Shown piece by piece: positions 1-64,000 of a stretch of 64,000 nucleotides of DNA. Made by a program: the position numbers and the translations under genes. The notes under the pieces are model-generated. The model saw only the letters and a program-made list of their open reading frames with translations. It did not search any database and was not told the origin of the DNA. The first letter of the stretch is position 1. Every line of letters starts with the position of its first letter. The DNA is from Bremerella sp. P1 (lineage in GTDB: Bacteria > Planctomycetota > Planctomycetia > Pirellulales > Pirellulaceae): NCBI RefSeq assembly GCF_028748185.1, contig NZ_CP118164.1:2480001-2544000 (forward strand). The letters run 5' to 3'.

Positions 1-651
1 AAGTGGCTTAGTGGCGTCACTGGTAACCAGTACCGCCTGCCAAGTGAAGCTGAATGGGAATACGCCGCTTTGGGTGGGGCCGACACGGCTTACCACTTTG
101 GTGATGACCCAGCCAAGCTGGAAGAGTATGCCTGGTTCGTCGATAACTCGGACGAAGAACCTCACCTGGTTAAGGGCAAGAAGCCGAATCAGTATGGCCT
201 GTACGACATGCACGGCAACATGTGGGAATGGGTTCTCGATCAGTACAGCGAAGAAGGTTTCGCTCGCCTGGAAGGTAAGAAGCTCAAAGCCCTCGACACG
301 GTTGCCTGGCCGAACGAACCAGAACCGTTGATGGTCAAAGGTGGCGGCTGGGATGACGACGCCGAGCACGTTCGTGCTGCCGCGAAGATGGGTAGCGAGG
401 ACGAAGACTGGAAAGAAGAAGACCCCAACATTCCGCTGAGCCCATGGTGGTTCACCAGCTATCCATCGACGATGGTTGGGTTCCGCGTGATTCGTCCATT
501 GGAAGAACTGCCCAAGAAGGAAGCGGCCAAGTTCTATGTGCCTGAAATCGAGTTCCTGAATCTCGATGTCAGCGACCGTCTGCTCGAAGGACGTGGTGTC
601 CTCGGCCTGGTCGATCCGGAATTGCCGGCTGCTCTGAAGGAAGACAAGTAA
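1..651 (+). CDS. Formylglycine-generating-enzyme-fold (SUMF1/EgtB/PvdO-type) protein, 3' part
   Basis: The frame is open from base 1, so the gene starts upstream of the window; 216 codons are visible. The visible start reads YRLPSEAEWEYAALGG and is followed by YDMHGNMWEWV, GGGWDDDAEHVRAAAK and GFRVIRP, the standard signature order of the FGE-sulfatase fold. True formylglycine-generating enzymes carry two catalytic cysteines in the stretch after GGSW. The visible 216 residues contain no cysteine at all, so this paralogue probably does not activate sulfatases by the classical route, although a sulfatase lies 3.7 kb downstream. The last 45 residues after GFRVIRP are a charged tail outside the fold. 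The N-terminal part and any secretion signal are not visible. A strong terminator follows 22 bases after the stop. Confidence 0.85.
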   Translation, partial: KWLSGVTGNQYRLPSEAEWEYAALGGADTAYHFGDDPAKLEEYAWFVDNSDEEPHLVKGKKPNQYGLYDMHGNMWEWVLDQYSEEGFARLEGKKLKALDTVAWPNEPEPLMVKGGGWDDDAEHVRAAAKMGSEDEDWKEEDPNIPLSPWWFTSYPSTMVGFRVIRPLEELPKKEAAKFYVPEIEFLNLDVSDRLLEGRGVLGLVDPELPAALKEDK

Positions 652-673
652 GCTTCCTGATCAATGAATCCAC

Positions 674-708
674 AAGCCCTCTTCCACTTAGTGAAAGAGG
701 GCTTTTTT
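674..708. terminator. Intrinsic terminator, probably bidirectional
   Basis: A 13-bp stem (GCCCTCTTCCACT against AGTGAAAGAGGGC, one mismatch) with a short loop is followed by six T; CCACAA and TTGTGG extend the pairing outward. It separates the FGE-like gene from the convergent chemoreceptor gene and could serve both strands. Confidence 0.85.
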
Positions 709-717
709 GTGGTTCGA

Positions 718-2784
718 TTAATACTTGAACTGGTTCACTAGCGTGTGCAGCGTGGTGGCCAGTCCCGATAGATCTCGACCGGCTGCCTTGGCTTGATCGG
801 CACTTCCGGCCGTCTGCTTCGATTGCTCGTCCACGCGAGTGATATTCTGAGCGATCTCGCGGCTGGCAGTGGCCGATTCGGTGAGACCCAGCGAAATGGC
901 TTCTGCTGAGGTTGCCGTCTCGTTCACGTTCGAGGCCACACCTTCGATCGTCGAGCTTTGCTTTTCCATCGAAGTCGCAATCAGCTGCGAGAACTGATTG
1001 ACGTTGGTGATCGCATCGGCCATATTCCGAATCGCATGCACGGCGTGACCGGTTGAAGATTGAATCTCTTCGATCCGGGCCCGAATGTCTTCGGTCGCTT
1101 CGGCCGTCTGGCGAGCCAGGGCCTTCACCTCGGTTGCCACCACGGCAAAACCCTTGCCAGCCTCGCCGGCTCGGGCAGCTTCAATCGTCGCGTTCAACGC
1201 CAACAGGTTGGTCTGTTCGGCAATGTCTTGAATGGTGATCGTCACCTTGCCAATCGATTCGGCCAACGAATCCAAATGGCTGATCCGCTGATTTCCTTCT
1301 TCCGCCGTTTTCGTCGCATCCGAAGCGATATTGGCTGCTTGATCGGCATTTCGCACGACTTCGCCATTGCTCTCGCTCATCTCCGCGGCCGCCTCGGCCA
1401 CCTTGCGGATGCGCTGCGTCATCTCTTCGGTCTGGGCGGCCATGCGGTTGATGTTGACCGACATCTCTTCCGAAGCCGCAGCCACGGCCGCCGACTGGGT
1501 TGTCGAATCGGCCGCTCCCGAAGCCAGCTCGGTCGCCGTTTGCGTCAGCGAACCGGAAGACGCGGTTAACGTGGTCGCGTTCTCGGCAATCTGAGTCACG
1601 ATCCCCCGCACCTTGTCGGCAAAGCGATTAAAGTACTCGGCCAGTTCACCCAGTTCGTCATTGCTCTTAACGTTCAGCTTCTTCGTCAGGTCGCCATCTC
1701 CTTCGGCAATATCCCTCAGCAGGTTCACAGCCTGGCGAATCGGTTTCGAGACACGTCCAGCCATCAGCCAAAGAACACCCAAAGCGATCACCGACGAGAT
1801 ACCGCCGATGATGATCTGCCATAGCATCAAGCCGTTGGCTGCCGCCTGCGTTTGAGCTGTCGGCACCGAAACGACAACGCCCCACGTGGTCGCCGAATTG
1901 CCCAGCGTCACTGGCTGAACGGCTTCCAACTGATTATCGACGTAACCACAAACCGTTTCTCGCTCGGCGATGCTGGTAAGTTTTTCGGTCGACTCGATCA
2001 GCGTACCGCGAAGCTCGGTCTGCTTCGAGTCAGCAACGATGACCCCATCACCAGAAACAATCATCGATCGGCCTGCACCGTCGTACAGATCAAGCTGCTC
2101 AACCGTTTGCTGGAGGCTATCCAAGCGGATGTCCGCGCCAACGACGCCGTAGAACTGATCGCCAACGACAATCGGCACCACCACACGTGCGACCAGAAGC
2201 TGATCGTCACCTTTGTTTGCCCAGTGTGGGCGGGTAATGATTTCCTGACGCCCATCACGAGCAACTTGATAAAAGTCACTCATTCCAGCGTCTTCATGCG
2301 AACGCGTCTGCTCGTCGTAGCCGGTGAGGGCCTCGACCAACAGCTTGCCGTCCTCGCCACGGTGCACCAGTGGCAGGAAGCGGCCTGTTTCGTCATGTCC
2401 TTCGACCCCTTCGTAGGCAGCGTCCATCTGATCGAAAGCATCAGGTTCCCAGCAGGTAAACAGACCGACGACTTGGGGATTCTCTTTGACAATGATCTTG
2501 AGAATACCAGAGGCCGAATCGCGATCGAGATCCAGCTCGACCGCTTCGTCCTTCACCGAAGTAAACGTTTGCGCTAGGCTTCGTACCAGGCTGATGGTTT
2601 CGTCGATGTCCCCTTGGACCCGGAAACTTTGTTCCTGTGCGACGCCGCGAACCTGCTCTTGAGCAGTCTTCGCTGCGGTCGATCGAATCTTGATGGCCGA
2701 GTATCCGCAGACGATCGTCATCGTCGTCAACAAACAAACGCCTGCCCAGAGCGTGAATTTCGTTTGAATGGTACTGCTACGCAT
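718..2784 (-). CDS. Methyl-accepting chemotaxis protein with Cache sensor and HAMP
   Basis: 688 residues. An N-terminal membrane segment (about 9-30) is followed by a long extracytoplasmic region (about 35-315) that looks like a double Cache sensor (for example VARVVVPIVVGDQFYGVVGAD split around the ligand fold), a second membrane helix (about 320-342), HAMP (about 343-395) and a cytoplasmic signalling coiled coil. The hairpin tip reads IAEQTNLLALNATIEAARAG and GFAVVATEVKALA, the most conserved part of chemoreceptors, which binds CheA and CheW. It lies 72 bases downstream of a branched-chain-amino-acid-type binding protein on the same strand, probably in one transcript, which hints that the binding protein feeds this receptor. 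No che genes are near. Confidence 0.95.
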   Translation of the reverse strand: MRSSTIQTKFTLWAGVCLLTTMTIVCGYSAIKIRSTAAKTAQEQVRGVAQEQSFRVQGDIDETISLVRSLAQTFTSVKDEAVELDLDRDSASGILKIIVKENPQVVGLFTCWEPDAFDQMDAAYEGVEGHDETGRFLPLVHRGEDGKLLVEALTGYDEQTRSHEDAGMSDFYQVARDGRQEIITRPHWANKGDDQLLVARVVVPIVVGDQFYGVVGADIRLDSLQQTVEQLDLYDGAGRSMIVSGDGVIVADSKQTELRGTLIESTEKLTSIAERETVCGYVDNQLEAVQPVTLGNSATTWGVVVSVPTAQTQAAANGLMLWQIIIGGISSVIALGVLWLMAGRVSKPIRQAVNLLRDIAEGDGDLTKKLNVKSNDELGELAEYFNRFADKVRGIVTQIAENATTLTASSGSLTQTATELASGAADSTTQSAAVAAASEEMSVNINRMAAQTEEMTQRIRKVAEAAAEMSESNGEVVRNADQAANIASDATKTAEEGNQRISHLDSLAESIGKVTITIQDIAEQTNLLALNATIEAARAGEAGKGFAVVATEVKALARQTAEATEDIRARIEEIQSSTGHAVHAIRNMADAITNVNQFSQLIATSMEKQSSTIEGVASNVNETATSAEAISLGLTESATASREIAQNITRVDEQSKQTAGSADQAKAAGRDLSGLATTLHTLVNQFKY

Positions 2785-2856
2785 GTGTCTGACCTGTGAG
2801 TCGTTATAAAAGTTTCGTTGTGTACGAATGCTGATATGGAAAGCGAGTAAGCCGTG

Positions 2857-4008
2857 TTAGTTCTCTAAGCGAACGACTTTCCCGTCGCGGAATTGCGTGA
2901 GAAACACTTCATCCATGCCTTGATGATCATCGGAACCAAAGGTGACCGTGATGCCACCCAGGTCAATCGCTCCCGAAGCGTCGACCGCATCGACAAACGA
3001 TTCACGCGTCAACTCACCATCAACGCGTTTGACAACTTCATGAAACAGCTTGCCGGCCAGGTAGCCTTCAAGACTGACGAACCCGATCTCTTCGGATCGC
3101 CCAGCGTTCTGCATCGCTTTTTGAAATTCGTTGACGACGGGAATGGAAGTATCCCAAGGGAACGGCACCACCTGCGAGACAAGGCAGCCCTCGCTGGCGT
3201 CGCCCAGGTTGGCCAGTAGGGCTTCCGTTCCGACGAACGAGATGTTGCAAAAGAGTGTCTTGTCGAAGTCGGCATGCTTCTTGGCCTGCTTGATGAACAT
3301 GGCACACGGCATGTTGGCTCCGACCATCACGACCGCATCGGGCCGCTGCTTGGCGATATCGTTCAAGCCGGTCGCAATGGCAACCGTGTTTCGTTCGTAG
3401 GTACCTGTACCCACCAGCTCCATACCGCGACGCTCGAGCGCCTGCACGATACCTGCCAGGCCGGCCTGGCCATATCCATCGTTCTGATAGAAGCAAGCGA
3501 TCCGCTTGAGCGCTTGCTTATCGACCAGGTACTCGGCCAGCAGTTCCATCTCTTGGAAGTAGCTGCCGCGGAGATTGATCACGTATCGTCGATAAGGGCT
3601 TCGCAGAAACTCGGCCCCGGTGAAGGGGGCGACAAACGGTACCTGGTGCTCTTCACAAACCGGCACGGTGACTTTGGCTGTTGGCGTTCCCACGCCGCCG
3701 ATCATCAGGAAGATATCCTTCTTCTCGATGAGCATCCGCGTGGCCATCTCGCTTTTCTTTGGCTCGTAACCATCGTTGATGGTCGTCAGCTTGATGTGCT
3801 TGCCGTCGATGCCACCCTGTTGATTGAGCTGCTGAAAGTAGACCTCCAGCCCGCTTCGCATGCCGCGACCGAGCGCCTTCGCCGGCCCCTTAGTGGCACA
3901 GGCCTGCCCCAGGTGGATTTCGGAAGGGCTGATCCCGTCGGTCGCGTTTACCGCGTTACCAACGGTCAATACCAAGACCAGCCCGATGACCAATGGCCGC
4001 AATCCCAT
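2857..4008 (-). CDS. Branched-chain-amino-acid-type ABC substrate-binding protein (Peripla_BP_6)
   Basis: 383 residues with a signal peptide (MGLRPLVIGLVLVLTVGNAVNA) and then a type I periplasmic binding fold: SEIHLGQACATKGPAKALG, GGIDGKHIKLTTINDGYEP, FLMIGGVGTPTAK and IACFYQNDGYGQAG are typical LivJ / urea / amide-binding family blocks. It probably captures a small polar metabolite in the periplasm. No permease or ATPase of a Liv-type transporter is adjacent; instead a chemoreceptor follows on the same strand 72 bases downstream. This suggests a sensory binding protein rather than a transport one, but a transporter encoded elsewhere is possible. The ligand cannot be told from sequence. Confidence 0.9.
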   Translation of the reverse strand: MGLRPLVIGLVLVLTVGNAVNATDGISPSEIHLGQACATKGPAKALGRGMRSGLEVYFQQLNQQGGIDGKHIKLTTINDGYEPKKSEMATRMLIEKKDIFLMIGGVGTPTAKVTVPVCEEHQVPFVAPFTGAEFLRSPYRRYVINLRGSYFQEMELLAEYLVDKQALKRIACFYQNDGYGQAGLAGIVQALERRGMELVGTGTYERNTVAIATGLNDIAKQRPDAVVMVGANMPCAMFIKQAKKHADFDKTLFCNISFVGTEALLANLGDASEGCLVSQVVPFPWDTSIPVVNEFQKAMQNAGRSEEIGFVSLEGYLAGKLFHEVVKRVDGELTRESFVDAVDASGAIDLGGITVTFGSDDHQGMDEVFLTQFRDGKVVRLEN

Positions 4009-4371
4009 TACTTCTGCCCCTTAATGAAATGCCTGGGCTCTGGCCGAGCCCCATGAATTGGATTTGAATTCGGAAAAACATAGATTGAGGAAAGTGCACC
4101 ATGTAGGGCGTCTATTCAAACATTCCTCGCGGATCCCCCCATCCCAACGGGGTCGCATTCCAAAGATTCCGCCTGAATCGATAAGAAGGTTTAGATCTCT
4201 GGACAATCTCAGAAGAAATAGGGGCAGGCTCGCTGATTTGACGCGGTAACCCGTAGCAACCACAATAGTTGGCATTCCTTTTGGCTCGCCCGATTCGGGC
4301 ATTCGCGCACGAGCCGTGGTTGAATCTCGTTAAACCACCTCCCCTTCCCACCGGCTTGTATGGAGATCTCT
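4009..4371. other. Divergent intergenic region
   Basis: 363 bases between the divergent binding-protein and sulfatase genes. Short frames exist on both strands but none has a family signature or a plausible ribosome binding site. It must hold both promoters; I could not assign -35/-10 boxes with confidence. Confidence 0.5.
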
Positions 4372-5913
4372 ATGACCCACTGTTTTCGGTACTCTACCGC
4401 CCTGTTTCTGGTCGCCATGTCGATCGTCCCTTGGCTCGACCGTCGTGCCCAGGCAGCCGAAAAGGCGGCTGCCAAACAACCGAACATCGTTTTCATGATG
4501 TCGGACGATCATGCATTCCAGGCGATCTCGGCCTATCCAGGTGCGATCAACCAGACTCCCAACATCGATCGCATCGCCAAAGAGGGCATGCGTTTCGATC
4601 ATTGCTACGTAACCAACAGCATCTGCGGCCCAGCTCGGGCGGTGATCCTCACGGGCAAGTACAGTCACCTGAACGGCTTCTACGACAACAAAACTCCTCG
4701 CTTCGACGGAAGCCAGCTGACGTTCCCCAAGCTGTTGCAGAAAGCGGGTTACCAGACGGCCATGATCGGCAAGTGGCATCTGGGATCGGAACCGACCGGC
4801 TTCGATTACTTCAACGTCCTCAAGGGTCAGGGTCCCTACTACAACCCACAGATGCGGACTTCGGATGGTCCTAAAAAGTACGAGGGGCACACCAGCGAAA
4901 TCATCACCGACATCGCCATGGAGTGGCTGCAAGAGAAACGCGATCCCAACAAGCCGTTTCTGCTGATGTACCAACACAAAGCCCCTCACCGCAACTGGAT
5001 GCCGGCTCCGAAGTACTTGAGCAAGTACGACGATGTCACCTTCGAAGAGCCAGCCAACATGTGGGACGACTATAAGAATCGTGCCAGTGGTGCCCGCGAC
5101 CAGGACATGACCATCTCGAAGACGATGAACAATTACGATCTCAAGATTGCGACGCAGCGTGGCCTGACGCCTGAGCAGCGAGCCGTCTGGGACGCCGCCT
5201 ACGGTCCGAAGAACAAGGCCTTCGAAGAAGCCAAGCTGGAAGGCAAAGAACTGACGCGTTGGAAGTTCCAGCGTTACATCAAAGACTACCTCCGCTGCAT
5301 CGACTCGGTCGACGAAGGGGTTGGCCAGGTATTGGACTACTTGGATGAAACGGGCCTGACCGAAAACACGCTGGTCATTTACAGCTCGGACCAAGGTTTC
5401 TACTTGGGCGAACACGGTTGGTTTGACAAGCGTTGGATGTACGAAGAATCGTTCCGCACGCCGCTGTTGGTTCGTTGGCCTGGCCACGTTAAGCCTGGCA
5501 CCGTCAGCGACGCGCTCGTGATGAATCTCGACTTCCCCGAAACGATGCTCGCCGCCGCTGGCGTCGATATCCCCGCCGGCATGCAAGGCCTCAGCCTGTT
5601 GCCGATCTTTCAAGACGACGGCAAGACGCCTAAGGATTGGCCGCGCAAGGAACTGTACTACCACTATTACGAGTTCCCTGGTGCTCATAGCGTGCCACGG
5701 CACTACGGTGTGTTCGACGGCCGCTACAAGTTGATTTACTACTATCAACTGGACGAATGGGAGCTGTTCGATCTTCAGGAAGATCCAAGCGAAATGAATA
5801 GCGTCTATGGCAAGGCCGACTACGCCGACGTGCAGTCCAAGATGCACGAGAAGCTGAAAGAGCAGCGAGCCAAGTACCAAGACGACACGCCGCGTAAGGG
5901 CGAAAAGTACTAG
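4372..5913 (+). CDS. Secreted sulfatase (type I, formylglycine motif CGPAR)
   Basis: 513 residues from the ATG at 4372. An in-frame ATG at 4360 exists, but GGAG at 4362-4365 lies six bases before 4372, so the later start is preferred. The N-terminus is a signal peptide ([11 protein letters not shown]...AQA). [13 protein letters not shown] holds the metal-binding DD pair, [16 protein letters not shown] the C-x-P-x-R motif whose cysteine becomes formylglycine, and [14 protein letters not shown] and [20 protein letters not shown] the remaining catalytic blocks. It hydrolyses sulfate esters, probably on algal polysaccharides given the usual habitat of the group; the substrate is not predictable. 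The gene is monocistronic, with a terminator 26 bases after the stop. A related but different sulfatase lies at 46.9 kb. Confidence 0.95.
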
Positions 5914-5938
5914 ACGCGAGCTTGATTAACATTTAAGT

Positions 5939-5977
5939 AAGTGGCTACTTCCCAATGGGACGTAGCCACTTTTTTTT
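5939..5977 (+). terminator. Intrinsic terminator after the sulfatase
   Basis: A perfect 10-bp stem AAGTGGCTAC / GTAGCCACTT with a 13-base loop is followed by a run of T. Confidence 0.9.
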
Positions 5978-5995
5978 GCTTTCGACGAGAGAGAC

Positions 5996-6577
5996 ATGGG
6001 CAATTCGATCGAGCGATCATGGACTTCGTTTGTGGATGCCGTGGGGCAACACGTTCCCAACATCCAGGAACGCGTTCTGCCGAGGCACTCCTTTGCGCTG
6101 ACTCGCGAGTGGCAAAAGGAGTTCGAGTTCTTTCCAACACAGCTGGCCGAGTTCTACCAACTGACAGACGGCCTTCGACTTTCCGGGTATCTACCCGATG
6201 TCTATTCCGAGACCAAGGAACTCACCTTCTCGATCATCCCGGCCGAAGAGATGGCCGGCTTTTACATGGACCGAATGGAACAATCGCAAATGCTCGATGA
6301 GCCGGGCATTCTTGTTCTGACGCCCCTGTGGTTTCGAGTGCTTCGCGGCGCGATGTGGGATACCGACGTCTGGCAGGATTCCTGGTTTCCGTTTGCCTGG
6401 GATGGTGGCGGCGACCTTCACTTCATCAGCGCCCTCTGGCCACATAACGTCTTTCAGTACAATCACGAGCTCCGCGGAGTGAAGCGAATTGCTCGCACGC
6501 TTCCGGGATACTTCCGCTTCGCCGAAAAGATCATTCGCCGTGGAGATGAAATACCGTTAGACCTCGAAACGCAGTGA
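5996..6577 (+). CDS. SMI1/KNR4 (SUKH)-like protein
   Basis: 193 residues, no signal peptide or membrane helix. The pattern FFPTQLAEFYQLTDGLRLSG early on, and SWFPFAWDGGGDLHFIS about two thirds along, fits the SUKH fold, where a short acidic or hydrophobic loop is followed by W-x-P-F-A-x-D-G-x-G-D. Members of this superfamily are often immunity proteins of polymorphic toxin systems, but many are general adaptor proteins. No toxin, Rhs or secretion gene is adjacent here, so an immunity role is not supported. The gene stands alone between two terminators. Confidence 0.6.
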   Translation: MGNSIERSWTSFVDAVGQHVPNIQERVLPRHSFALTREWQKEFEFFPTQLAEFYQLTDGLRLSGYLPDVYSETKELTFSIIPAEEMAGFYMDRMEQSQMLDEPGILVLTPLWFRVLRGAMWDTDVWQDSWFPFAWDGGGDLHFISALWPHNVFQYNHELRGVKRIARTLPGYFRFAEKIIRRGDEIPLDLETQ

Positions 6578-6598
6578 TGCGATTTGACGTGCGCGCAT

Positions 6599-6635
6599 AA
6601 AAAAACCTGGCTGGGTTTCCCCAACCAGGCTTTTT
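6599..6635. terminator. Bidirectional terminator between convergent genes
   Basis: Seven A, a stem CCTGGCTGGG / CCCAACCAGG with loop TTTC, then five T. The flanking A and T tracts let it act for the SUKH gene on the plus strand and the Cys-rich gene on the minus strand. Confidence 0.9.
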
Positions 6636-6659
6636 GTATTCACGCTGTCTTCGCTTGGC

Positions 6660-7616
6660 TTAGCGAGCCGAAGCCAGGCGACGGCGAGCTGGAACGAAGG
6701 TCATGGTGTCAGCCGGAACTGGAGCCGGTGGCATCATGTCAGCTTCGGTCGGAGCAGCTTCAGCTGGAGCGGAGTAGGTAGCACCACAACCGCAAGCCGA
6801 ACCGCACGAATCGCAACCGCTGTCGCAACCGCAACCGGTGTCGCAACCGCAACCGCAGCTGCTCTTGCAGCAGCTAACGCAGAACAAGCGAGCGATGGCG
6901 TCCTTCAGCGGGGTGCAGCTCTTCTTGCAGCCACACTTGCCAGCGAACAGGCTGCAGCTCTTCTTGCAGCACGAACCGCAAGCTGGAGCGCCACAGGTTG
7001 GTTCGCAACCGCAAGCTTCAGGAGCAGCACAGCTTGGTTCGCAACCGCAACCGCTGTCGCAACCACAAGCTTCTGGAGCGGCACACGATGGTTCGCAACC
7101 GCAACCGCTGTCGCAACCGCAAGCTTCAGGTGCACAGCACGAAGCTTCTGGAGCGCCACAACCACAGCTCGAACCACAGCTCTTCTTGCAGCAAGACTTC
7201 TTGCAGCAGAACAGGTTGTTCAGAGCGTCCTTCAGCGGAGTGCAGCACTTCTTCTTGCAGCAGCTGGTAGCACAGCCACAAGCGGAAGGAGCGGCACAGG
7301 TAGCTTCAGGTGCACAGCACGAAGCTTCAGGGGCACAACCGCAAGCTTCAGGAGCAGCACAGGATGGTTCGCATCCGCAAGCTTCTGGAGCACAGCAGGT
7401 TGGTTCCGGAGCACAGCAAGTAGCTGCAACCGGAGCACAGCAGGTCGGCTTTGGCATGCAGCAGCGCGGCTTAGGCGAGCAGCATTTCGGTGTTTGACAG
7501 CAGGACGTATCGCAACCGCAGCCGGTTCCCAGCATTTGGTTCAGAAGTCCCGCGGCATTCGCCTGGCTACACACAAACGCGAGCACCAGCGTTGCCAAAA
7601 GAGTGTTCCATTTCAT
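6660..7616 (-). CDS. Secreted, extremely cysteine-rich repeat protein
   Basis: 318 residues from the ATG at 7616, chosen because AGAAGGAG lies ten bases upstream and it opens a clean signal peptide (MKWNTLLATLVLAFVCSQANA). By hand count about 70 residues are Cys (around 22%), mostly in CC, CGC and CxxC arrangements, with Ala, Pro, Glu, Lys and Ser. CCAPEAC and CGCEPSCAAPEACGC units recur; one 18-residue unit (54 bases, about 7029-7136) is repeated almost exactly. Two larger modules share CTPLKDA(L/I)xxLFC. The C-terminus is Pro-rich and ends ARRRLASAR. No recognised family. It could be disulfide-crosslinked surface or wall material or a metal-binding protein. It is monocistronic with a strong terminator. 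Confidence 0.85.
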   Translation of the reverse strand: MKWNTLLATLVLAFVCSQANAAGLLNQMLGTGCGCDTSCCQTPKCCSPKPRCCMPKPTCCAPVAATCCAPEPTCCAPEACGCEPSCAAPEACGCAPEASCCAPEATCAAPSACGCATSCCKKKCCTPLKDALNNLFCCKKSCCKKSCGSSCGCGAPEASCCAPEACGCDSGCGCEPSCAAPEACGCDSGCGCEPSCAAPEACGCEPTCGAPACGSCCKKSCSLFAGKCGCKKSCTPLKDAIARLFCVSCCKSSCGCGCDTGCGCDSGCDSCGSACGCGATYSAPAEAAPTEADMMPPAPVPADTMTFVPARRRLASAR

Positions 7617-8248
7617 CGAGTCATTTCTCCTTCTGAGTGGTGACTTCCAGATTCCAATATTCTTTTTCGCCAGGCCGGCGCTCTCGTGAACAATCACGGT
7701 ATGCGACTACCACGCCGCGATTGCTCGCACCTCTGGGGCTGTCCATATGGCGGGTTGGACAACAAAGCCTCGGAAGTTTGAGCGTGTAGTCGAACCTGTT
7801 GAACAAAGCTTCTCGGTTTCTTTCGTCTCCACAGTCCTCTGTCTAAGTTCCGTCGAGCCAATCCTTGACCCGAATGTTCCCCATCGAAACTTGACAGCCC
7901 CTCGTGATCCGCCAGAGGGAATTCCGTTTTGTAGACACCTCGTGCAGGTATGTCTGGAAATCGGTATCGGCGGATTGACTAGGCAGGCTTGATCGCTCAG
8001 AACCAATTTCAGCTACTTGGTTTACATCTTCGATTGCACGAAGTTTTCCCGCCACGAAAGACAGGCAAACCTTAACGATTATTCACGCGAGCCAGTCGTT
8101 ACAGCTTGCCGCGCAAGCCCGAAAGGTCGCCGCTAATCGCTACAGCTTAACGCGGTGCTATCGGTGGCCCCTCATCCACGTGGGAGGTAGAATATGCGGT
8201 ATAACGCATCTAAATTCTTACTTTCAGTCAGCACCTACCGGAGGCAAC
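7617..8248. other. Long divergent intergenic region
   Basis: 632 bases between the Cys-rich gene and the cupin gene. A few short frames exist on each strand but none has a ribosome binding site plus recognisable composition. It should contain both promoters. Two similar short blocks, TACAGCTTGCCGCG and TACAGCTTAACGCG, occur near 8100 and 8140. I see no terminator or other element. Confidence 0.5.
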
Positions 8249-8614
<366 letters not shown>

Positions 8615-8655
8615 TCGCTGCTCGTGGCCGCTAGTTGTTGGCTGAAAAGGATTTA

Positions 8656-8815
8656 GCCACAGAGCCCGCAGAGCACACCGAGAAAGGATGCTGACCTTAT
8701 CTCAAGGGAACCACTGCTGGACGAACTCGCAGTGGCATGCGTTTCAGGTTCTTTTGTCACATATTCGCCCTATTTCTGGCTCGCTTCCCTCCGTGGTCCC
8801 TGTGTCCTCTGTGGC
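8656..8815. repeat. Inverted-repeat-bounded intergenic element (GCCACAGAG family)
   Basis: GCCACAGAG at 8656-8664 is matched by CTCTGTGGC at 8807-8815, bounding a 160-base element inside the 351-base gap (8615-8965) between the cupin and PQQ genes. The sequence next to each end (AGAGCACACCGAG and CTCCGTGGTCCCTGTG) is also partly complementary. It contains no credible coding frame. The rest of the gap holds the promoter of the next gene. Confidence 0.55.
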
Positions 8816-8965
8816 TTGTTTCCCCCCCAAAAATCCCGCTAGCAGCCGCACGTTTTTCCTCCCTCACCTGGCCTATGCGACCAGGAGATTCCTTGCATAC
8901 ACGTTTAAACAGGTATAAGCTTGAAGCTGCGTCACGACCTTCCCCCCAACGATTTAGAGATCCCT

Positions 8966-11773
8966 ATGTTCCGGCCCTATGCACTTCGGCTCCATCCAAC
9001 GGTGGCCTCGGCAACGTTGGTTTTCATGCTTTCGCTGACCCTCCTTGCTATTGGCTGCACGCCACCTCCCACCGGGCGACCGTCCACCAACAACACAACG
9101 CTCAATCCAAATCCCAACACAACGGTTCCTAGTTCAGCCGTGACTTCCCCGGCAAAGCTGCCTGGTCCCGATGAAGTCCCCGCAGAAGAAACGAAAGAAG
9201 CCGTTGCCGAGTCGAACGTAACTCCGGCCGAAACCAGTGAAAACCTGACTCCGGTTGTCACGCCTGACGAAAAGCCTGGCAAGACACTGGTCGACACCGT
9301 CGAGACCACACCTGCCAAGCCAAGCGAAGAGCTGACACCTCCTACCGTGACCGAAACGCCTGCCGATGCAGCGATGAAGGAAGAAGCGGCGAAAGAGGAA
9401 GTCAAAGCTGAAGCAGCTGCCGAAGAAGAAAAGCCTGCTCCTAAGGAAATGACCAAAGAGGAAGCTCCTGCCAAGGAAGCTCCCGCGGAAGAGGCGAAGG
9501 AAGAACCCGTCGCTGAAGTTGCTTCCGCCAAGAAGACCACCACCGCCGCTTCGGCCAGCGAAAGCCAAGCCGACCCGCAAGACTGGCTCTACTGGCGTGG
9601 CCCTGAGTTCAACGGCATCAGCCGCGCAACCGGCCTGCCGGAAAGCTGGGACCCAGAAGGCGGCGAAGGCAGTAACGTCTTGTGGAAGCGAGACGATCTC
9701 GGAACCCGCAGCACGCCTGTGGTCATGAACGGCAAGCTCTTCATGCTCGCCTCCGCCGAACAAGGCACCTCTCGTGAAGGGGAACGCGTGGTCTGTGTCG
9801 ACGCCAAGACGGGCGACACGATCTGGGAAAACCGCTTCAACGTTTATCTCTCGGACGTCCCAGTCGAACGTGTTGGTTGGTCTGCGGTCACCGCTGATCC
9901 TGAAACGAACACGGTCTTCGCGTTGGGTGTTGCCGGCCACTTCCAATGTATCGATGCCGATACGGGCAAGACGGTTTGGCTTCGTAAGATGCATGAAGAG
10001 TTCGGCCTGCTGACGACCTACGGTGGTCGAACCAACTTCCCCTTGGTCTACGAAGACCTGGTGATCATCAGCGGGATTGTGATCGGCTGGGGCGACATGG
10101 CCAAGCCAGCTCACCGCTTCCTGGGGATGAACAAGGAAACGGGCGAAGTCGTCTGGTTCACCGAAACGACTCCCCTGCCCTACGACACGACCTACAGTGC
10201 CCCGAGCATCAAGATCGTCAACGGTATTCCACAGTACGTGATCGGTGCTGGTGACGGTAAGATCTGGAGCATTCAACCTCGCACCGGCCAGCACAACTGG
10301 AGCTTCGCATTCGCCGCTCGCGGTTTGTACGGCACCCCGATCATTGAAGGCGATACCGTCTTCATGGCCCAGGGTGAAGAAAACGTCCAACCGAAGGAAG
10401 TCGACGGCCAGATCGTCATCGACGTCGACAACACCATGGGTGCCGTCGTCTCGGTCGACGCGACCAAGTCCGGCGACATCTCAGTCACGGGACAAAACTG
10501 GAAGGTTGTCGAACTCAACGGTAACCGCAGTGCTCCGCTTTACGTCAACGACAAGTTGTATGTGATCGACGACCGAGCCAAGCTGTTCGTGCTGGATCCG
10601 AAGACCGGCGAAGAGCTCTTCAAGAAGACGCCTCTGGGCACCAAGATGTTTGCCTCGCCGCTGTACGCCGACGGCAAGATCTACACCATCACCGAGAATG
10701 GCCGCTACTACGTGCTGGGCATTCAAGAGGATGGTAGTGTCGACATCCTGACCAAGGGACGTTTGCCAGAAGGGGACGCACTCGGTTCGCCGATTTGTGC
10801 TCACGGACGTATCTACTTCCCCACGACCACCGCCCTGTACTGCGTTGGCAACGAAGCCAAGGAAACCGGCTTCAGTGGCCTGCCAGAGCAGCCAAAAGAA
10901 GATCCCGTTTCCGACGACCCAGAACCGGCTCACGCCCAAGTGATTCCAGCCGAAACGCTGATCTATCCTGGGGACGCAGTCGATTATCGCGTCAAGCTGT
11001 TCAACTCGCGCGGTCAGTTCGTAAAGGACGCCGAGAAGGTTGAGTTCAGTGTTGAAGGCCCTGCCAAGATCGACGAAGCCGGCAAGCTAACGGCCAATGA
11101 AGACGCAGGCCATGCTCCGGCCTACGTCACGGCCAAGGCCGACGGTTTGACAGGCAATGCCCGCTTGCGAATCGTTCCGCCGCTGCCATGGAGCTTCGAC
11201 TTTGAAGGTATCGCAATTAACGAGATGACCGGCAAAGGCGAACCGCCGATCACTTGGGTTGGTGCCCGCTATCGTCACGTTGTGCGTGAGGTAGATGGCA
11301 ACAAGGTCATGGTGAAAATCACCACGATTCCTAAGGGAACGCGAAGCCAAGGCTGGATGGGCCACTCGGATCTGCATGACTACACGATCGAAGCCGACGT
11401 GATGGGTCACGAGAAAGATGGCCAACTTCCCGATATCGGTGTCACCGCCCAGGGCTATATCTTCATGCTGATGGGCAACGAGTCGAAGGCCCGTGCTTTG
11501 ACCTGGATTACTCAGCAGCGGATCGCCAAAGACGTGGACTTCACCCTGGAACCAGGCGTCTGGTACCACATGAAGTTCAAAGTGTCGAATCAGGATGACG
11601 GCACCGTCAAAGCCCAAGGTAAGGCCTGGAAGAAGGACGAAGCGGAACCGGAAGCGTGGATGGTCGAGATCGTCGACAGTGTCCCCAACACGTCCGGTAG
11701 CCCAGGTCTCTTCGGAAATGCGAAAACTGGGGAAATCTTCCTGGACAATATCACGGTGACTCCGAATAGTTAA
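8966..11773 (+). CDS. Large PQQ-type beta-propeller lipoprotein with C-terminal accessory domains
   Basis: 935 residues from the ATG at 8966; a TTG 45 bases upstream is in frame, but the ATG opens a lipoprotein signal (TLVFMLSLTLLAIGC, lipobox LAIGC). Residues about 25-205 are a low-complexity Ala/Glu/Lys/Pro linker. Next comes a PQQ-like propeller starting DWLYWRGPEFNGIS, with repeats such as VVCVDAKTGDTIWE, FVLDPKTGEELF and YYVLGIQEDG. The C-terminal third has an Ig-like region (YPGDAVDYRVKLFNSRGQF) and a concanavalin-like or LamG-like region ending GEIFLDNITVTPNS. Such planctomycete proteins are exported and of unknown substrate; PQQ binding is not shown. The next propeller gene starts 63 bases downstream, probably in the same transcript. 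Confidence 0.9.
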   Translation: MFRPYALRLHPTVASATLVFMLSLTLLAIGCTPPPTGRPSTNNTTLNPNPNTTVPSSAVTSPAKLPGPDEVPAEETKEAVAESNVTPAETSENLTPVVTPDEKPGKTLVDTVETTPAKPSEELTPPTVTETPADAAMKEEAAKEEVKAEAAAEEEKPAPKEMTKEEAPAKEAPAEEAKEEPVAEVASAKKTTTAASASESQADPQDWLYWRGPEFNGISRATGLPESWDPEGGEGSNVLWKRDDLGTRSTPVVMNGKLFMLASAEQGTSREGERVVCVDAKTGDTIWENRFNVYLSDVPVERVGWSAVTADPETNTVFALGVAGHFQCIDADTGKTVWLRKMHEEFGLLTTYGGRTNFPLVYEDLVIISGIVIGWGDMAKPAHRFLGMNKETGEVVWFTETTPLPYDTTYSAPSIKIVNGIPQYVIGAGDGKIWSIQPRTGQHNWSFAFAARGLYGTPIIEGDTVFMAQGEENVQPKEVDGQIVIDVDNTMGAVVSVDATKSGDISVTGQNWKVVELNGNRSAPLYVNDKLYVIDDRAKLFVLDPKTGEELFKKTPLGTKMFASPLYADGKIYTITENGRYYVLGIQEDGSVDILTKGRLPEGDALGSPICAHGRIYFPTTTALYCVGNEAKETGFSGLPEQPKEDPVSDDPEPAHAQVIPAETLIYPGDAVDYRVKLFNSRGQFVKDAEKVEFSVEGPAKIDEAGKLTANEDAGHAPAYVTAKADGLTGNARLRIVPPLPWSFDFEGIAINEMTGKGEPPITWVGARYRHVVREVDGNKVMVKITTIPKGTRSQGWMGHSDLHDYTIEADVMGHEKDGQLPDIGVTAQGYIFMLMGNESKARALTWITQQRIAKDVDFTLEPGVWYHMKFKVSNQDDGTVKAQGKAWKKDEAEPEAWMVEIVDSVPNTSGSPGLFGNAKTGEIFLDNITVTPNS

Positions 11774-11836
11774 CTGTCGGACTCCCGCCTCAATTCCTCC
11801 CTCATATCACTCAATTCACGTACGAGCATAGAACCA

Positions 11837-13537
11837 ATGAAATCGACGTATGCTTATCTAGCTATCGTGGGCTCGGCCTGCGTTGGCATGACGATCGCAG
11901 GCCTCTTGCCGGAAGAGCGTGCTATCGCTCAGGACGAAGTGGCCAAGGCCGAAATTACCAAGGATTGGCCGCAATGGGGTGGCGATTCCAAGCGAAACAA
12001 CACTCCCTCTGCCACGAACATCCCCACCATTTGGGATATCGGTGGCTTCGATCGCCAGACCGGTGAGTGGCAAAAAGACGACGCCGAAAACATCAAGTGG
12101 GTTGCCGCTTTGGGTAGCCAGTCGTACGGCAACCCGGTAGTCGCCGACGGCAAGATCTTTGTTGGCACCAATAACGGTAACGGTTACATCGATCGCTATC
12201 CGTCCAAGGTCGACCTGGGCTGCCTGGTTTGTTTCGACGAAGCGACCGGCGAATTCCTGTGGCAACACTCCAGTGAAAAGCTGCCTACCGGCCGCGTCCA
12301 CGACTGGCCGCTGCAAGGTGTCTGCTGTGCTCCTTACATCGAAGGCAAGAAGCTGTGGTTTGTCACCAGCCGCGGTGAAGTCCGCTGCCTCGATACCGAA
12401 GGCTTCCGCGACGGCGAAAACAACGGTCCTTACAAGGACGAAGAGTTCACCGGCGACAAAGAAGCCGACGTCATTTGGGTCTTCGACATGATGAAGGACC
12501 TGGGCGTTTCGCAGCACAACATGTGCAGCTGCTCGGTAACCTGTCTGGGTGACATTCTGTTCGTGAACACTTCCAACGGTGTCGACGAGTCGCACATCGT
12601 GATTCCTTCGACGGGTGCCCCTAGCTTCATCGCCATGGACAAGAACACCGGCGAAGTTTACTGGACCGACAAGTCGCCTGGTAACAACATCCTGCACGGT
12701 CAATGGTCGAGCCCAACGGTTGCGGAACTGGGTGGCGTTCCCCAAGTGATCTTCGCTGGCGGCGACGGCTGGGTTTATTCCTTCAAGGCCGACAAGGGAA
12801 CCGACGGCAAGCCAGAACTGCTCTGGAAGTTCGACGGCAACCCGAAGACCTCGAAGTGGGTTCTCGGCGGTCGCGGTACGCGTAACAACATCATCGCTAC
12901 CCCGGTTATCTACGATCAAAAGGTCTACGTGGCCGTCGGTCAGGACCCGGAACACGGTGAAGGCGAAGGTCACCTCTGGTGCCTGGATCCCACCAAGCGT
13001 GGTGATGTCAGCTCGGAACTGGCCATGAAGATCGAAGGCAGCCAGCGTGTGCCGATCGAACATCGCCGCATTCAAGCCGTGATCGAAGAAGAAGGCGACG
13101 TGGCCGTTCCTAATCCGAACAGCGCCGTGATCTGGCACTACTCGACCTTCGATCAAGACGAAGACGGCAAGATCGAATTCGAGGAAACGATGCACCGCAG
13201 CATCGGTACCTGCACGATCAAAGACGACATCCTCTACATCGCTGACTTCAGCGGTCTGCTGCACTGCCTGAACGCCCAGACCGGCAAGCCGAACTGGACG
13301 TACGATATGTTCGCCGCAGCCTGGGGCTCGGCCTTGATTGTGAACGATCACGTCTACATCGGTGACGAAGACGGCGACGTGGCGGTCTTCAAGCTGTCGG
13401 CCGATCCGGATGACGCCGAACCGCTCGAAGAGATCAACATGGGCAACTCGGTCTACTCGACCCCAATCGTTGCCAATGGTGTGTTGTACATCGCCAACAA
13501 GACGCACCTCTTCGCAATCACCGAGGGTGGCGAGTAA
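11837..13537 (+). CDS. Secreted PQQ-like beta-propeller protein with an EF-hand loop
   Basis: 566 residues with a signal peptide (MKSTYAYLAIVGSACVG...AIAQ). Propeller blades are visible as DWPQWGGDSKRNNTPS, LVCFDEATGEFLWQ, FIAMDKNTGEVYWTD and LHCLNAQTGKPNWTYD. At residues 439-450 the sequence DQDEDGKIEFEE is a canonical EF-hand calcium loop (D-x-D-x-D-G-x-I-x-x-x-E) set between blades. The protein is paired with the larger propeller lipoprotein upstream and a terminator closes the unit. It is probably periplasmic. Function is unknown; a quinoprotein dehydrogenase role would need PQQ-binding residues I cannot confirm. Confidence 0.9.
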   Translation: MKSTYAYLAIVGSACVGMTIAGLLPEERAIAQDEVAKAEITKDWPQWGGDSKRNNTPSATNIPTIWDIGGFDRQTGEWQKDDAENIKWVAALGSQSYGNPVVADGKIFVGTNNGNGYIDRYPSKVDLGCLVCFDEATGEFLWQHSSEKLPTGRVHDWPLQGVCCAPYIEGKKLWFVTSRGEVRCLDTEGFRDGENNGPYKDEEFTGDKEADVIWVFDMMKDLGVSQHNMCSCSVTCLGDILFVNTSNGVDESHIVIPSTGAPSFIAMDKNTGEVYWTDKSPGNNILHGQWSSPTVAELGGVPQVIFAGGDGWVYSFKADKGTDGKPELLWKFDGNPKTSKWVLGGRGTRNNIIATPVIYDQKVYVAVGQDPEHGEGEGHLWCLDPTKRGDVSSELAMKIEGSQRVPIEHRRIQAVIEEEGDVAVPNPNSAVIWHYSTFDQDEDGKIEFEETMHRSIGTCTIKDDILYIADFSGLLHCLNAQTGKPNWTYDMFAAAWGSALIVNDHVYIGDEDGDVAVFKLSADPDDAEPLEEINMGNSVYSTPIVANGVLYIANKTHLFAITEGGE

Positions 13538-13563
13538 CCTCACCGCCTGACACTGCATCAAAG

Positions 13564-13600
13564 ACGCGGGAGTGACCACTTGGCGCTCCCGCGTTTTTTT
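13564..13600 (+). terminator. Intrinsic terminator after the PQQ gene pair
   Basis: A perfect 9-bp stem ACGCGGGAG / CTCCCGCGT with a 13-base loop is followed by a run of T. Confidence 0.9.
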
Positions 13601-13633
13601 ATTGTTCGAGCAAGAGACAGAGGAACCCGGAAG

Positions 13634-14005
13634 ATGCCTAAACAAGTTCTCGACGTCGGCAATTGTGGTTACGACCACGGTTCGCTCAAGAACCTGATCG
13701 AACGTAACTTCGACGCCAAGGTCCTTCAATCGCACGGTCCGGCCGACACAATCCGAATGATGCGCGAACAAACGTTCGCCCTGGTGGTCATTAATCGTAA
13801 GCTCGACCGCGATCATTCCAATGGGATCGATATCTTGATCGACCTCAAAGCGGACGAGCAGTTTCAAGATGTCCCGGTGATGATGCTCTCGAACTTCGAG
13901 GACGCCCAAGCCGCCGCAGAGGCCGCTGGTGCCGTGCCTGGCTTTGGCAAGCGGGATCTGGGCAAAGAGTCGACCCTGAAAAAGCTGGAGCCCTTTCTAG
14001 GATAG
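13634..14005 (+). CDS. Degenerate response-regulator receiver protein
   Basis: 123 residues from the ATG at 13634; the upstream in-frame extension crosses the terminator and is rejected. The order of elements follows a CheY-like receiver: QVLDVGNCGYDHGSLKNLI, FALVVINRKLDRDHSNGIDIL, VPVMMLSNFEDAQAAAEAAG and GFGKRDL. The normal phospho-acceptor aspartate at the end of beta3 is Asn54 (VVINRK). The acidic pair at the end of beta1 is replaced by D-V-G-N. It probably cannot be phosphorylated in the usual way and may be a constitutive protein-binding pseudoreceiver. Only two bases separate it from csaA, so the two are co-transcribed. Confidence 0.75.
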   Translation: MPKQVLDVGNCGYDHGSLKNLIERNFDAKVLQSHGPADTIRMMREQTFALVVINRKLDRDHSNGIDILIDLKADEQFQDVPVMMLSNFEDAQAAAEAAGAVPGFGKRDLGKESTLKKLEPFLG

Positions 14006-14007
14006 CC

Positions 14008-14346
14008 ATGTCTGAGATCACCTGGAGCGACTTCGAGGCCGTAGAACTGCGTGTCGGTACGATTGTCGAAGTCGAAGATTTCCCCGAAGCTCGCCGACCG
14101 GCGTACAAGCTGAAGGTCGACTTCGGCGATCCTCTAGGCATTAAAAAGTCGAGCGCCCAGATTACACAGCTCTACTCGAAAGACGAACTGCTGGGCAAGC
14201 AGATCATCGCCGTCACCAACTTCCCCCCGAAACAGATCGGCCCCATCCGCAGCGAGGTCCTGGTGACCGGCTTCTACGGCGAAGATGGAGCCGTCACGTT
14301 AGCCGTACCGGATAGACCGACGGCCAATGGGAATCGTTTGGCGTAA
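14008..14346 (+). CDS. csaA: CsaA-type tRNA-binding domain protein
   Basis: 112 residues, the usual length for CsaA. FEAVELRVGTIVEVEDFPEA and KLKVDFGDPLGIKKSSAQI match the EMAP-II / tRNA-binding OB fold, with the conserved GxKxSSAQI and FPPKQIGPIRSEVLV blocks. CsaA is known as an export-related chaperone and tRNA-binding protein. It is the second gene of a two-gene unit with the pseudoreceiver, and its stop lies two bases from the convergent aguA stop; no hairpin fits between them. Confidence 0.92.
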   Translation: MSEITWSDFEAVELRVGTIVEVEDFPEARRPAYKLKVDFGDPLGIKKSSAQITQLYSKDELLGKQIIAVTNFPPKQIGPIRSEVLVTGFYGEDGAVTLAVPDRPTANGNRLA

Positions 14347-14348
14347 CA

Positions 14349-15380
14349 CTACTTCATTATCTGCTGCGAGATGCAGTGGAACGCTCCCAGGCCCCATACC
14401 AGATCGATGGCCTCAATGGGCACGACCTTGCGATCGGGGAAACATCCTTGCAGCGTATCGCAGGCCTTCTCATCCGCATCGTCGCCAAACTGCGGAACGA
14501 TGACGATCTCGTTAGCGATGTAGAAGTTGCAGTAGCTGGCCGGCAGGCGTTGGTCGTCCTGGTACTTGGCCTTGGGCATGGGCAGCGGAATCACTTCCAG
14601 GGGCTGCTCGTTCAGGTCGGTCATGGCCTGCAGGTCGGTAAAGTTCTGCTGCAACGCCTCGTAGTTCTCGTCGCTTGAATCTTCTTCGTAGGCGGCGACC
14701 ACCGTACCCAAGCCGACGAAACGAGCCAGCTCGTCGATGTGACCATCCGTATCGTCGCCAGCGATCCCATGGTGGAGCCACAGAATCTTTTCGGCGCACA
14801 GGTAATCGCACAGAAACTTCTCGGTCTCTGCCTGCGAGAGGTGAGGATTTCGATTCGGGTTCAACAGGCACTCAGTCGTGCTGAGCACTAGCCCTCCGCC
14901 GTTGCCGTCGACGGCTCCCCCTTCCATGACGATGCCTGGCTGAAAACGGCCGAAGCCGAGCTTCTCGGAAAGTCGCTCCGGCACGGCCTGGTCGTCATCC
15001 CACGGCGGATACTTGCCACCCCAGGCATTGTAGTTCCAGTCGACCGCCATCCAGGGTTTGCCTTTGGGTGCCTGCAGGAAGCTCGGCCCATGGTCGCGTG
15101 CCCAGGCATCGTTGGTGGGGATCGCATGAATGAAGACGTTGGGCAGATGCCCCACCAGGTCTTCGGCCTGGGTCAGCACCTCGCCGGCGGCTGCCAGAAT
15201 GTGAACGTCCTCGACTTCGCACAGGGCCGTCACCAGCTTCTTGTACACGCCGGGGACTGGCTCGAACTTCCCAGGCCACGAATCGCGATTATGCGGCCAC
15301 GAAAGGAGCGTTCCGACGTGCGGTTCCCATTCCGCCGGCCAGCGATACGCTTGTTGTTTGGGCGTCAGACGATCATTCAT
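14349..15380 (-). CDS. aguA: Agmatine deiminase
   Basis: 343 residues. It converts agmatine to N-carbamoylputrescine and ammonia. Family blocks seen: RWPAEWEPHVGTLLSWPHN, NDAWARDHGPSF, IVMEGGAVDGNGGGLVLST, DDTDGHIDELARF with His214, and the C-terminal LGAFHCISQQ with the nucleophile Cys336. The start overlaps the end of aguB by the ATGA tetranucleotide (15377-15380), so the genes are translationally coupled and aguB is read first. Together they give putrescine from agmatine without ornithine decarboxylase. No arginine decarboxylase is in the window. Confidence 0.95.
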   Translation of the reverse strand: MNDRLTPKQQAYRWPAEWEPHVGTLLSWPHNRDSWPGKFEPVPGVYKKLVTALCEVEDVHILAAAGEVLTQAEDLVGHLPNVFIHAIPTNDAWARDHGPSFLQAPKGKPWMAVDWNYNAWGGKYPPWDDDQAVPERLSEKLGFGRFQPGIVMEGGAVDGNGGGLVLSTTECLLNPNRNPHLSQAETEKFLCDYLCAEKILWLHHGIAGDDTDGHIDELARFVGLGTVVAAYEEDSSDENYEALQQNFTDLQAMTDLNEQPLEVIPLPMPKAKYQDDQRLPASYCNFYIANEIVIVPQFGDDADEKACDTLQGCFPDRKVVPIEAIDLVWGLGAFHCISQQIMK

Positions 15381-16264
15381 GAGGTGATGTCCCCATCGAT
15401 GAATCGCTTGGTCAGCCCACCGTAGGCATCGATGCGGCGATCACGCAAAAACGGCCAGTGCGTGCGCGAGAACTCGATCTGAGCCAGGTTGCACTCGACC
15501 ACCAAGATCTCTTCCTGGTCGTGCGATGCGACCTCCAGCAGTGTGCCGGTTGGGTCGACCACGAACGAGTGCCCCCAGAACTCGATGTTGTCTTCGATGC
15601 CGACGCGGTTGGGCGCGGCGACAAACACACCGTTGGCAATCGCATGGCTCCGCATCATCGTTTCCCAGGCCGATACCTGGGCCGGGCCGTACTCTTCCTT
15701 CTCAGGATGCAGCCAGCCGATCGCCGTTGGGTAGACCAGGATCTGAGCCCCGGTCAGGGCCGTCAGGCGAGCCGCTTCGGGGAACCATTGATCCCAGCAA
15801 ATGCAGACGCCCACGCGGCCAAACTTCGTGTCGAACGTCCGGAAGCCGATATCGCCAGGCGTGAAGTAAAACTTCTCGTAGTAGTGCGGATCGTCGGGGA
15901 TGTGCATCTTGCGGTAGATGCCCAGCATTGCTCCGTCCGCATCGAATACGGCGGCCGTGTTATGAAACAAACCTTCGGCGCGTTTCTCGAACAGCGAAGC
16001 CACGACCACCACGCCGTGGTCTTTGGCAGCCGCTTGAATGCGTTCACTGGTTGGGCCAGGAATCGGTTCGGCCTGTTGGAACTGGATGTGGTCCTCGGTC
16101 TGGCAAAAGTAGAGACCGGGAAACAGCTCTTGCAGGCAAACGATGTTTGCGCCTTGCTGGGCGGCCTCGGCGATTTTGGCGACTGCCTTGTCGACGTTCT
16201 CTTGCTTGCTGCCGCTGCACGTCATCTGCACGACGGCGACGTTGACCTTGTCCGGTTTGCTCAT
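15377..16264 (-). CDS. aguB: N-carbamoylputrescine amidase
   Basis: 295 residues of the carbon-nitrogen hydrolase (nitrilase) superfamily. The catalytic triad is visible as Glu46 (CLQELFPGLYF), Lys119 (YRKMHIPDDP) and Cys156 (GVCICWDQWFPEAAR). The LYFCQTED and KFYFTPGD blocks are those of the carbamoylputrescine branch. It hydrolyses N-carbamoylputrescine to putrescine, CO2 and ammonia, the step after AguA. It is the first gene of a two-gene operon and is divergent from bioD across a 68-base gap that must hold both promoters. Confidence 0.95.
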   Translation of the reverse strand: MSKPDKVNVAVVQMTCSGSKQENVDKAVAKIAEAAQQGANIVCLQELFPGLYFCQTEDHIQFQQAEPIPGPTSERIQAAAKDHGVVVVASLFEKRAEGLFHNTAAVFDADGAMLGIYRKMHIPDDPHYYEKFYFTPGDIGFRTFDTKFGRVGVCICWDQWFPEAARLTALTGAQILVYPTAIGWLHPEKEEYGPAQVSAWETMMRSHAIANGVFVAAPNRVGIEDNIEFWGHSFVVDPTGTLLEVASHDQEEILVVECNLAQIEFSRTHWPFLRDRRIDAYGGLTKRFIDGDITS

Positions 16265-16332
16265 GTTTCTGACTGCTTACTACCCTGAAGCGATGCTGGG
16301 ATGCGAACTGGCAAAATGGTACTATTTCCCCT

Positions 16333-17055
16333 ATGGACAGAAAACCACCAAGAGGACTCTTTATTACCGGAAATAATACGGGCGTCGGCAAGACCCACGT
16401 GGCCGGTTTGATTGCCCAAAGCCTTCGAAATGCGGGCCTCCGCGTTGGCGCGTACAAGCCAGCGGCCAGTGGATTGATCCAACAGGACGGCCGGTGGATC
16501 TCGGAAGACGTGCAAACCTTGTGGGAAGCTTCCGGCAAAATCTGGGACACGCAGCGCATTTGCCCGCAAACGTTTCACGCGCCGCTTGCTCCGCATCTGT
16601 CTGCTCGAGCCGAAGGAAAGGAAATCGACACCAGCCTCTTACGAACCGGCTTCGACTATTGGAAGCAGCAGTACGCCGCCGGTGAGTGCGATTTCATCCT
16701 GGTCGAAGGGGCTGGCGGGCTGCTTTCGCCCATGTCGGACGAAGATTATGTCGCCGACCTGGCCTTGGAATTTGGACTGCCGCTGATCGTGGTCGCGGCC
16801 AACCGATTGGGCATGATCAACGAAACGCTCCAGACACTTCTCACGGCCCAATCTTATCAGCAAGGCGTTCCGATTGCTGGCATCGTTTTGAATGATATCG
16901 CCGCCGAAGTGAGCGATGTCAGCCGCGACAGCAACCGAGCCGAACTCGCCCGCCACTGCCAGACGCCGATTCTGACGCATGTTCCTTTTGGCGCGAATCA
17001 ATTGCCTGACCCGGTCGACTGGCTGTCGCTTGCCAGCACGACCCCCTCGGCGTAA
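16333..17055 (+). CDS. bioD: Dethiobiotin synthetase
   Basis: 240 residues. It forms the ureido ring of dethiobiotin from DAPA, CO2 and ATP. ITGNNTGVGKTHVAG is the Walker A loop (residues 13-21), VGAYKPAASG carries the conserved lysine, and LVEGAGGLLSPM and VVAANRLGMINETL are the remaining family blocks. Length is typical. No other bio gene is in the window, so the pathway is scattered here. Confidence 0.93.
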   Translation: MDRKPPRGLFITGNNTGVGKTHVAGLIAQSLRNAGLRVGAYKPAASGLIQQDGRWISEDVQTLWEASGKIWDTQRICPQTFHAPLAPHLSARAEGKEIDTSLLRTGFDYWKQQYAAGECDFILVEGAGGLLSPMSDEDYVADLALEFGLPLIVVAANRLGMINETLQTLLTAQSYQQGVPIAGIVLNDIAAEVSDVSRDSNRAELARHCQTPILTHVPFGANQLPDPVDWLSLASTTPSA

Positions 17056-17195
17056 GTGCCGCTGGGGACAAAAATTCGGAAAAAATCTCCTTTCTCCAAA
17101 TCGCTGGGCGAAAGTGTCTCGTCTCTCTGGGTGAGCTCATTAGGTGAAACAACGCAAAAACACTCATCCCAACCGAATTGTGCGGGTCGAAACCG

Positions 17196-19445
17196 ATGAA
17201 AAAAACATGGATTCTTACGCCACTTCTGCTTGGCGTAGCGATGATTGGATGTACCGCTGAGACAGGCGACGTGGCCACCAAAGGGCTCCGCCAGGAAAGT
17301 GCGGCGCAGACTTCTACCGAAGGCTACTCCGATTTAAGTTCCGTCGACGAAGCGATGGTCCCTCTGGAAGACTTTGAACACCCCTTCGACGCTCCGATGA
17401 CGGCCCCGGCCGAATTGGATAGCGATGCCGCTCCGGGGGCAAACTACGGGCGAGCAACCAATGGCTCGACGCCGGCTCCTAAAACGGCGGAGCCAGCAAA
17501 TGAATCCGCCGAGTACAGTGGCAAGGCGATGCCGGCTCGGGTCGAAGAAACCGCTCCGGCTGCGGATCGCCTAAGCTCGCAGCTGGATGGCCAACCCATG
17601 TCGGGCGAACGCGACAAGCTACGTGCGTTGTCAGAATCGGCCAGCAAGGGCAAAGAGGCCCAGCTTCAGCAGATGGAGAAGTACTCCAAAGAGGTCAATG
17701 ACCTGAATAGCCGCTTCGCCATACCCGAGGGGGAAGCCAAGAAATCGGACGTCGCCAAGAGCGAAAACGCTCCAGCCCCAGAAGCTCCTCCAGCTCCAGG
17801 TAATGCCGCAGGCTTAGGAGGAGCCATGTTGGGTCCCGCAGCCGGCGATCCAGCGGCCCGCGTAGCCAGCAATCCGGTGCCTGCGCGAAAGCCACTGGAT
17901 AGCGCCCGAAGTCGAGGCGGAGAAGTCCGTGAATCGCGTCTCGGCAGAGAAGTCGAGGAATTAAGTCTCGATATGAAGAAGCCCGGCGACGGGGTCGGTC
18001 CTGGCGAAGGTGGCGACAAGTTTGAACCGATCGAAGAGAACGAGTACATCGCGGTGGCCGATCAGCCCTTGTCGACCTTCTCGATCGATGTCGACACGGC
18101 CAGCTACTCGAAGATTCGTTCGTACCTGAGCCAGTTCGGCCAACTGCCACCACGTGATGCGGTTCGCGTCGAAGAACTGGTCAACTACTTCACCTACGAC
18201 TACGCCACCCCAACCGACGAACATCCGTTCGCCGCCAACGTGGAAGTGGCCAGCTGCCCTTGGAACCCAGCCAATCGCCTGGTCCGAGTCGGCATCAAGG
18301 GGAAGGAAGTTGATACCGAAGATCGTCCGGCCAGTAACCTTGTGTTCCTGTTGGACGTTTCCGGCTCGATGAACAATCCCAACAAGCTTCCGCTGCTGAA
18401 GAAGGGCATGAAGATGCTCGTCGATCAGCTGGGCGAAAACGACAAGGTTTCGATCGTCGTCTACGCCGGTGCCGCTGGTATGGTTCTGGAACCAACCTAC
18501 GGTTATGAAAAAGCCAAGATCCTGGCAGCTTTGGATCGTCTGCAAGCAGGCGGTTCGACCAACGGTGGCCAAGGTATCAAGCTGGCCTACAAGACCGCTA
18601 CGGAGAACTTCATCCAAGGTGGAACCAACCGCGTGATCCTTTGCACCGACGGCGACTTCAACGTTGGTGAAACGAGCACCGGCGGGCTGGTCGGAATGGC
18701 CTCGGAGCAAGCCAAGAAGAACATCTACCTCAGCGTGATGGGCTTCGGTATCGGCAACCACAACGACTCGATGCTGGAACAGCTGTCCAACAAAGCCAAC
18801 GGTAACTACTCGTTCATCGATAACGAGAAGGAAGCCAAGAAGGTGCTTGTCGAACAGATGAGCGGCACGCTGCTGACGATCGCCAAGGACGTGAAGATCC
18901 AGATCGAGTTCAATCCAAAGAAGGTCGCTTCGTACCGCCTGGTCGGTTACGAAAACCGCCTGCTCGCTGCTCAGGACTTCAACGACGACAAGAAGGACGC
19001 CGGTGAAATCGGTGCCGGGCACACGGTCACCGCCTTCTACGAAATCGTGCCAGCTACCGGTGAGGGTGATACCGAAGTCGCTGCTGTCGATCCGAAGGTG
19101 GACGAGCTGAAGTATCAAACCAAGCCAGAAACGACCGAAGCCGCCGACACCAACGAGCTGATGACCTTGAAGCTGCGTTACAAGCAGCCTGAGGAAGACG
19201 TCAGCACGCTGATGACCTACCCAGTGGTTGATAGCGGCAATAAGTTCAACCAGGCCACCGGCGACTTCCAATTCGCCTCGGCCGTGGCCATGTTCGGCTT
19301 GAAGCTTCGCGGTAGCCACTTCCATCACGAAACCAACTTCGCTGAAATCGAAGAACTGGTCGCCTCGAACGTCGACGGCCCCGGTTCCTCGTACCGCGAA
19401 GAGTTTCTGGAAATGATCCGCCAGGTCGAACGACTGCAGAAGTAA
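17196..19445 (+). CDS. YfbK-like VWA lipoprotein, long paralogue
   Basis: 749 residues from the ATG at 17196. The N-terminus is a lipoprotein signal (TPLLLGVAMIGC). Residues about 20-280 are low-complexity and acidic (Ala, Pro, Glu, Ser). The conserved part begins ADQPLSTFSIDVDTASYSKI, the YfbK N-terminal region, followed by a VWA domain with MIDAS motif DVSGS (Asp387) and a C-terminal DUF3520-like region ending SSYREEFLEMIRQVERLQK. VWA domains of this type bind divalent metal and protein partners at the cell surface or in the periplasm. It is followed by its own terminator and then by a paralogue in the same direction. Confidence 0.93.
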   Translation: MKKTWILTPLLLGVAMIGCTAETGDVATKGLRQESAAQTSTEGYSDLSSVDEAMVPLEDFEHPFDAPMTAPAELDSDAAPGANYGRATNGSTPAPKTAEPANESAEYSGKAMPARVEETAPAADRLSSQLDGQPMSGERDKLRALSESASKGKEAQLQQMEKYSKEVNDLNSRFAIPEGEAKKSDVAKSENAPAPEAPPAPGNAAGLGGAMLGPAAGDPAARVASNPVPARKPLDSARSRGGEVRESRLGREVEELSLDMKKPGDGVGPGEGGDKFEPIEENEYIAVADQPLSTFSIDVDTASYSKIRSYLSQFGQLPPRDAVRVEELVNYFTYDYATPTDEHPFAANVEVASCPWNPANRLVRVGIKGKEVDTEDRPASNLVFLLDVSGSMNNPNKLPLLKKGMKMLVDQLGENDKVSIVVYAGAAGMVLEPTYGYEKAKILAALDRLQAGGSTNGGQGIKLAYKTATENFIQGGTNRVILCTDGDFNVGETSTGGLVGMASEQAKKNIYLSVMGFGIGNHNDSMLEQLSNKANGNYSFIDNEKEAKKVLVEQMSGTLLTIAKDVKIQIEFNPKKVASYRLVGYENRLLAAQDFNDDKKDAGEIGAGHTVTAFYEIVPATGEGDTEVAAVDPKVDELKYQTKPETTEAADTNELMTLKLRYKQPEEDVSTLMTYPVVDSGNKFNQATGDFQFASAVAMFGLKLRGSHFHHETNFAEIEELVASNVDGPGSSYREEFLEMIRQVERLQK

Positions 19446-19482
19446 GCCGGACAAGGAATCATTCCGACTTGTTCACTCGAAG

Positions 19483-19510
19483 GCCGCCTGCTCACTGCAG
19501 GCGGCTTTTT
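19483..19510 (+). terminator. Intrinsic terminator between the two VWA genes
   Basis: A perfect 9-bp stem GCCGCCTGC / GCAGGCGGC with loop TCACT is followed by five T. It implies that the two paralogues are separately transcribed. Confidence 0.92.
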
Positions 19511-19615
19511 CTTTCGATCTTCACAAACAATACGCATGACTCATTCGTGAAAGCTTGAGACACTGCGTTTAGCTCATGTTCGGTTACACGAATCACCCCA
19601 AGTGGAGTCTGTCCG

Positions 19616-21382
19616 ATGAAGCGAACTCTTCTGTTTTCGATGCTACTGTTGGCCGCTGGTGTCTTCGGCTGTAACGCCAAGCCTGATACGACCCCGCCGG
19701 GCAAGCTCTCGCAGGAAACCAACACCACGAACGAGAAGCTCAGTGAAGAAGTAGCGGCACCTGAGGAAGCAGCCGAGTCTGCGGAACTAGCCAGCGCGCT
19801 TCGAAAGACAAACGCTCCGCCGATCCAGGCCCCAAGAGCGATGTTTGAGGACGGCGGCGTGAGCGCGGGCGGCTATTATCCGTCGTCACGCCCTAATGCT
19901 CTCGCGGCTCTACCTGGCGGCCAGCCACTACCTGGCCAAGGCCAAGGGCCTGGCATCGGTGGTGATAAGTTCGACAAGATCGACGAGAACGGTTTCATTG
20001 CCGTCAGCGATCAACCGCTGTCGACCTTCTCGATCGATGTCGACACGGCTTCTTACTCCAAGATTCGCTCGTATCTCAGCAACTATCGCCAGCGGCCACC
20101 GGTCGATGCGGTGCGTATCGAAGAGATGGTGAACTACTTTGTTTACGATTACCCGGCACCGACCGATGATGAGCATCCCTTCGCAGCGTCGTTGGAGGTC
20201 GCCAATTGCCCGTGGAACCCCGATCATCGCCTGGCACGGGTGGCTCTGAAAGGAAAAGAGCTGGATCTCGAGAATCGTCCTTCCAGCAATCTCGTCTTTC
20301 TGCTCGACGTCTCCGGCTCGATGAGCCAGCCCAACAAGCTGCCGCTGCTCAAGCAAGGTATGAAGATGCTGGTCGATCAACTGAGCGAGAACGACATGAT
20401 TTCAATCGTCGTCTACGCCGGTGCCGCTGGCCTGGTTTTAGAGCCGACCCCCGGCGACCAGAAGGCCGAGATCATCAGTGCCCTCGATCAACTGCACGCT
20501 GGCGGTTCGACCAACGGAGGCGAAGGGATTCAGCTGGCGTACAAGATGGCCACCGATCATTTCCTGAAAGGGGCTACCAATCGCGTGCTGCTGTGCACCG
20601 ATGGCGACTTCAACGTTGGCACCACCAGCACCGGCGACCTGGTTCGCCTGGCCGAAGAGCACGCCAAGAAGAACATCTACTTGAGCATCCTCGGCTTTGG
20701 CAACGACAACCACAACGACTCGCTGCTGGAACAACTATCGAACAAGGCCAACGGCAACTACACGTTCATCGATAGCCAACAAGAAGCGAAAAAGGTTCTC
20801 GTCGAGCAAATGGCCGGCACGCTGGTCACCATTGCCAAAGACGTCAAAATTCAGGTCGAATTTAATCCCACGAAAGTCGCCGCCTATCGCCTGGTAGGCT
20901 ACGAAAACCGATTGCTCAAAGCCGAAGACTTCAACGACGACAAAAAAGACGCCGGTGAAATCGGTGCCGGGCACACGGTCACCGCGTTCTACGAGATCGT
21001 TCCCTTCGGTACCGAGACCACCGTAACCGGCAAGGTCGACGACCTGAAGTATCAAACCGAACGCGTCCCTTCCGAGGCCGCGAGTTCCGACGAACTGTTG
21101 ACGCTCAAGCTGCGTTACAAGCAGCCTGAATCGGACACCAGCACGTTGATGACTTCAACGATCGTCGACGAAGGCCAGGAGTTCGCCAAAGCGAGTGGCG
21201 ACTTCCAATTCGCCGCGGCTGTCGCGATGTTCGGTATGTTGCTGCGTGACAGCGAGCAAACCAAAGACACCAGCTACGCCGCCATCGAAGAAATCGCCGC
21301 CCCATACGCAGGCGGCCCAGGCTCTTCGTATCGTGAAGAATTCCTGGAACTGGTCCGCCTGGCCGAAGGATTGCAGAAGTAA
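19616..21382 (+). CDS. YfbK-like VWA lipoprotein, short paralogue
   Basis: 588 residues. Lipoprotein signal MKRTLLFSMLLLAAGVFGC (lipobox VFGC), a shorter variable region (about 20-115), then the same architecture as the upstream gene: SDQPLSTFSIDVDTASYSKI, VWA with MIDAS DVSGS (Asp231) and the DUF3520-like tail ending SSYREEFLELVRLAEGLQK. The conserved parts are nearly superposable with the upstream paralogue while the N-terminal linkers differ, so this is a tandem duplication that has diverged in the linker. A very strong terminator follows. Confidence 0.93.
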   Translation: MKRTLLFSMLLLAAGVFGCNAKPDTTPPGKLSQETNTTNEKLSEEVAAPEEAAESAELASALRKTNAPPIQAPRAMFEDGGVSAGGYYPSSRPNALAALPGGQPLPGQGQGPGIGGDKFDKIDENGFIAVSDQPLSTFSIDVDTASYSKIRSYLSNYRQRPPVDAVRIEEMVNYFVYDYPAPTDDEHPFAASLEVANCPWNPDHRLARVALKGKELDLENRPSSNLVFLLDVSGSMSQPNKLPLLKQGMKMLVDQLSENDMISIVVYAGAAGLVLEPTPGDQKAEIISALDQLHAGGSTNGGEGIQLAYKMATDHFLKGATNRVLLCTDGDFNVGTTSTGDLVRLAEEHAKKNIYLSILGFGNDNHNDSLLEQLSNKANGNYTFIDSQQEAKKVLVEQMAGTLVTIAKDVKIQVEFNPTKVAAYRLVGYENRLLKAEDFNDDKKDAGEIGAGHTVTAFYEIVPFGTETTVTGKVDDLKYQTERVPSEAASSDELLTLKLRYKQPESDTSTLMTSTIVDEGQEFAKASGDFQFAAAVAMFGMLLRDSEQTKDTSYAAIEEIAAPYAGGPGSSYREEFLELVRLAEGLQK

Positions 21383-21408
21383 GCTGATAAGGCTATCGGC
21401 TCACGGCA

Positions 21409-21443
21409 CATGCCCAAGCGGTTTCGCTTGGGCATGTTGCGTT
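21409..21443 (+). terminator. Strong hairpin after the second VWA gene
   Basis: A perfect 12-bp stem CATGCCCAAGCG / CGCTTGGGCATG closed by GTTT, followed by a T-rich but imperfect tail. Confidence 0.8.
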
Positions 21444-21539
21444 TCGAAGGTACGCGCGGTGCATCATTCAACTCAGCAAGGCCTAACGCTACAATCGATT
21501 TGACACCGATCACGATCACCAACTCAGGAACTCCTCCCT

Positions 21540-22040
21540 ATGCCTGATCCCGCACATGTTGTCCCGACGGCTCCCAATGACGATACGATGCGTCTGCTTG
21601 ATCTGGTGGCGGAAGATGCAGCGGAACTTTTGGGCGTGTCCCTCAGCGATTCTCCGAAGTCCATTGTCGAGGCCGTCAACGAGTGCGTGTGCGATATTCA
21701 AAAAGGGGGCGGGCCGGAACTCAGCGAAGACGAAGATATCGTCATGCTGCTGGGTGCTTTGTGGGGCAATCAGCTGGTGAAGCAGTTGGGTTGGCGGTGG
21801 ACCAATATCGATCTCACGGATCGCGATCCCCCCTTCAAAGCGATCGGCGTGGTATCGCCCGATTTAGACAAAGTGATCTACCCGTTCAACTTCGTCTCGC
21901 TCTGCTTGGAAAAAGACGTCCTGGTGAACATCTTGCTTGTTTACAACGTGCTGGTCGACAAGCCTGAATCGGCGGTGTACCAGCCCGGCTCGTGCGAAAA
22001 CGTGATGATCCGCATCCAGCACATTGTTCCGCCGGAGTAA
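21540..22040 (+). CDS. Hypothetical protein
   Basis: 166 residues, acidic, no signal peptide and no membrane helix. I do not recognise the family. The middle (MLLGALWGNQLVKQLGWRWTNIDL) resembles small globular domains in which a helix carrying WGxQL precedes a beta sheet that starts with a tryptophan pair. It ends six bases before the next gene, so the two form a pair. It belongs to the 21.5-23.7 kb block of unknown genes and could be accessory. Confidence 0.7.
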   Translation: MPDPAHVVPTAPNDDTMRLLDLVAEDAAELLGVSLSDSPKSIVEAVNECVCDIQKGGGPELSEDEDIVMLLGALWGNQLVKQLGWRWTNIDLTDRDPPFKAIGVVSPDLDKVIYPFNFVSLCLEKDVLVNILLVYNVLVDKPESAVYQPGSCENVMIRIQHIVPPE

Positions 22041-22046
22041 GGCTGG

Positions 22047-22721
22047 ATGATCGTCAATCGAGTCCTCTTCACATTCGGAATTCTGTTGGTCGTCGTACTA
22101 GGTGTCGATGCGATCGCTGCTTGCTGGAACCTGGCGACGATGCAGCCGACGCCGGCCGTACCGTTCGCCTCGCACCCGCTCAGCAAATCGCGGCCCAACA
22201 CATCGCTGTTGGAAACCGACGAGATTGTGTCGGAAAGTTTCAACTCGTTTCAATTCTTTCGCTTTGATGCGACGAACTACTATATCGAAGAGTTCTACTT
22301 CAAAAGATCCGGCGAAGGCATCTATCGCTTCATCGATTTCCGCGTCCCGGATTACCCGGTGATGCAAACCGAGATCAAAGTAAACGAGTGGGAAATCGCA
22401 GCGATTTGTGCCATCTTACGAAACGCTGACTTTTGCACGCTCGACGATCGGTACGAAGCCGATATCCCGATTCAACATTGGATGGCCATCCACGTCGAAA
22501 GCCAAGGCGTAGCAAAACAAGTTGCATGTTACGAACACTATCCCAAACGATTCACTCGAATCGTCAAATACCTGGACAGAAGCTTCCTGCCTAGCTTTGG
22601 ACTTCATGCCCGAAAATACGAACCGATGCCCGAGGATGAAGCCGACCAATGGAAACACTTCATGATCGGCATGCCGTTACCAGATGACTGGGCGACCCAA
22701 AAAGACGCGTCCGACAAGTAG
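22047..22721 (+). CDS. Hypothetical membrane-anchored protein
   Basis: 224 residues with one N-terminal hydrophobic helix (VLFTFGILLVVVLGVDAIAA) and an outside domain rich in aromatic and charged residues (FYFKRSGEGIYRFIDFRV, WEIAAICAILRNADFCTLDD). Family not recognised. It is co-transcribed with the gene six bases upstream. Its last eight codons and stop lie inside a copy of a 78-base repeat whose second copy spans the efp stop and terminator, so the present C-terminus (about TQKDASDK) may have been created by a recombination event. Confidence 0.7.
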   Translation: MIVNRVLFTFGILLVVVLGVDAIAACWNLATMQPTPAVPFASHPLSKSRPNTSLLETDEIVSESFNSFQFFRFDATNYYIEEFYFKRSGEGIYRFIDFRVPDYPVMQTEIKVNEWEIAAICAILRNADFCTLDDRYEADIPIQHWMAIHVESQGVAKQVACYEHYPKRFTRIVKYLDRSFLPSFGLHARKYEPMPEDEADQWKHFMIGMPLPDDWATQKDASDK

Positions 22722-22776
22722 CCGAGCGTTTCCCGTTGATTCGTGTTGTCGAAGCTGCGTTTACTTCTTCACGCGT
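22699..22776. repeat. Direct repeat of the efp 3' end and terminator, copy 1
   Basis: Aligned by hand with 23765-23842, about 65 of 78 positions agree, including 25 consecutive identical bases (22718-22742 against 23784-23808) and 16 more (22761-22776 against 23827-23842). Copy 2 contains the last codons and stop of efp plus its terminator. Copy 1 overlaps the 3' ends of two unrelated convergent genes. The two copies are in the same orientation and about 1.07 kb apart. Confidence 0.85.
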
Positions 22777-23056
22777 CTTTGCCGCTCGGATTCCACTGGT
22801 GCTTTGCATTCGTCGCGATGTACGTTTCGACCTCTTCCTCTTCGATGTCGATCCAATCGCTATCGGTAACTTTCAGCGTCTCGTTACCTTCGGATAGCGC
22901 GTCCGCTTCGTTATCATGCGGCGTCATGCCAAACGGAGCGGCCTTGCCGTCGACGACCATATATAGCGACAAATACCACATGCCCAGCACTTCAGAGTAG
23001 AAGACTGTTCCGGCGGCTAGTCGTTTGGCTCTTCGTTTGGAAAGGACGAGTTTCAT
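22769..23056 (-). CDS. Small hypothetical protein
   Basis: 95 residues from the ATG at 23056; a TTG two codons upstream is less likely. It is basic at the start (MKLVLSKRRAKRLAAG) and acidic at the end (DIEEEEVETYIAT). No signal peptide. It reads like a compact single-domain protein (GTVFYSEVLGMWYLSLYMVV) of no recognised family. The preceding LRR gene ends nine bases upstream of this ATG, so they are co-transcribed. The stop lies inside the direct repeat that copies the end of efp. Confidence 0.6.
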   Translation of the reverse strand: MKLVLSKRRAKRLAAGTVFYSEVLGMWYLSLYMVVDGKAAPFGMTPHDNEADALSEGNETLKVTDSDWIDIEEEEVETYIATNAKHQWNPSGKDA

Positions 23057-23065
23057 GGGCAAGTC

Positions 23066-23692
23066 TTACTGCTTACTTGCGTCCAACACCACTTCTTCCC
23101 CATCGACGAATAGCTGTTTCAGGCTCGGTATCGCTTGAATATCGTTTAGCGTGATGCCGGTGAGTTCGACGTCGTTCAAACGAAGCGTTTCCAAGTTGGG
23201 GATTTGCTGGATCACCTTGAGCCCTTCTTCGGTGATCGCGGAATTGCGAATCGTGAGAATTTTCAGTTTCTCGAGGCCTGTCAGGTGCTTCAGCGGGACG
23301 GGATCGATCTTGATATCTGCCAGTGTTATCACCTCGAGACTCTTAAGATCCTTACAGTAGGTAAGGCTCTGGGAGTCAATCTTTTCGCCTGACAACGATA
23401 ACCGCTTCAAATGCTTCAGCGTCTTGATGGCCACCAGTCCCTCGCTAGTGATCGCCGTGTCACGAATGATCAGTTGTTCCATTTCTAGAAAGTGTTTGAA
23501 ATAACCCAAATCTTCGTTCGTGAATTGGGATCCCTTGAGCATCACAAACCGAACGCGCATCAGCTTCTTACTGCCGTGAACGGTACCTCCCTTTTGCTTC
23601 AAGGCTTGGACGGCGTCGTCTACCGAGAGACCATCCGACGGAGGGAACTGGCAAACCAGAGCAACGGACAAGCTGAAAATCACCGGGAACAT
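23066..23692 (-). CDS. Secreted leucine-rich-repeat protein
   Basis: 208 residues with a signal peptide (MFPVIFSLSVALVCQ) and five to six short LRR units of about 23 residues: FLEMEQLIIRDTAITSEGLV, HLKRLSLSGEKIDSQSL, LEVITLADIKIDPVPL, KLKILTIRNSAITEEGLKV, NLETLRLNDVELTGITLN. The L-x-x-L-x-L-x-x-T-x-I-T-x-x-G-L pattern is the ribonuclease-inhibitor-like form common in planctomycetes. Probably a periplasmic protein-binding scaffold. It is the first gene of a two-gene minus-strand unit lying between two copies of the efp-tail repeat. Confidence 0.85.
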   Translation of the reverse strand: MFPVIFSLSVALVCQFPPSDGLSVDDAVQALKQKGGTVHGSKKLMRVRFVMLKGSQFTNEDLGYFKHFLEMEQLIIRDTAITSEGLVAIKTLKHLKRLSLSGEKIDSQSLTYCKDLKSLEVITLADIKIDPVPLKHLTGLEKLKILTIRNSAITEEGLKVIQQIPNLETLRLNDVELTGITLNDIQAIPSLKQLFVDGEEVVLDASKQ

Positions 23693-23761
23693 AGGACAAG
23701 ATCCGCTTGAGGGAAAGGAAAGGCCTTTCGACTGATTTTCCCGATGGAGCGTGGTGAAGTC

Positions 23762-23797
23762 AAAAAAAAGAAACGCCCGACATGTAGCCGAGCGTTT
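23762..23797 (-). terminator. Intrinsic terminator of efp
   Basis: Read on the minus strand: AAACGCTCGG pairs with the mirrored CGGGCGTTT across a loop of about nine bases, followed by a run of eight T. It lies 30 bases after the efp stop and half of it falls in the repeated segment. Confidence 0.85.
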
Positions 23798-23842
23798 CCC
23801 GTTGATTCAAGCTGTCAATCGCGTGATTACTTCTTCACGCGT
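23765..23842. repeat. Direct repeat of the efp 3' end and terminator, copy 2 (native)
   Basis: This copy covers the last five codons and stop of efp and its terminator, so it is probably the original. The matching segment is 22699-22776. Confidence 0.85.
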
Positions 23843-24393
23843 TCGACGTAGCTGCCGTCGCGGGTGTCGACCTTGATGACGTCGCCCAGGTTCACAAACA
23901 TGGGAACCTGGATCTCGGCGCCCGTTTCGATGGTGGCTGGCTTGGTCACGTTGGTGGCCGTGTTGCCCTTGGCACCTGGCTCGCAGTAGGTGACTTCCAT
24001 TTCGACCTGCATCGGCGGGGTCATGTCCAGCGGGTTGCCGTTGAACAAGGTCATCATGCACTTCATGCCGTCCTTCAGGAACTTCCAGCCATCGCCCACG
24101 GCGTCGGCATCGAGTTCGTACTGCTCGAACGATTCGTTGTCCATGAAGACCCAGGTATCGCCTTGCTTGTATAAATACTGCACGTCGGTTTCTTCGACGT
24201 CGGCGGATTCCAGCGTTTCACCACCACGCCAGGTACGGTCCAAGTTGGTGCCGCGGATCAGGTTCTTGAGCTTACACTTGTACAGCGCGTTCCCCTTGCC
24301 TGGCTTCACGAAGTTGCACTCGGTCATGATGTACGGTTCGCCGTCGATCTGGACCTTCAAACCTTTACGAAAATCGCTGGTACTGTATTGCAC
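23827..24393 (-). CDS. efp: Translation elongation factor P
   Basis: 188 residues, normal length. KOW-like N-terminal domain with the tip loop VKPGKGNA carrying Lys33, the residue equivalent to the beta-lysylated lysine of the E. coli protein; then the two OB domains (TDVQYLYKQGDTWVFMD, ending VPMFVNLGDVIKVDTRDGSY). EF-P relieves ribosome stalling at polyproline. The lysine tip and the divergent epmB gene 76 bases away indicate lysyl modification by the EpmA/EpmB route. EpmA is not in the window. Confidence 0.97.
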   Translation of the reverse strand: MQYSTSDFRKGLKVQIDGEPYIMTECNFVKPGKGNALYKCKLKNLIRGTNLDRTWRGGETLESADVEETDVQYLYKQGDTWVFMDNESFEQYELDADAVGDGWKFLKDGMKCMMTLFNGNPLDMTPPMQVEMEVTYCEPGAKGNTATNVTKPATIETGAEIQVPMFVNLGDVIKVDTRDGSYVERVKK

Positions 24394-24469
24394 GTGGGGA
24401 CTCGCTGAAAAAAGATATCCGTCGCTTCAGGGCGCCTTCCGCCCCTGTCCATTTCGGTAAAATGGAAAG

Positions 24470-25516
24470 ATGAACATTGTAACTACCGATTCGCAATCTG
24501 CGAGTAGCAATTGTATCGCGAACCCCGCCACGTCGCCTAGCGAGGGTTGGAAGGCCTCGATGCGGGCTGCTTTTCGCCGCGCATCCGACCTGGCCGAGTA
24601 CCTTCAGCTGCCCGAAAGCTGCTGGCAAACCGGTCAGGCAGCGGCCGATGACTTCCCCCTGTTCGTCCCACGCGAGTTCGCCGCCAAGATGCAGCCGGGC
24701 GATTCTCGCGATCCCCTGCTCCGCCAAGTGCTTCCCGTCGAGCAGGAAACCATTGCCACAAAAGGGTTTACGGCAAATCCCGTCGGCGACAACGAAGCGG
24801 CTCTGACGCCAGGCCTTCTGCAAAAGTACCATGGCCGGGCCCTGATGGTGACCACCGGGGCGTGTGCCGTGCATTGCCGGTACTGCTTCCGGCGGCATTT
24901 CCCTTACGGGGAAGGCCCCAAGGGGATCGACGCGTGGAGTTCGGCCCTGGCGGCGATCCACCAGGACGAAAGCCTTCACGAAATCTTGTTATCTGGCGGA
25001 GATCCGCTGACCCTGACCGACGGCATTCTGCGGCAACTGGCCGAAAAAATCGCCCATGCCCAGCACATCCGCCGCCTGCGACTTCATACGCGGCTGCCGG
25101 TGATGATCCCCAGCCGGGTGAACGACTCGCTGCTGGCCTGGCTGACCGGCACGCGGCTCAAGCCGTTTGTGGTCATTCATGTGAACCATCCCCAGGAACT
25201 GGGGGACGATGTCTCCGAGGCGCTGGCGCTTCTGAGCGAGGCCCACGTTCCCCTGCTCAATCAAAGCGTGCTCCTGGCCGGGGTAAACGACAACGCCCAG
25301 ACGCTGATCGAGCTGTCGGAAAAACTGCTCGATTTGAACGTCATGCCGTATTACCTGCATCAGCTCGACCGCGTGCAAGGCGCCGCCCACTTCGAGGTCC
25401 CACGAGCCGAGGGACTGCGCATTCTGGAAACAATGCGAAGTCGCCTGCCAGGCTACGCGGTACCGCGCTACGTCGAGGAAATCGCTGGGGATACCAGCAA
25501 GCGGGTGATCGGTTAG
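24470..25516 (+). CDS. epmB: EF-P beta-lysylation protein EpmB (lysine 2,3-aminomutase family)
   Basis: 348 residues. Radical-SAM cluster motif C-x3-C-x2-C is at Cys132, Cys136, Cys139 (TTGACAVHCRYCFRRHFPY). Other family blocks are ILLSGGDPLTLTD, RLRLHTRLPVMIPSRV, HVNHPQEL and MPYYLHQLDRVQGAAHFEV. The short C-terminus after LPGYAVPRYVEEIAGD is that of EpmB and not of catabolic KamA. It makes (R)-beta-lysine used on EF-P Lys33. Divergent pairing with efp supports the assignment. Confidence 0.95.
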   Translation: MNIVTTDSQSASSNCIANPATSPSEGWKASMRAAFRRASDLAEYLQLPESCWQTGQAAADDFPLFVPREFAAKMQPGDSRDPLLRQVLPVEQETIATKGFTANPVGDNEAALTPGLLQKYHGRALMVTTGACAVHCRYCFRRHFPYGEGPKGIDAWSSALAAIHQDESLHEILLSGGDPLTLTDGILRQLAEKIAHAQHIRRLRLHTRLPVMIPSRVNDSLLAWLTGTRLKPFVVIHVNHPQELGDDVSEALALLSEAHVPLLNQSVLLAGVNDNAQTLIELSEKLLDLNVMPYYLHQLDRVQGAAHFEVPRAEGLRILETMRSRLPGYAVPRYVEEIAGDTSKRVIG

Positions 25517-25548
25517 TCGGCCGATGGTGAACGCGCACGCGCGATCTG

Positions 25549-25572
25549 GTCCCCTCGCCCCTAGGGGAAGAG
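25549..25572. repeat. Partial copy of the GTCCCCTC palindromic repeat
   Basis: GTCCCCTCGCCCC followed by TAGGGGAAGAG makes an imperfect palindrome related to the copies at 25669-25709 and 37826-37860. It lies in the epmB to 25716 gap, where both copies may act as terminators for the convergent genes. Confidence 0.6.
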
Positions 25573-25668
25573 CGTTAGCGTGAAGGGCATCTCGCTTGTT
25601 GGCAGCGCATGCGTGTTCCGTTTGTTGCGGAAGCTTTGTTTGGTGTGGTGAGCTAACGGTCGTTCAGT

Positions 25669-25709
25669 AAACCCTCACCCTGGCCCTCTCCCTGCGAAGG
25701 AGAGGGGAC
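25669..25709. repeat. Intact copy of the GTCCCCTC palindromic repeat
   Basis: On the minus strand it runs GTCCCCTCTCC, TTCGC loop, AGGGAGAGGG, then AGGGTGAGGGTTT. It is the intact counterpart of the copy interrupted by the insertion sequence at 44.4-45.4 kb, agreeing over nearly its whole length. Confidence 0.85.
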
Positions 25710-25715
25710 AAGAGT

Positions 25716-26438
25716 TTAGGGCGGGCCGCGTTCGTTGGTTTCGACCACTCCCTGACCTGTTGCCGCTGCGACGACGTCCGCTTCGCATCCATCACCAGGT
25801 GCCATGCCCACGTCGACTTGGGCATGTCTGGCGATCGCCTGGCAAACGCGTTTTCGTCGCCGGGCTGCGATAAGCTTCCTGGCTTCGCGATGAAGTATCA
25901 CCTGCATCTGCATCATGCATCGAGGTCGTTCTTCGCGCGGAGCCTCTCTCGTCACGGCATCGAATTCCCGCTGCAGCGTTTCGATCACTTCTTGCTTCGC
26001 GGTGACTTCGCCAATCAGTTGGATGTTCAGCGCTTTCAACCGATAGAACGTCCACGCAAACAACCGAGCTGCTTCGTGCGTGAGAGGTTCGCGCGGCGGA
26101 CGCCGGAGCCGATAGCGCTCTCGTTCGCGGGCACGCGTTTCGTCGTTGCGCTCACGAGGTTCTCGCTGATCGAGAGATGCCGGCTGAAGCCTTGCCGGTT
26201 GCCGATTGGGGATCGGCGGAGGTGCATCTGCGGGGAACGCGTAGGCAGCGATCTCCGGATCGACAGCAACCGTCTGGCGGGTGGCGCCGTAGGATGGCGG
26301 TTTCTCCGGCAGCACCATCAACACTTCGCCACAGCAGGGACAGAGCAGTCGGTTCCCATCGCGCACGGCAACCTGCGGAGCGTGGCCTTTCGAGCCAGCT
26401 CCGTGCTTTTCAGGTTGGGGCGCGTGGTGATGGGACAT
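25716..26438 (-). CDS. Hypothetical protein with a single CxxC knuckle
   Basis: 240 residues from the ATG at 26438 (MSHHHAPQPEK). The frame extends 50 codons upstream, but that part crosses an inverted-repeat element (26473-26566), so the longer start is rejected. It contains NRLLCPCCGEVLMVLPE, half a zinc ribbon, then a long Arg/Glu/Pro-rich stretch and a predicted helix (EAARLFAWTFYRLKALNIQL, EVIETLQREFDAV). No signal peptide. The high Arg content and irregular composition make this the least certain coding gene of its size in the window. Function unknown. Confidence 0.5.
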   Translation of the reverse strand: MSHHHAPQPEKHGAGSKGHAPQVAVRDGNRLLCPCCGEVLMVLPEKPPSYGATRQTVAVDPEIAAYAFPADAPPPIPNRQPARLQPASLDQREPRERNDETRARERERYRLRRPPREPLTHEAARLFAWTFYRLKALNIQLIGEVTAKQEVIETLQREFDAVTREAPREERPRCMMQMQVILHREARKLIAARRRKRVCQAIARHAQVDVGMAPGDGCEADVVAAATGQGVVETNERGPP

Positions 26439-26472
26439 GATGTTTTTCTGTGTTGAACGTGTGGTGATGAAT

Positions 26473-26566
26473 CGTGTGCCACTGCCGCCCTCGGCAGTGC
26501 GAAGTGAGCACGTGGTTAGCCATCCCAATTGGCCGTAAGAGCGCTGGCCAGAGGCCAGTGGCACAC
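26473..26566. repeat. Inverted-repeat element (GTGTGCCACTG family), MITE-like
   Basis: GTGTGCCACTG at 26473-26483 is matched by CAGTGGCACAC at 26556-26566. Each end also folds on itself: CACTGCCG / CGGCAGTG near the left end and CTGGCC / GGCCAG near the right. 94 bases long, no coding potential. It sits just upstream of the hypothetical gene that ends at 25716. Confidence 0.75.
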
Positions 26567-26661
26567 AGACTTTGGGATTGGTGTGCACGATGAAAGTGCA
26601 GTTTAGAAGGGAAGCGCGTCACTAAGATAGTGCGCGCAGAATTTTTTTAACACGGAGGCCA

Positions 26662-27249
26662 TTACTCGCTCGGAGAAGTTTCTTCGGCCTCTTCCTGTTG
26701 GGGCTGCTCGGCATCGGATGCGTATTGCTTCTGAAAGAGGACCAACGATCTTTTTTCGATTGCCTCCCACGCCTCGTTCGAATGTTGAAAGACTTTCATC
26801 TTCAAATCCTCCGACATGTTTTCCTGGTGCTTTAGCAAGAGTTCTCTCGCTTTCAGGATGTATTCATAGGCCTTACTGTGATCGCTCTCGACGACATCAC
26901 CGGCTAACTGTGCGACTCTCATGACTAACAATCGCCAGGCCACTCGATCGTTCGGGTCGGCTTCGATTCGCTGTTGAATTGCTTCGAGGCTAGCTCCCTC
27001 AATCTGCTGGTCGGCGAGTTGTTCGACCTTGAGGTTCAATAGCCGCCATGTTTCTGGATTCCGATCGTTATCAAGAATGGCCTGAACCTCTTCCAACGAC
27101 ATCTCCTTCAACTCATCATCGGTCGGAATCTTAGGCTTTGGATCTCGATATTGATGGCTCAGAGGCGCTTCGTTGATCTTTTGGTCGCGATCCGATGGTC
27201 CACAACCGACAAGAGCACAGAGCACCAATAGGAAGACGATTTGTCGCAT
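26662..27249 (-). CDS. Hypothetical lipoprotein
   Basis: 195 residues. Signal with lipobox MRQIVFLLVLCALVGC. The mature part is alpha-helical and acidic, with two related units of about 45 residues (LDNDRNPETWRLLNLKVEQL and IEADPNDRVAWRLLVMRVAQL) that look like degenerate TPR or HEAT-like helical pairs. The tail is Glu/Gln/Pro-rich (EQPQQEEAEETSPSE). No known family. It stands alone; the upstream gap to the terminator at 27372 holds its promoter. Confidence 0.75.
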   Translation of the reverse strand: MRQIVFLLVLCALVGCGPSDRDQKINEAPLSHQYRDPKPKIPTDDELKEMSLEEVQAILDNDRNPETWRLLNLKVEQLADQQIEGASLEAIQQRIEADPNDRVAWRLLVMRVAQLAGDVVESDHSKAYEYILKARELLLKHQENMSEDLKMKVFQHSNEAWEAIEKRSLVLFQKQYASDAEQPQQEEAEETSPSE

Positions 27250-27371
27250 GACTACGCTTACCTCATGAGGGATAACCCAATCGTGATGCGTGTTACCTTA
27301 TCAAGCCCTGTTCGCATGTCGAGAAACAAACGATGTCTTTCCACAATGATGTAAACCGATTGCCATTGGAC

Positions 27372-27416
27372 AAAAAAAGAGCCGAGCCTATCTCGTTCGA
27401 TACGCTCGGCCCTTTT
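27372..27416. terminator. Intrinsic terminator of the TlpA-like gene
   Basis: Stem GCCGAGCCTATC / GATACGCTCGGC with one internal mismatch and loop TCGTTC; seven A on the left become seven T on the minus strand. It lies 24 bases after the stop of the minus-strand TlpA-like gene. Confidence 0.88.
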
Positions 27417-27439
27417 GTATGACGAAAGCTGGTTGCCGC

Positions 27440-28594
27440 TTACTCGGGTGCGGATTCGTCCAAGAGTTTCTGAATCTCTTCTTCCAGCTTCTTTGCCCGG
27501 CTTTCGCTGATGCCGGAATTCACCTTGTGGATCTTGCCGTCGCGACCGATCAGGACGAAGTGAGGAATACCGGAAACGGCGTAATAGCTGTAGAACGCAT
27601 CCGTATCGTCAAGCACGGCGGTGGGATGTTTCAGGTTGTGCTCGGCGGTGAACTTGTCGAGCATGGCGTTCTCTTCGGTGGGCGGGACCTGGCCTTCTCC
27701 TTGCTGTGGGCCTTCGGCACCCTCAGGCCAGTTGAAGTTGAAGTAACGCGTGATGCCCACAATTTGCAGGCCATCTTTGCCGTACTTCTCTTGCCACTCG
27801 ACCAGATGTGGGAAGCTGGCGACGCACGGACCGCACCAGACGGCCCAGAAGTCGAGCAGGACCACCTTGCCCTTGAGATCTTCCGCAGAGAGCCCATCGC
27901 CGTTGGCCCAGGCCTGGGCGTCGATCGGCAGCATCTCTTTGCCGACCAGTTCGGCGTAGGCTTTCAAACGCTCGATCTCTTGCGTGGCCGACTGAAGAAC
28001 CACGCCGGCCTTCCTGTAGGTGATTTTCACATCGGATGCTTCGACCTTCTCGACGTTGGCATCGATGAAGTCGTTCTCTGTCTTGACGAACGATTCCATC
28101 TTTTCGATGTCCTCATTCATGTCTTCCATGAACGTCATGCCGAGCTTCACGATATACAGGTTGATCGCTTCGGTGTTGGCAGGGTCCTTGGTCACGGTCG
28201 CTTTCACTTCATCCAGCGAGAGCCCTTTGGCGACCAGGCGAAACTCAAAGGCTTCCAACGATCGCTTGATGCTGTTCAAGAGACCGGCTGCTTGTTCGTT
28301 GTCGCCTGGGTCGACGTCGGCCACGCTTTCGCGGATGCCTTCGATATGCTTCTGAGCGATTTCGCTGGGACCGGACATCTCGTGCATCAGCGCCTGAAAA
28401 TTGGCGTTGGCGAAGTCCATCAGCGGTTCGGTATCGGTGGTGTCGTGGATGAAAGCCTGGAGACTATCTTGGGCGAGCACCTCTCCGCCGGAAGAATCTG
28501 CTTCGGCAGAACCGGGCCCGTCCGCGGCGCTACCGCAAGCCGTGAAAGTAAACAGAGACAGACAAACGCAGGCAGCAAGAGCAATTCGTTTCAT
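27440..28594 (-). CDS. TlpA-like thioredoxin-domain lipoprotein
   Basis: 384 residues from the ATG at 28594. Signal with a probable lipobox (LFTFTAC). Residues about 30-230 are a helical, acidic domain of unknown family; the C-terminal 150 residues are a thioredoxin fold of the TlpA/ResA kind: GKVVLLDFWAVWCGPC with the redox pair CGPC, LQIVGITRYFNFNW, and GIPHFVLIGRDGKIHKV with the cis-proline. It is probably a periplasmic thiol-disulfide reductant. The substrate may be the secreted Cys-rich protein or a c-type cytochrome, but nothing adjacent shows which. Confidence 0.92.
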   Translation of the reverse strand: MKRIALAACVCLSLFTFTACGSAADGPGSAEADSSGGEVLAQDSLQAFIHDTTDTEPLMDFANANFQALMHEMSGPSEIAQKHIEGIRESVADVDPGDNEQAAGLLNSIKRSLEAFEFRLVAKGLSLDEVKATVTKDPANTEAINLYIVKLGMTFMEDMNEDIEKMESFVKTENDFIDANVEKVEASDVKITYRKAGVVLQSATQEIERLKAYAELVGKEMLPIDAQAWANGDGLSAEDLKGKVVLLDFWAVWCGPCVASFPHLVEWQEKYGKDGLQIVGITRYFNFNWPEGAEGPQQGEGQVPPTEENAMLDKFTAEHNLKHPTAVLDDTDAFYSYYAVSGIPHFVLIGRDGKIHKVNSGISESRAKKLEEEIQKLLDESAPE

Positions 28595-28815
28595 GAGCAA
28601 TCAGCTTCCCAGGACATGAGAGGGATTTTGGCGAGCGAGCGATTGGGCGGTCAATCGTTACCAGATTGGCCAAGCGTCGGTCCCTGATCGCGCGGGGCGG
28701 TGAATCAAGGGACAGTGTATTATGGCCCGGTGGAGGGCAGAAGAAAGATGTCTACCCTCGAATTGCATACACAATTGCGCAGCACACCCCAGAATGGCTG
28801 CGCGATGCCGATGCC

Positions 28816-29019
28816 TTAGTCGGCCATCTTCTTGAGGGCATCGTCGATCAGGGCCTGAATGTCGAGATGGCCTGAGTCGATGCTATCCATGATCGAGTCG
28901 ACCCGGGTTTCGGCCTCGTAATCGCGAACTTCGGCGATGATGTGGTCGATTTCCAGGTCCGAGTAGTTCTGACCTCGCAGATATTCGCGAAGTTCTGGGT
29001 ATTTCTCGTTGTCGGTCAT
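28816..29019 (-). CDS. Small hypothetical acidic protein
   Basis: 67 residues from the ATG at 29019, preceded by AGGGGA six bases upstream. It is acidic and helical (YLRGQNYSDLEIDHIIAEV, DIQALIDDALKKMAD), with no signal or helix of membrane type. No known family. It is divergent from the PQQ gene at 29163. Coding is supported by the good ribosome binding site and regular composition. Confidence 0.65.
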   Translation of the reverse strand: MTDNEKYPELREYLRGQNYSDLEIDHIIAEVRDYEAETRVDSIMDSIDSGHLDIQALIDDALKKMAD

Positions 29020-29162
29020 CAATTTCCCCTGTCGTCGCCCCTTCTCGCCTGCGTATTGATCGGCAGACCCCGTTGTTTGAAAAATGTCGATTTCGCTGCG
29101 GCCGCGTGGTAAGTTAGAGCAATCACTCCTCCTTCCCACTCCCCAATCTTACCCCACAAATA

Positions 29163-30518
29163 ATGATGATCGAAAATTCTAATCCGGCAGTTCGCTTTTG
29201 CTGGACTCTTTTTCTCGTCCTCTTCATGATTCCGATGGCCGCTCAGGCGGAAGAATCGGGCTGGAAACCCCTTTCTCAGGGCGATTCTAACGACTGGCCT
29301 GCCTGGCGCGGCCCAGAAGGGATCGGCTTCAGTGCGGCCACCAATGTACCAACGAAGTGGAGCGACCAGGAGAACCTGGCCTGGAAGACCTCGCTGGACG
29401 GCTGGGGCGACTCGACTCCAGCCATCGTGGGCGATCACGTCTTTGTCACGCTGCAGAACGAAGCCAACGAGCTGCGTTTGTTGCGGCTCGATGCGAAGAC
29501 GGGTCAGATCGAACTGAACATCCTGGTCGATCAAGCCGAAACGCCGCGAACGGCCCCGAAGCGCAAGTCCCAGAAGTTTCATAATCTGCACAACATGGCC
29601 AGTCCTTCGCCTGTGGTCAGCGGCAATCACGTTGTCGTTCACTTCGGCAATGGTTTGCTGGCAACCTACAACCTCGACGGTGAGGAGCTATGGCGCCACA
29701 ACCTTCAGCAGGAATACGGCACCTATTCAATCTGGTGGGGACACGCCAACAGTCCGGTGGTTTACAACGGCCTGGTGATCTCGGTCTGCATGCAAGACTC
29801 GTTGGCCGACCTGCAGAAAGAACCGGTCAAAAGCTACCTGATCGCCCATGACCTGAAGACGGGCGAAAAGAAATGGATGACCATGCGGATGACCGGTGCT
29901 CCGGCCGAAGAAGCCGACGCCTACACCACGCCGCTGCTGCTTACCAAAGATGGCCAGGTGCAACTGGTGGTCATGGGTGGCAACACGCTCGACGCCTACG
30001 ACCCCAATACCGGCAAGCGTCTGTGGTACTTGCCAGGCCTGGTCGGCGGACGCACGGTGACCGGTCCGATTGTCGCCGAAGGAAAGATCTTCACCACGCG
30101 CGGCATGCGTAAGCCGCTGTTGGCGGTGACGCTCGACGGTAATAAAGGGGAACTCAGCGAAGACGCGATTCAATGGACCGTCGATAAGTCGACGCCGGAC
30201 ACGCCGTCGCCTGTGTATGCCGGCGGGATGCTCTTCACGGTGACCGACGATGGCATCGCCCACTGCTACCGCAGCACCGATGGCGAGCTTCTCTGGCGTG
30301 AACGCTTAGGCGGCAACTTCAAGGCCTCGCCGATCGTGGCGGGCGGCAACGTCTACTTCATCAACATCGACGGCAACTGCAAGGTGGTCGCCGCGAAGGA
30401 TACGTTCGAGTTGGTGAGCGAAAACGAAGTGAAAGACACGACGATCGCTTCGCCAGCGGTTGCCGGTGGCAAACTGTTCCTTCGTGGGAAAGAACATCTG
30501 TACTGCATCGGGAAGTAA
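29163..30518 (+). CDS. Secreted PQQ-like beta-propeller protein
   Basis: 451 residues. Signal peptide FCWTLFLVLFMIPMAAQA. Propeller begins DWPAWRGPEGIGFS; blades include LLRLDAKTGQIELN, LIAHDLKTGEKKWM, LDAYDPNTGKRLWYL and HCYRSTDGELLWRERLGG, about seven units in all. It has neither the linker nor the C-terminal domains of the 8966 gene, so it is a minimal propeller. Probably periplasmic; ligand unknown. It ends 23 bases before the convergent peptidase-like gene. Confidence 0.9.
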   Translation: MMIENSNPAVRFCWTLFLVLFMIPMAAQAEESGWKPLSQGDSNDWPAWRGPEGIGFSAATNVPTKWSDQENLAWKTSLDGWGDSTPAIVGDHVFVTLQNEANELRLLRLDAKTGQIELNILVDQAETPRTAPKRKSQKFHNLHNMASPSPVVSGNHVVVHFGNGLLATYNLDGEELWRHNLQQEYGTYSIWWGHANSPVVYNGLVISVCMQDSLADLQKEPVKSYLIAHDLKTGEKKWMTMRMTGAPAEEADAYTTPLLLTKDGQVQLVVMGGNTLDAYDPNTGKRLWYLPGLVGGRTVTGPIVAEGKIFTTRGMRKPLLAVTLDGNKGELSEDAIQWTVDKSTPDTPSPVYAGGMLFTVTDDGIAHCYRSTDGELLWRERLGGNFKASPIVAGGNVYFINIDGNCKVVAAKDTFELVSENEVKDTTIASPAVAGGKLFLRGKEHLYCIGK

Positions 30519-30541
30519 GTACCTTCGTTCGCCTGAACGCG

Positions 30542-32065
30542 TTACTGCTTCTCGACCCGCTTGATCTGAACTTGAATCGTGCCCAGGTTATCACCTAGCT
30601 GATCTGGGCTTTCGTTCACTTTCAGGAACAGTACGCAGGGTGCTTCCGGATAGAGGTTGGTCCCCAGACCGACTTCGTTGGCCGTGACCAGCGGCGTGAT
30701 GGCTCCACCTCGCCAAGGCTCGCCTCGCAATGCCCCGACGAGCTGACCGAGTGGTTTCCCTTTGTAGTAGTGGATGGTCACGCCGTTGGGCTCGCACTTC
30801 CAGGCCTGGCCGTCGTTGCGAATGACGTACTCGCCACTGGCAGAGATTTGGAAGTTGCTATCGGTGTCTAACAGAATTCCCGTCGATTGCCAGCCGCGAT
30901 CGGTGTTGATCTCGGCGGTCATTACTTCGCCGGTAAAGGGAACCGGGTCCCGGTAGACGACCTCGTTCCGCTGCCAGTCGTAGCCATACTCGGCATTGGT
31001 GACGAACAGCTCCCACGACTCAGCCAGCTGCGGCATCACATCGCCGAGTTCGTTCAATAGCCGTTCACTGAAACCGCCCGTCAAACGTACCTGGGTGACC
31101 ATGTCGCGAAACGCTTCCTGCGACAGGCTGTGGTTATCCAAGTAGGCACACGCGCCCCAGCACCATGCGTAAGGTCGGTTCTGGAGAAACGACTGCTGGG
31201 GCGTTCCCATAATGCGGGTCAGCGATAGCGCACTGCCGCCGGCGACTTCGTCCTGAATGATCTTGATGCGTCCCCACATCGGTGTCGCATCTTTGGAGGG
31301 GGGCATCACGCGGGTTTCGAGTTGGCCGTTTTCCCAGCTGTGCGTACCGAAGTGCTCGGCCATCCCTTCCATGTACCACGGTGGCCCGGCTCCGCCCAAG
31401 AGGATCATCATGAACGCATGCGTTCCTTCGTGGATCAGCAAGTGGCGTCGGTAGTAGTCGCTCGGCTGATCCAACAGCCAGACGGCGTCTCCCTGGTAGT
31501 AGCCATGCAGAAACTCCGGCAGCGAATCGGGAAAGAGGCCGGCGTTTTTGAAGGTTTGCTTGTTGGACATCAAGACCGCTTTGATCTTCCAGTCGTTGTT
31601 GGCGACGGGATCGACGCGGAAGTACTCGCACCACTGCGGATAGGCGGCGTCGAACACCTTGGGAAGTTCGTCGATCTCAGGCGAAGACGGCAGGTCGGTA
31701 TAGATCGTGACGTGCGTCCCCTCGATGGTGCGGATACCGTTGGCCTCGAGCTTGGCTGGGTCGACTTCGAATTGCACTTCTGGTTCGATGCGACCGACCT
31801 TAAGTCGTTCGCGGAGTCCTTCGCCACTAAAGAAGTTGGGCCCCAGGGCATCAGCTCCGTCGGACGGTGGCTTGCTGAAGGTCGCGTTGCCGGAGCGCAT
31901 TTTGGGTGGCTCTTTCTCGGGCTCCGGTGGCTTCGACTCGGCTGGCTTGGCCTGGGTGGTCTGTGCTGGGGGTGCCTGAGGTGCAGGCTTAGCCGCCGGT
32001 TCGGACGAACCGCAGCCTGGCAGTAAAAGTGCACCGACGATGACGAGAACGAGGTATCGAACCAT
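30542..32065 (-). CDS. Lipoprotein with HExxH metallopeptidase-like domain (DUF1570-like)
   Basis: 507 residues. Lipobox LVIVGALLLPGC, then a Pro/Ala/Lys linker (about 20-60). The central domain carries HLLIHEGTHAFMMILLGG and, about 20 residues later, PPWYMEGMAEHFGTHSW, the H-E-x-x-H and second zinc-ligand glutamate of gluzincin-like peptidases (as in the planctomycete DUF1570 group). The C-terminal part is beta-rich (TGILLDTDSNFQISASGEYV) and may bind carbohydrate or protein. Proteolytic activity is inferred from the motif only. It is divergent from the membrane protein gene at 32145. Confidence 0.8.
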   Translation of the reverse strand: MVRYLVLVIVGALLLPGCGSSEPAAKPAPQAPPAQTTQAKPAESKPPEPEKEPPKMRSGNATFSKPPSDGADALGPNFFSGEGLRERLKVGRIEPEVQFEVDPAKLEANGIRTIEGTHVTIYTDLPSSPEIDELPKVFDAAYPQWCEYFRVDPVANNDWKIKAVLMSNKQTFKNAGLFPDSLPEFLHGYYQGDAVWLLDQPSDYYRRHLLIHEGTHAFMMILLGGAGPPWYMEGMAEHFGTHSWENGQLETRVMPPSKDATPMWGRIKIIQDEVAGGSALSLTRIMGTPQQSFLQNRPYAWCWGACAYLDNHSLSQEAFRDMVTQVRLTGGFSERLLNELGDVMPQLAESWELFVTNAEYGYDWQRNEVVYRDPVPFTGEVMTAEINTDRGWQSTGILLDTDSNFQISASGEYVIRNDGQAWKCEPNGVTIHYYKGKPLGQLVGALRGEPWRGGAITPLVTANEVGLGTNLYPEAPCVLFLKVNESPDQLGDNLGTIQVQIKRVEKQ

Positions 32066-32144
32066 GGGCCGCCTTTGCCCGAAGAGAAGACAAACAAACC
32101 ATTTGGTGGTATTTTAGACGAAAATCGATTTCAAGTCTTTGTTC

Positions 32145-32615
32145 ATGTTTGCCGTCATGCAGGACCATACGTCCCCCGGAAAATCTGGTTTACCCAAAGC
32201 TCACGCTACCTGCGCCCTTATTTGCTTTGCCGGCGCCGTCGTATCAGGGCTCGATTGGCCTACGCCGGCCCCACAGCATGCCGCCGTGATGATGCCAGCA
32301 CTGGTGATTTGGGGCATCGCCGTCGTATACCAGTTTTTGCTGGCAGCAGGCCACCTGAGGACCTCAATTCTGGATCATCAGCACCTTTTCAGCAGCAGCC
32401 ACTACGAACGCAAGTCGGACATCGGCTGGATCGTCGCTAACGTGGTAGTGCTGATCGTTGTCGCGGTGTTTTTCGCCCAGCAGTCCAACTCGATCCCGAT
32501 TCTGACCGGCCAAACGACCACCCTGGTCGCTCTTTTCGTCACGAGCATCATTTCGCTGGTCATTTGGGGCATTCGCTGGAAAATCACCCCTCGCAAGTCG
32601 AAAGCTGTTTCCTGA
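32145..32615 (+). CDS. Small integral membrane protein
   Basis: 156 residues from the ATG at 32145; a TTG at 32139 and an ATG at 32157 are also in frame and the start is not certain. Four hydrophobic segments can be seen (ATCALICFAGAVVSGL, MMPALVIWGIAVVYQFLLAA, IGWIVANVVVLIVVAVFF and LVALFVTSIISLVIWGI). Family not recognised. The next gene, an iron-type binding lipoprotein, starts one base after its stop, so they are translationally coupled. Confidence 0.75.
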   Translation: MFAVMQDHTSPGKSGLPKAHATCALICFAGAVVSGLDWPTPAPQHAAVMMPALVIWGIAVVYQFLLAAGHLRTSILDHQHLFSSSHYERKSDIGWIVANVVVLIVVAVFFAQQSNSIPILTGQTTTLVALFVTSIISLVIWGIRWKITPRKSKAVS

Positions 32616-32616
32616 A

Positions 32617-33654
32617 ATGCTTGCCCCTGCCCTGTGCCGCCGCACTGCCCTCTTCATTCTCTTGCTATCGATTGGCACGCTTTTCACCGCTTGCCGACCC
32701 GCTGCCCAGGAGGAAGTCGTCGTCTATACGGCGCTCGATCAGGAGTTCTCAGAGAGTCACTTCGATACCTACCACGAGCTGACCGGTGTCGACGTCGTCG
32801 CCAAGTACGATACCGAAGCCAACAAGACGGTCGGCCTGACCGAGGCCCTTTTGGCGGAGAAGGACCGTCCTCGCTGCGATGTTTTCTGGAACAACGAGAT
32901 CCTCAACACGCTGCGGCTGCAGAAAGCGGGACTGCTCGCGGCGTACCATCCCAAGCACGAGGAGGAGTACCCGGCGACATTCCGTTCAGCCGATGGCACT
33001 TGGTTTGGTTTCGCAGCCCGGGCTCGCATTCTGCTTGTGAACACCGACCTACTAGCGGAAGGCCAGCGGCCCACTTCGGTCTTCGATCTGGCCGATGACA
33101 AGTGGAAAGGGCAAGGAGGTTACGCCAAGCCGCTATTTGGTACGACCGCCACCCACGCGGCCGTGCTGTTCACGGAGTTGGGCCAGGAGAAAGCCGAGCA
33201 GTTCTTCACCAAGCTGCAAACCAACGCCAAGATGTTCCCGGGCAACAAGCAAGTCGCCCAGGCCGTCTCTTCAGGCGAAATCGCGTTTGGCCTGACCGAT
33301 ACGGACGATGCGATGGTCGAGATCAAATCGGGGCGTCCCGTGGCGATTGTTTATCCGGACCAGGCGGAAGACCAACTCGGCACGCTCTTCATTCCCAATA
33401 CGTTGGCAATCATCCAAGGCGGGCCGAACCCGGAGGCCGCGAAGAAGCTGGTCGATTACCTGCTTTCGGCCGAAGTCGAGACCGCACTCTCCCAAGGACC
33501 GAGCGCTCAAATACCGCTCAACACGACGCTCGATATTCCGCTGCAGGTCGAATCCCCCAAGACGATCAAGCCGATGGAGGTCGACTGGGAGGCCTCGGTC
33601 GACCAGTGGGATAGCGCGGCGGCGTTTCTTCGCGAGAAGATACTGACCAACTAG
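32617..33654 (+). CDS. Extracytoplasmic binding lipoprotein, iron(III) FbpA/FutA-like
   Basis: 345 residues. Lipobox LSIGTLFTAC; then EVVVYTALDQEFSESHFD, the usual opening of the class II binding fold for Fe(III), followed by RCDVFWNNEILNTLRLQKAG, FAARARILLVNTDLL and GNKQVAQAVSSGEIAFGLTD. It resembles FutA/FbpA, but the tyrosine pair that binds iron is not clear to me. There is no permease or ATPase next to it. It is coupled to the small membrane protein upstream, and its stop overlaps the stop of the convergent helicase gene (CTAG at 33651-33654). Confidence 0.88.
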   Translation: MLAPALCRRTALFILLLSIGTLFTACRPAAQEEVVVYTALDQEFSESHFDTYHELTGVDVVAKYDTEANKTVGLTEALLAEKDRPRCDVFWNNEILNTLRLQKAGLLAAYHPKHEEEYPATFRSADGTWFGFAARARILLVNTDLLAEGQRPTSVFDLADDKWKGQGGYAKPLFGTTATHAAVLFTELGQEKAEQFFTKLQTNAKMFPGNKQVAQAVSSGEIAFGLTDTDDAMVEIKSGRPVAIVYPDQAEDQLGTLFIPNTLAIIQGGPNPEAAKKLVDYLLSAEVETALSQGPSAQIPLNTTLDIPLQVESPKTIKPMEVDWEASVDQWDSAAAFLREKILTN

Positions 33655-34994
33655 AGTGCCCGGCGGTGACGGCGACGGGGAGCCTTCTTGGGCGGCTCTT
33701 TCTTTTCTTCTTCTTTGCCTGCGTTGTCGGTATCGCGAGCGTGCGGCGGAGTGGTCTGCACTGATGTCTTGACGTACGGGTCGAAGCCTTCGATCTCGTC
33801 GCGAATCAGCAGCTTGTCGATCCGCATCTCGATCCGCGTCAGCTGATTACCTTCTTCCGGCGTCACGAAGGTGTACGCGACCCCTTCCTTGCCCATGCGG
33901 CCGGTACGGCCCACGCGGTGGACGTAGTCGTCGGAGTATTCCGGCACGTCGTAGTTCACGATCAGCGTCACATCCGAGATATCGATCCCGCGGCCCACGA
34001 CGTCGGTGGCGATCAGAATGCGATACTTGTTCGCTTTGAAATCAGTGATCGTACGGTTGCGGGCTCCCTGCTGCATGTCGCCGTGGATGCAGCGGACCAG
34101 CTTGGTCTTCTTCTGCAGTCGCTGGAACAGCTTTTCGGTGCCTCGCTTGGTGCGGCAGAAAACAATGCACTTGGTGGGCTGCTCGCGGCGAAGCAGGCGA
34201 ACCAGCAGCTCCATCTTCTTCGGTCCGTCGACCGTGAAGTAATGCTGCTCGATCGTGTCGGCCGAGATGTTCTTAGGAGAGAAGTCGACCTTCACCGGCT
34301 CGTGCATGTAGCGTTTGGCCAGGCGTTCGATCGGCGGAGGAACGGTGGCGCTCAGCAGCATCGTCTGGCGTTGTTCCGGACAGCGACGCAAGATCTTCTC
34401 GATGTCGGGACGAAAACCGATATCGAGCATCCGGTCGGCTTCGTCCAGCACGACCATGCTCAGGTAGTCGAGCGAAAGGGACCGGCGTGTCATGTGATCG
34501 ATCACGCGACCAGGCGTCCCAACAACGATGTCGGGGTTTCGCTTGAGCTTATCCATCTGCCCTTTGATGGGCTTACCACCATAGATGGCGACCGTCTGAA
34601 TGCTCATTCCTTTCGAGAGCTTCACGATCTCGTCGCGGACCTGAACGGCCAACTCGCGGGTCGGCACCAGGATCAGGGCGTGGGGACCTTTGCCAGAAGG
34701 AAGCGTCTCGATGATCGGAATGCCGAACGCGGCCGTCTTGCCGGTACCGGTGCGGGCCTGACCGAGGACATCTTTCCCTTCCAGGGCCAAGGGAATGACG
34801 CCAGCTTGAATCGGCGAGGGGACCTCATAGCGGGCCTCTTTCAGGGCCGCGAGCATCTTTTCGGAGAGATTGAGATCGGTGAACTTCTTTTCTGGGGAAT
34901 CTTCAGAGGTCGACAAGGTTTGGACCGTTTCTGGAAAGGACGTCGTAGGGTAGGGAGACGTCGTTGTTGTCAGCGGCTTCTCGCGCGGGTCCAA
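33651..34994 (-). CDS. DEAD-box ATP-dependent RNA helicase
   Basis: 447 residues. A 35-residue Thr/Ser/Pro-rich N-terminus precedes the Q motif region (FTDLNLSEKMLAALKEARYE). Motif I is ARTGTGKTAAFG, Ia PTRELA, Ib TPGR, II VLDEADRMLD, III LLSATVP, and VI HRVGRTGRMG. The basic Arg-rich tail APRRRHRRAL probably binds RNA. It belongs to the RhlE/RhlB-like group acting in ribosome assembly or RNA decay, including at low temperature. It shares its last four bases with the convergent binding-protein gene. Confidence 0.96.
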   Translation of the reverse strand: MDPREKPLTTTTSPYPTTSFPETVQTLSTSEDSPEKKFTDLNLSEKMLAALKEARYEVPSPIQAGVIPLALEGKDVLGQARTGTGKTAAFGIPIIETLPSGKGPHALILVPTRELAVQVRDEIVKLSKGMSIQTVAIYGGKPIKGQMDKLKRNPDIVVGTPGRVIDHMTRRSLSLDYLSMVVLDEADRMLDIGFRPDIEKILRRCPEQRQTMLLSATVPPPIERLAKRYMHEPVKVDFSPKNISADTIEQHYFTVDGPKKMELLVRLLRREQPTKCIVFCRTKRGTEKLFQRLQKKTKLVRCIHGDMQQGARNRTITDFKANKYRILIATDVVGRGIDISDVTLIVNYDVPEYSDDYVHRVGRTGRMGKEGVAYTFVTPEEGNQLTRIEMRIDKLLIRDEIEGFDPYVKTSVQTTPPHARDTDNAGKEEEKKEPPKKAPRRRHRRAL

Positions 34995-35233
34995 ACATTA
35001 AGCATGTCTTTCACTTGTCAGCCCCAAGGGGGCGATCGCTAATAGCCAGGGGGGCTTTTGCTTAACGATCGCTCCGTCGGGGCCGACCCAGGGCGATGTG
35101 ATGACACTTGCTGGGACGTTAACCGCTGCTGCCGCTAGTTCTGCATCAAAACAATAAGCCCTAACAATAATGTACAAACGGCGATAGGACAATCGAGCGT
35201 GCCCCTCAGAAGTTCCGGATGCGCAAACAAATA

Positions 35234-35280
35234 GGCCGAACCATTGGCCCGTAAGACGTCTACGGGACAGTGGTCCGGCC
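35234..35280 (-). terminator. Long hairpin downstream of the histone-like gene
   Basis: Two 20-base arms (35234-35253 and 35261-35280) pair at 17 of 20 positions around a 7-base loop; on the minus strand it is followed by TATTTGTTTG. It could end the histone-like transcript. The T tract is poor, so an RNA-stability element or a palindromic repeat is also possible. Confidence 0.55.
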
Positions 35281-35342
35281 TTTCTCGTCGTTATATGCCA
35301 GGCCGCCCCTGGGGGGGACCTCGTCGAAGAAAAACCAATATA

Positions 35343-35361
35343 GACCGAGGATTACCCTCGG
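35343..35361 (-). other. Small hairpin just after the histone-like stop
   Basis: CCGAGG, a five-base loop and CCTCGG on the minus strand lie directly after the stop codon. No T tract follows. It may protect the mRNA 3' end. Confidence 0.4.
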
Positions 35362-35370
35362 CCATCAGCC

Positions 35371-35637
35371 TTAGGTGGCTGGAGTTGCCGGAGCGGCAGC
35401 CTTCTTGGTGGTCTTCTTCTTAGCGGCCTTCTTTGGCGCAGCCTTTTTGGCAGCTTTCTTTGGCGAAGCTTTCTTGGCAGCAGCCTTCTTCACCGTCTTC
35501 TTGGCAGCCTTCTTAGGGGCGGCCTTCTTTGGTGCAGCCTTTTTGACCGTCTTCTTAGCAGCCTTCTTAGGGGCAGCCTTTTTGGCAGGTGCTTTCTTGG
35601 CGGTCTTCTTCGGTGCAGCTTTCTTCTTGGTTGCCAT
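35371..35637 (-). CDS. Histone-H1-like Lys/Ala-rich DNA-binding protein
   Basis: 88 residues, made almost only of Lys, Ala, Pro and Thr: MATKKKAAPKKTAKKAP then repeats of KKAAPKKAAKKTVKK. It resembles the C-terminal tail of eukaryotic H1 and bacterial Hc1/Hc2, HctB or AlgP-type tails, with no globular domain. It should bind DNA or RNA by charge and condense the nucleoid. The repeats (PKKAAKKTVKKAA occurs twice) indicate growth by slippage, and length probably varies between strains. It has its own promoter region of 566 bases upstream. Confidence 0.9.
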   Translation of the reverse strand: MATKKKAAPKKTAKKAPAKKAAPKKAAKKTVKKAAPKKAAPKKAAKKTVKKAAAKKASPKKAAKKAAPKKAAKKKTTKKAAAPATPAT

Positions 35638-36203
35638 CGTTCCGTGGGCTCCTCAAGATTCGATGCCCGTGGTCATAGAGAGAACTTTCGGGGCATCACA
35701 AAAGTCCTCTCGAATCTGCTTTGGCAGTTATGCCGAACTCTCACACACAAGTGAGAGATTGAACATCCATTTTCATCCGTCCGAATGCATGGCACAGATT
35801 CGATTGGGAGAACTTCGGCACGCGTGCCGCTTCACCCCTTTTCGACTCGGCATCCTCGCGGGATTAATCAAGCCGGAGTTTCTCATCATGTCATCGCTCA
35901 GGTGCGCCACCAAACTGCGAAAGCGACGTGAGGTGATGACTGAAAAACTACTTCTCGCAAATTGAATCAACTTTGCCTTTCTTTCGTCAAGGTGAATTAT
36001 CGAACCTCGAAACGAATTTGTGCAGAAAAAGTTCTCCACCAACCGCACACTTCCTGGAAATAGTTGCGCGGCCACTTGCGCGGTGAAGCGACACGAACCT
36101 TTCCAGCGCGCGCAGAAGGTGGTCGCGATCAAATGCTTTGCCCTTTAGACTAGTAGATGGACCAAGTGGTTGTCCGCCGTTGTTCTATGCGAAAGTGAAT
36201 TCC
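35638..36203. other. Long divergent intergenic region
   Basis: 566 bases between the histone-like gene and the HEAT-like gene. Several short frames on both strands have no supporting signal. It must contain promoters for both neighbours. GCGCGGCCACTTGCGCGG near 36067 is an imperfect palindrome. Nothing else is recognised. Confidence 0.5.
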
Positions 36204-37796
36204 ATGTCGGATCGATTGAATGCCGTTCTCAGTGGCTGGCTGGAAGGAGATCAAACCCTCGAAAGTTTGGTCTCTCACAAGGAAGCTCTGCAGTGGATTC
36301 TGAGTGCCGAAGAGCTGGAAATCTCGGGTATTTTGCGGTTTTTAGAGTCCGTACCGCCTGAGATCTCCGATGCGAAACGTCGCTTTCTCGATCGCGTGTT
36401 GAACCTGCTGGCCATGCGTCTGCGCGACGTCGAAGAGCTCGAAACGGACGACTTGAATCGTATTGCCGCGGCCTATCGCAACTGGGGTGCGACGCATCGC
36501 ATGGGGCATCTCTTGCTCGCGTTGTTGTCGGCCACCGGTAGTGAGGCAGCGCTGGAACTCTTCGCTGAGTTGGTCGTCGAACAACCACCTTCGAATTCCA
36601 ATGCGGCCGCGATCGCATTTGTTCCTCTTCTGCGTCAGGACAATCTTCCCACCGAGACACTTTTTCCAAAACTTCTTGAAGCGTTGTCGCATCTTTCAGT
36701 GGCGTCGCTCGTGTTGGACCTGGCCAACTTCGTCACGCGACAAGGGATGGTCGCCAAGCATCCGGCATCCGACCGAGTCGATGCGTTGGGGGAACTCTTC
36801 TCGGGCCTGATCGCGCGGCTCTCGAAGTTTGAAACCGAGCCGCCCAAAGAGGCCAAGGACTTCGCCGCGGCCAAGGTCGCGGTGACCGAAGCCACGTCCA
36901 TTGCGCTGGCCATTTGCGACGCATTTGCCCTCATCGGCGACGAGAAGGCCGTTAGTAAACTCAAGTCAGCACTTGACTTAAAGCATCGCAAGCTGCGATC
37001 GGATGCGGCTATCGCGCTGGCCAAACTGGGCAATGAAGAAGGCAAAGAGCTGCTCGTGGAGTTGGCTGCCGAGCCGGTCTGCCGGCCGAGTGTGCTTGAG
37101 GTGGCGGAAGAACTGGACATGCTGGCAAAGATCCCGGCCGAGTTTCAAACCGAACAAGCGAAGGTCGAAGGAGAGCTCGCCGCGTGGCTTTCTTTAGACA
37201 CCCAGTTCGGCATGCCACCGCACGAAGTGCACCAGGTTGATAGCCGCACTTTGGGTTGGCCTGGGTTTGAAGAAGCTCAGAATTGCCACCTGATTCAGTA
37301 CGCGTACCACATGCCCGGCGGTACATTTCAGAGCGTGGGGATTGTGGGACCGGTCACCCAGAGCTTTGCCGTCGACCTGACTTCGTTGCCGCTGCCAGAC
37401 ATCTACGCGGCCTTCGCCGGCTGGCAGGCCGAGCATCCGGAGGTCTTCGAGTTAGAACCCGACAAGTGGCAGGCCAACCAGAACGAGTTGGCCAACAGTC
37501 TGCTGCAGCGTGTGGCCAGCGAAGGTTACGAGACACCACAGCCGGCCATGCTGGGCTTCTTCTTTGGCGATGTAAGACTGATAGCAGGCACTCGCCGCGA
37601 CGGTCAGGCCGGGACCGCGATTGCGGATCTCCGCAGCACGACGTTCTACCCGGCCGGAGAAAGCCGACACCCGATCGGCCCCCGCGAGGCCTATTACGTT
37701 CACACAGGCCGCGAATATTTACAGGCTTTTAACAAAGACCGCCCAGAATGGGTCTCGCTGCACGAGAGCCTATCGGATCAAGAAGAAGCGGAGTAG
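36204..37796 (+). CDS. Hypothetical protein with HEAT-like helical repeats
   Basis: 530 residues from the ATG at 36204; a TTG 66 bases upstream is in frame but unsupported. Residues about 1-310 are helix after helix with HEAT-like spacing (LESLVSHKEALQWILSAEEL, KHRKLRSDAAIALAKLGNEE). Residues about 330-530 form a second, mixed domain beginning DSRTLGWPGFEEAQNCHLIQ. No signal peptide, so cytoplasmic. The second domain contains FAVDLTSLPLPDIYAAFAGW and GTAIADLRSTTFYPAGES, which I cannot assign. It ends before a palindromic repeat and the convergent aminotransferase. Confidence 0.75.
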   Translation: MSDRLNAVLSGWLEGDQTLESLVSHKEALQWILSAEELEISGILRFLESVPPEISDAKRRFLDRVLNLLAMRLRDVEELETDDLNRIAAAYRNWGATHRMGHLLLALLSATGSEAALELFAELVVEQPPSNSNAAAIAFVPLLRQDNLPTETLFPKLLEALSHLSVASLVLDLANFVTRQGMVAKHPASDRVDALGELFSGLIARLSKFETEPPKEAKDFAAAKVAVTEATSIALAICDAFALIGDEKAVSKLKSALDLKHRKLRSDAAIALAKLGNEEGKELLVELAAEPVCRPSVLEVAEELDMLAKIPAEFQTEQAKVEGELAAWLSLDTQFGMPPHEVHQVDSRTLGWPGFEEAQNCHLIQYAYHMPGGTFQSVGIVGPVTQSFAVDLTSLPLPDIYAAFAGWQAEHPEVFELEPDKWQANQNELANSLLQRVASEGYETPQPAMLGFFFGDVRLIAGTRRDGQAGTAIADLRSTTFYPAGESRHPIGPREAYYVHTGREYLQAFNKDRPEWVSLHESLSDQEEAE

Positions 37797-37825
37797 AGAC
37801 GTCTTTGGGCGTAGGTCATCTACTT

Positions 37826-37860
37826 CCTGTCCCCTCGCCCCTGCGGGGAGAGGGGACAGG
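37826..37860. repeat. Palindromic repeat of the GTCCCCTC family, terminator-like
   Basis: Arms CCTGTCCCCTCGCCCC and GGGGAGAGGGGACAGG around TGC, with one mismatch. It lies between two convergent genes and could end both transcripts, though no T tract follows. It is a relative of the copies at 25.5-25.7 kb and 44.4-45.4 kb. Confidence 0.8.
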
Positions 37861-37866
37861 AACGGG

Positions 37867-39060
37867 TTAGCTGGTGACCTTCTTGATGCCTTCGCATAGG
37901 CGGTCGACGTTGGCCTCGCTGATGCCGGCCACGTTGATGCGGCCGGAGCCGACGATGTAGATGCTCATCTCGCTGCGGAGCTGGTCGACCTGCATCTGAT
38001 TGAGGCCAGAGAAGCTGAACATCCCCTTTTGGTCTTGGATGAACGAGAAGTCCTGGTCGATGCCGCAGGCCGAGATCTTATCGACGAACAGCTTGCGGAT
38101 GCCGTTGATGCGGTCCCGCATGTGGGTCAGTTCTTCGTCCCACATCGTGCAAAGGCCATCGTCGGTCAAAACCGTCTCGACGACCGCGGCACCATGCGTC
38201 GGTGGGTTCGAGTAGTTCGAGCGGATCACCTTCTTCAACTGGCTGAGTACGGCAGTCGCTTCCGCCTCGCCGGTCGCCACGGCGGTCAGGGCACCGACGC
38301 GTTCGTTGTACAGGCCAAAGTTCTTGCTGAAGCTGCTACAGATCAGCATCTCTTGCCCGGGACGTGCGATCTCGCGGAGACCAGCGGCGTCTTCGCTCAG
38401 ACCGGAACCGAAGCCTTGGTAAGCGAAGTCCAACAGCGGCAGCAATTCCTTTTCCTGAATCAGGTCGGCGATCGCTTTCCACTGCTCAGGCGTCGGGTCG
38501 ATACCGGTCGGGTTGTGGCAACAGCCGTGCAGCAGGACGATGTCCCCCTTGCCGGCGCTCTTCAAGTCATTGAGCATGCCGTCGAAGTCGAGGCCGTTGG
38601 TCTTCTTGTCGAAGTAGGCATACGTCTTCAGCGGAATGCCGGCGGCCGTGAAGATATTGGGATGGTTCGGCCAGGTCGGTTGGCTCAGCCATAGCGAAGC
38701 ACCGGGGAAGTTGGCCGCGATGAAGTCGCCAGCGACACGCAGGGCCCCCGTACCGCCAGGCGACTGCACGGTAACGGCACGTTTAGCCGTGATCACTTCA
38801 TGATCGTCACCAAACAGCAGCGTGCGAACCGCGCTGTTGTAGCCAGCTCGGCCGTCGATTGGGAGGTAGCTCTTGGTGCTTTCTGTTTCCAACAGGCGCT
38901 TTTCCGCTTCCTTGACGCACTTGAGGACCGGCGTCACCCCTTTTTCGTCTTTGTAGACGCCCACGCTGAGGTTGATCTTCTCGGGGTTGGGATCGTTGCG
39001 GAAGGCTTCATTAAGACCCAGGATTGCGTCCGGGGGAGCCGTTTCGACGTGCTGGAACAT
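37867..39060 (-). CDS. aspC: Aromatic / aspartate aminotransferase, class I (AspC/TyrB)
   Basis: 397 residues from the ATG at 39060, exactly the usual length; the in-frame upstream extension is not conserved-looking. MFQHVETAPPDAILGLNEAF opens it as in E. coli AspC. The PLP lysine is Lys246 in SSFSKNFGLYNERVG; LHGCCHNPTG carries the conserved Asn-Pro, and DFAYQGFGSG the PLP-nitrogen aspartate. It interconverts aspartate and oxaloacetate (and possibly aromatic acids). The symbol aspC is the best guess between aspC and tyrB. Confidence 0.94.
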   Translation of the reverse strand: MFQHVETAPPDAILGLNEAFRNDPNPEKINLSVGVYKDEKGVTPVLKCVKEAEKRLLETESTKSYLPIDGRAGYNSAVRTLLFGDDHEVITAKRAVTVQSPGGTGALRVAGDFIAANFPGASLWLSQPTWPNHPNIFTAAGIPLKTYAYFDKKTNGLDFDGMLNDLKSAGKGDIVLLHGCCHNPTGIDPTPEQWKAIADLIQEKELLPLLDFAYQGFGSGLSEDAAGLREIARPGQEMLICSSFSKNFGLYNERVGALTAVATGEAEATAVLSQLKKVIRSNYSNPPTHGAAVVETVLTDDGLCTMWDEELTHMRDRINGIRKLFVDKISACGIDQDFSFIQDQKGMFSFSGLNQMQVDQLRSEMSIYIVGSGRINVAGISEANVDRLCEGIKKVTS

Positions 39061-39412
39061 AAACTTCCATTGGTAACAGGGGGCTGAAGCAAACAAACGC
39101 GTTCATTTTACGAGATGCCAACGATGTCTGATAGTTCGCAATCGTGTCCGAAAAGTCCCAAACTCGGAAAAAATGCGAAGGATTCTTCGGTGACCTGCCC
39201 CTTTAACGGGGTGAATTTCGCGCCCAAACCGATCATAATGGTAAGCTTCACCCTTCCTCGCGATGCCTGCCTGGTTTGTTCCCTCCCTGAATTCGGAACT
39301 GGAAGTAGCACAGCGGAGAGCCTCACGGCGATGACGCTCCCCTTTAGCCAGGCCTGACGTTGGCAACGCGACGAATTGATTTTTCGCCTTTTGATTGGAA
39401 AGAAACTTACCG
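39061..39412. other. Divergent intergenic region
   Basis: 352 bases between aspC and the inositol phosphate synthase gene. It contains a short palindrome (CCCCTTTAACGGGG near 39189) that could be regulatory. No coding frame is supported; both promoters must lie here. Confidence 0.45.
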
Positions 39413-40615
39413 ATGGCAGGCTCGCGTACCGGGATCTGGCTGATTGGCGCTAAAGGCGGCGTCGCCACAACCTCCATTGTTGGACTTCTCGCACTAAAGA
39501 AAGGCCTGACCGAGACCGTCGGGCTGGTAAGCGAACTAGAGCAGTTTCAGGATCTGGAACTGGCCCAGTGGAATGACATCGTCATCGGCGGCCACGACAT
39601 TCGCGACGTCAGTCTTTTGGACGAAGCCTACAAGATGGTCTTCGAGAGCCGCGCCATCGATGGTCGCCTGGTCGAAAAGATCAAGGACGACCTGACTGCG
39701 CTCGACGCCAACATTCACGACGGCACGCTCTACAACGCTGGCAAGAAGATCAGTGAGTTCGCCCATCCCAAGCTTCAAGCCCTCAAGGAAACGCCGCGAG
39801 AAGCGGTCGATCGCTTGAAAGCCGACATCGCCGGGTTCGCCAAGGCCAACAGCCTGGACAACGTGGTGGTGGTGAATATTTCCTCGACCGAGCCGCCGGT
39901 CGATGGCGACCAGTTCCCCAAGACGTGGAAAGAGCTCGAGCCGCAGTTGGCCTCCGATGATTGCAAGCTACCGGCCAGTTCGCTGTATGGTATCGCCACG
40001 CTGGAACTCGGTTACGCGTTCATCAACTTCACGCCCTCGCTGGGTACGGCGATCGAAGCCCTGGATGACTTGGCCAAGTCGAAGGGTACCTGTCACATGG
40101 GGCACGACGGCAAGACCGGCGAAACGCTCCTCAAGAGTGCGCTCGCCCCGATGTTTGCCAAGCGTAACTTCCACGTGATGAGCTGGGTCGGGCACAACAT
40201 CTTCGGCAACATGGATGCCAAGGTGCTCGACGATCCGGAGAACAAGAAGACCAAGGCCGTCAGCAAGGATCGTCTGCTGAGCAAGATCTTCGGCTACACC
40301 CCACAGACGCTGGTCACCATCGAAAACATCGACAGCATGGGGGACTGGAAGACGGCCTGGGACCACATCCACTTCCAAGGCTTTTTGGGCACGCCGATGG
40401 TGATGCAGTTCATCTGGCAAGGTGCCGACTCGCTGCTGGCCGCCCCGCTGGTGATCGACCTGGCTCGCTTCGCCGACCTGGCCCGGCGATCCGGATGCAC
40501 CGGCCTGCAAACGCAGCTCTCGTGCTTCTTCAAGTCACCGCTGGGGACCGAAGAGAACGACTTCGCCATCCAGTTCCAAATGCTGGAAGATTGGACGAAG
40601 TCGCTTAAGAGCTAG
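39413..40615 (+). CDS. ino1: Myo-inositol-1-phosphate synthase
   Basis: 400 residues from the ATG at 39413. It makes 1L-myo-inositol-1-phosphate from glucose-6-phosphate with tightly bound NAD. WLIGAKGGVATTSIVGLLAL is the Rossmann loop; MGHDGKTGETLLKSALAPMF, VGHNIFGNMDAKVLDDPENK and LLSKIFGY are the hallmark catalytic blocks, with Lys residues of the active site in the first. The product can feed phosphatidylinositol, di-myo-inositol phosphate or compatible-solute synthesis. The 3' end overlaps the convergent antiporter gene by 11 bases. Confidence 0.95.
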   Translation: MAGSRTGIWLIGAKGGVATTSIVGLLALKKGLTETVGLVSELEQFQDLELAQWNDIVIGGHDIRDVSLLDEAYKMVFESRAIDGRLVEKIKDDLTALDANIHDGTLYNAGKKISEFAHPKLQALKETPREAVDRLKADIAGFAKANSLDNVVVVNISSTEPPVDGDQFPKTWKELEPQLASDDCKLPASSLYGIATLELGYAFINFTPSLGTAIEALDDLAKSKGTCHMGHDGKTGETLLKSALAPMFAKRNFHVMSWVGHNIFGNMDAKVLDDPENKKTKAVSKDRLLSKIFGYTPQTLVTIENIDSMGDWKTAWDHIHFQGFLGTPMVMQFIWQGADSLLAAPLVIDLARFADLARRSGCTGLQTQLSCFFKSPLGTEENDFAIQFQMLEDWTKSLKS

Positions 40616-41801
40616 GGCTTCGAGAACTCATCTCGAGCCAAGGTGGATGCCGCATGGGGTGCGACGCGTTTGGCTGCTCGCACCCTACGTGAAATTGCTG
40701 GTACGACACCTCCTCGACGTGCGGCTTTTCCTTGATCTCAGGCTGGCCGCTGGGTCTGGTTAACTGATAGATGCCCCAGATCGAGAGCAGGCTCAAGAGA
40801 ACCACCAGCAGCGCGTCTGGCTCGATGATCGAGTACTTCTTTTCGGCTCGATACACAATCCCCATCGTGGCCACGCACGTCAGCACGATGACCGCCACGC
40901 CGGTCATGGCGTGCACGGGGCTGGCGTCGGCCAGGAGCGAACCTTTCGTATAGATCGCATCGACCGGCAGCAGGATCGCGATGTTGAACGTGTTACTGCC
41001 CAGGATGTTGCCGATCGCCATGTCGGCGGCGCCGATGCGGACGGCGACGATCGTCGTAACGAACTCAGGCAGGCTGGTCGTGAGGGCCAACAGCGTGCTA
41101 CCGATGAACGTGCCACCCAGGCCAGTGATCTCGGCGATACGATCGGCCGTTGGTGCCAGGTAGGCCGCGGCGATGAAAATCACCACCGTCGTCGCCAGGT
41201 AAACGCCGATTGCCATCCCAAGGGACATGCCTGAATTGGCCGCAGGCTCTTCTTCCGGGCTCTCTTTCTCATCCTTCAGCTTCGAGGCCATGTGCTGATC
41301 GAGGTAGATCAGCCGCACCGAGAATATATAAAACACCCCACACAAAATCGTCCCGATCCCCATGTGCCAAACGTGGAGCGGTATCCCGACTGCATCCCGC
41401 TCCAGCAGCAGAAACAGCACAACAATCGCAATCAGCGCCATGCTGACCAACGCCGATAAAGCGTGCGCCGAGGAGATCGACGAAAACATCCGCGCCTTGG
41501 AGTGAAAGATTAAGTCGACGATCCCCAGAATCAACAGATTAAAGAGCGAGCTCCCCAGCACGTTGCCCAGCGTCAGGTCGACCCCTTGGGTGCTATCGGG
41601 CAAGCGAACCGCGTTGATGTTGATCGCGAACTCGGGCAGACTGGTCGCCGCGGCCAACAGCACCAGGCCAGCCAGCGAGGCCCCCATGCCTGACTTCTCG
41701 CCGATCACGTCGGCTGCCTTGGCCATGAAATTGCCTGCGAAGACAATCACGATCGCGAGTCCCAGAAAGATCAAACTCAGCTGTGCCAGTTCGCCGCCCA
41801 T
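40605..41801 (-). CDS. Ca2+/Na+ antiporter (CaCA, YrbG-like)
   Basis: 398 residues with about ten to eleven membrane segments. Both inverted alpha-repeats are clear: AAATSLPEFAININAVR with VLGSSLFNLLI in the first half and ALTTSLPEFVTTIVAVR with ILGSNTFNIAIL in the second. It exchanges Ca2+ for Na+ or H+ across the inner membrane. The last 40 or so residues (after YQLTRPSGQ) look unlike the family; they are read through a palindromic repeat at 40657-40685 and overlap the ino1 3' end. It lies six bases after an aldo/keto reductase gene in the same direction. Confidence 0.93.
   Translation of the reverse strand: MGGELAQLSLIFLGLAIVIVFAGNFMAKAADVIGEKSGMGASLAGLVLLAAATSLPEFAININAVRLPDSTQGVDLTLGNVLGSSLFNLLILGIVDLIFHSKARMFSSISSAHALSALVSMALIAIVVLFLLLERDAVGIPLHVWHMGIGTILCGVFYIFSVRLIYLDQHMASKLKDEKESPEEEPAANSGMSLGMAIGVYLATTVVIFIAAAYLAPTADRIAEITGLGGTFIGSTLLALTTSLPEFVTTIVAVRIGAADMAIGNILGSNTFNIAILLPVDAIYTKGSLLADASPVHAMTGVAVIVLTCVATMGIVYRAEKKYSIIEPDALLVVLLSLLSIWGIYQLTRPSGQPEIKEKPHVEEVSYQQFHVGCEQPNASHPMRHPPWLEMSSRSPSS
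40657..40685. repeat. Palindromic repeat (GGGTGCGA family) inside the antiporter 3' end
   Basis: GGGTGCGA at 40657-40664 pairs exactly with TCGCACCC at 40678-40685 around a 13-base loop. It lies inside the coding frame of the antiporter and supplies part of its C-terminal tail. Confidence 0.7.
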
Positions 41802-41807
41802 GATGCT

Positions 41808-42785
41808 CTATTCGTAAATGGGGAAGAAGGTGTTAAAGGCCGCCTCGCAAAAATGGCCTGGGTCGTTGAAGCGGCGATTCTGATTCAAAGCCGACAGGCC
41901 AGACATCTGGTCTTTCGTCAGCTCGAAGTCAAATATTGCCGCGTTTTCCTGTAGGTGTTTTTCGCTGCTCGCCTTGGGAATAACAATCGTCCCGCGCTGC
42001 ACGGCCCAACGCAGCAGAACCTGTCCTGGTGTCTTGCCTGCTTCTTTGGCGATTGCTTGAACGACATCGTTATTGATCAGCGACTCGCTCTGCTCGGCCA
42101 TGCCCAGTTGAAAGTAAGAGCTCGGACCGAACGGAGAAAACGCGGTCACGGCGATCTCTTCCTGGGCGCACCAGCGCAGGAGCTTCTCTTGCGTCAGACG
42201 TGGGTGCAGTTCTACCTGCAGCACGCTGGGGCGAATCTTCGCATAGGAAAGCATGTCCCGCATGAGCGACACGCCGAAGTTGCAGACGCCGATGTCCTTC
42301 GCCAGGCCGGCCTCGACCAGCGACTCCATCGCTTCCCAGGTCTCACGGATCGGAACCGGCTCGGTCACCAGCCCAGGACTGTCCGCGGCCGGGTCGTAAA
42401 ACCACTCTGGCGGATAGCGATCTTCGAAGGGGACATACTTCAGCGCGATCGGAAAGTGGATCAGATACAAGTCGACGTAGTCGAGTCCCAGATCGCTGAG
42501 CGTTTTCTCACATGCCGGCCGCACGTGTTCCTTGGCGTGGTAGGTGTTCCACAGTTTGGAAGTGATCCACAGCTCTTCCCTGGTGGCTATACCTTCGTCG
42601 ATGATTCGCTTGATGCCCTGGCCGACTTCAATTTCGTTGCCGTAGTCACATGCACAATCGAAGTGGCGATATCCGGCCTTCGCGGCGGCCACAATCACGT
42701 CGGCACATTGCGACTTGTCGATCTTCCAAGTACCGAGCCCAAGCATGGGCATGTGGGATCCGGTGTTGAGCGTTTGTGTATTCAT
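41808..42785 (-). CDS. Aldo/keto reductase
   Basis: 325 residues. The catalytic tetrad is at the canonical positions: Asp43 and Tyr48 (FDCACDYGNE), Lys77 (WITSKLWNTYH) and His110 (LYLIHFP). VPIRETWEAMESLVEAGLAK and GVCNFGVSLMRDML follow, then VELHPRLTQEKLLRWCAQE and the NADPH site VIPKASSEKHLQEN. It reduces aldehydes or ketones such as sugars with NADPH. The antiporter gene starts six bases after its stop, so the two share a transcript although no functional link is evident. Confidence 0.95.
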   Translation of the reverse strand: MNTQTLNTGSHMPMLGLGTWKIDKSQCADVIVAAAKAGYRHFDCACDYGNEIEVGQGIKRIIDEGIATREELWITSKLWNTYHAKEHVRPACEKTLSDLGLDYVDLYLIHFPIALKYVPFEDRYPPEWFYDPAADSPGLVTEPVPIRETWEAMESLVEAGLAKDIGVCNFGVSLMRDMLSYAKIRPSVLQVELHPRLTQEKLLRWCAQEEIAVTAFSPFGPSSYFQLGMAEQSESLINNDVVQAIAKEAGKTPGQVLLRWAVQRGTIVIPKASSEKHLQENAAIFDFELTKDQMSGLSALNQNRRFNDPGHFCEAAFNTFFPIYE

Positions 42786-42867
42786 GAGGTGAGCCTGGAG
42801 GGGAAAGAATCATCAAGCGTGGGCCACTATAACACAATCAAATGCCCCTGTCGGCGATTAAGCACCA

Positions 42868-43020
42868 GGGTGGCCCAGAGAGCTTTCTCTGGGTAGCCGC
42901 AGGCGACAAGCGGCTCTTGGTCTGGGTAGGAATAGAACGGGATGACTCAATCCTCGACGACATCCGTTTTCGAGCCGCTCGTCGGCAAAGCCGAACCAGA
43001 GATGAATCTCTGGGCCACCC
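42868..43020. repeat. Inverted-repeat element (GGGTGGCCCAGAGA family), MITE-like
   Basis: GGGTGGCCCAGAGA at 42868-42881 and TCTCTGGGCCACCC at 43007-43020 are perfect 14-base inverted repeats bounding 153 bases. Each end has its own small hairpin (CCCAGAGA / TTCTCTGGG on the left; CCAGAG / CTCTGG on the right). It occupies a third of the 449-base gap (42786-43234) between divergent genes. Short frames cross it but are not supported. Confidence 0.8.
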
Positions 43021-43234
43021 TATTCATCGAAAACTCGCACGACCGGCGTAACAATCCTTCTTATGCGTGCGACTTTGCCCCGAATTGGCTCTCCGGCTTG
43101 CATCGCGCCGGTTTACGAGCCAGAATCGTAATATCTCGCCCAAATTGCCAAAAACCTCGGTAAGCGTCTCGCTGCTCGGGTGAGGCCCTTTCCGATATCG
43201 ATCCCATCGCACAAGTCACACGACGAGGAAGTCC

Positions 43235-44359
43235 ATGTTTGCCCGAATCGTTTTGTCTGCCTGTTTCGCTCTGGTAGGCGTCGCCTACATCACTCAGCCA
43301 GCCTACGCTATTCCATTCTTCTGGGAAGTCTTCAACGAGAAGGTCGTTCCGGCCGATCCGAAGGAAGAGCCTGCCAAGAAGTTCGCTGCTACCGCCACCG
43401 AATCGAAGTGCAACGTGTGCCACATCGATGGTCAAAGCAAGAAGGAACGCAACGCTTACGGTGTGGCTCTGGACGAACTGTTGGACAAGGCCAACTTCGA
43501 CAAAGAGCGTCTCGAAAAGGAAAAGGACAAAGCGACCGCCGAAGTGGTTGCCGCGCTCGAAAAAGTGAAGGCCATGAAGGTGAACAAGGAGGATGATAAG
43601 TCCCCCACCTTCGCCGATAACATCAGTGCCGGCAAGTTGCCATCGGAGATCGCCAAGGCCGAGCCGATGCCAGAACCAACACCGGAACCGATGCCGATGG
43701 AATCGGCCGCGGAAGAAAAGACCGGACTGGTTCTCGATCAAGCCGCGCTCGACAAACTGAAAGCCGACATCAAGAAGGAAGTCAAAGCGGAACTCTCGAC
43801 CGAACTACGCAAGAGCCTGGCCGATGCAATCAAGACGCAGCTGCAGGTCATCGAGATCGTCAAAGCCCATCCGCTGGCTCCTGTCGACGACGCGACTGAA
43901 GAAGAAGCGATCAAGCAGATCACGGCTCGTGGTGGTCGCGTGAACGTGCTGGCCCAGAACTCGGACGAGAAGGTCGTGTCGTTCCACCTGAGCGACAAGC
44001 CGATCGATGACGCAGCCCTGGCCCTGGTTCGCAAGCTACGCAACGTGGTCGAGATCAATGCCCGCGGAACCAACATCACCGATGAAGGGGTCAAGCAGTT
44101 GGTCGGCCTTCCTAATCTTCAGAAGCTGAACCTGGCCCAGACCGGCGTGACCGATGCGGCTCTGATTTACCTGGTGCCACACACGAAGCTTTCGTACTTG
44201 AACCTGTACGGCACCAAGGTCACCGACAAGGGCATCGATGTCCTGGTTAACCTGACCAACCTGAAGAGTCTTTACCTCTGGCAAACCGGCGCCTCGAAAG
44301 AAGCGGCGGAAGAGCTGGAATCGCAGCTAACCGGGTTAGAAGTAAACGTCGGCAGCTAA
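43235..44359 (+). CDS. Secreted protein with a CXXCH haem motif and C-terminal leucine-rich repeats
   Basis: 374 residues. Signal peptide (LSACFALVGVAYITQPAYA). Residues 59-63 are C-N-V-C-H in SKCNVCHIDGQSKKERNAYG, a single c-type haem motif. A Glu/Lys/Pro-rich helical linker follows (about 85-185), then a helix (LADAIKTQLQVIEIVKAHPL). The C-terminal part (about 225-374) has four LRR units of the planctomycete type (NVVEINARGTNITDEGVKQL, NLQKLNLAQTGVTDAAL, KLSYLNLYGTKVTDKGIDVL, NLKSLYLWQTGASKEAAEE). Probably a periplasmic haem-binding scaffold. A Met ligand was not identified, so haem attachment is inference. Confidence 0.85.
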   Translation: MFARIVLSACFALVGVAYITQPAYAIPFFWEVFNEKVVPADPKEEPAKKFAATATESKCNVCHIDGQSKKERNAYGVALDELLDKANFDKERLEKEKDKATAEVVAALEKVKAMKVNKEDDKSPTFADNISAGKLPSEIAKAEPMPEPTPEPMPMESAAEEKTGLVLDQAALDKLKADIKKEVKAELSTELRKSLADAIKTQLQVIEIVKAHPLAPVDDATEEEAIKQITARGGRVNVLAQNSDEKVVSFHLSDKPIDDAALALVRKLRNVVEINARGTNITDEGVKQLVGLPNLQKLNLAQTGVTDAALIYLVPHTKLSYLNLYGTKVTDKGIDVLVNLTNLKSLYLWQTGASKEAAEELESQLTGLEVNVGS

Positions 44360-44367
44360 CGACTCAT

Positions 44368-44381
44368 GTCCCCTCCCTCGC
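44368..44381. repeat. Left half of a palindromic repeat interrupted by the insertion sequence
   Basis: GTCCCCTCCCT followed by the target copy CGC. Joined to 45355-45379 it rebuilds a 39-base palindromic repeat. Confidence 0.85.
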
Positions 44382-45351
44382 ACAACATTATTCACCAGCT
44401 AGCAATAAAAGGAGTTCACGTACTAGGCTAGGTAGTTGTGTACGAATTCCCAAATTGGGAGCCAAGCCATGGAACGTGAACTCTGGATTGCATTATACAA
44501 ATTGGCTCGCCAGTGCGACGCCAATCCCTGGTGGGCGATGACAAAGTTTTTTCGATTGGGAGATCGTGAGCGTCTACTTGTGGGCGGTTATTCACGATCG
44601 ACCAACCTGCTGGGCATGCGAGCCGGGCAACTGGCCTGACGATCTCAGGCCTCGGAAATTACCGTCTCAACCGACGATGAGCCGACGCTTGCCAACCACG
44701 GAAGTTCAGGCACTGCTCGCTCAAATGGAACGGTGCATGATCGCGGTGGACGATTTCGGTTTTGTCATGCTCGTTGATGGCAAGCCGCAAATGGTGAGTC
44801 ATTGCAGCAAGGATCCCGATGCCCGTTGGGGCCGCGCACGACGCGGCTACGGCAAGGGCTACAAGGTCCACGCGATCTACGGCTCGAGCAGCATGCCGCT
44901 GGCCTGGGATGTCGAACCGCTCAACGTGGCCGAAACGCCGGTTGCAGTTCGGCTTCTCCCGATCCTAGGGAGAGGCGGAGGCTATCTAGTGGCTGATCGT
45001 GGATACGACAGCAACCAGCTCCACGACGCGGCGATGGAAGCCGGTTATCAACTGGTGGCCGAAAAACTGCGACCAGGAAAAGGCTTGGGGCATTGCCGCC
45101 ACAGCCCAGGACGAATTCGCTGTTTCGCCCTACTAGAGCAGGAGTTCGGTCGCGCCCTAATACGGTTCCGGAACCAGGTCGAACGAAGATTCGCCTGGCT
45201 TGGCAATCACGCCGGAGGCCTCGAACCACTACCCAACTGGGCTCGACGAATACACCGCGTCCGCGAGTGGGTTCAAGCCAAACTTCTGATCCATGCCATG
45301 TACATGCTCCTCAACCTTCATCCTCCACCGCTAGCTGGTGAATAATGTTGT
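44382..45351 (+). mobile_element. IS5-superfamily-like insertion sequence, 970 bases
   Basis: Terminal inverted repeats are perfect over 22 bases: 44382-44403 (starting ACAACATTATTCACC) and 45330-45351. Both outer flanks carry CGC (44379-44381 and 45352-45354), a 3-base target-site duplication. The element encodes one DDE transposase, split by a frameshift. Intact ends and an exact target duplication point to a recent insertion. Confidence 0.93.
44469..45345 (+). pseudogene. DDE transposase (Transposase_11 type), one-base frameshift
   Basis: The N-terminal part reads MERELWIALYKLARQCDANP in one frame up to a run of six T at 44547-44552; the rest, from FDWEIVSVYLWAVIHDRPTC, is in the +1 frame. 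Removing one T gives a continuous frame of about 291 codons. Catalytic residues survive: Asp in FVMLVDGKP, Asp in LVADRGYDSNQ, Glu in RNQVERRFAWLG. GYKVHAI and LLIHAMYMLLNLH are further family blocks. It may be a mutation, a homopolymer sequencing error, or a site of transcriptional slippage. Confidence 0.85.
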
Positions 45352-45379
45352 CGCAGGGAGAGGGCTAGGGTGAGGGTTT
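45352..45379. repeat. Right half of the palindromic repeat interrupted by the insertion sequence
   Basis: CGC (target copy) then AGGGAGAGGGCTAGGGTG and AGGGTTT. It matches the intact repeat at 25669-25709 (minus strand) except for one base. Confidence 0.85.
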
Positions 45380-45487
45380 ATGGAGCGATGAGCATCGCCA
45401 GCCAAAGTTCCTCTCCCATTTCGATCCCAAGGGCGGAAGGCCCAGCCGACGACGCTTGGTGCGTTGAAACGCGTTCTAGGATCGAGA

Positions 45488-46663
45488 CTAATCCTCTTCC
45501 GGATTCAATCGCTGATAGGCCTCATCGGCCCAGGGGGAATCCGGATTGAGCTCTAGGCACTTCTGCCAATGGCCGGTCGCTTCGCGTTCGCGACCTAGTT
45601 CGTCGAGCGTGCGGGCCAAGTGATAGTGGGCATCGCAGTAATCGTCATACACTTCGATCGCGTCTCGCAGGGCCGAGACCGCTTCGACGAGTTGCCCTGC
45701 TTCGGCCAGCACGCAGCCGAGGTTTGCCCGGGCTTCAATCATGTCGGGATCGAGCTCGATCGCCGTGTGGTACCGCTCGATGGCTCCGTGCAGATGGCCT
45801 GCCCGGTATAGCAGTTCGGCCAGGCGGAACGATCGCTCGGCACTCGCCCCGCCGATTGCCAGGGCAGATCGCAGGCAGCGGATCGCTTCTTCCAGCTGCT
45901 CGTCATCCTCGTAGTCCGCGGCACGGGCGTCCCACTGCTCAGCCGTTTCCGGTTCGTAGCTTCCGGGATCGACGACATTGAACTCTTCGGAGAAGTCCTC
46001 ATCGCGATCGAAGTCGAAACGCATCTGGCCGCCTGGTTCGACGAGCCCTTCCCCTTGCCGCAGCAGAATGTCGCGGCCTTCGACCATCACCGAAAGCTGC
46101 ACGAGTGGCCGCTGCACGTCAGGGAGGTATTCGGAAATTGCCGACAGCTGACGTTCGATCCGATCAGGCGATAAGCCGGAAGCCAGCATCGCGGCCAACT
46201 GCTTGGCGGTGGCGACCTCGCGGTAGTCGAAGTAAGGGAGGCTGCGAACTTGCCGGGCCGGAACGATCAGCCCTCGCCGATGCCAGCGACGAATGATCGA
46301 CTTAGAGACCCCCAACAGGTCCGATAGCATCGCCGGCGTATAAAGTCGATGCAGCTTCTGATGGGGTTCAATCAGGCCAAGCCACTGCCAGAGGGTTGTT
46401 TCGCTGATGAATTTCAGATCGCCGGCGGCCGCCTTTTCCTGCAGCTCGGCCGAGATGCCCTGATCTCCCAAACCGGTCAGATCATTCTCTCCAAAGACGA
46501 TCACATCGACCCGCTCGTCAACTTTATCGCTGGGGGTAGCATCGGCTTCGCGCAGCGCCGTAAAGACCTCGCGCCGTGTCATACCGGCCAGTTTGCCGAT
46601 AATCGCGACGCGTTTGCCCGACAGATCGCCGGCTTCGTTCGATTTGGCCCAGTCCGTTGCCAC
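45488..46663 (-). CDS. BRCT-MerR-TPR fusion protein, putative regulator
   Basis: 391 residues in three parts. Residues about 14-95 resemble a BRCT domain (LSGKRVAIIGKLAGMTRREV, ATPSDKVDERVDVIVFGEND, TTLWQWLGL). Residues about 107-175 are a MerR-type winged helix (LYTPAMLSDLLGVSKSIIRR, GLIVPARQVRSLPYFDYREV). Residues about 245-385 hold four or so TPR units (AIRCLRSALAIGGASAERSF, AIERYHTAIELDPDMIEARA, ALRDAIEVYDDYCDAHYHLA). No DNA-binding arginine wing is obvious beyond the MerR helix. It is probably a cytoplasmic DNA-binding regulator with a protein-interaction tail. It stands alone. Confidence 0.85.
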   Translation of the reverse strand: MATDWAKSNEAGDLSGKRVAIIGKLAGMTRREVFTALREADATPSDKVDERVDVIVFGENDLTGLGDQGISAELQEKAAAGDLKFISETTLWQWLGLIEPHQKLHRLYTPAMLSDLLGVSKSIIRRWHRRGLIVPARQVRSLPYFDYREVATAKQLAAMLASGLSPDRIERQLSAISEYLPDVQRPLVQLSVMVEGRDILLRQGEGLVEPGGQMRFDFDRDEDFSEEFNVVDPGSYEPETAEQWDARAADYEDDEQLEEAIRCLRSALAIGGASAERSFRLAELLYRAGHLHGAIERYHTAIELDPDMIEARANLGCVLAEAGQLVEAVSALRDAIEVYDDYCDAHYHLARTLDELGREREATGHWQKCLELNPDSPWADEAYQRLNPEED

Positions 46664-46867
46664 GTGCCACTATCCCAGAAAGCGGGCTGCCCTGGCCGGT
46701 CCCCAAGCGCGGGAAAAAGCTGGAGCAAACCCTTACGTTCTCTTCGGTTAAAGGTACTGTAACCGGGCCCCGTAGACTAGGCCCGGAAGCGCCGTAACCT
46801 TGTTTCCTGGCACAAGATCGATTACCTATGAAGACTACCCAATCACTTCCCTGCTCACGAGTTTGCT

Positions 46868-48322
46868 ATGTCTCGGATCGGAATTCTCACCGTCTTGTTG
46901 TCCCTCACCTGGGTTGCCAGCGCGGCGGCCGAGAACAATTACAACGTGCTGTTTATCGCCGTCGACGACCTACGACCCGAGCTGGGCTGCTTCGGGCGAT
47001 CGCCAACGGTAAGTCCCTCTTTGGATGAACTGGCAAAGCATTCGGTTGTGTTTCGCAACCATTTCGTCCAGGTTCCCACGTGCGGTGCTTCTCGATTCGC
47101 GCTGCTCACCGGACGCAGTCCCGGCAAGACCAGCGCGATGGGGAACGAAGCGATGTACAGCGGAAAGAATGCCCTTTCCCAACAACAGCTCCCCGGGGCA
47201 CAGTCGCTGCCGGAACTCTTCCGTCGGAGCGGCTATCACACGACGCTGATTGGCAAAGTCTCGCATACGGGCGATGGCAAGGTGTACGCCTACAACGGCA
47301 AAGGCGACGGTCGCGATGAAATTCCACATGCCTGGGATGACCTGGCGACCCCTTACGGTCCGTGGAAGCGCGGCTGGGGGATCTTCTTCGCCTATGCGGA
47401 CGGAAAGCACCGCGAGGACGGTGGCGGTCATCGTGACCTGATGGAGTTCACCGTCGAAAAGGACAACGAGTTGCCAGACGGCCTGATGGCCGAGACGGCT
47501 ATCGAGAAGCTGAAAGCCTACAGCAAGAACGATAAACGTTTCTTCATGGGCCTGGGTTTCTTCAAGCCGCATCTTCCCTTCGTGGCGACCAGGCAGGACT
47601 GGGAAGCAGTCGATGCGATGGACATTCAGCCGGCACCTCATGGCACCAAGCCTGACACGGCCTATTGGCATACGTCCGGCGAGTTCTACAAGTACAAGAC
47701 CGACTACCCCAAGACCAACCCGCTGGCCAAGAAGGATCAGATCACCGCTCGCAAAGCGTACCTGGCCTGTGTTCGTTATACGGACCGTCAAATCGGCAAG
47801 GTCCTGTCAGCCCTGAAAGAAACGGGCCTGGAAGATTCGACGATCGTCGTCGTGTGGGGTGATCATGGTTGGCACCTGGGTGAAAGTGCGCTATGGGCCA
47901 AGCACACTTCGCACGAACGCGCTCTGAACAGTCCCCTGTTTATTAAAGTTCCCGGTGTGACCGACCAGGGACAGATGACCACGGCCCTGGCGGAGACGCT
48001 CGATATTTACCCGACCTTGATTGAGCTGTGCGATCCGAAGTTTCAACAGACCGAGCACCCATTGGACGGCGTAAGCCTGGCACCGATTGTGCAGGGCTCC
48101 AGTGACAAGGTTCGTGATGTCGCGGTCAGCTACTGGCGGGGCAATCAGGTCAGCATTCGCGACGACCAGCATCGACTGATCGTGCAGATGCAAAAGGGAA
48201 CCCCGCAAAAGATGGAATTGTACGACATTCGAGAAACGCCTGACCCGATTCAGAACCTGGTGAAGGAAAAGCCGGATGTCGTCGCGAAGTTACTCCAAAC
48301 CGTGCAGGATGCCTCGCCGTAA
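46868..48322 (+). CDS. Secreted sulfatase (iduronate-2-sulfatase-like, motif CGASR)
   Basis: 484 residues. Signal peptide (GILTVLLSLTWVASAAA). NVLFIAVDDLRPELGCFG gives the metal-binding DD; VPTCGASRFALLTGR is C-x-A-S-R, the formylglycine motif. GLGFFKPHLPFVA and VVWGDHGWHLGESALWAKHT are blocks of the iduronate-2-sulfatase / choline-sulfatase branch, different from the CGPAR sulfatase at 4.4 kb. It hydrolyses a sulfate ester of an unknown glycan. The next gene begins on the last base of its stop codon (TAATG). Confidence 0.95.
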   Translation: MSRIGILTVLLSLTWVASAAAENNYNVLFIAVDDLRPELGCFGRSPTVSPSLDELAKHSVVFRNHFVQVPTCGASRFALLTGRSPGKTSAMGNEAMYSGKNALSQQQLPGAQSLPELFRRSGYHTTLIGKVSHTGDGKVYAYNGKGDGRDEIPHAWDDLATPYGPWKRGWGIFFAYADGKHREDGGGHRDLMEFTVEKDNELPDGLMAETAIEKLKAYSKNDKRFFMGLGFFKPHLPFVATRQDWEAVDAMDIQPAPHGTKPDTAYWHTSGEFYKYKTDYPKTNPLAKKDQITARKAYLACVRYTDRQIGKVLSALKETGLEDSTIVVVWGDHGWHLGESALWAKHTSHERALNSPLFIKVPGVTDQGQMTTALAETLDIYPTLIELCDPKFQQTEHPLDGVSLAPIVQGSSDKVRDVAVSYWRGNQVSIRDDQHRLIVQMQKGTPQKMELYDIRETPDPIQNLVKEKPDVVAKLLQTVQDASP

Positions 48323-49404
48323 TGAAGTTACCCATCGATCTGCAGTTTCTGAGACGTCCGTTCGAACGCCGCACGCCGCCAGGCTCGGCACCGGGGACGG
48401 CAACCAAGCCGGACGAGGAAGTCGCTAGCCGCATCCAGGTGGTTGCCTTCGGCCCGGATGAATTCGAGGAAACTGCGATCGATAACGTCGATCAAGTTCG
48501 CGATTACCTGGGCAGCTATGACGTGACATGGATTCATGTGCATGGCCTGGGCAATACGGTGCACTTTCGGCAGCTGGCCGATCTGTTCGATCTGCACCCT
48601 TTGGTCTACGAAGACATGTTGCATCCGCATCAACGTGCCAAGGCCGAGGAATACGGCGACTACGCATTCATTGTCGTACGCATGGTCGAAATGGATCCAC
48701 ATCTCGATACGCGGCAGCTAAGTATGGTCGTAGGCGACAACTTTTTGCTAAGCATCGAGGAAGCCAGCGACCATGATCGACTGGAGCCTGTACGCGAGCG
48801 TCTACGAAATCGGGTTGGTCGAATCCGGCAGATGAACGCGGACTACCTCTCGTATGCTTTGATGGACTCGGTGATCGATCACTACTTCCCCGTCGTTGAA
48901 TCGTTTGGCGACCGGCTGGATACGCTCGACGATCCCTTGGCCGCCGGTTACACCCACGACATCATCCCCAAGATCCAAAAGATCAGCAGCGACCTGCTCA
49001 CCATTCGCCGCAACTTGCTCCCCCACCGGGAAGCGATTCGCAACATGATGGGAGCCCGCTTCACACGGTACACCGACAATACGTCGGTCTTCTTGCGCGA
49101 CGCCGACGACCACACGTCGCAGCTGCTCGACGCGATCGATGCCTACCGGCAGATTTGCTCGGACATGCGGGACTTCCACTTCGCCCTGACCAGCCAAAGG
49201 GCCAACGAGGTGATGAAAACGCTGACAATCATCGCCACGGTCTTCATTCCGCTCAGCTTTATCGCCGGCGTCTATGGGATGAATTTTGAATACATGCCGG
49301 AGCTCAAATGGAAGTTCGGCTATGAATTCGCCTGGATCTTGATGCTCAGCGTGTCCGGAGGGCTCATGACGTGGTTCTATACCCGGGGCTGGTTCAAGGG
49401 ATAA
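48322..49404 (+). CDS. corA: CorA-type Mg2+/Co2+ transporter
   Basis: 360 residues. A long soluble helical domain (DNVDQVRDYLGSYDVTWIHV, LVYEDMLHPHQRAKAEEYGD) ends in two membrane helices with the signature GMN between them (FIAGVYGMNFEYMPELKW). It forms a homopentameric channel for Mg2+ and Co2+. Coupled by a one-base overlap to the sulfatase upstream; sulfatases need Ca2+ or Mg2+, but a functional link is speculation. Confidence 0.95.
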   Translation: MKLPIDLQFLRRPFERRTPPGSAPGTATKPDEEVASRIQVVAFGPDEFEETAIDNVDQVRDYLGSYDVTWIHVHGLGNTVHFRQLADLFDLHPLVYEDMLHPHQRAKAEEYGDYAFIVVRMVEMDPHLDTRQLSMVVGDNFLLSIEEASDHDRLEPVRERLRNRVGRIRQMNADYLSYALMDSVIDHYFPVVESFGDRLDTLDDPLAAGYTHDIIPKIQKISSDLLTIRRNLLPHREAIRNMMGARFTRYTDNTSVFLRDADDHTSQLLDAIDAYRQICSDMRDFHFALTSQRANEVMKTLTIIATVFIPLSFIAGVYGMNFEYMPELKWKFGYEFAWILMLSVSGGLMTWFYTRGWFKG

Positions 49405-49654
49405 GCGGCCGGAGCGAACCCATAGATAGCAGGGGTCTGCCAACGAAAACCGAGTTAATCCATCCCTCGGTCCACGTTATTACGCGTAAGTCTTTAGATT
49501 GAATTTCCAATCACCTCTGTTGAGGGGGGTGAAAACCGATTAATCTGGGACGAGTCCTCGTCTTGGCGTAAGTAGTTGCGTTAGACTGGAGATAACTCAT
49601 CTGACGGCAAACTTTTACGAAGGCCGCACCCAGCAAGGATAGAAAAGCTCCTCG

Positions 49655-50602
49655 ATGGTAGCTCCGTGGAATACCGAGGCGATCGACTCGCAATTCAAGG
49701 TCGTGACGCCTGAGAACATCGCGTTCAACTACCAGGTCGCCGGACCATTCCGTCGCTTGCTTGCGTTTCTATTGGATCTGGCCATTCGCGGAGCGGTCAT
49801 TCTGGCCTTCTTCATCGCCCTGAGTTGTGCCGGAATCGGAAGCGTTTTCGTCAATGCCGGGCTCGAAGATCTCATGTTCGCCCTGATGACCTTGGCGGCG
49901 TTTTTCTTCAACTGGTTCTACATGGCCGCGTTCGAGTACTGGTGGAACGGCACAACCCCAGGCAAGTGGCTATTGAACCTGCGGGTGACCACCGACGAAG
50001 GGGAGCCGATCAATCTATTTCAGTCGGCCGTGCGAAACCTGTTTCGCTATGTCGATATGTGGCCCATGGTACCGCTCCCTTTCGCCGTGATGCGGGAAGA
50101 GATGACGCCCGAGCCGATCGTGGTGACGTTTCTATTCGCGCTGATCGTACCGATCTTCAATCAACGGTTCCAGCGGATTGGCGACCTGATCGCCGGCACA
50201 ATGGTCGTCATCGAAGACCGTTCGTGGCTGATGAAAATTGCCAAAATCGAAGACGACCGGGCACGCCTGTTGGCCGACTATATTCCACCCAACTTCGTGG
50301 CTCCGCGGAGCATGGTCAAAGCGGTGGCTACCTACGTCGAGCGAAGACGTTACTTCACGACCGCGCGGCGACGAGAAATCGCACGGCACCTGGCCGAACC
50401 GCTACTGGAAAAGTTTGGCCTCCCGGCCGACACCAGCTACGATTTACTGCTCTGCGCACTGTATTATCGAACGTTCCTATCGAAACACTCAGCCGACGGG
50501 ACGAAGGACGATTCGCAGCTGCTGGGGGATGGAACGATGAGGGAGCATTCCAACCCTTATCTGGCGACGGCGAAAGCACCGGTCGGAGCGGAATCGAAGT
50601 AA
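49655..50602 (+). CDS. RDD-family membrane protein
   Basis: 315 residues, first gene of a seven-gene operon. RDD signature: FRRLLAFLLDLAIRGAVI with Arg and Asp at the expected places, then WWNGTTPGKWLLNLRVTTDE and QRIGDLIAGTMVVIED. Three to four helices lie in residues 25-165; the rest (about 175-315) is a soluble tail. The family is of unknown function, with some members reported as Na+/H+ or other ion transporters. The next gene starts 13 bases downstream. Confidence 0.9.
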   Translation: MVAPWNTEAIDSQFKVVTPENIAFNYQVAGPFRRLLAFLLDLAIRGAVILAFFIALSCAGIGSVFVNAGLEDLMFALMTLAAFFFNWFYMAAFEYWWNGTTPGKWLLNLRVTTDEGEPINLFQSAVRNLFRYVDMWPMVPLPFAVMREEMTPEPIVVTFLFALIVPIFNQRFQRIGDLIAGTMVVIEDRSWLMKIAKIEDDRARLLADYIPPNFVAPRSMVKAVATYVERRRYFTTARRREIARHLAEPLLEKFGLPADTSYDLLLCALYYRTFLSKHSADGTKDDSQLLGDGTMREHSNPYLATAKAPVGAESK

Positions 50603-50615
50603 AGGAATTATCACG

Positions 50616-51680
50616 GTGAAAGTTGCTCAACTGATCGAAAAACGGCGTGTGTATTGGCAAGAGCTGGAGAATCTCTGCGCTCAGATGTCCAACTCGCGCA
50701 AGAAAACGATCGGGGCCCGCAACATCGCTCGGTTCGCCACGCTGTACCGCGCGGCCTGTGCCGACCTGGCCTTGGCCGATAGTTATCAGCTACCACCCAA
50801 CATCGTCGATTACCTGCACAAGCTCGTCGGCCGTGCCCATGGCCAGCTATACCGTAGCCGCCGCGTCGATTGGTCGAAGATCGGGGACATCCTCTTCCGC
50901 CAAATCCCGCGCGAGATTTTCCAGGATCGCTGCGTTCAGCTGACGTTCTGGCTGTTTTGGATGGTCTTTCTGCTGGCCGGTTATATGGCCGCCAATCCAG
51001 ATCGTTTTCCGAACTTCGCCGCGGACATCGTCGGTGCCGAAAACATCGACATGTACGAGCAGATGTACGCCGACGATCCAAGTTCGCGCAATAATGGTCC
51101 GACCGCTTCCGGCGCCGCGTTCTACGTCAATCACAACACGGGCATCGGCATCAAGTGCTTCGTCGTGGGGATCACCGTGATCGGTGGCATCTGCGTGCTG
51201 CTCTACAACGCGGCGGTCTTGGGGGCCACGTTCGGACACATGGCGAGCCCTAACGTTTCGGAAGAAGTAAGCGAGCACTTCTTCGAGTTCGTTACTGCCC
51301 ACGGTCCCTTTGAGTTGACGGCCATTGTCCTGGCCGCCGGGGCCGGTCTGCGTATCGGGTTCTCGCTGATCAGCCCCTACCATAAAGAAGAATCGCTCCA
51401 GCCTGACGAACTGCCGGAAGAGGAAGAAAGCCTCTTCGATAAGTCGCGCCGGGTCGCCTACGAAAGAATCGATTCGCTGCGGATTGGTGCCAAGCGTGCC
51501 CTGCCGATCATGGGTGCTTCGGCGATTCTCTTTATCCTGGCGGCAATGATCGAAGCATGGATCTCCCCTTCTCCACTGCCTGAGCAAGCGAAGCAGGTTG
51601 TGGCCATCTTTTGCAGTGGTCTGCTGATGGTCTACTTCATCGTGCTCGGCTATCCGCGAAGGGAATCCGATGCAGCTTGA
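50616..51680 (+). CDS. Stage II sporulation protein M family membrane protein
   Basis: 354 residues from the GTG at 50616. N-terminal soluble helical part (about 1-95: KIAQL-like MKVAQLIEKRRVYWQELENL), then five or so helices (RCVQLTFWLFWMVFLLAGYM, VGITVIGGICVLLYNAAVLG, HGPFELTAIVLAAGAGLRIG, APIMGASAI-like region, VVAIFCSGLLMVYFIVLGY). HGPFEL and ELTAIVLAAGAGLRI are the SpoIIM hallmarks. Planctomycetes do not sporulate in the Bacillus sense, so the role differs here. The next gene overlaps by 11 bases. Confidence 0.9.
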   Translation: MKVAQLIEKRRVYWQELENLCAQMSNSRKKTIGARNIARFATLYRAACADLALADSYQLPPNIVDYLHKLVGRAHGQLYRSRRVDWSKIGDILFRQIPREIFQDRCVQLTFWLFWMVFLLAGYMAANPDRFPNFAADIVGAENIDMYEQMYADDPSSRNNGPTASGAAFYVNHNTGIGIKCFVVGITVIGGICVLLYNAAVLGATFGHMASPNVSEEVSEHFFEFVTAHGPFELTAIVLAAGAGLRIGFSLISPYHKEESLQPDELPEEEESLFDKSRRVAYERIDSLRIGAKRALPIMGASAILFILAAMIEAWISPSPLPEQAKQVVAIFCSGLLMVYFIVLGYPRRESDAA

Positions 51681-52545
51681 TAAAACACGCATTGCGATCC
51701 GCGAACGCGAACTGCTCGAGATCTACGATCTGGCGTTAATCGTGATGCGCGTCTACTGGTGGAAGATCGTGCAGGCCCTGGCCATCACGGCGGTCCCGTT
51801 GACGTTGATCAACGCTGGCCTGTTGTGGGTGATGGAGCCTGACCTGGTCGTCAACGAAACAGCCGGTCTGTTCATTTACTACATGATCGCCCTCATCTTC
51901 CTGGAAGCTCCCTTGGCGGGTCTTCCCATCACGCTGCTGTTGGGCGATGCCTTATTCCACGAGAAACCGAATTGGCGGCGGATGTGCACAGGGCTCTGGC
52001 CGGTGATTCCCCGCATCTTTTGGATCATTGTCGTGCTCCGGGCCATCTTGCCGGGCATGGCATTGGCATTCATCGGTTCCTTCGACGAAGACTTTATCGC
52101 CGGCACGCTGCTGTTTTTCTTATGCTGCTATGCCGCGATCCTCCGAGCGGTTCGCCCCTACATTGGCGAGATTTTGATCCTGGAAAAGAACCCGGTCTTC
52201 TCGCGTCAGAAAGATGCGATCACGGTCGGTCGCCGCAGCTCGGCCCTGCATCAACCGAACTTTGGCGATCTGGTCATCCGCGCGATGGCCTCGAGCATCA
52301 GTATCTTGCTGGCGGCCAGTATCGTCATGAATGTCTTTGGCCTCCGCGGCTTCGTTTTCGGTCAATGGAACTGGGACGACATGTTCCTGTTCATCTGGTT
52401 CCCCATGGCTTTGTGGCTGGTGGTTGCCTTTATGACCGTGGTGCGTTTTTTGTGCTACCTGGACTTGCGCATCCGCCGAGAAGGCTGGGAAGTCGAACTT
52501 GTCCTGCGGGCCGAAGCCACACGCATGAAGGAGGTCGCCGGATGA
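51670..52545 (+). CDS. Hypothetical multi-spanning membrane protein of the MoxR operon
   Basis: 291 residues with about six hydrophobic segments (ALAITAVPLTLINAGLLWVM, ALIFLEAPLAGLPITLLLGD, ARTLLFFLCC-like stretch, SISILLAASIVMNVFGLRGF, LFIWFPMALWLVVAFMTVVR). Charged N-terminus. No recognised family. It overlaps SpoIIM by 11 bases and the next gene by ATGA. Such a protein is often found between SpoIIM and DUF4129 genes in planctomycetes; I cannot assign a role. Confidence 0.85.
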   Translation: MQLDKTRIAIRERELLEIYDLALIVMRVYWWKIVQALAITAVPLTLINAGLLWVMEPDLVVNETAGLFIYYMIALIFLEAPLAGLPITLLLGDALFHEKPNWRRMCTGLWPVIPRIFWIIVVLRAILPGMALAFIGSFDEDFIAGTLLFFLCCYAAILRAVRPYIGEILILEKNPVFSRQKDAITVGRRSSALHQPNFGDLVIRAMASSISILLAASIVMNVFGLRGFVFGQWNWDDMFLFIWFPMALWLVVAFMTVVRFLCYLDLRIRREGWEVELVLRAEATRMKEVAG

Positions 52546-53369
52546 TGCGCAGCCTTCTTGGAAAACTCGCTCTGTTCTGCCTGTTGCTATTAGTCCCGGT
52601 ACTACCCCAGACGCATGCCCAAGAGTGGGATGAGTTTGGAACCGGCACGCGTTCGATCCAACAACCGGTCGAGCAAGGACGCGAGGCACTAGCGAATATT
52701 CCCCAAGCCAACTGGTACGACAGCGAATCGGACGAGGTACGTACCATTCCTGTGCCTGGGGAAACCAAGATGCCGGACACACGCCCCGGTGCCGCGAAAC
52801 AGAAGAAACCTGCTGCGGCACCTGCGGCCCGCGGCAATTGGAATTTCCCAAGCCTCGGTGGCCTGTCGTTGGCCTCGATTGCCATGTACTCGATCTTGAT
52901 CATCATACTCGGGTTCATTACTTACCTGATCTATCGAGCCATTAGCTCAGGCGGCGCGAACGAGTCAAGTTCGTACGTGCCTGAGGAACACGAGGATGAA
53001 AAGTCGCGCCAGGTCGATCGCGTCGAGCATCTTCCGTTTGAGGTTAAGAAGAAGGACGGCAACTTGCTCGACGAGGCCCGCCGCTGTTACGAGTCGGGTA
53101 ACTTCAACGAGGCAATCATCTACCTCTTCAGCTTCCAACTGCTGGAACTCGACAAGGGACACGTTATTCGCCTGGCCAAAGGAAAGACGAACGGTCAGTA
53201 TCTCCGCGAAGCTGGCCGCAACCGCGACCTGCGGAAGATCCTGCAAGGCACCATGAACGCATTCGAGGATGTCTTCTTCGGCAATCGCAATTTGACCCGC
53301 GATCGCTTCGAGCGTTGCTGGAATCAGCTCACGCAGTTCAATCAACATCTCGCGGGAGGTGGCGTATGA
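52542..53369 (+). CDS. DUF4129 domain membrane protein
   Basis: 275 residues from the ATG at 52542; AAGGAGGT lies seven bases before it, and the ATGA overlaps the previous stop. Signal peptide (LALFCLLLLVPVLPQTHA), a linker, one transmembrane helix (SIAMYSILIIILGFITYLIY), then the DUF4129 region (KKDGNLLDEARRCYESGNFN, AIIYLFSFQLLELDKGHVI, RNLTRDRFERCWNQLTQFN). The helical C-terminus is cytoplasmic if the topology is as for other members. The next gene overlaps by ATGA. Confidence 0.88.
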   Translation: MMRSLLGKLALFCLLLLVPVLPQTHAQEWDEFGTGTRSIQQPVEQGREALANIPQANWYDSESDEVRTIPVPGETKMPDTRPGAAKQKKPAAAPAARGNWNFPSLGGLSLASIAMYSILIIILGFITYLIYRAISSGGANESSSYVPEEHEDEKSRQVDRVEHLPFEVKKKDGNLLDEARRCYESGNFNEAIIYLFSFQLLELDKGHVIRLAKGKTNGQYLREAGRNRDLRKILQGTMNAFEDVFFGNRNLTRDRFERCWNQLTQFNQHLAGGGV

Positions 53370-54592
53370 ACGGCTTAAGCTCTTCCCGCTATCTCGTCCT
53401 GCTGTTGCTGTTGGCCTGTGGGATTATCGTTGGCTGTGGTAAGCCCAGCAGTAAGCTCCGTACGGCTTACGGCAAGCGAACTGGTAATGAAGCTGGCAGC
53501 GTCAACGGTACCAAGGCCCTGTCCGAGATGTTCCGTGAGGCAGGCTACTACGTTCGCAGCTATAGCGCTGTCTCACCAAGCATGCTCCGACACAACGTGA
53601 TCGTCTGGTTCCCCAATAGCTTCGACGGTCCAACTCCTGAATTTCGCGACACCATTTTGAGATGGCTGGAAGAGGAGGAAGGTCGCACGTTCATCTACGT
53701 GGGACGCGACTTCGACGCTTCTATCCAGTATTGGAATGATGTGCTTAACAAGGTCGACCCAGCGGAAAAGCTTGATGTCATGCGACAGCGCAGCCTGGCG
53801 ATCGAGTCGTTCGATAAGCTGCGAAACTATCAATCACCGCAAGCAGACTACCAGTTCTACAAGATCGAACGGGACGCCCCGCGGCGGGTTGCCTCATCCC
53901 TTTCGGGACCTTGGGCCAAGGGGATCGACGCCAGTAAGACTCAGATCGAACTGCGATCGCGAATGATCCCAGCCGATGAAGATACGATCTATAAAGGTTT
54001 CGATACCTTCGACGAAGATGCTGTTCCCATTCATTTAGTGGAAGATTCGGAGATCTTGCTAAGCACGGGCAAAGAAGCAATCGTTGCTCGCCTGGGAAGC
54101 GACTATAGCGACAATCAAATCATTTTGGTCAACAACGGTTCTTTCCTGTTGAATCTGCCGCTGGTCAATCCAGAACACCGCAAGTTAGCGGCCAAGCTGG
54201 TCAATCAGTGCGACGAGTCTTATTATGCCCCCGACAGTGTGGCCTTCCTGGAAACAGAAGGAGGCGTTCGCATCATGAATGCGGATCAGTCCACCGACGG
54301 CAACAGTGGTTGGGAATGGCTCTCGAAATGGCCCCTGAATTTGGTCGGCCTGCAAATGGCCTGGTGGCTGATCGTCCTCTGCTTTGCGTTGTACCCCATT
54401 TTCGGTCGCGCGAAGAAGTTGCCATCGGCCGAGACATCCGACTTCAAAAAGCACATCGATTCCGTGGGCGACCTGCTGCAGGCAACCGATGATCACGGTT
54501 ACGCTCAGCTACGCGTTCAGCAATATCATCAAGCAATGAAAGGAGACGCCGTCTACCGTCGATCGAAGGTACGTCGAGGCGAGGGCAAGTAA
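53366..54592 (+). CDS. DUF4350 domain lipoprotein
   Basis: 408 residues from the ATG at 53366 with GGGAGGT upstream and an ATGA overlap. Lipobox ACGIIVGC. The DUF4350 region follows (YGKRTGNEAGSVNGTKALSE, MFREAGYYVRSYSAVSPSML, NVIVWFPNSFDGPTPEFRDT); a late membrane helix is seen (LNLVGLQMAWWLIVLCFALY). DUF4350 proteins are linked by gene order with MoxR ATPases. It probably anchors the extracytoplasmic side of the complex. A 70-base gap precedes the moxR gene. Confidence 0.85.
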   Translation: MNGLSSSRYLVLLLLLACGIIVGCGKPSSKLRTAYGKRTGNEAGSVNGTKALSEMFREAGYYVRSYSAVSPSMLRHNVIVWFPNSFDGPTPEFRDTILRWLEEEEGRTFIYVGRDFDASIQYWNDVLNKVDPAEKLDVMRQRSLAIESFDKLRNYQSPQADYQFYKIERDAPRRVASSLSGPWAKGIDASKTQIELRSRMIPADEDTIYKGFDTFDEDAVPIHLVEDSEILLSTGKEAIVARLGSDYSDNQIILVNNGSFLLNLPLVNPEHRKLAAKLVNQCDESYYAPDSVAFLETEGGVRIMNADQSTDGNSGWEWLSKWPLNLVGLQMAWWLIVLCFALYPIFGRAKKLPSAETSDFKKHIDSVGDLLQATDDHGYAQLRVQQYHQAMKGDAVYRRSKVRRGEGK

Positions 54593-54662
54593 GGCCGGTA
54601 CTCGACGAACAACAACTACAGCAAATTGACAAGACGGCGTGCATTACGATAAGCGAGCATCC

Positions 54663-55996
<1,334 letters not shown>

Positions 55997-56000
<4 letters not shown>

Positions 56001-57646
56001 TCTCGATCGTACAAGACTTCTTCGTCGGACTGTGGGATAACGTCCTCACCCAACCCATGATGCAATTGCTGGCCATGGTGATTCCGTTGGCCATTCTTGC
56101 TCGGTGGATGCGGACGACGCCCACGATCTGGCTGGCCCTGACCTTCGCGGCGCTGATGCCGGTGCCAGTGATCGCCATTTTGCTGGCCGACGCCGGCAGC
56201 CTGATGGGACCGATCCTGTTCCTGCTGGCGGTTGCCTTGACGGTGGGCATCTTTTCGTTTGTTCAGTTTCTCGCCCATTCCCTGGGGTGGAAGCGTTTCC
56301 AGGTTTCCTTCCTGCCATTCTCCGCACGCGTATGGCTGGGAATAACCTTCATGGCGGCGTTGGGCATTTGCGTGCTGTTTGCCTTCGCTACGATCGGCAA
56401 CTCGCTCACGTGGGTTGCCTGGACGCTGCTGGCCTTGAATATTGCCATCGCGGTGATTGCCGCGATCGACCTGTCGAGCCTGCCGAGTGCGAAGGACTTT
56501 TCGGTCGAGCGCGAAACGAGTCGCATCGCTTCGCTGCTGAAGAAACAAAAAGTGATCCTGACCATCACCTACAAGGGTCCACTCAATCTTCACTTGTCGG
56601 TCCGCGATGACGTCCCGCAGCAATTCCAGGCCGTGCCGGAAGAGTTCAACCTGGACGTTGAACCACGCAGCCGGACGACCGTGCACTACGAAATGGAACC
56701 GACCAAGCGTGGGTCGTTTGCCATGGATACGGTTTTCATCCAGGTCGATAGCAAGCTGCGATTCTGGAAAAAGATCGTCAAGGTCCCGGCTCATATCGCC
56801 ATCAGTGTTTATCCCGACATGAAGCAGTTGGCCGAGTACGCACTGCTTGCCCGTACCAACCGCCTGAGCCTGGTCGGCGTGCGGCGTACGCGGAAGGTTG
56901 GGCAGGACCATGATTTTGAACGCCTGCGCGACTACACGCGGGACGACAACTACAAGCATATCGACTGGCGAAGCACGGCTCGGCGACGGCGCTTGACGGT
57001 TCGCGAGTTTCAAACCAGCCAGAGCCAGCGGATCATGTTCATGATCGACTGCGGGCGCATGATGACCAACGAAGCGGATGGCATCAGCCTGTTGGATCAT
57101 GCGTTCAATGCCATGCTGATGCTCAGTTTCGTTGCGCTGCGGCAGGGAGACTCGGTCGGGGCGATCGCGTTTTCCGATCGCGTTCACAAGTACGTGCCAC
57201 CCAAGTCCGGCGCGAACCAGATGAATCATCTGCTGCATGCCAGCTACGATCAATTCCCACAGTTGGTCGAATCCCGCTACGACGAAGCGTTCATGCATCT
57301 GCGGACGAACTGCCGAAAGCGGTCGCTGGTCGTGCTGATCACCAACGTGATCGACGAGGTCAACTCGCATCAGATCGAGCAGTACCTGACGACGCTGGTC
57401 GGGCGGCATTTGCCGCTGGGCGTGCTGCTGCGGGATCATCGCCTGTTCGACGCGGCCGAGAATGAAAAGCCATACGGAGCCGAGTTATTTCGGGCTGCGG
57501 CCGCCGCCGAAATCCTTACCTGGCGGCATCACGTGCTAACCGATCTCAGCCATAAAGGGGTGCTGGCCTTGGATGTCTTCCCAGAAGACTTAACCGCCAA
57601 CCTCGTGAATCAGTATCTCGAGATCAAGGCGCGGCATCTGCTTTAA
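55997..57646 (+). CDS. DUF58 domain membrane protein
   Basis: 549 residues from the GTG at 55997, overlapping moxR by four bases. Five or so N-terminal helices (about 15-165), then a beta-rich stretch (LDVEPRSRTTVHYEMEPTKR) and the DUF58 core with YTRDDNYKHIDWRSTARRRR and the VWA-like IMFMIDCGRMMTNEADGISL. Asp in FMIDCG replaces the first MIDAS aspartate; the S-x-S part is C-G-R, so metal binding is doubtful. DUF58 is the standard MoxR partner. It ends the operon four bases from the convergent GT39 gene. Confidence 0.92.
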
Positions 57647-57650
57647 ACGG

Positions 57651-59240
57651 CTAGCGATGCATCGTCTGCTGGTCGGCCTGAATGCTCTTGGCGACGGACC
57701 AACCCCGAAAGCCCTGACCGCGGTAGACCGTCACAGCATGCTTGCGATTGGGACCGACTTCCACTTCCACCTCTTCCAGCAGCTCGATCGATTCAAACGC
57801 CATCTTGAGGGGAAGAGGGATCTCGTCTTCCTGGTGGGCTACGAGCAGAAAATCCTGGCTCTCCGTCGCTTCCGGTCCGCCCCAAACATCGTATTGCGAG
57901 AGAGGAAACTGGTTATCTCCCCAGAGGTAAACTTTCGGATGCTGCGGCATGTAGAAGGCCAGCTCCGAGGCGACCGCTCGACCGGCCGTCACGATCATGG
58001 CCTGCGATCCGGCCTGGTGTGTTTCTAAACGACTGCCGACTTCGTTGCCGAGTTCTTCCCAGCCTCTTAGCCGAACCAGCACATCGACCTTGCTTCCATT
58101 GAGTCCCAACATCGGCAATGCCAGCGGCATCGCATAGGTGCCTGCCAGGAAGATCGCACCGACGGTAGCCGCATAGCGTAAGCGCGTCTCGCTGCCCTTG
58201 AGAAACAAACCAGGCAATTGAAAACGGCCCAGTGCCCAAGCGGCCACCAGGATGATACCGGCACTGAAGAAGGGAGCCGGCCAATTCAATTCCAGTCGCT
58301 GCTTCAAACTCAATCCCAGGACGAGCATCATCGGCAACGCGCTCAGGCAAAGCAAATAGCGTTCGCGACGTCCGACGCTGCGAAACGCAAACAGACCGAA
58401 TGCTGTCACGCAGGCGAACAGAAAGAACGTGACCGGCGAAATGACGCCGAACAACCCGCCGACAAATTCCAGGGAAACGGCCACGCGGCGCAGAAGCGTC
58501 ACCGGTTCGCCTTGGAAGTGTTCGCTGGTGTGATGCAGCGTGACCCAGTCGTGTTGATAGTTCCAGTAGAAAACGGGAGCGAGGAACAACAAAGCTCCGA
58601 CAGCACAGACGTAAAGTGTCGGGCGAATCGCTTCGTGTCGGTCTTCCCGTGAAAGTAGGACGAACAGTCCACCAAAGACCAGCATGCCGGCCATGGTTTG
58701 CTTGGTCAGCAGGCCGAGACCGATGACAACGGTGGTTGCCACCAACCATTTCCAACGATCTTCCCCGCGTTCCAGTAGTCGCCAGAAGCAATACATGGCG
58801 ACGCTCCAGAAGAAGAGGAACGGAGCGTCGATGGTCATCAACAAGCTCATTGCCGCGTTACCAGGCGTCATCGCTGCCAAAAGCGTCGCCCAGAAACCGA
58901 CCTTCGCATCGTACATCCGGCGGGCCAGCAGAAAGACAAACGCCAGGCTGCCTGTTCCTAGTAGCGCCGCCGGCAGGCGAACGGCGAATTCGTGATCGCC
59001 CAATAGTCGTGTCGACAAACCGATGATCCAGGCGATCATCGGGGGCTTGCTGAAGTAACCGTAATCCAACTGCCGCGACCAATCCCAGTAGTAGGCCTCG
59101 TCGTGGACCAGGTCGAAGGGATCGAAAGCCAGGTAAAGAATCCGAAACAGTCCCAAGCCCAGCAACAGCCAGATCGCTCGGCGAGTCCACAAAGTCGAGT
59201 CTTCTGAATCGGCCTTCATGGCCTCAAGTGGTGTATTCAT
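57651..59240 (-). CDS. GT39-type (ArnT/PMT-like) membrane glycosyltransferase
   Basis: 529 residues with about eleven membrane segments. The first periplasmic loop has FDLVHDEAYYWDWSRQLDYG with the conserved acidic pair and SKPPMIAWIIGL, typical of ArnT and PMT_2 enzymes that use polyprenyl-phosphate sugars. DHEFAVRLPAALLG and SLLMTIDAPFLFFWSVAMYC fit the family. It transfers a sugar, perhaps arabinose-like or other, to lipid A, protein or an unknown acceptor. It is followed upstream on the minus strand by an LptF/G permease and a PAP2 phosphatase, an envelope-lipid set. Confidence 0.9.
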   Translation of the reverse strand: MNTPLEAMKADSEDSTLWTRRAIWLLLGLGLFRILYLAFDPFDLVHDEAYYWDWSRQLDYGYFSKPPMIAWIIGLSTRLLGDHEFAVRLPAALLGTGSLAFVFLLARRMYDAKVGFWATLLAAMTPGNAAMSLLMTIDAPFLFFWSVAMYCFWRLLERGEDRWKWLVATTVVIGLGLLTKQTMAGMLVFGGLFVLLSREDRHEAIRPTLYVCAVGALLFLAPVFYWNYQHDWVTLHHTSEHFQGEPVTLLRRVAVSLEFVGGLFGVISPVTFFLFACVTAFGLFAFRSVGRRERYLLCLSALPMMLVLGLSLKQRLELNWPAPFFSAGIILVAAWALGRFQLPGLFLKGSETRLRYAATVGAIFLAGTYAMPLALPMLGLNGSKVDVLVRLRGWEELGNEVGSRLETHQAGSQAMIVTAGRAVASELAFYMPQHPKVYLWGDNQFPLSQYDVWGGPEATESQDFLLVAHQEDEIPLPLKMAFESIELLEEVEVEVGPNRKHAVTVYRGQGFRGWSVAKSIQADQQTMHR

Positions 59241-59250
59241 GCGTTGGTTG

Positions 59251-60411
59251 CTAGTTTCGATTCACTCGCCAAATGAGTGCCGCGCCGATCGTGATCAGGA
59301 CGGCATTGGCAATCCACACTGGTGCCGAGCCGAACGTTCCTTCGCGGGCCGTCTGTTCGCCAATGACCAGCAGCGGGTAATACAACAACAAGATAGGCAG
59401 GAAGCAGGTAAAGAAGGTCGAAACGTTGTCCGAAGACTTTCTCCAAATGGCAACAGGGATGCCCATGCAAACAAAACAAAAGACACCAAAGCCATTGGCT
59501 AAGCGGCGCTGACGCTCGGCCTGCAAGCGAAATAGTCGCTTTTGATGATGGTTGAAGTGATGCTGAACATCCTCGACCGTCTCGGCTCCGGTGATCGTGG
59601 TCACATCGGAAAGTTTAGCTTGAGCTTCCTCGACGATGACCTTCTCTCGATCGATCTGCTGTGGAATCGCTTTCAGGGTGAGGTTCGCCGGAGACGAATT
59701 GTCTTCATTCAGTTCGATGGAATTAAGATGATCAAGATAGATCACACGTTCGTCGGGGAATTCGAATGAGCCTTCCTCGCCGAATTCGACCGTACCATCG
59801 CGGCAGATCAGTTGCAGGATGCCTGTCTCGGGATCGGTCTTCAGTTCGGCCTCTTCGACCTCCAGGTAAATCGACGGCTGTGAATCGGTCGCCGCGACCT
59901 GAAACGTCGGGCTGATCAACTTGCGATCTTGCACCGACTTCACCGTCACCGAGAAGCCAGACATCTTGAAGTTGCGTTGCGTCCGCAGCACGCCGTAGAC
60001 CGTATCGTCTAAAGATTCGGCCACCACGCGGTGCAGGTTCGGCCGAGACCATGCCGCACAGGCATCGTACATCCAGAAGGTAAAGAAGCTGAGAAAGTAG
60101 GCCAGCGTGAGCACCGGCCACATCAATTCCATGGGATTAATGCCAGCCGACTTGATCGCCGTGATCTCGTTCGAGGCGGCCATGCGTCCGAAAGCCGTAC
60201 AGACGGCGAACAGCATGCAGCCGGGGATGGTGTACCGCAGCATCTCAGGAATGAAGTAGGGCAGCATGTTCAGGATCACCCCAGGAGGCAACCCTTTCTT
60301 CAGCCCTTCGTTCACACCACCACCGACCGTCATCAGAAGCACGGTGATTCCGAGGCAGAGCAGGAAGACCTTGGTGATCTCCCACAATACGTACCTCTGG
60401 ATCGTTGACAT
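59251..60411 (-). CDS. LptF/LptG-family permease (YjgP/YjgQ)
   Basis: 386 residues. MSTIQRYVLWEITKVFLLCL, then FIPEMLRYTIPGCMLFAVCT and ITAIKSAGINPMELMWPVLT are the family blocks; about six helices flank a periplasmic beta-jellyroll (SPTFQVAATDSQPSIYLEVE). In LPS bacteria LptF and LptG work with LptB and export lipopolysaccharide. A single such gene here may encode one half of a pair, the other being elsewhere. It lies ten bases before the GT39 gene. Confidence 0.92.
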   Translation of the reverse strand: MSTIQRYVLWEITKVFLLCLGITVLLMTVGGGVNEGLKKGLPPGVILNMLPYFIPEMLRYTIPGCMLFAVCTAFGRMAASNEITAIKSAGINPMELMWPVLTLAYFLSFFTFWMYDACAAWSRPNLHRVVAESLDDTVYGVLRTQRNFKMSGFSVTVKSVQDRKLISPTFQVAATDSQPSIYLEVEEAELKTDPETGILQLICRDGTVEFGEEGSFEFPDERVIYLDHLNSIELNEDNSSPANLTLKAIPQQIDREKVIVEEAQAKLSDVTTITGAETVEDVQHHFNHHQKRLFRLQAERQRRLANGFGVFCFVCMGIPVAIWRKSSDNVSTFFTCFLPILLLYYPLLVIGEQTAREGTFGSAPVWIANAVLITIGAALIWRVNRN

Positions 60412-60429
60412 GAGAAATCTGTGCTTTAC

Positions 60430-61236
60430 TTACGCGGCGGAATTTTTACGAACGTTGTCTTCGTGGCTCTCACGCGAAAACGGCACCGTTTCCGCAACAC
60501 TCAGAGCCGATGTGTCCGACTGTTTCCAGCCGTACATTCCCACGTATAAAGTGAGGCCGGTAAAGTAGACGATCGCGCCACTCCAAGCAATATCACTCAG
60601 GTAATGCCCCCCCTCGGCGATACGGGAAGCACCAACACCAGCTCCACATAAAAACCCAACGACGAATACGCACGCCGCTGCTGTTGGGTTCTTGCGAAGC
60701 AGTAGAAATGCTGGCAGCAGGAAGACGAATCCCATCGAAGCGTGACCGCTGGGGAAAGACTTGGCCATCTCGTAAGGCCCAATCGTTCCAGGCGGAACAT
60801 AGTTGTACTCACCACCAAACACGACCGTATCGATCGGACGCGGACGCCCCCAGTTAGGCTTCAGGACTGTGTTAATCAGAATCCCCGGACCAATGAGGAT
60901 GGCAAGCGAGCAGAACATGGCACTCTTTCGCCAGCTTGCTAGTGAAGCGAAGAGATAGCTGCCAATCCACGTCGCCACACTTGCCACGCCAAACAGGATC
61001 GCGGGAATCGGACCGTAGTCGTAAATCGTGGTCGCCAAAAGCGTTTCGCCGTAGGGAAATGGATCTTCTCCCTGGGCACGGAAGAACTGGTGTGTTGTCA
61101 CCAGATCAAGCTGCGTCAGGTAGCAAAGCGCCGTGATCGTTGCCAATAGCGTCAGCGGCACGATGGCCATCCAGATCAGCATTCGCTGAAAGGAATGAGC
61201 CTGAGGCCTGAGTTGTGTATGGTCCGAGTCGGGCAT
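60430..61236 (-). CDS. PAP2-family membrane phosphatase
   Basis: 268 residues from the ATG at 61236; a TTG 36 bases upstream is in frame. Six helices. The three phosphatase motifs are KPNWGRPRP (K-x6-R-P), KSFPSGHASM (P-S-G-H) and SRIAEGGHYLSDI (S-R-x5-H-x3-D). Substrates may be phosphatidate, undecaprenyl pyrophosphate or lipid A phosphate. Its placement with LptF/G and GT39 on one strand, gaps 18 and 10 bases, suggests a role in envelope-lipid metabolism. Confidence 0.92.
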   Translation of the reverse strand: MPDSDHTQLRPQAHSFQRMLIWMAIVPLTLLATITALCYLTQLDLVTTHQFFRAQGEDPFPYGETLLATTIYDYGPIPAILFGVASVATWIGSYLFASLASWRKSAMFCSLAILIGPGILINTVLKPNWGRPRPIDTVVFGGEYNYVPPGTIGPYEMAKSFPSGHASMGFVFLLPAFLLLRKNPTAAACVFVVGFLCGAGVGASRIAEGGHYLSDIAWSGAIVYFTGLTLYVGMYGWKQSDTSALSVAETVPFSRESHEDNVRKNSAA

Positions 61237-61419
61237 GGTCGACAAGTCCGCGGCCAATCGCGCGTGAGACAAAGACTTAAAGTATTCAATGGATGTCGCT
61301 CGGCTTTCCGAATCACCCTAAGCGAAACGTCTGTCCGAATTCTATAGCGAAGGTTACTACTACCCGAGATGAGGGTTTCGACGCAAGACACATCTGCAGT
61401 CGAAGCACGCTAGCAGCGA

Positions 61420-62013
61420 CTAGGCGACAAGGCTGTAGATGAATAATCCCAAGCCAGCCAGCGCGATCGCGACACCAATACTCCGCGACACCTTGGAAGC
61501 CGGTTCAATCCAGTGGCCGATCCAAATTCCCAGCCCCAGCAGCAACCCAGTCCCCAGCAGCAGTCCAAACAGATATGCCAGCGGCAGCGAATCGGCCAAG
61601 CTTTCTCTTCCATGAACGTAGCCTTGAAAAATACCGAAAAGGGCCACGGCGACTGCTAGCAACAATTCGGGGTATCTTCGCCCTGGAATCAGGGCAACCC
61701 CCAACAAGATCACCGAGAACGCGACGATCGGTTCGCCCCAGGGCAGCCAGATCCCGCTTCCATTGAGGCCTGCCCCGGCCATCAAGCTGCTGAGAAACAC
61801 AATCGGAACTGCGATCGTCGATCCCTTTTCGACATGCACCACCAGCAGACCGATGGCCAGTGTGGCCAGCAGATGATCGATGCCAAACCAGGGATGCAAC
61901 ACGCCATCGAGAAAACTGTTCCTGGCTACCAAGCCGTCGACAGGACCAGCCCACGCTTGCTGAGTCAGCAGCGGGATCAAGAAGATGGCCCAAAGGTTTC
62001 GGGCAAAGCTCAT
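61420..62013 (-). CDS. hupE: HupE/UreJ-family membrane protein
   Basis: 197 residues. Signal-like N-terminus (AIFLIPLLTQQAWA) and six helices. LHPWFGIDHLLATLAIGLLV is the H-P-x-x-G-x-D-H motif, and QGYVHGRESLADSLPLAYLF the second His motif; both are metal sites of the family, which transports nickel or cobalt. The usual HGxE is HGRE here. No urease or hydrogenase gene is near. It stands 47 bases after trpC. Confidence 0.85.
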   Translation of the reverse strand: MSFARNLWAIFLIPLLTQQAWAGPVDGLVARNSFLDGVLHPWFGIDHLLATLAIGLLVVHVEKGSTIAVPIVFLSSLMAGAGLNGSGIWLPWGEPIVAFSVILLGVALIPGRRYPELLLAVAVALFGIFQGYVHGRESLADSLPLAYLFGLLLGTGLLLGLGIWIGHWIEPASKVSRSIGVAIALAGLGLFIYSLVA

Positions 62014-62060
62014 GGGGTGTTCTCGATGAGGTGAAAGGAGAAGGCCACCCTTATTATCGG

Positions 62061-62852
62061 CTAGGTGCCACCCAAAAGTTTGCGGACAGCTGCTTGCACG
62101 TCGTCCTGCCGCATCAAGCTTTCGCCAACCAGAACGGCATCGACGTCATTCTTCTGCAGCAGAAGAATATCGTCGTGCGTGAAAATACCGCTTTCTCCGA
62201 CCAGTACACATTCGTCAGGGATTTGTTGGCCAAGTCGAATCGTATGATTCAAGTCGACCTCGAACGTTCGCAGGTCGCGATTATTAATGCCGACCAACTT
62301 GGCACCAATGTTGAGCACACGCGCGACGTTTGACTCTTCGTAAAGCTCAACCAGCGGTGTCATGCCCAGTTCGCAGATCTGATCGTGCAACGACTTGAGT
62401 GCATCGTCGTCTAAACACTCGGCGATTAATAACACCGCATCGGCACCGGCTGCCCGGGCTTCGACGACCTGGTAAGGATCGAGCACGAAGTCTTTCCGCA
62501 GGATCGGCAAGCCGACTTCGCTGCGAATGGCGACCAGGTAATCCAAATGACCTTGGAAGAACGACTCGTCGGTCAGGCAGCTGATGCATGAGGCGCCGGC
62601 CGCTTCATAGTCTTTGGCAATTTGTACCGGATGAAAGTCAGGGCGAATCAATCCCTTGGATGGACTGGCCTTCTTCACTTCGGCAATCAGCTTGACCGCG
62701 CCGCCTGCGGCCAGGGCTCCGAAGAAGTCCCGTGGAGCCGGTGCGTCGGCCATTCGGGCTTCGACTTCTGCGAGTGGACGGATCGCCTTCGCTGCGGCAA
62801 TCTCTTCCCACTTCTTGGTGACGATCTTATCGAGGACGGTCGGATCAGCCAT
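62061..62852 (-). CDS. trpC: Indole-3-glycerol-phosphate synthase
   Basis: 263 residues from the ATG at 62852, with AAGAGAAG upstream. It closes the indole ring in tryptophan synthesis. Key blocks: LIAEVKKASPSKGLIRPDFH with the catalytic lysine, SCLTDESFFQGHLDYLVAIR, PILRKDFVLDPYQVVEARAA, and VGINNRDLRTFEVDLNHTIR. It is monofunctional and normal in length. It follows purH by 19 bases in the same direction; other trp genes are absent from the window. Confidence 0.96.
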   Translation of the reverse strand: MADPTVLDKIVTKKWEEIAAAKAIRPLAEVEARMADAPAPRDFFGALAAGGAVKLIAEVKKASPSKGLIRPDFHPVQIAKDYEAAGASCISCLTDESFFQGHLDYLVAIRSEVGLPILRKDFVLDPYQVVEARAAGADAVLLIAECLDDDALKSLHDQICELGMTPLVELYEESNVARVLNIGAKLVGINNRDLRTFEVDLNHTIRLGQQIPDECVLVGESGIFTHDDILLLQKNDVDAVLVGESLMRQDDVQAAVRKLLGGT

Positions 62853-62871
62853 GTTCTTCTCTTGCGGCAGA

Positions 62872-64000
62872 TTAATGTCGGAAGTGACGAACACCAGTAA
62901 AGATCATCGGCAGCTTGTGCTCGTTGCACGCGTCGATCACTTCCTGATCCCGCTTCGAGCCACCTGGCTGAATGAATGCCTTGACGCCTGCCTTGGCGGC
63001 TTCGTGAATCGAGTCCGGGAATGGGAAGAACGCGTCACTGGCCAGCACGCTACCGGGTGCACGGTCGGCGGCCTTCTCGATCGAAATCTGAACCGAGTCA
63101 ACGCGGCTCATCTGCCCTGCCCCGGCACCCACGAGCGAGCGGTCTTTGCACAGGACAATGGCGTTCGACTTCACGAAACGGCAGATCTCCCAGGCAAAAA
63201 GCAGCTCCTGCTTCATCGATTCCTCGACCTGCGTTTCGGTCACGACCTGCCAGGTGCTTGGATCATCGAGCGAGAAGTCGGTGTTCTGAACGAGCAGGCC
63301 CCCTTCGATCCAACGCGACTGGAACTCCGGACGAGCACCTTCCAGTGGTCCGACTTCCATCAAGCGAACGTTGCTCTTCCATTTAGGCTTGGTGGTCAGT
63401 ATCTCCACCGCTTCCTTTGAGAAGCTCGGGGCGGCGATTGCTTCGACAAACAGACCAGGCGTCGAAAGGTATTCCGCAGTAGCCGCATCGACTTCCGCGT
63501 TCATACCAATCACGCTACCAAACGCACTGAGCGGATCCCCCAGCATGGCCTTCTCACACGCTTCGGCCAGTGTCGAAGCCGAGGCCGCACCACAAGGATT
63601 GTTGTGCTTGATCACCGAAACAGCCACATCCGGCAGACCGCGGGCAATGGCCAGTGCACTGTCGAGGTCGAGCAAGTTGTTGTACGAAAGTTCCTTGCCG
63701 TTGAGCTGTTTGGCATCGACCAGCGAGGCACCGTTAAACTTCGGCACCGCGTACACGGCACCTTGCTGATGTGGGTTTTCGCCGTAACGCAGAACGGCTT
63801 TCCGTTGGAACGACTGACGCAGCGTTTCTGGGAAGGCACAGTCGTCGTCCTTCTCGAAGTAGTTGGCGATCGCCGCATCGTAGGCGGCTGTATGGGCAAA
63901 CGCGGCAGCGGCCAGCTTGCGACGAAGACCAAGCGAGGTCTTTCCGCCGTTCTTCAATTCGGCCAGGATCTCGGGGTACTGACTTGGTTTGCAGGCAATC
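62872..64000 (-). CDS. purH: Bifunctional AICAR transformylase / IMP cyclohydrolase, 3' part
   Basis: The frame runs off the right edge, so the start is outside; about 376 codons are visible. The visible part holds the end of the cyclohydrolase domain (YPEILAELKNGGKTSLGLRR) and the transformylase domain: VIKHNNPCGAASA carries the catalytic Lys-His pair, LSYNNLLDLDSALAIARGLP and SDAFFPFPDSIHEAAKAGVK follow, and it ends IFTGVRHFRH as usual. It performs the last two steps of IMP synthesis. It is followed by trpC on the same transcript. Confidence 0.96.
   Translation of the reverse strand, partial: IACKPSQYPEILAELKNGGKTSLGLRRKLAAAAFAHTAAYDAAIANYFEKDDDCAFPETLRQSFQRKAVLRYGENPHQQGAVYAVPKFNGASLVDAKQLNGKELSYNNLLDLDSALAIARGLPDVAVSVIKHNNPCGAASASTLAEACEKAMLGDPLSAFGSVIGMNAEVDAATAEYLSTPGLFVEAIAAPSFSKEAVEILTTKPKWKSNVRLMEVGPLEGARPEFQSRWIEGGLLVQNTDFSLDDPSTWQVVTETQVEESMKQELLFAWEICRFVKSNAIVLCKDRSLVGAGAGQMSRVDSVQISIEKAADRAPGSVLASDAFFPFPDSIHEAAKAGVKAFIQPGGSKRDQEVIDACNEHKLPMIFTGVRHFRH

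Follow-up and report, generated by a model that had tools for sequence, protein, structure and literature searches.

An insertion sequence of planctomycetes located at the symmetry axis of REP-like palindromes, with relatives at the axes of other repeats in other hosts

The window, a stretch of 64,000 nucleotides from Bremerella sp. P1 (contig NZ_CP118164.1), contains an intergenic insertion sequence (IS) that interrupts a REP-like palindrome, the latter beginning 9 bases beyond the stop codon of a 374-aa ORF. The features of the locus are collected in Table 1. The genome, one contig of 6,955,728 bp, carries six copies of the IS at 100% identity, which spans 970 bases in five copies and 968 bases in one. 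A search for the IS ends that allowed up to 3 mismatches returned 12 ends in this genome, corresponding to the six copies, and no partial elements sharing them. The insertion sequence is recently active. Handles beginning with L and G denote loci and genomes, respectively.

Table 1. Features of the interrupted palindrome, the element within it, and an intact repeat in the same window
Feature	Position in window	Strand	Basis or remark
Insertion sequence, 968 bp	44383..45350	+	ends CAACATTATTCACCAGCTAGC and its inverse; six copies in the genome
Left terminal inverted repeat (TIR), 21 bp, perfect	44383..44403	+	
Right TIR, 21 bp, perfect	45330..45350	-	
Left target-site duplication TCGCA, with the first-noted CGC inside	44378..44382	+	sequence; rule from six copies
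Right target-site duplication TCGCA	45351..45355	+	sequence; rule from six copies
Transposase frame A (MERELW..TKFF..)	44469..44639	+	resembles N-terminus of single-ORF relatives up to the T6 run
Transposase frame B, DDE_Tnp_1 catalytic domain	44548..45345	+	Pfam PF01609, E 1.7e-15
T6 run joining frames A and B, putative programmed slippage site	44547..44552	+	identical in six copies
Left arm of interrupted REP, GTCCCCTCCC	44368..44377	+	orthologous repeat intact in two congeners
Right arm and tail of interrupted REP, AGGGAGAGGGCTAGGGTGAGGG	45355..45376	+	first base common to the duplication
Intact REP of the same family	25672..25706 (about)	+	

The first-pass annotation described perfect 22-base inverted repeats bordered by a 3-base duplication, CGC. 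The sequence CGC is present on both sides, and the 22-base repeats hold for an element spanning 44382-45351, a length of 970 bp. Taking CAACATTA..TAATGTTG as the ends instead yields an element of 968 bp with 21-bp perfect TIRs and with perfect 5-bp direct repeats in 6/6 copies: TCGCA at L001 and L003, TTCAA at L002, TTCGA at L004, TGCGA at L005 and CATAG at L006, all of them centred on the palindrome axis. The outermost base pair outside CAAC..GTTG is A..T in five copies and G..C in L006. The 5-bp duplication is preferred because the 3-base reading requires two matching changes in L006, and an element of 968 bp with a 5-bp duplication is the best reading, in place of one of 970 bp with a duplication of 3 bp. 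A duplication is thus present as described, with CGC the middle of TCGCA, but its length is best read as 5 bp, and CGC is not its general sequence, since even under the 3-bp reading no more than two copies of six have it.

The transposase is split between two frames. The match of frame B to PF01609 exceeds the gathering score, and DDE_Tnp_1, of which Transposase_11 is an older name, was found in 8/8 group members at E<=0.01; it is also common to families other than IS5. By our reading, the conserved acidic residues fit a DDE enzyme. Those relatives with full-length ORFs that were read have a single frame with a MERELW-like start. Because six identical copies all carry the split, the T6 run is likely to be a functional signal for programmed slippage. 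The window transposase reached no NCBIfam cut-off; the nearest models were IS5_3 (NF033580; 42 bits against a cut-off of 110; 8/8 members at E<=0.01, best E 7e-12), IS1182 (40.8 bits against 270, over 89 residues) and IS982 (38.9 bits against 130; 8/8 members at E<=0.01, best E 5.4e-15). Comparison of profiles, the alignment against a fragment of L030, gave a probability of 100. The element is not of the IS3 family, which includes IS1397 and ISKpn1, but of the DDE_Tnp_1 type, and on these matches it is left as a group that appears to lie near IS5/IS982 and outside the curated NCBIfam families. In the IS982 family, most members are reported to have ends starting 5'-AC (57 of 69; PMC7335449). 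Under an 11-base rule the ends of the present group begin with CAAC, CAGG, GGAC, TAGG, GAGG and others, and with AC only in the 970-bp reading of the Bremerella IS.

Each of the six copies splits a REP-like palindrome of one kind at its centre, with one half in either flank, and the consensus compiled from these flanks is about CCCTCACCCTRRCCCTCTCCCTNNNAGGGAGAGGGGACAGGA. The REP at L006 is a variant with CCCCATAGGGG at the centre, and both orientations of the REP relative to the IS occur among the six copies. Consistent with the first-pass annotation, removal of the element rebuilds the repeat that is intact near 25672-25706, and the insertion lies at the axis in 6/6 copies; the two outcomes that it had named beforehand as contrary, non-palindromic sites and absence of a duplication, were found at none of the six. 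Scored against the other positions of its own flanks, about 2800 in number, every rebuilt site reached p<=0.0054, the control for axis insertion consisting of random positions only. Unrelated IS were sought as a further control by a scan for the DDE_Tnp_1 family alone, which returned the same six copies plus one weak match with TGA, and by self-comparison of the samples, which returned two repeated pairs, neither of them a usable IS. With up to 2 mismatches, the full palindrome pattern has 80 matches per strand in the 6.96-Mb genome (those listed being largely single sites counted on both strands), and the reversed pattern has 0. A one-arm pattern, with 44 + 48 matches versus 33 + 33 for the reversed control, is a poorer measure of REP abundance than the full palindrome. 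The chance of a random insertion within 3 positions of any of the ~86 loops is estimated at about 4e-5, and coincidence does not account for the axis position. As listed in this genome, REP arms often stand in inverted pairs with spacings of ~45 or 113 bp, in the manner of REP doublets (REPIN-like); REPs are treated in PMC3733652 and REPINs in PMC3116915. The genome has three Y1_Tnp genes, and CCCTC[AT]CC or GG[AT]GAGGG, looked for near them as a RAYT origin of the REP, had 0 matches in these loci of ~3.3 kb.

Orthologous sites were a further point that the first-pass annotation had proposed to check. In the search for empty sites and INDEPENDENCE, the right-hand 391-aa gene was found in 9/9 genus genomes, Bremerella sp. 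P1 included. The orthologous gap holds an intact REP without the IS in two of the eight congeners, G004 (TTGTCCCCTCTCCCTCGCAGGGAGAGGGCTAGGGTGAGGG) and G007 (CCTGTCCCCTCGCCCTCGCAGGGAGAGGGGACATG), the left arm reading CCCCTCCC in the window copy versus CCCCTCTCCC in G004; in the same gap of the other six, neither IS nor REP was seen. L001 and L005 have paralogous flanks, with identities on the two sides of 87% over 885 bp and 79% over 175. Their breakpoints coincide and the identical IS lies in opposite orientation, an arrangement best read as two separate insertions into one spot.

DNA searches detected no relative in the 8 other genus genomes and, in 240 family genomes with only 2 candidates scored per genome, gave three matches of 31-41 bases besides those in the Bremerella genome itself. 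At the protein level, 2 of the 240 other genomes from the family had relatives (E<=1e-15), as had 11 of 396 further genomes sampled from the class (E<=1e-25). When named genomes across all phyla were scanned from a pattern seed, an approach that would miss distant relatives, 39 loci came up, all titled as planctomycetes; no relatives were found in plasmids and viral contigs. Both flanks were available at 50 sites, which form the set counted below. Left out of it are L011, L020, L040 and L062 (contig end, right flank missing), L022 (the same site as L060) and L021, L023-L026, L039, L041 and L069 (no TIR given by the end-finding rule); L073 and L075 also have no TIR, and L028 and the short matches L007-L009 lie outside the analysis. 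The ends were placed by hand for the six Bremerella copies, L035 and L036, where the rule failed or, in L035, took an outer element, and also for L061, L065 and L067. L031 and L033 have a common right flank and are not fully independent.

At 27 of the 50 sites the rebuilt target is palindromic at p<0.01, and at 36 of 50 at p<0.05. Among the 14 that miss p<0.05, loose or bulged repeats are found at L012, L014, L019, L027, L031, L032, L033, L037, L059, L060 and L065. The first-pass suggestion of a palindrome habit like that of IS1397 and ISKpn1 thus stands for 6/6 copies of the IS itself and for many relatives, but not for L061, L067 and L068, at which no repeat or palindrome is visible. Direct repeats measure 5 bp at 8 of the 50 sites and 4 bp at 29, have one mismatch at 3, and are absent from 10 (L029, L035, L038, L042, L049, L061, L063, L068, L070 and L071); within multi-copy elements the duplication length is constant wherever it is clean. 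Seven of the 14 element types with a single site reach p<0.01, with a direct repeat in just two of these, L064 and L066, and in the five others some of the palindrome might belong to a longer element end. Many of the planctomycete relatives are shown to have inserted at the axis of differing repeats.

In Lacipirellula limnantheis I41, 18/18 IS copies lie at the centre of variants of CCCCNGGC-GGA-GCCNGGGG, some of which have one or two arm bases mismatched. This repeat has 258 + 266 matches on the two strands, some sites being counted on both, versus 6 + 8 in the control. Exact 4-bp duplications are present in 15 of the 18 copies (12 CGGA, 1 CGAA and 2 TCCG), CGGA and TCCG denoting one set of four bases in the repeat, read with the IS pointing one way or the other, and the duplications of L046 and L054 have one base different. 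L049 has the inverted half-sites TCCG / CGGA, as would be expected from recombination between oppositely oriented copies. The orientation of the IS relative to the REP is skewed in this genome 15 to 2, with one hybrid (L043-L058, L072 and L074).

Other hosts have other targets. The target in G037 is CCCTCGC-TTGC-GCTGCGGG, and those in G321 are GGAGC-TTGC-GCTCC, GACGC-GCAA-GCGTC, CCCTCGC-TTGC-GCTTCGGG and a weak GTGA site, so that one IS type occupies four sites of differing sequence, L030 and L034 among them. G383 has two element types. One lies in GGCGAGCC..GGCTCGCC repeats; the second is found at TTAGCCCCCGGT-CAATG-ACCGGGGGCTAA and at CCCCCTCCC..AAGGGGGAGGGG, the latter site being without a direct repeat and similar to the Bremerella REP, and again one type has palindromes of differing sequence, at L035 and L036. 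The Bremerella REP type is itself the target of L066, whose transposase is 41% identical to that of the window IS, and of L040 (47% identical), for which the left half and flank alone are available. The G383 element that is 69% identical to that of L040 sits in a C-rich palindrome of similar kind at L035 and in a dissimilar one at L036.

The abundance of these targets was counted in 400-kb samples from five hosts. Targets recurred 15 times in L. limnantheis and 14 times in G037, 6, 4 and 4 times for three targets of G383, and 5, 4 and 1 times for three targets of G321, with shuffled controls of 0 for the recurring targets of these four hosts. For L029 the full palindrome was found 0 times and its half-site 7 times (shuffled mean 0.1), and the L027 query of G321 and both L035 queries of G383 had 0 matches, likewise in 400-kb samples. 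A strict pattern of the Bremerella REP matched 0 times in its own sample and twice in G321, as against the 80 per strand given genome-wide by the looser pattern. The targets of each host were mostly missing from the other four hosts sampled; the exceptions were the L032 target of G321, found 15 times in G037, the L019 target of G383, found once in G321, and the L036 half-site, found once in G583. Among all palindromes in 464 kb of the Bremerella genome, the REP type accounts for 13 of 663 at score >=7, 8 of 245 at 8, 5 of 103 at 9 and 4 of 54 at 10; the corresponding shares in L. limnantheis, over 400 kb, are 17 of 867, 14 of 317, 1 of 125 and 0 of 52. These samples include palindromes in coding sequence, at which insertions may not persist, and the REPs in them were sorted by simple motifs.

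Taken together, the data make it probable, in our judgement, that a DDE transposase selects the REP's two-fold axis for insertion and reads the REP as a sequence-specific symmetric duplex. A transposase dimer, itself two-fold symmetric, would read the REP duplex through its two matching half-sites and would join the IS ends with a fixed stagger over the axis, of 5 bp in the Bremerella element and of 4 bp in most cleanly duplicated relatives. Each lineage seems to have become tuned to a repeat abundant in the host concerned, and such a repeat would provide many landing sites outside genes.

The main rival to duplex reading is structure-dependent targeting, in which an extruded cruciform or hairpin is recognised and its loop duplicated, the sequence of the stem being irrelevant, as in 'pathway c' of IS1272. 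This precedent (PMC5678879) gives recognition of structure some standing, the 4-5 bp duplications do cover the loop, and the occurrence of one IS type in palindromes of different sequence, in G383 (L035/L036) and in G321 (L030/L034), favours shape. A further point in favour is that transposases 41% (L066) and 47% (L040, left flank only) identical to that of the window IS share its REP type. However, REPs are a minor share of the strong palindromes sampled, yet they received 6/6 and 18/18 of the insertions in Bremerella and L. limnantheis, so that pure shape recognition must explain why insertion is confined to REPs; this share is a strong, though not a final, argument for sequence over pure shape. 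The length of the duplication is, moreover, set by the element and not by the loop, loops of 3 bases giving 5 bp in Bremerella and 4 bp in L. limnantheis, and its constancy fits a DDE enzyme that cuts duplex DNA with a fixed stagger over the axis. We regard recognition of a cruciform as unlikely.

Two further explanations are very improbable. If insertion were random and copies survived only in harmless REPs, an intergenic position such as that of the window copy would be expected, but selection of this kind does not account for a base-exact position in 6/6 copies and a single repeat axis in 18/18, and no copy was found elsewhere in the Bremerella genome. A guide RNA encoded by the element, as in IS110/IS1111, would accommodate the variation of targets among relatives, and the window IS does have a 9-base match to its own target (ranked 2nd of 18), with one of 10 in L037; across 18 elements, however, the longest match averages 7.39 for the own target versus 7.24 for the targets of others (maximum 11), and the transposase is DDE_Tnp_1. 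Guide-like complementarity between IS and target was accordingly rejected, there being no excess over these 18 elements. The palindrome arms and the TIRs together make one 34-base inverted repeat (88% complementary). That the arms belong to the element as long terminal repeats is possible locus by locus for the single-copy L038, L042, L063, L070 and L071, which have no direct repeat, but has next to no probability for the window IS, being contradicted by the intact empty sites in two congeners, by the 80 intact palindrome matches per strand and by the variation of loops and arms among copies of an identical IS.

REP-specific insertion has been reported in several IS families (Tobes and Pareja 2006, PMC1525189), and the REP-targeting of ISPsy8, ISRm22, IS1397 and ISKpn1 is known. 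As described there, ISPsy8 of P. syringae resembles the present element in that 5/5 copies lie in a REP at the symmetry axis of the hairpin, with a 3-bp direct repeat, and differs in belonging to another transposase family, IS3 (OrfA/OrfB, rve), and in being reported from one host. ISRm22 of S. meliloti, listed as IS4, is alike in the position of all copies at the axis of REP palindromy and in its Pfam domain, Transposase_11, and unlike in its 6-bp direct repeats and its S. meliloti REP (PMC1525189). IS1397 and ISKpn1, of the IS3 family, are likewise REP-specific but differ in transposase family and host, and ISPpu9, ISPpu10, ISPa11 and IS621, of the IS110 family, are REP-specific with another enzyme class (PMC1525189). 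Elements of the IS110 type are reported to be guided by their own RNA, in contrast to the present group, in which 18 elements gave no guide signal. IS1272, of the IS1182 family, also targets inverted repeats; Wan et al. (2017) describe it as replacing the stem-loop, with a loop-duplicating route predicted as an alternative (PMC5678879). Whereas IS1272 removes the stem-loop and makes no duplication, the present group keeps both arms and duplicates 4-5 bp at most sites, and replacement of the IS1272 type was not found in the Bremerella genome, where 6/6 copies have both arms and 5-bp repeats.

No report of this planctomycete IS group or of its targeting was found among the matches listed in the open-licence PMC literature. 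What is new is the transposase group outside the curated NCBIfam families, its recurrent insertion at an axis, and a repeat that differs between hosts. The published REP-targeting IS that we encountered were described host by host, while the present group is one natural series of related enzymes, with several host palindromes, base-exact insertion points and empty-site controls, by which the question of sequence or shape becomes directly testable for such enzymes. The group is a useful case of how a transposase locates the centre of a palindrome, and may aid site-directed insertion in bacteria with few genetic tools.

A more tentative proposal, to which we give somewhat less than even weight, is that the planctomycete lineage reads two-fold symmetry itself and is retargeted to whichever palindrome is abundant in the host, one fold thereby serving many REP families. 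This lead arises because enzymes 41-47% identical share a REP type and a pair 69% identical differs at L036. It is weakened because the L035 site resembles that of L040 and because many single-copy sites are without a direct repeat. In a transposase tree without G321, target type agrees only partially with the branching, as judged by inspection: L060, L011 (left flank only) and L014, which form one clade, have related CCCTCGC-type sites, as does L037 in another clade, and the window IS, L040 and L066 are not sisters.

One locus of G383 contains an element within an element. At L035 (1231-2358), a short element with type-A ends (CAGGATTATGC) contains a palindrome that is occupied by a type-B element, and this short element itself lies within a GGCGAGCC..GGCTCGCC repeat. 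The arrangement is a nested insertion, in which the short element is probably a MITE.
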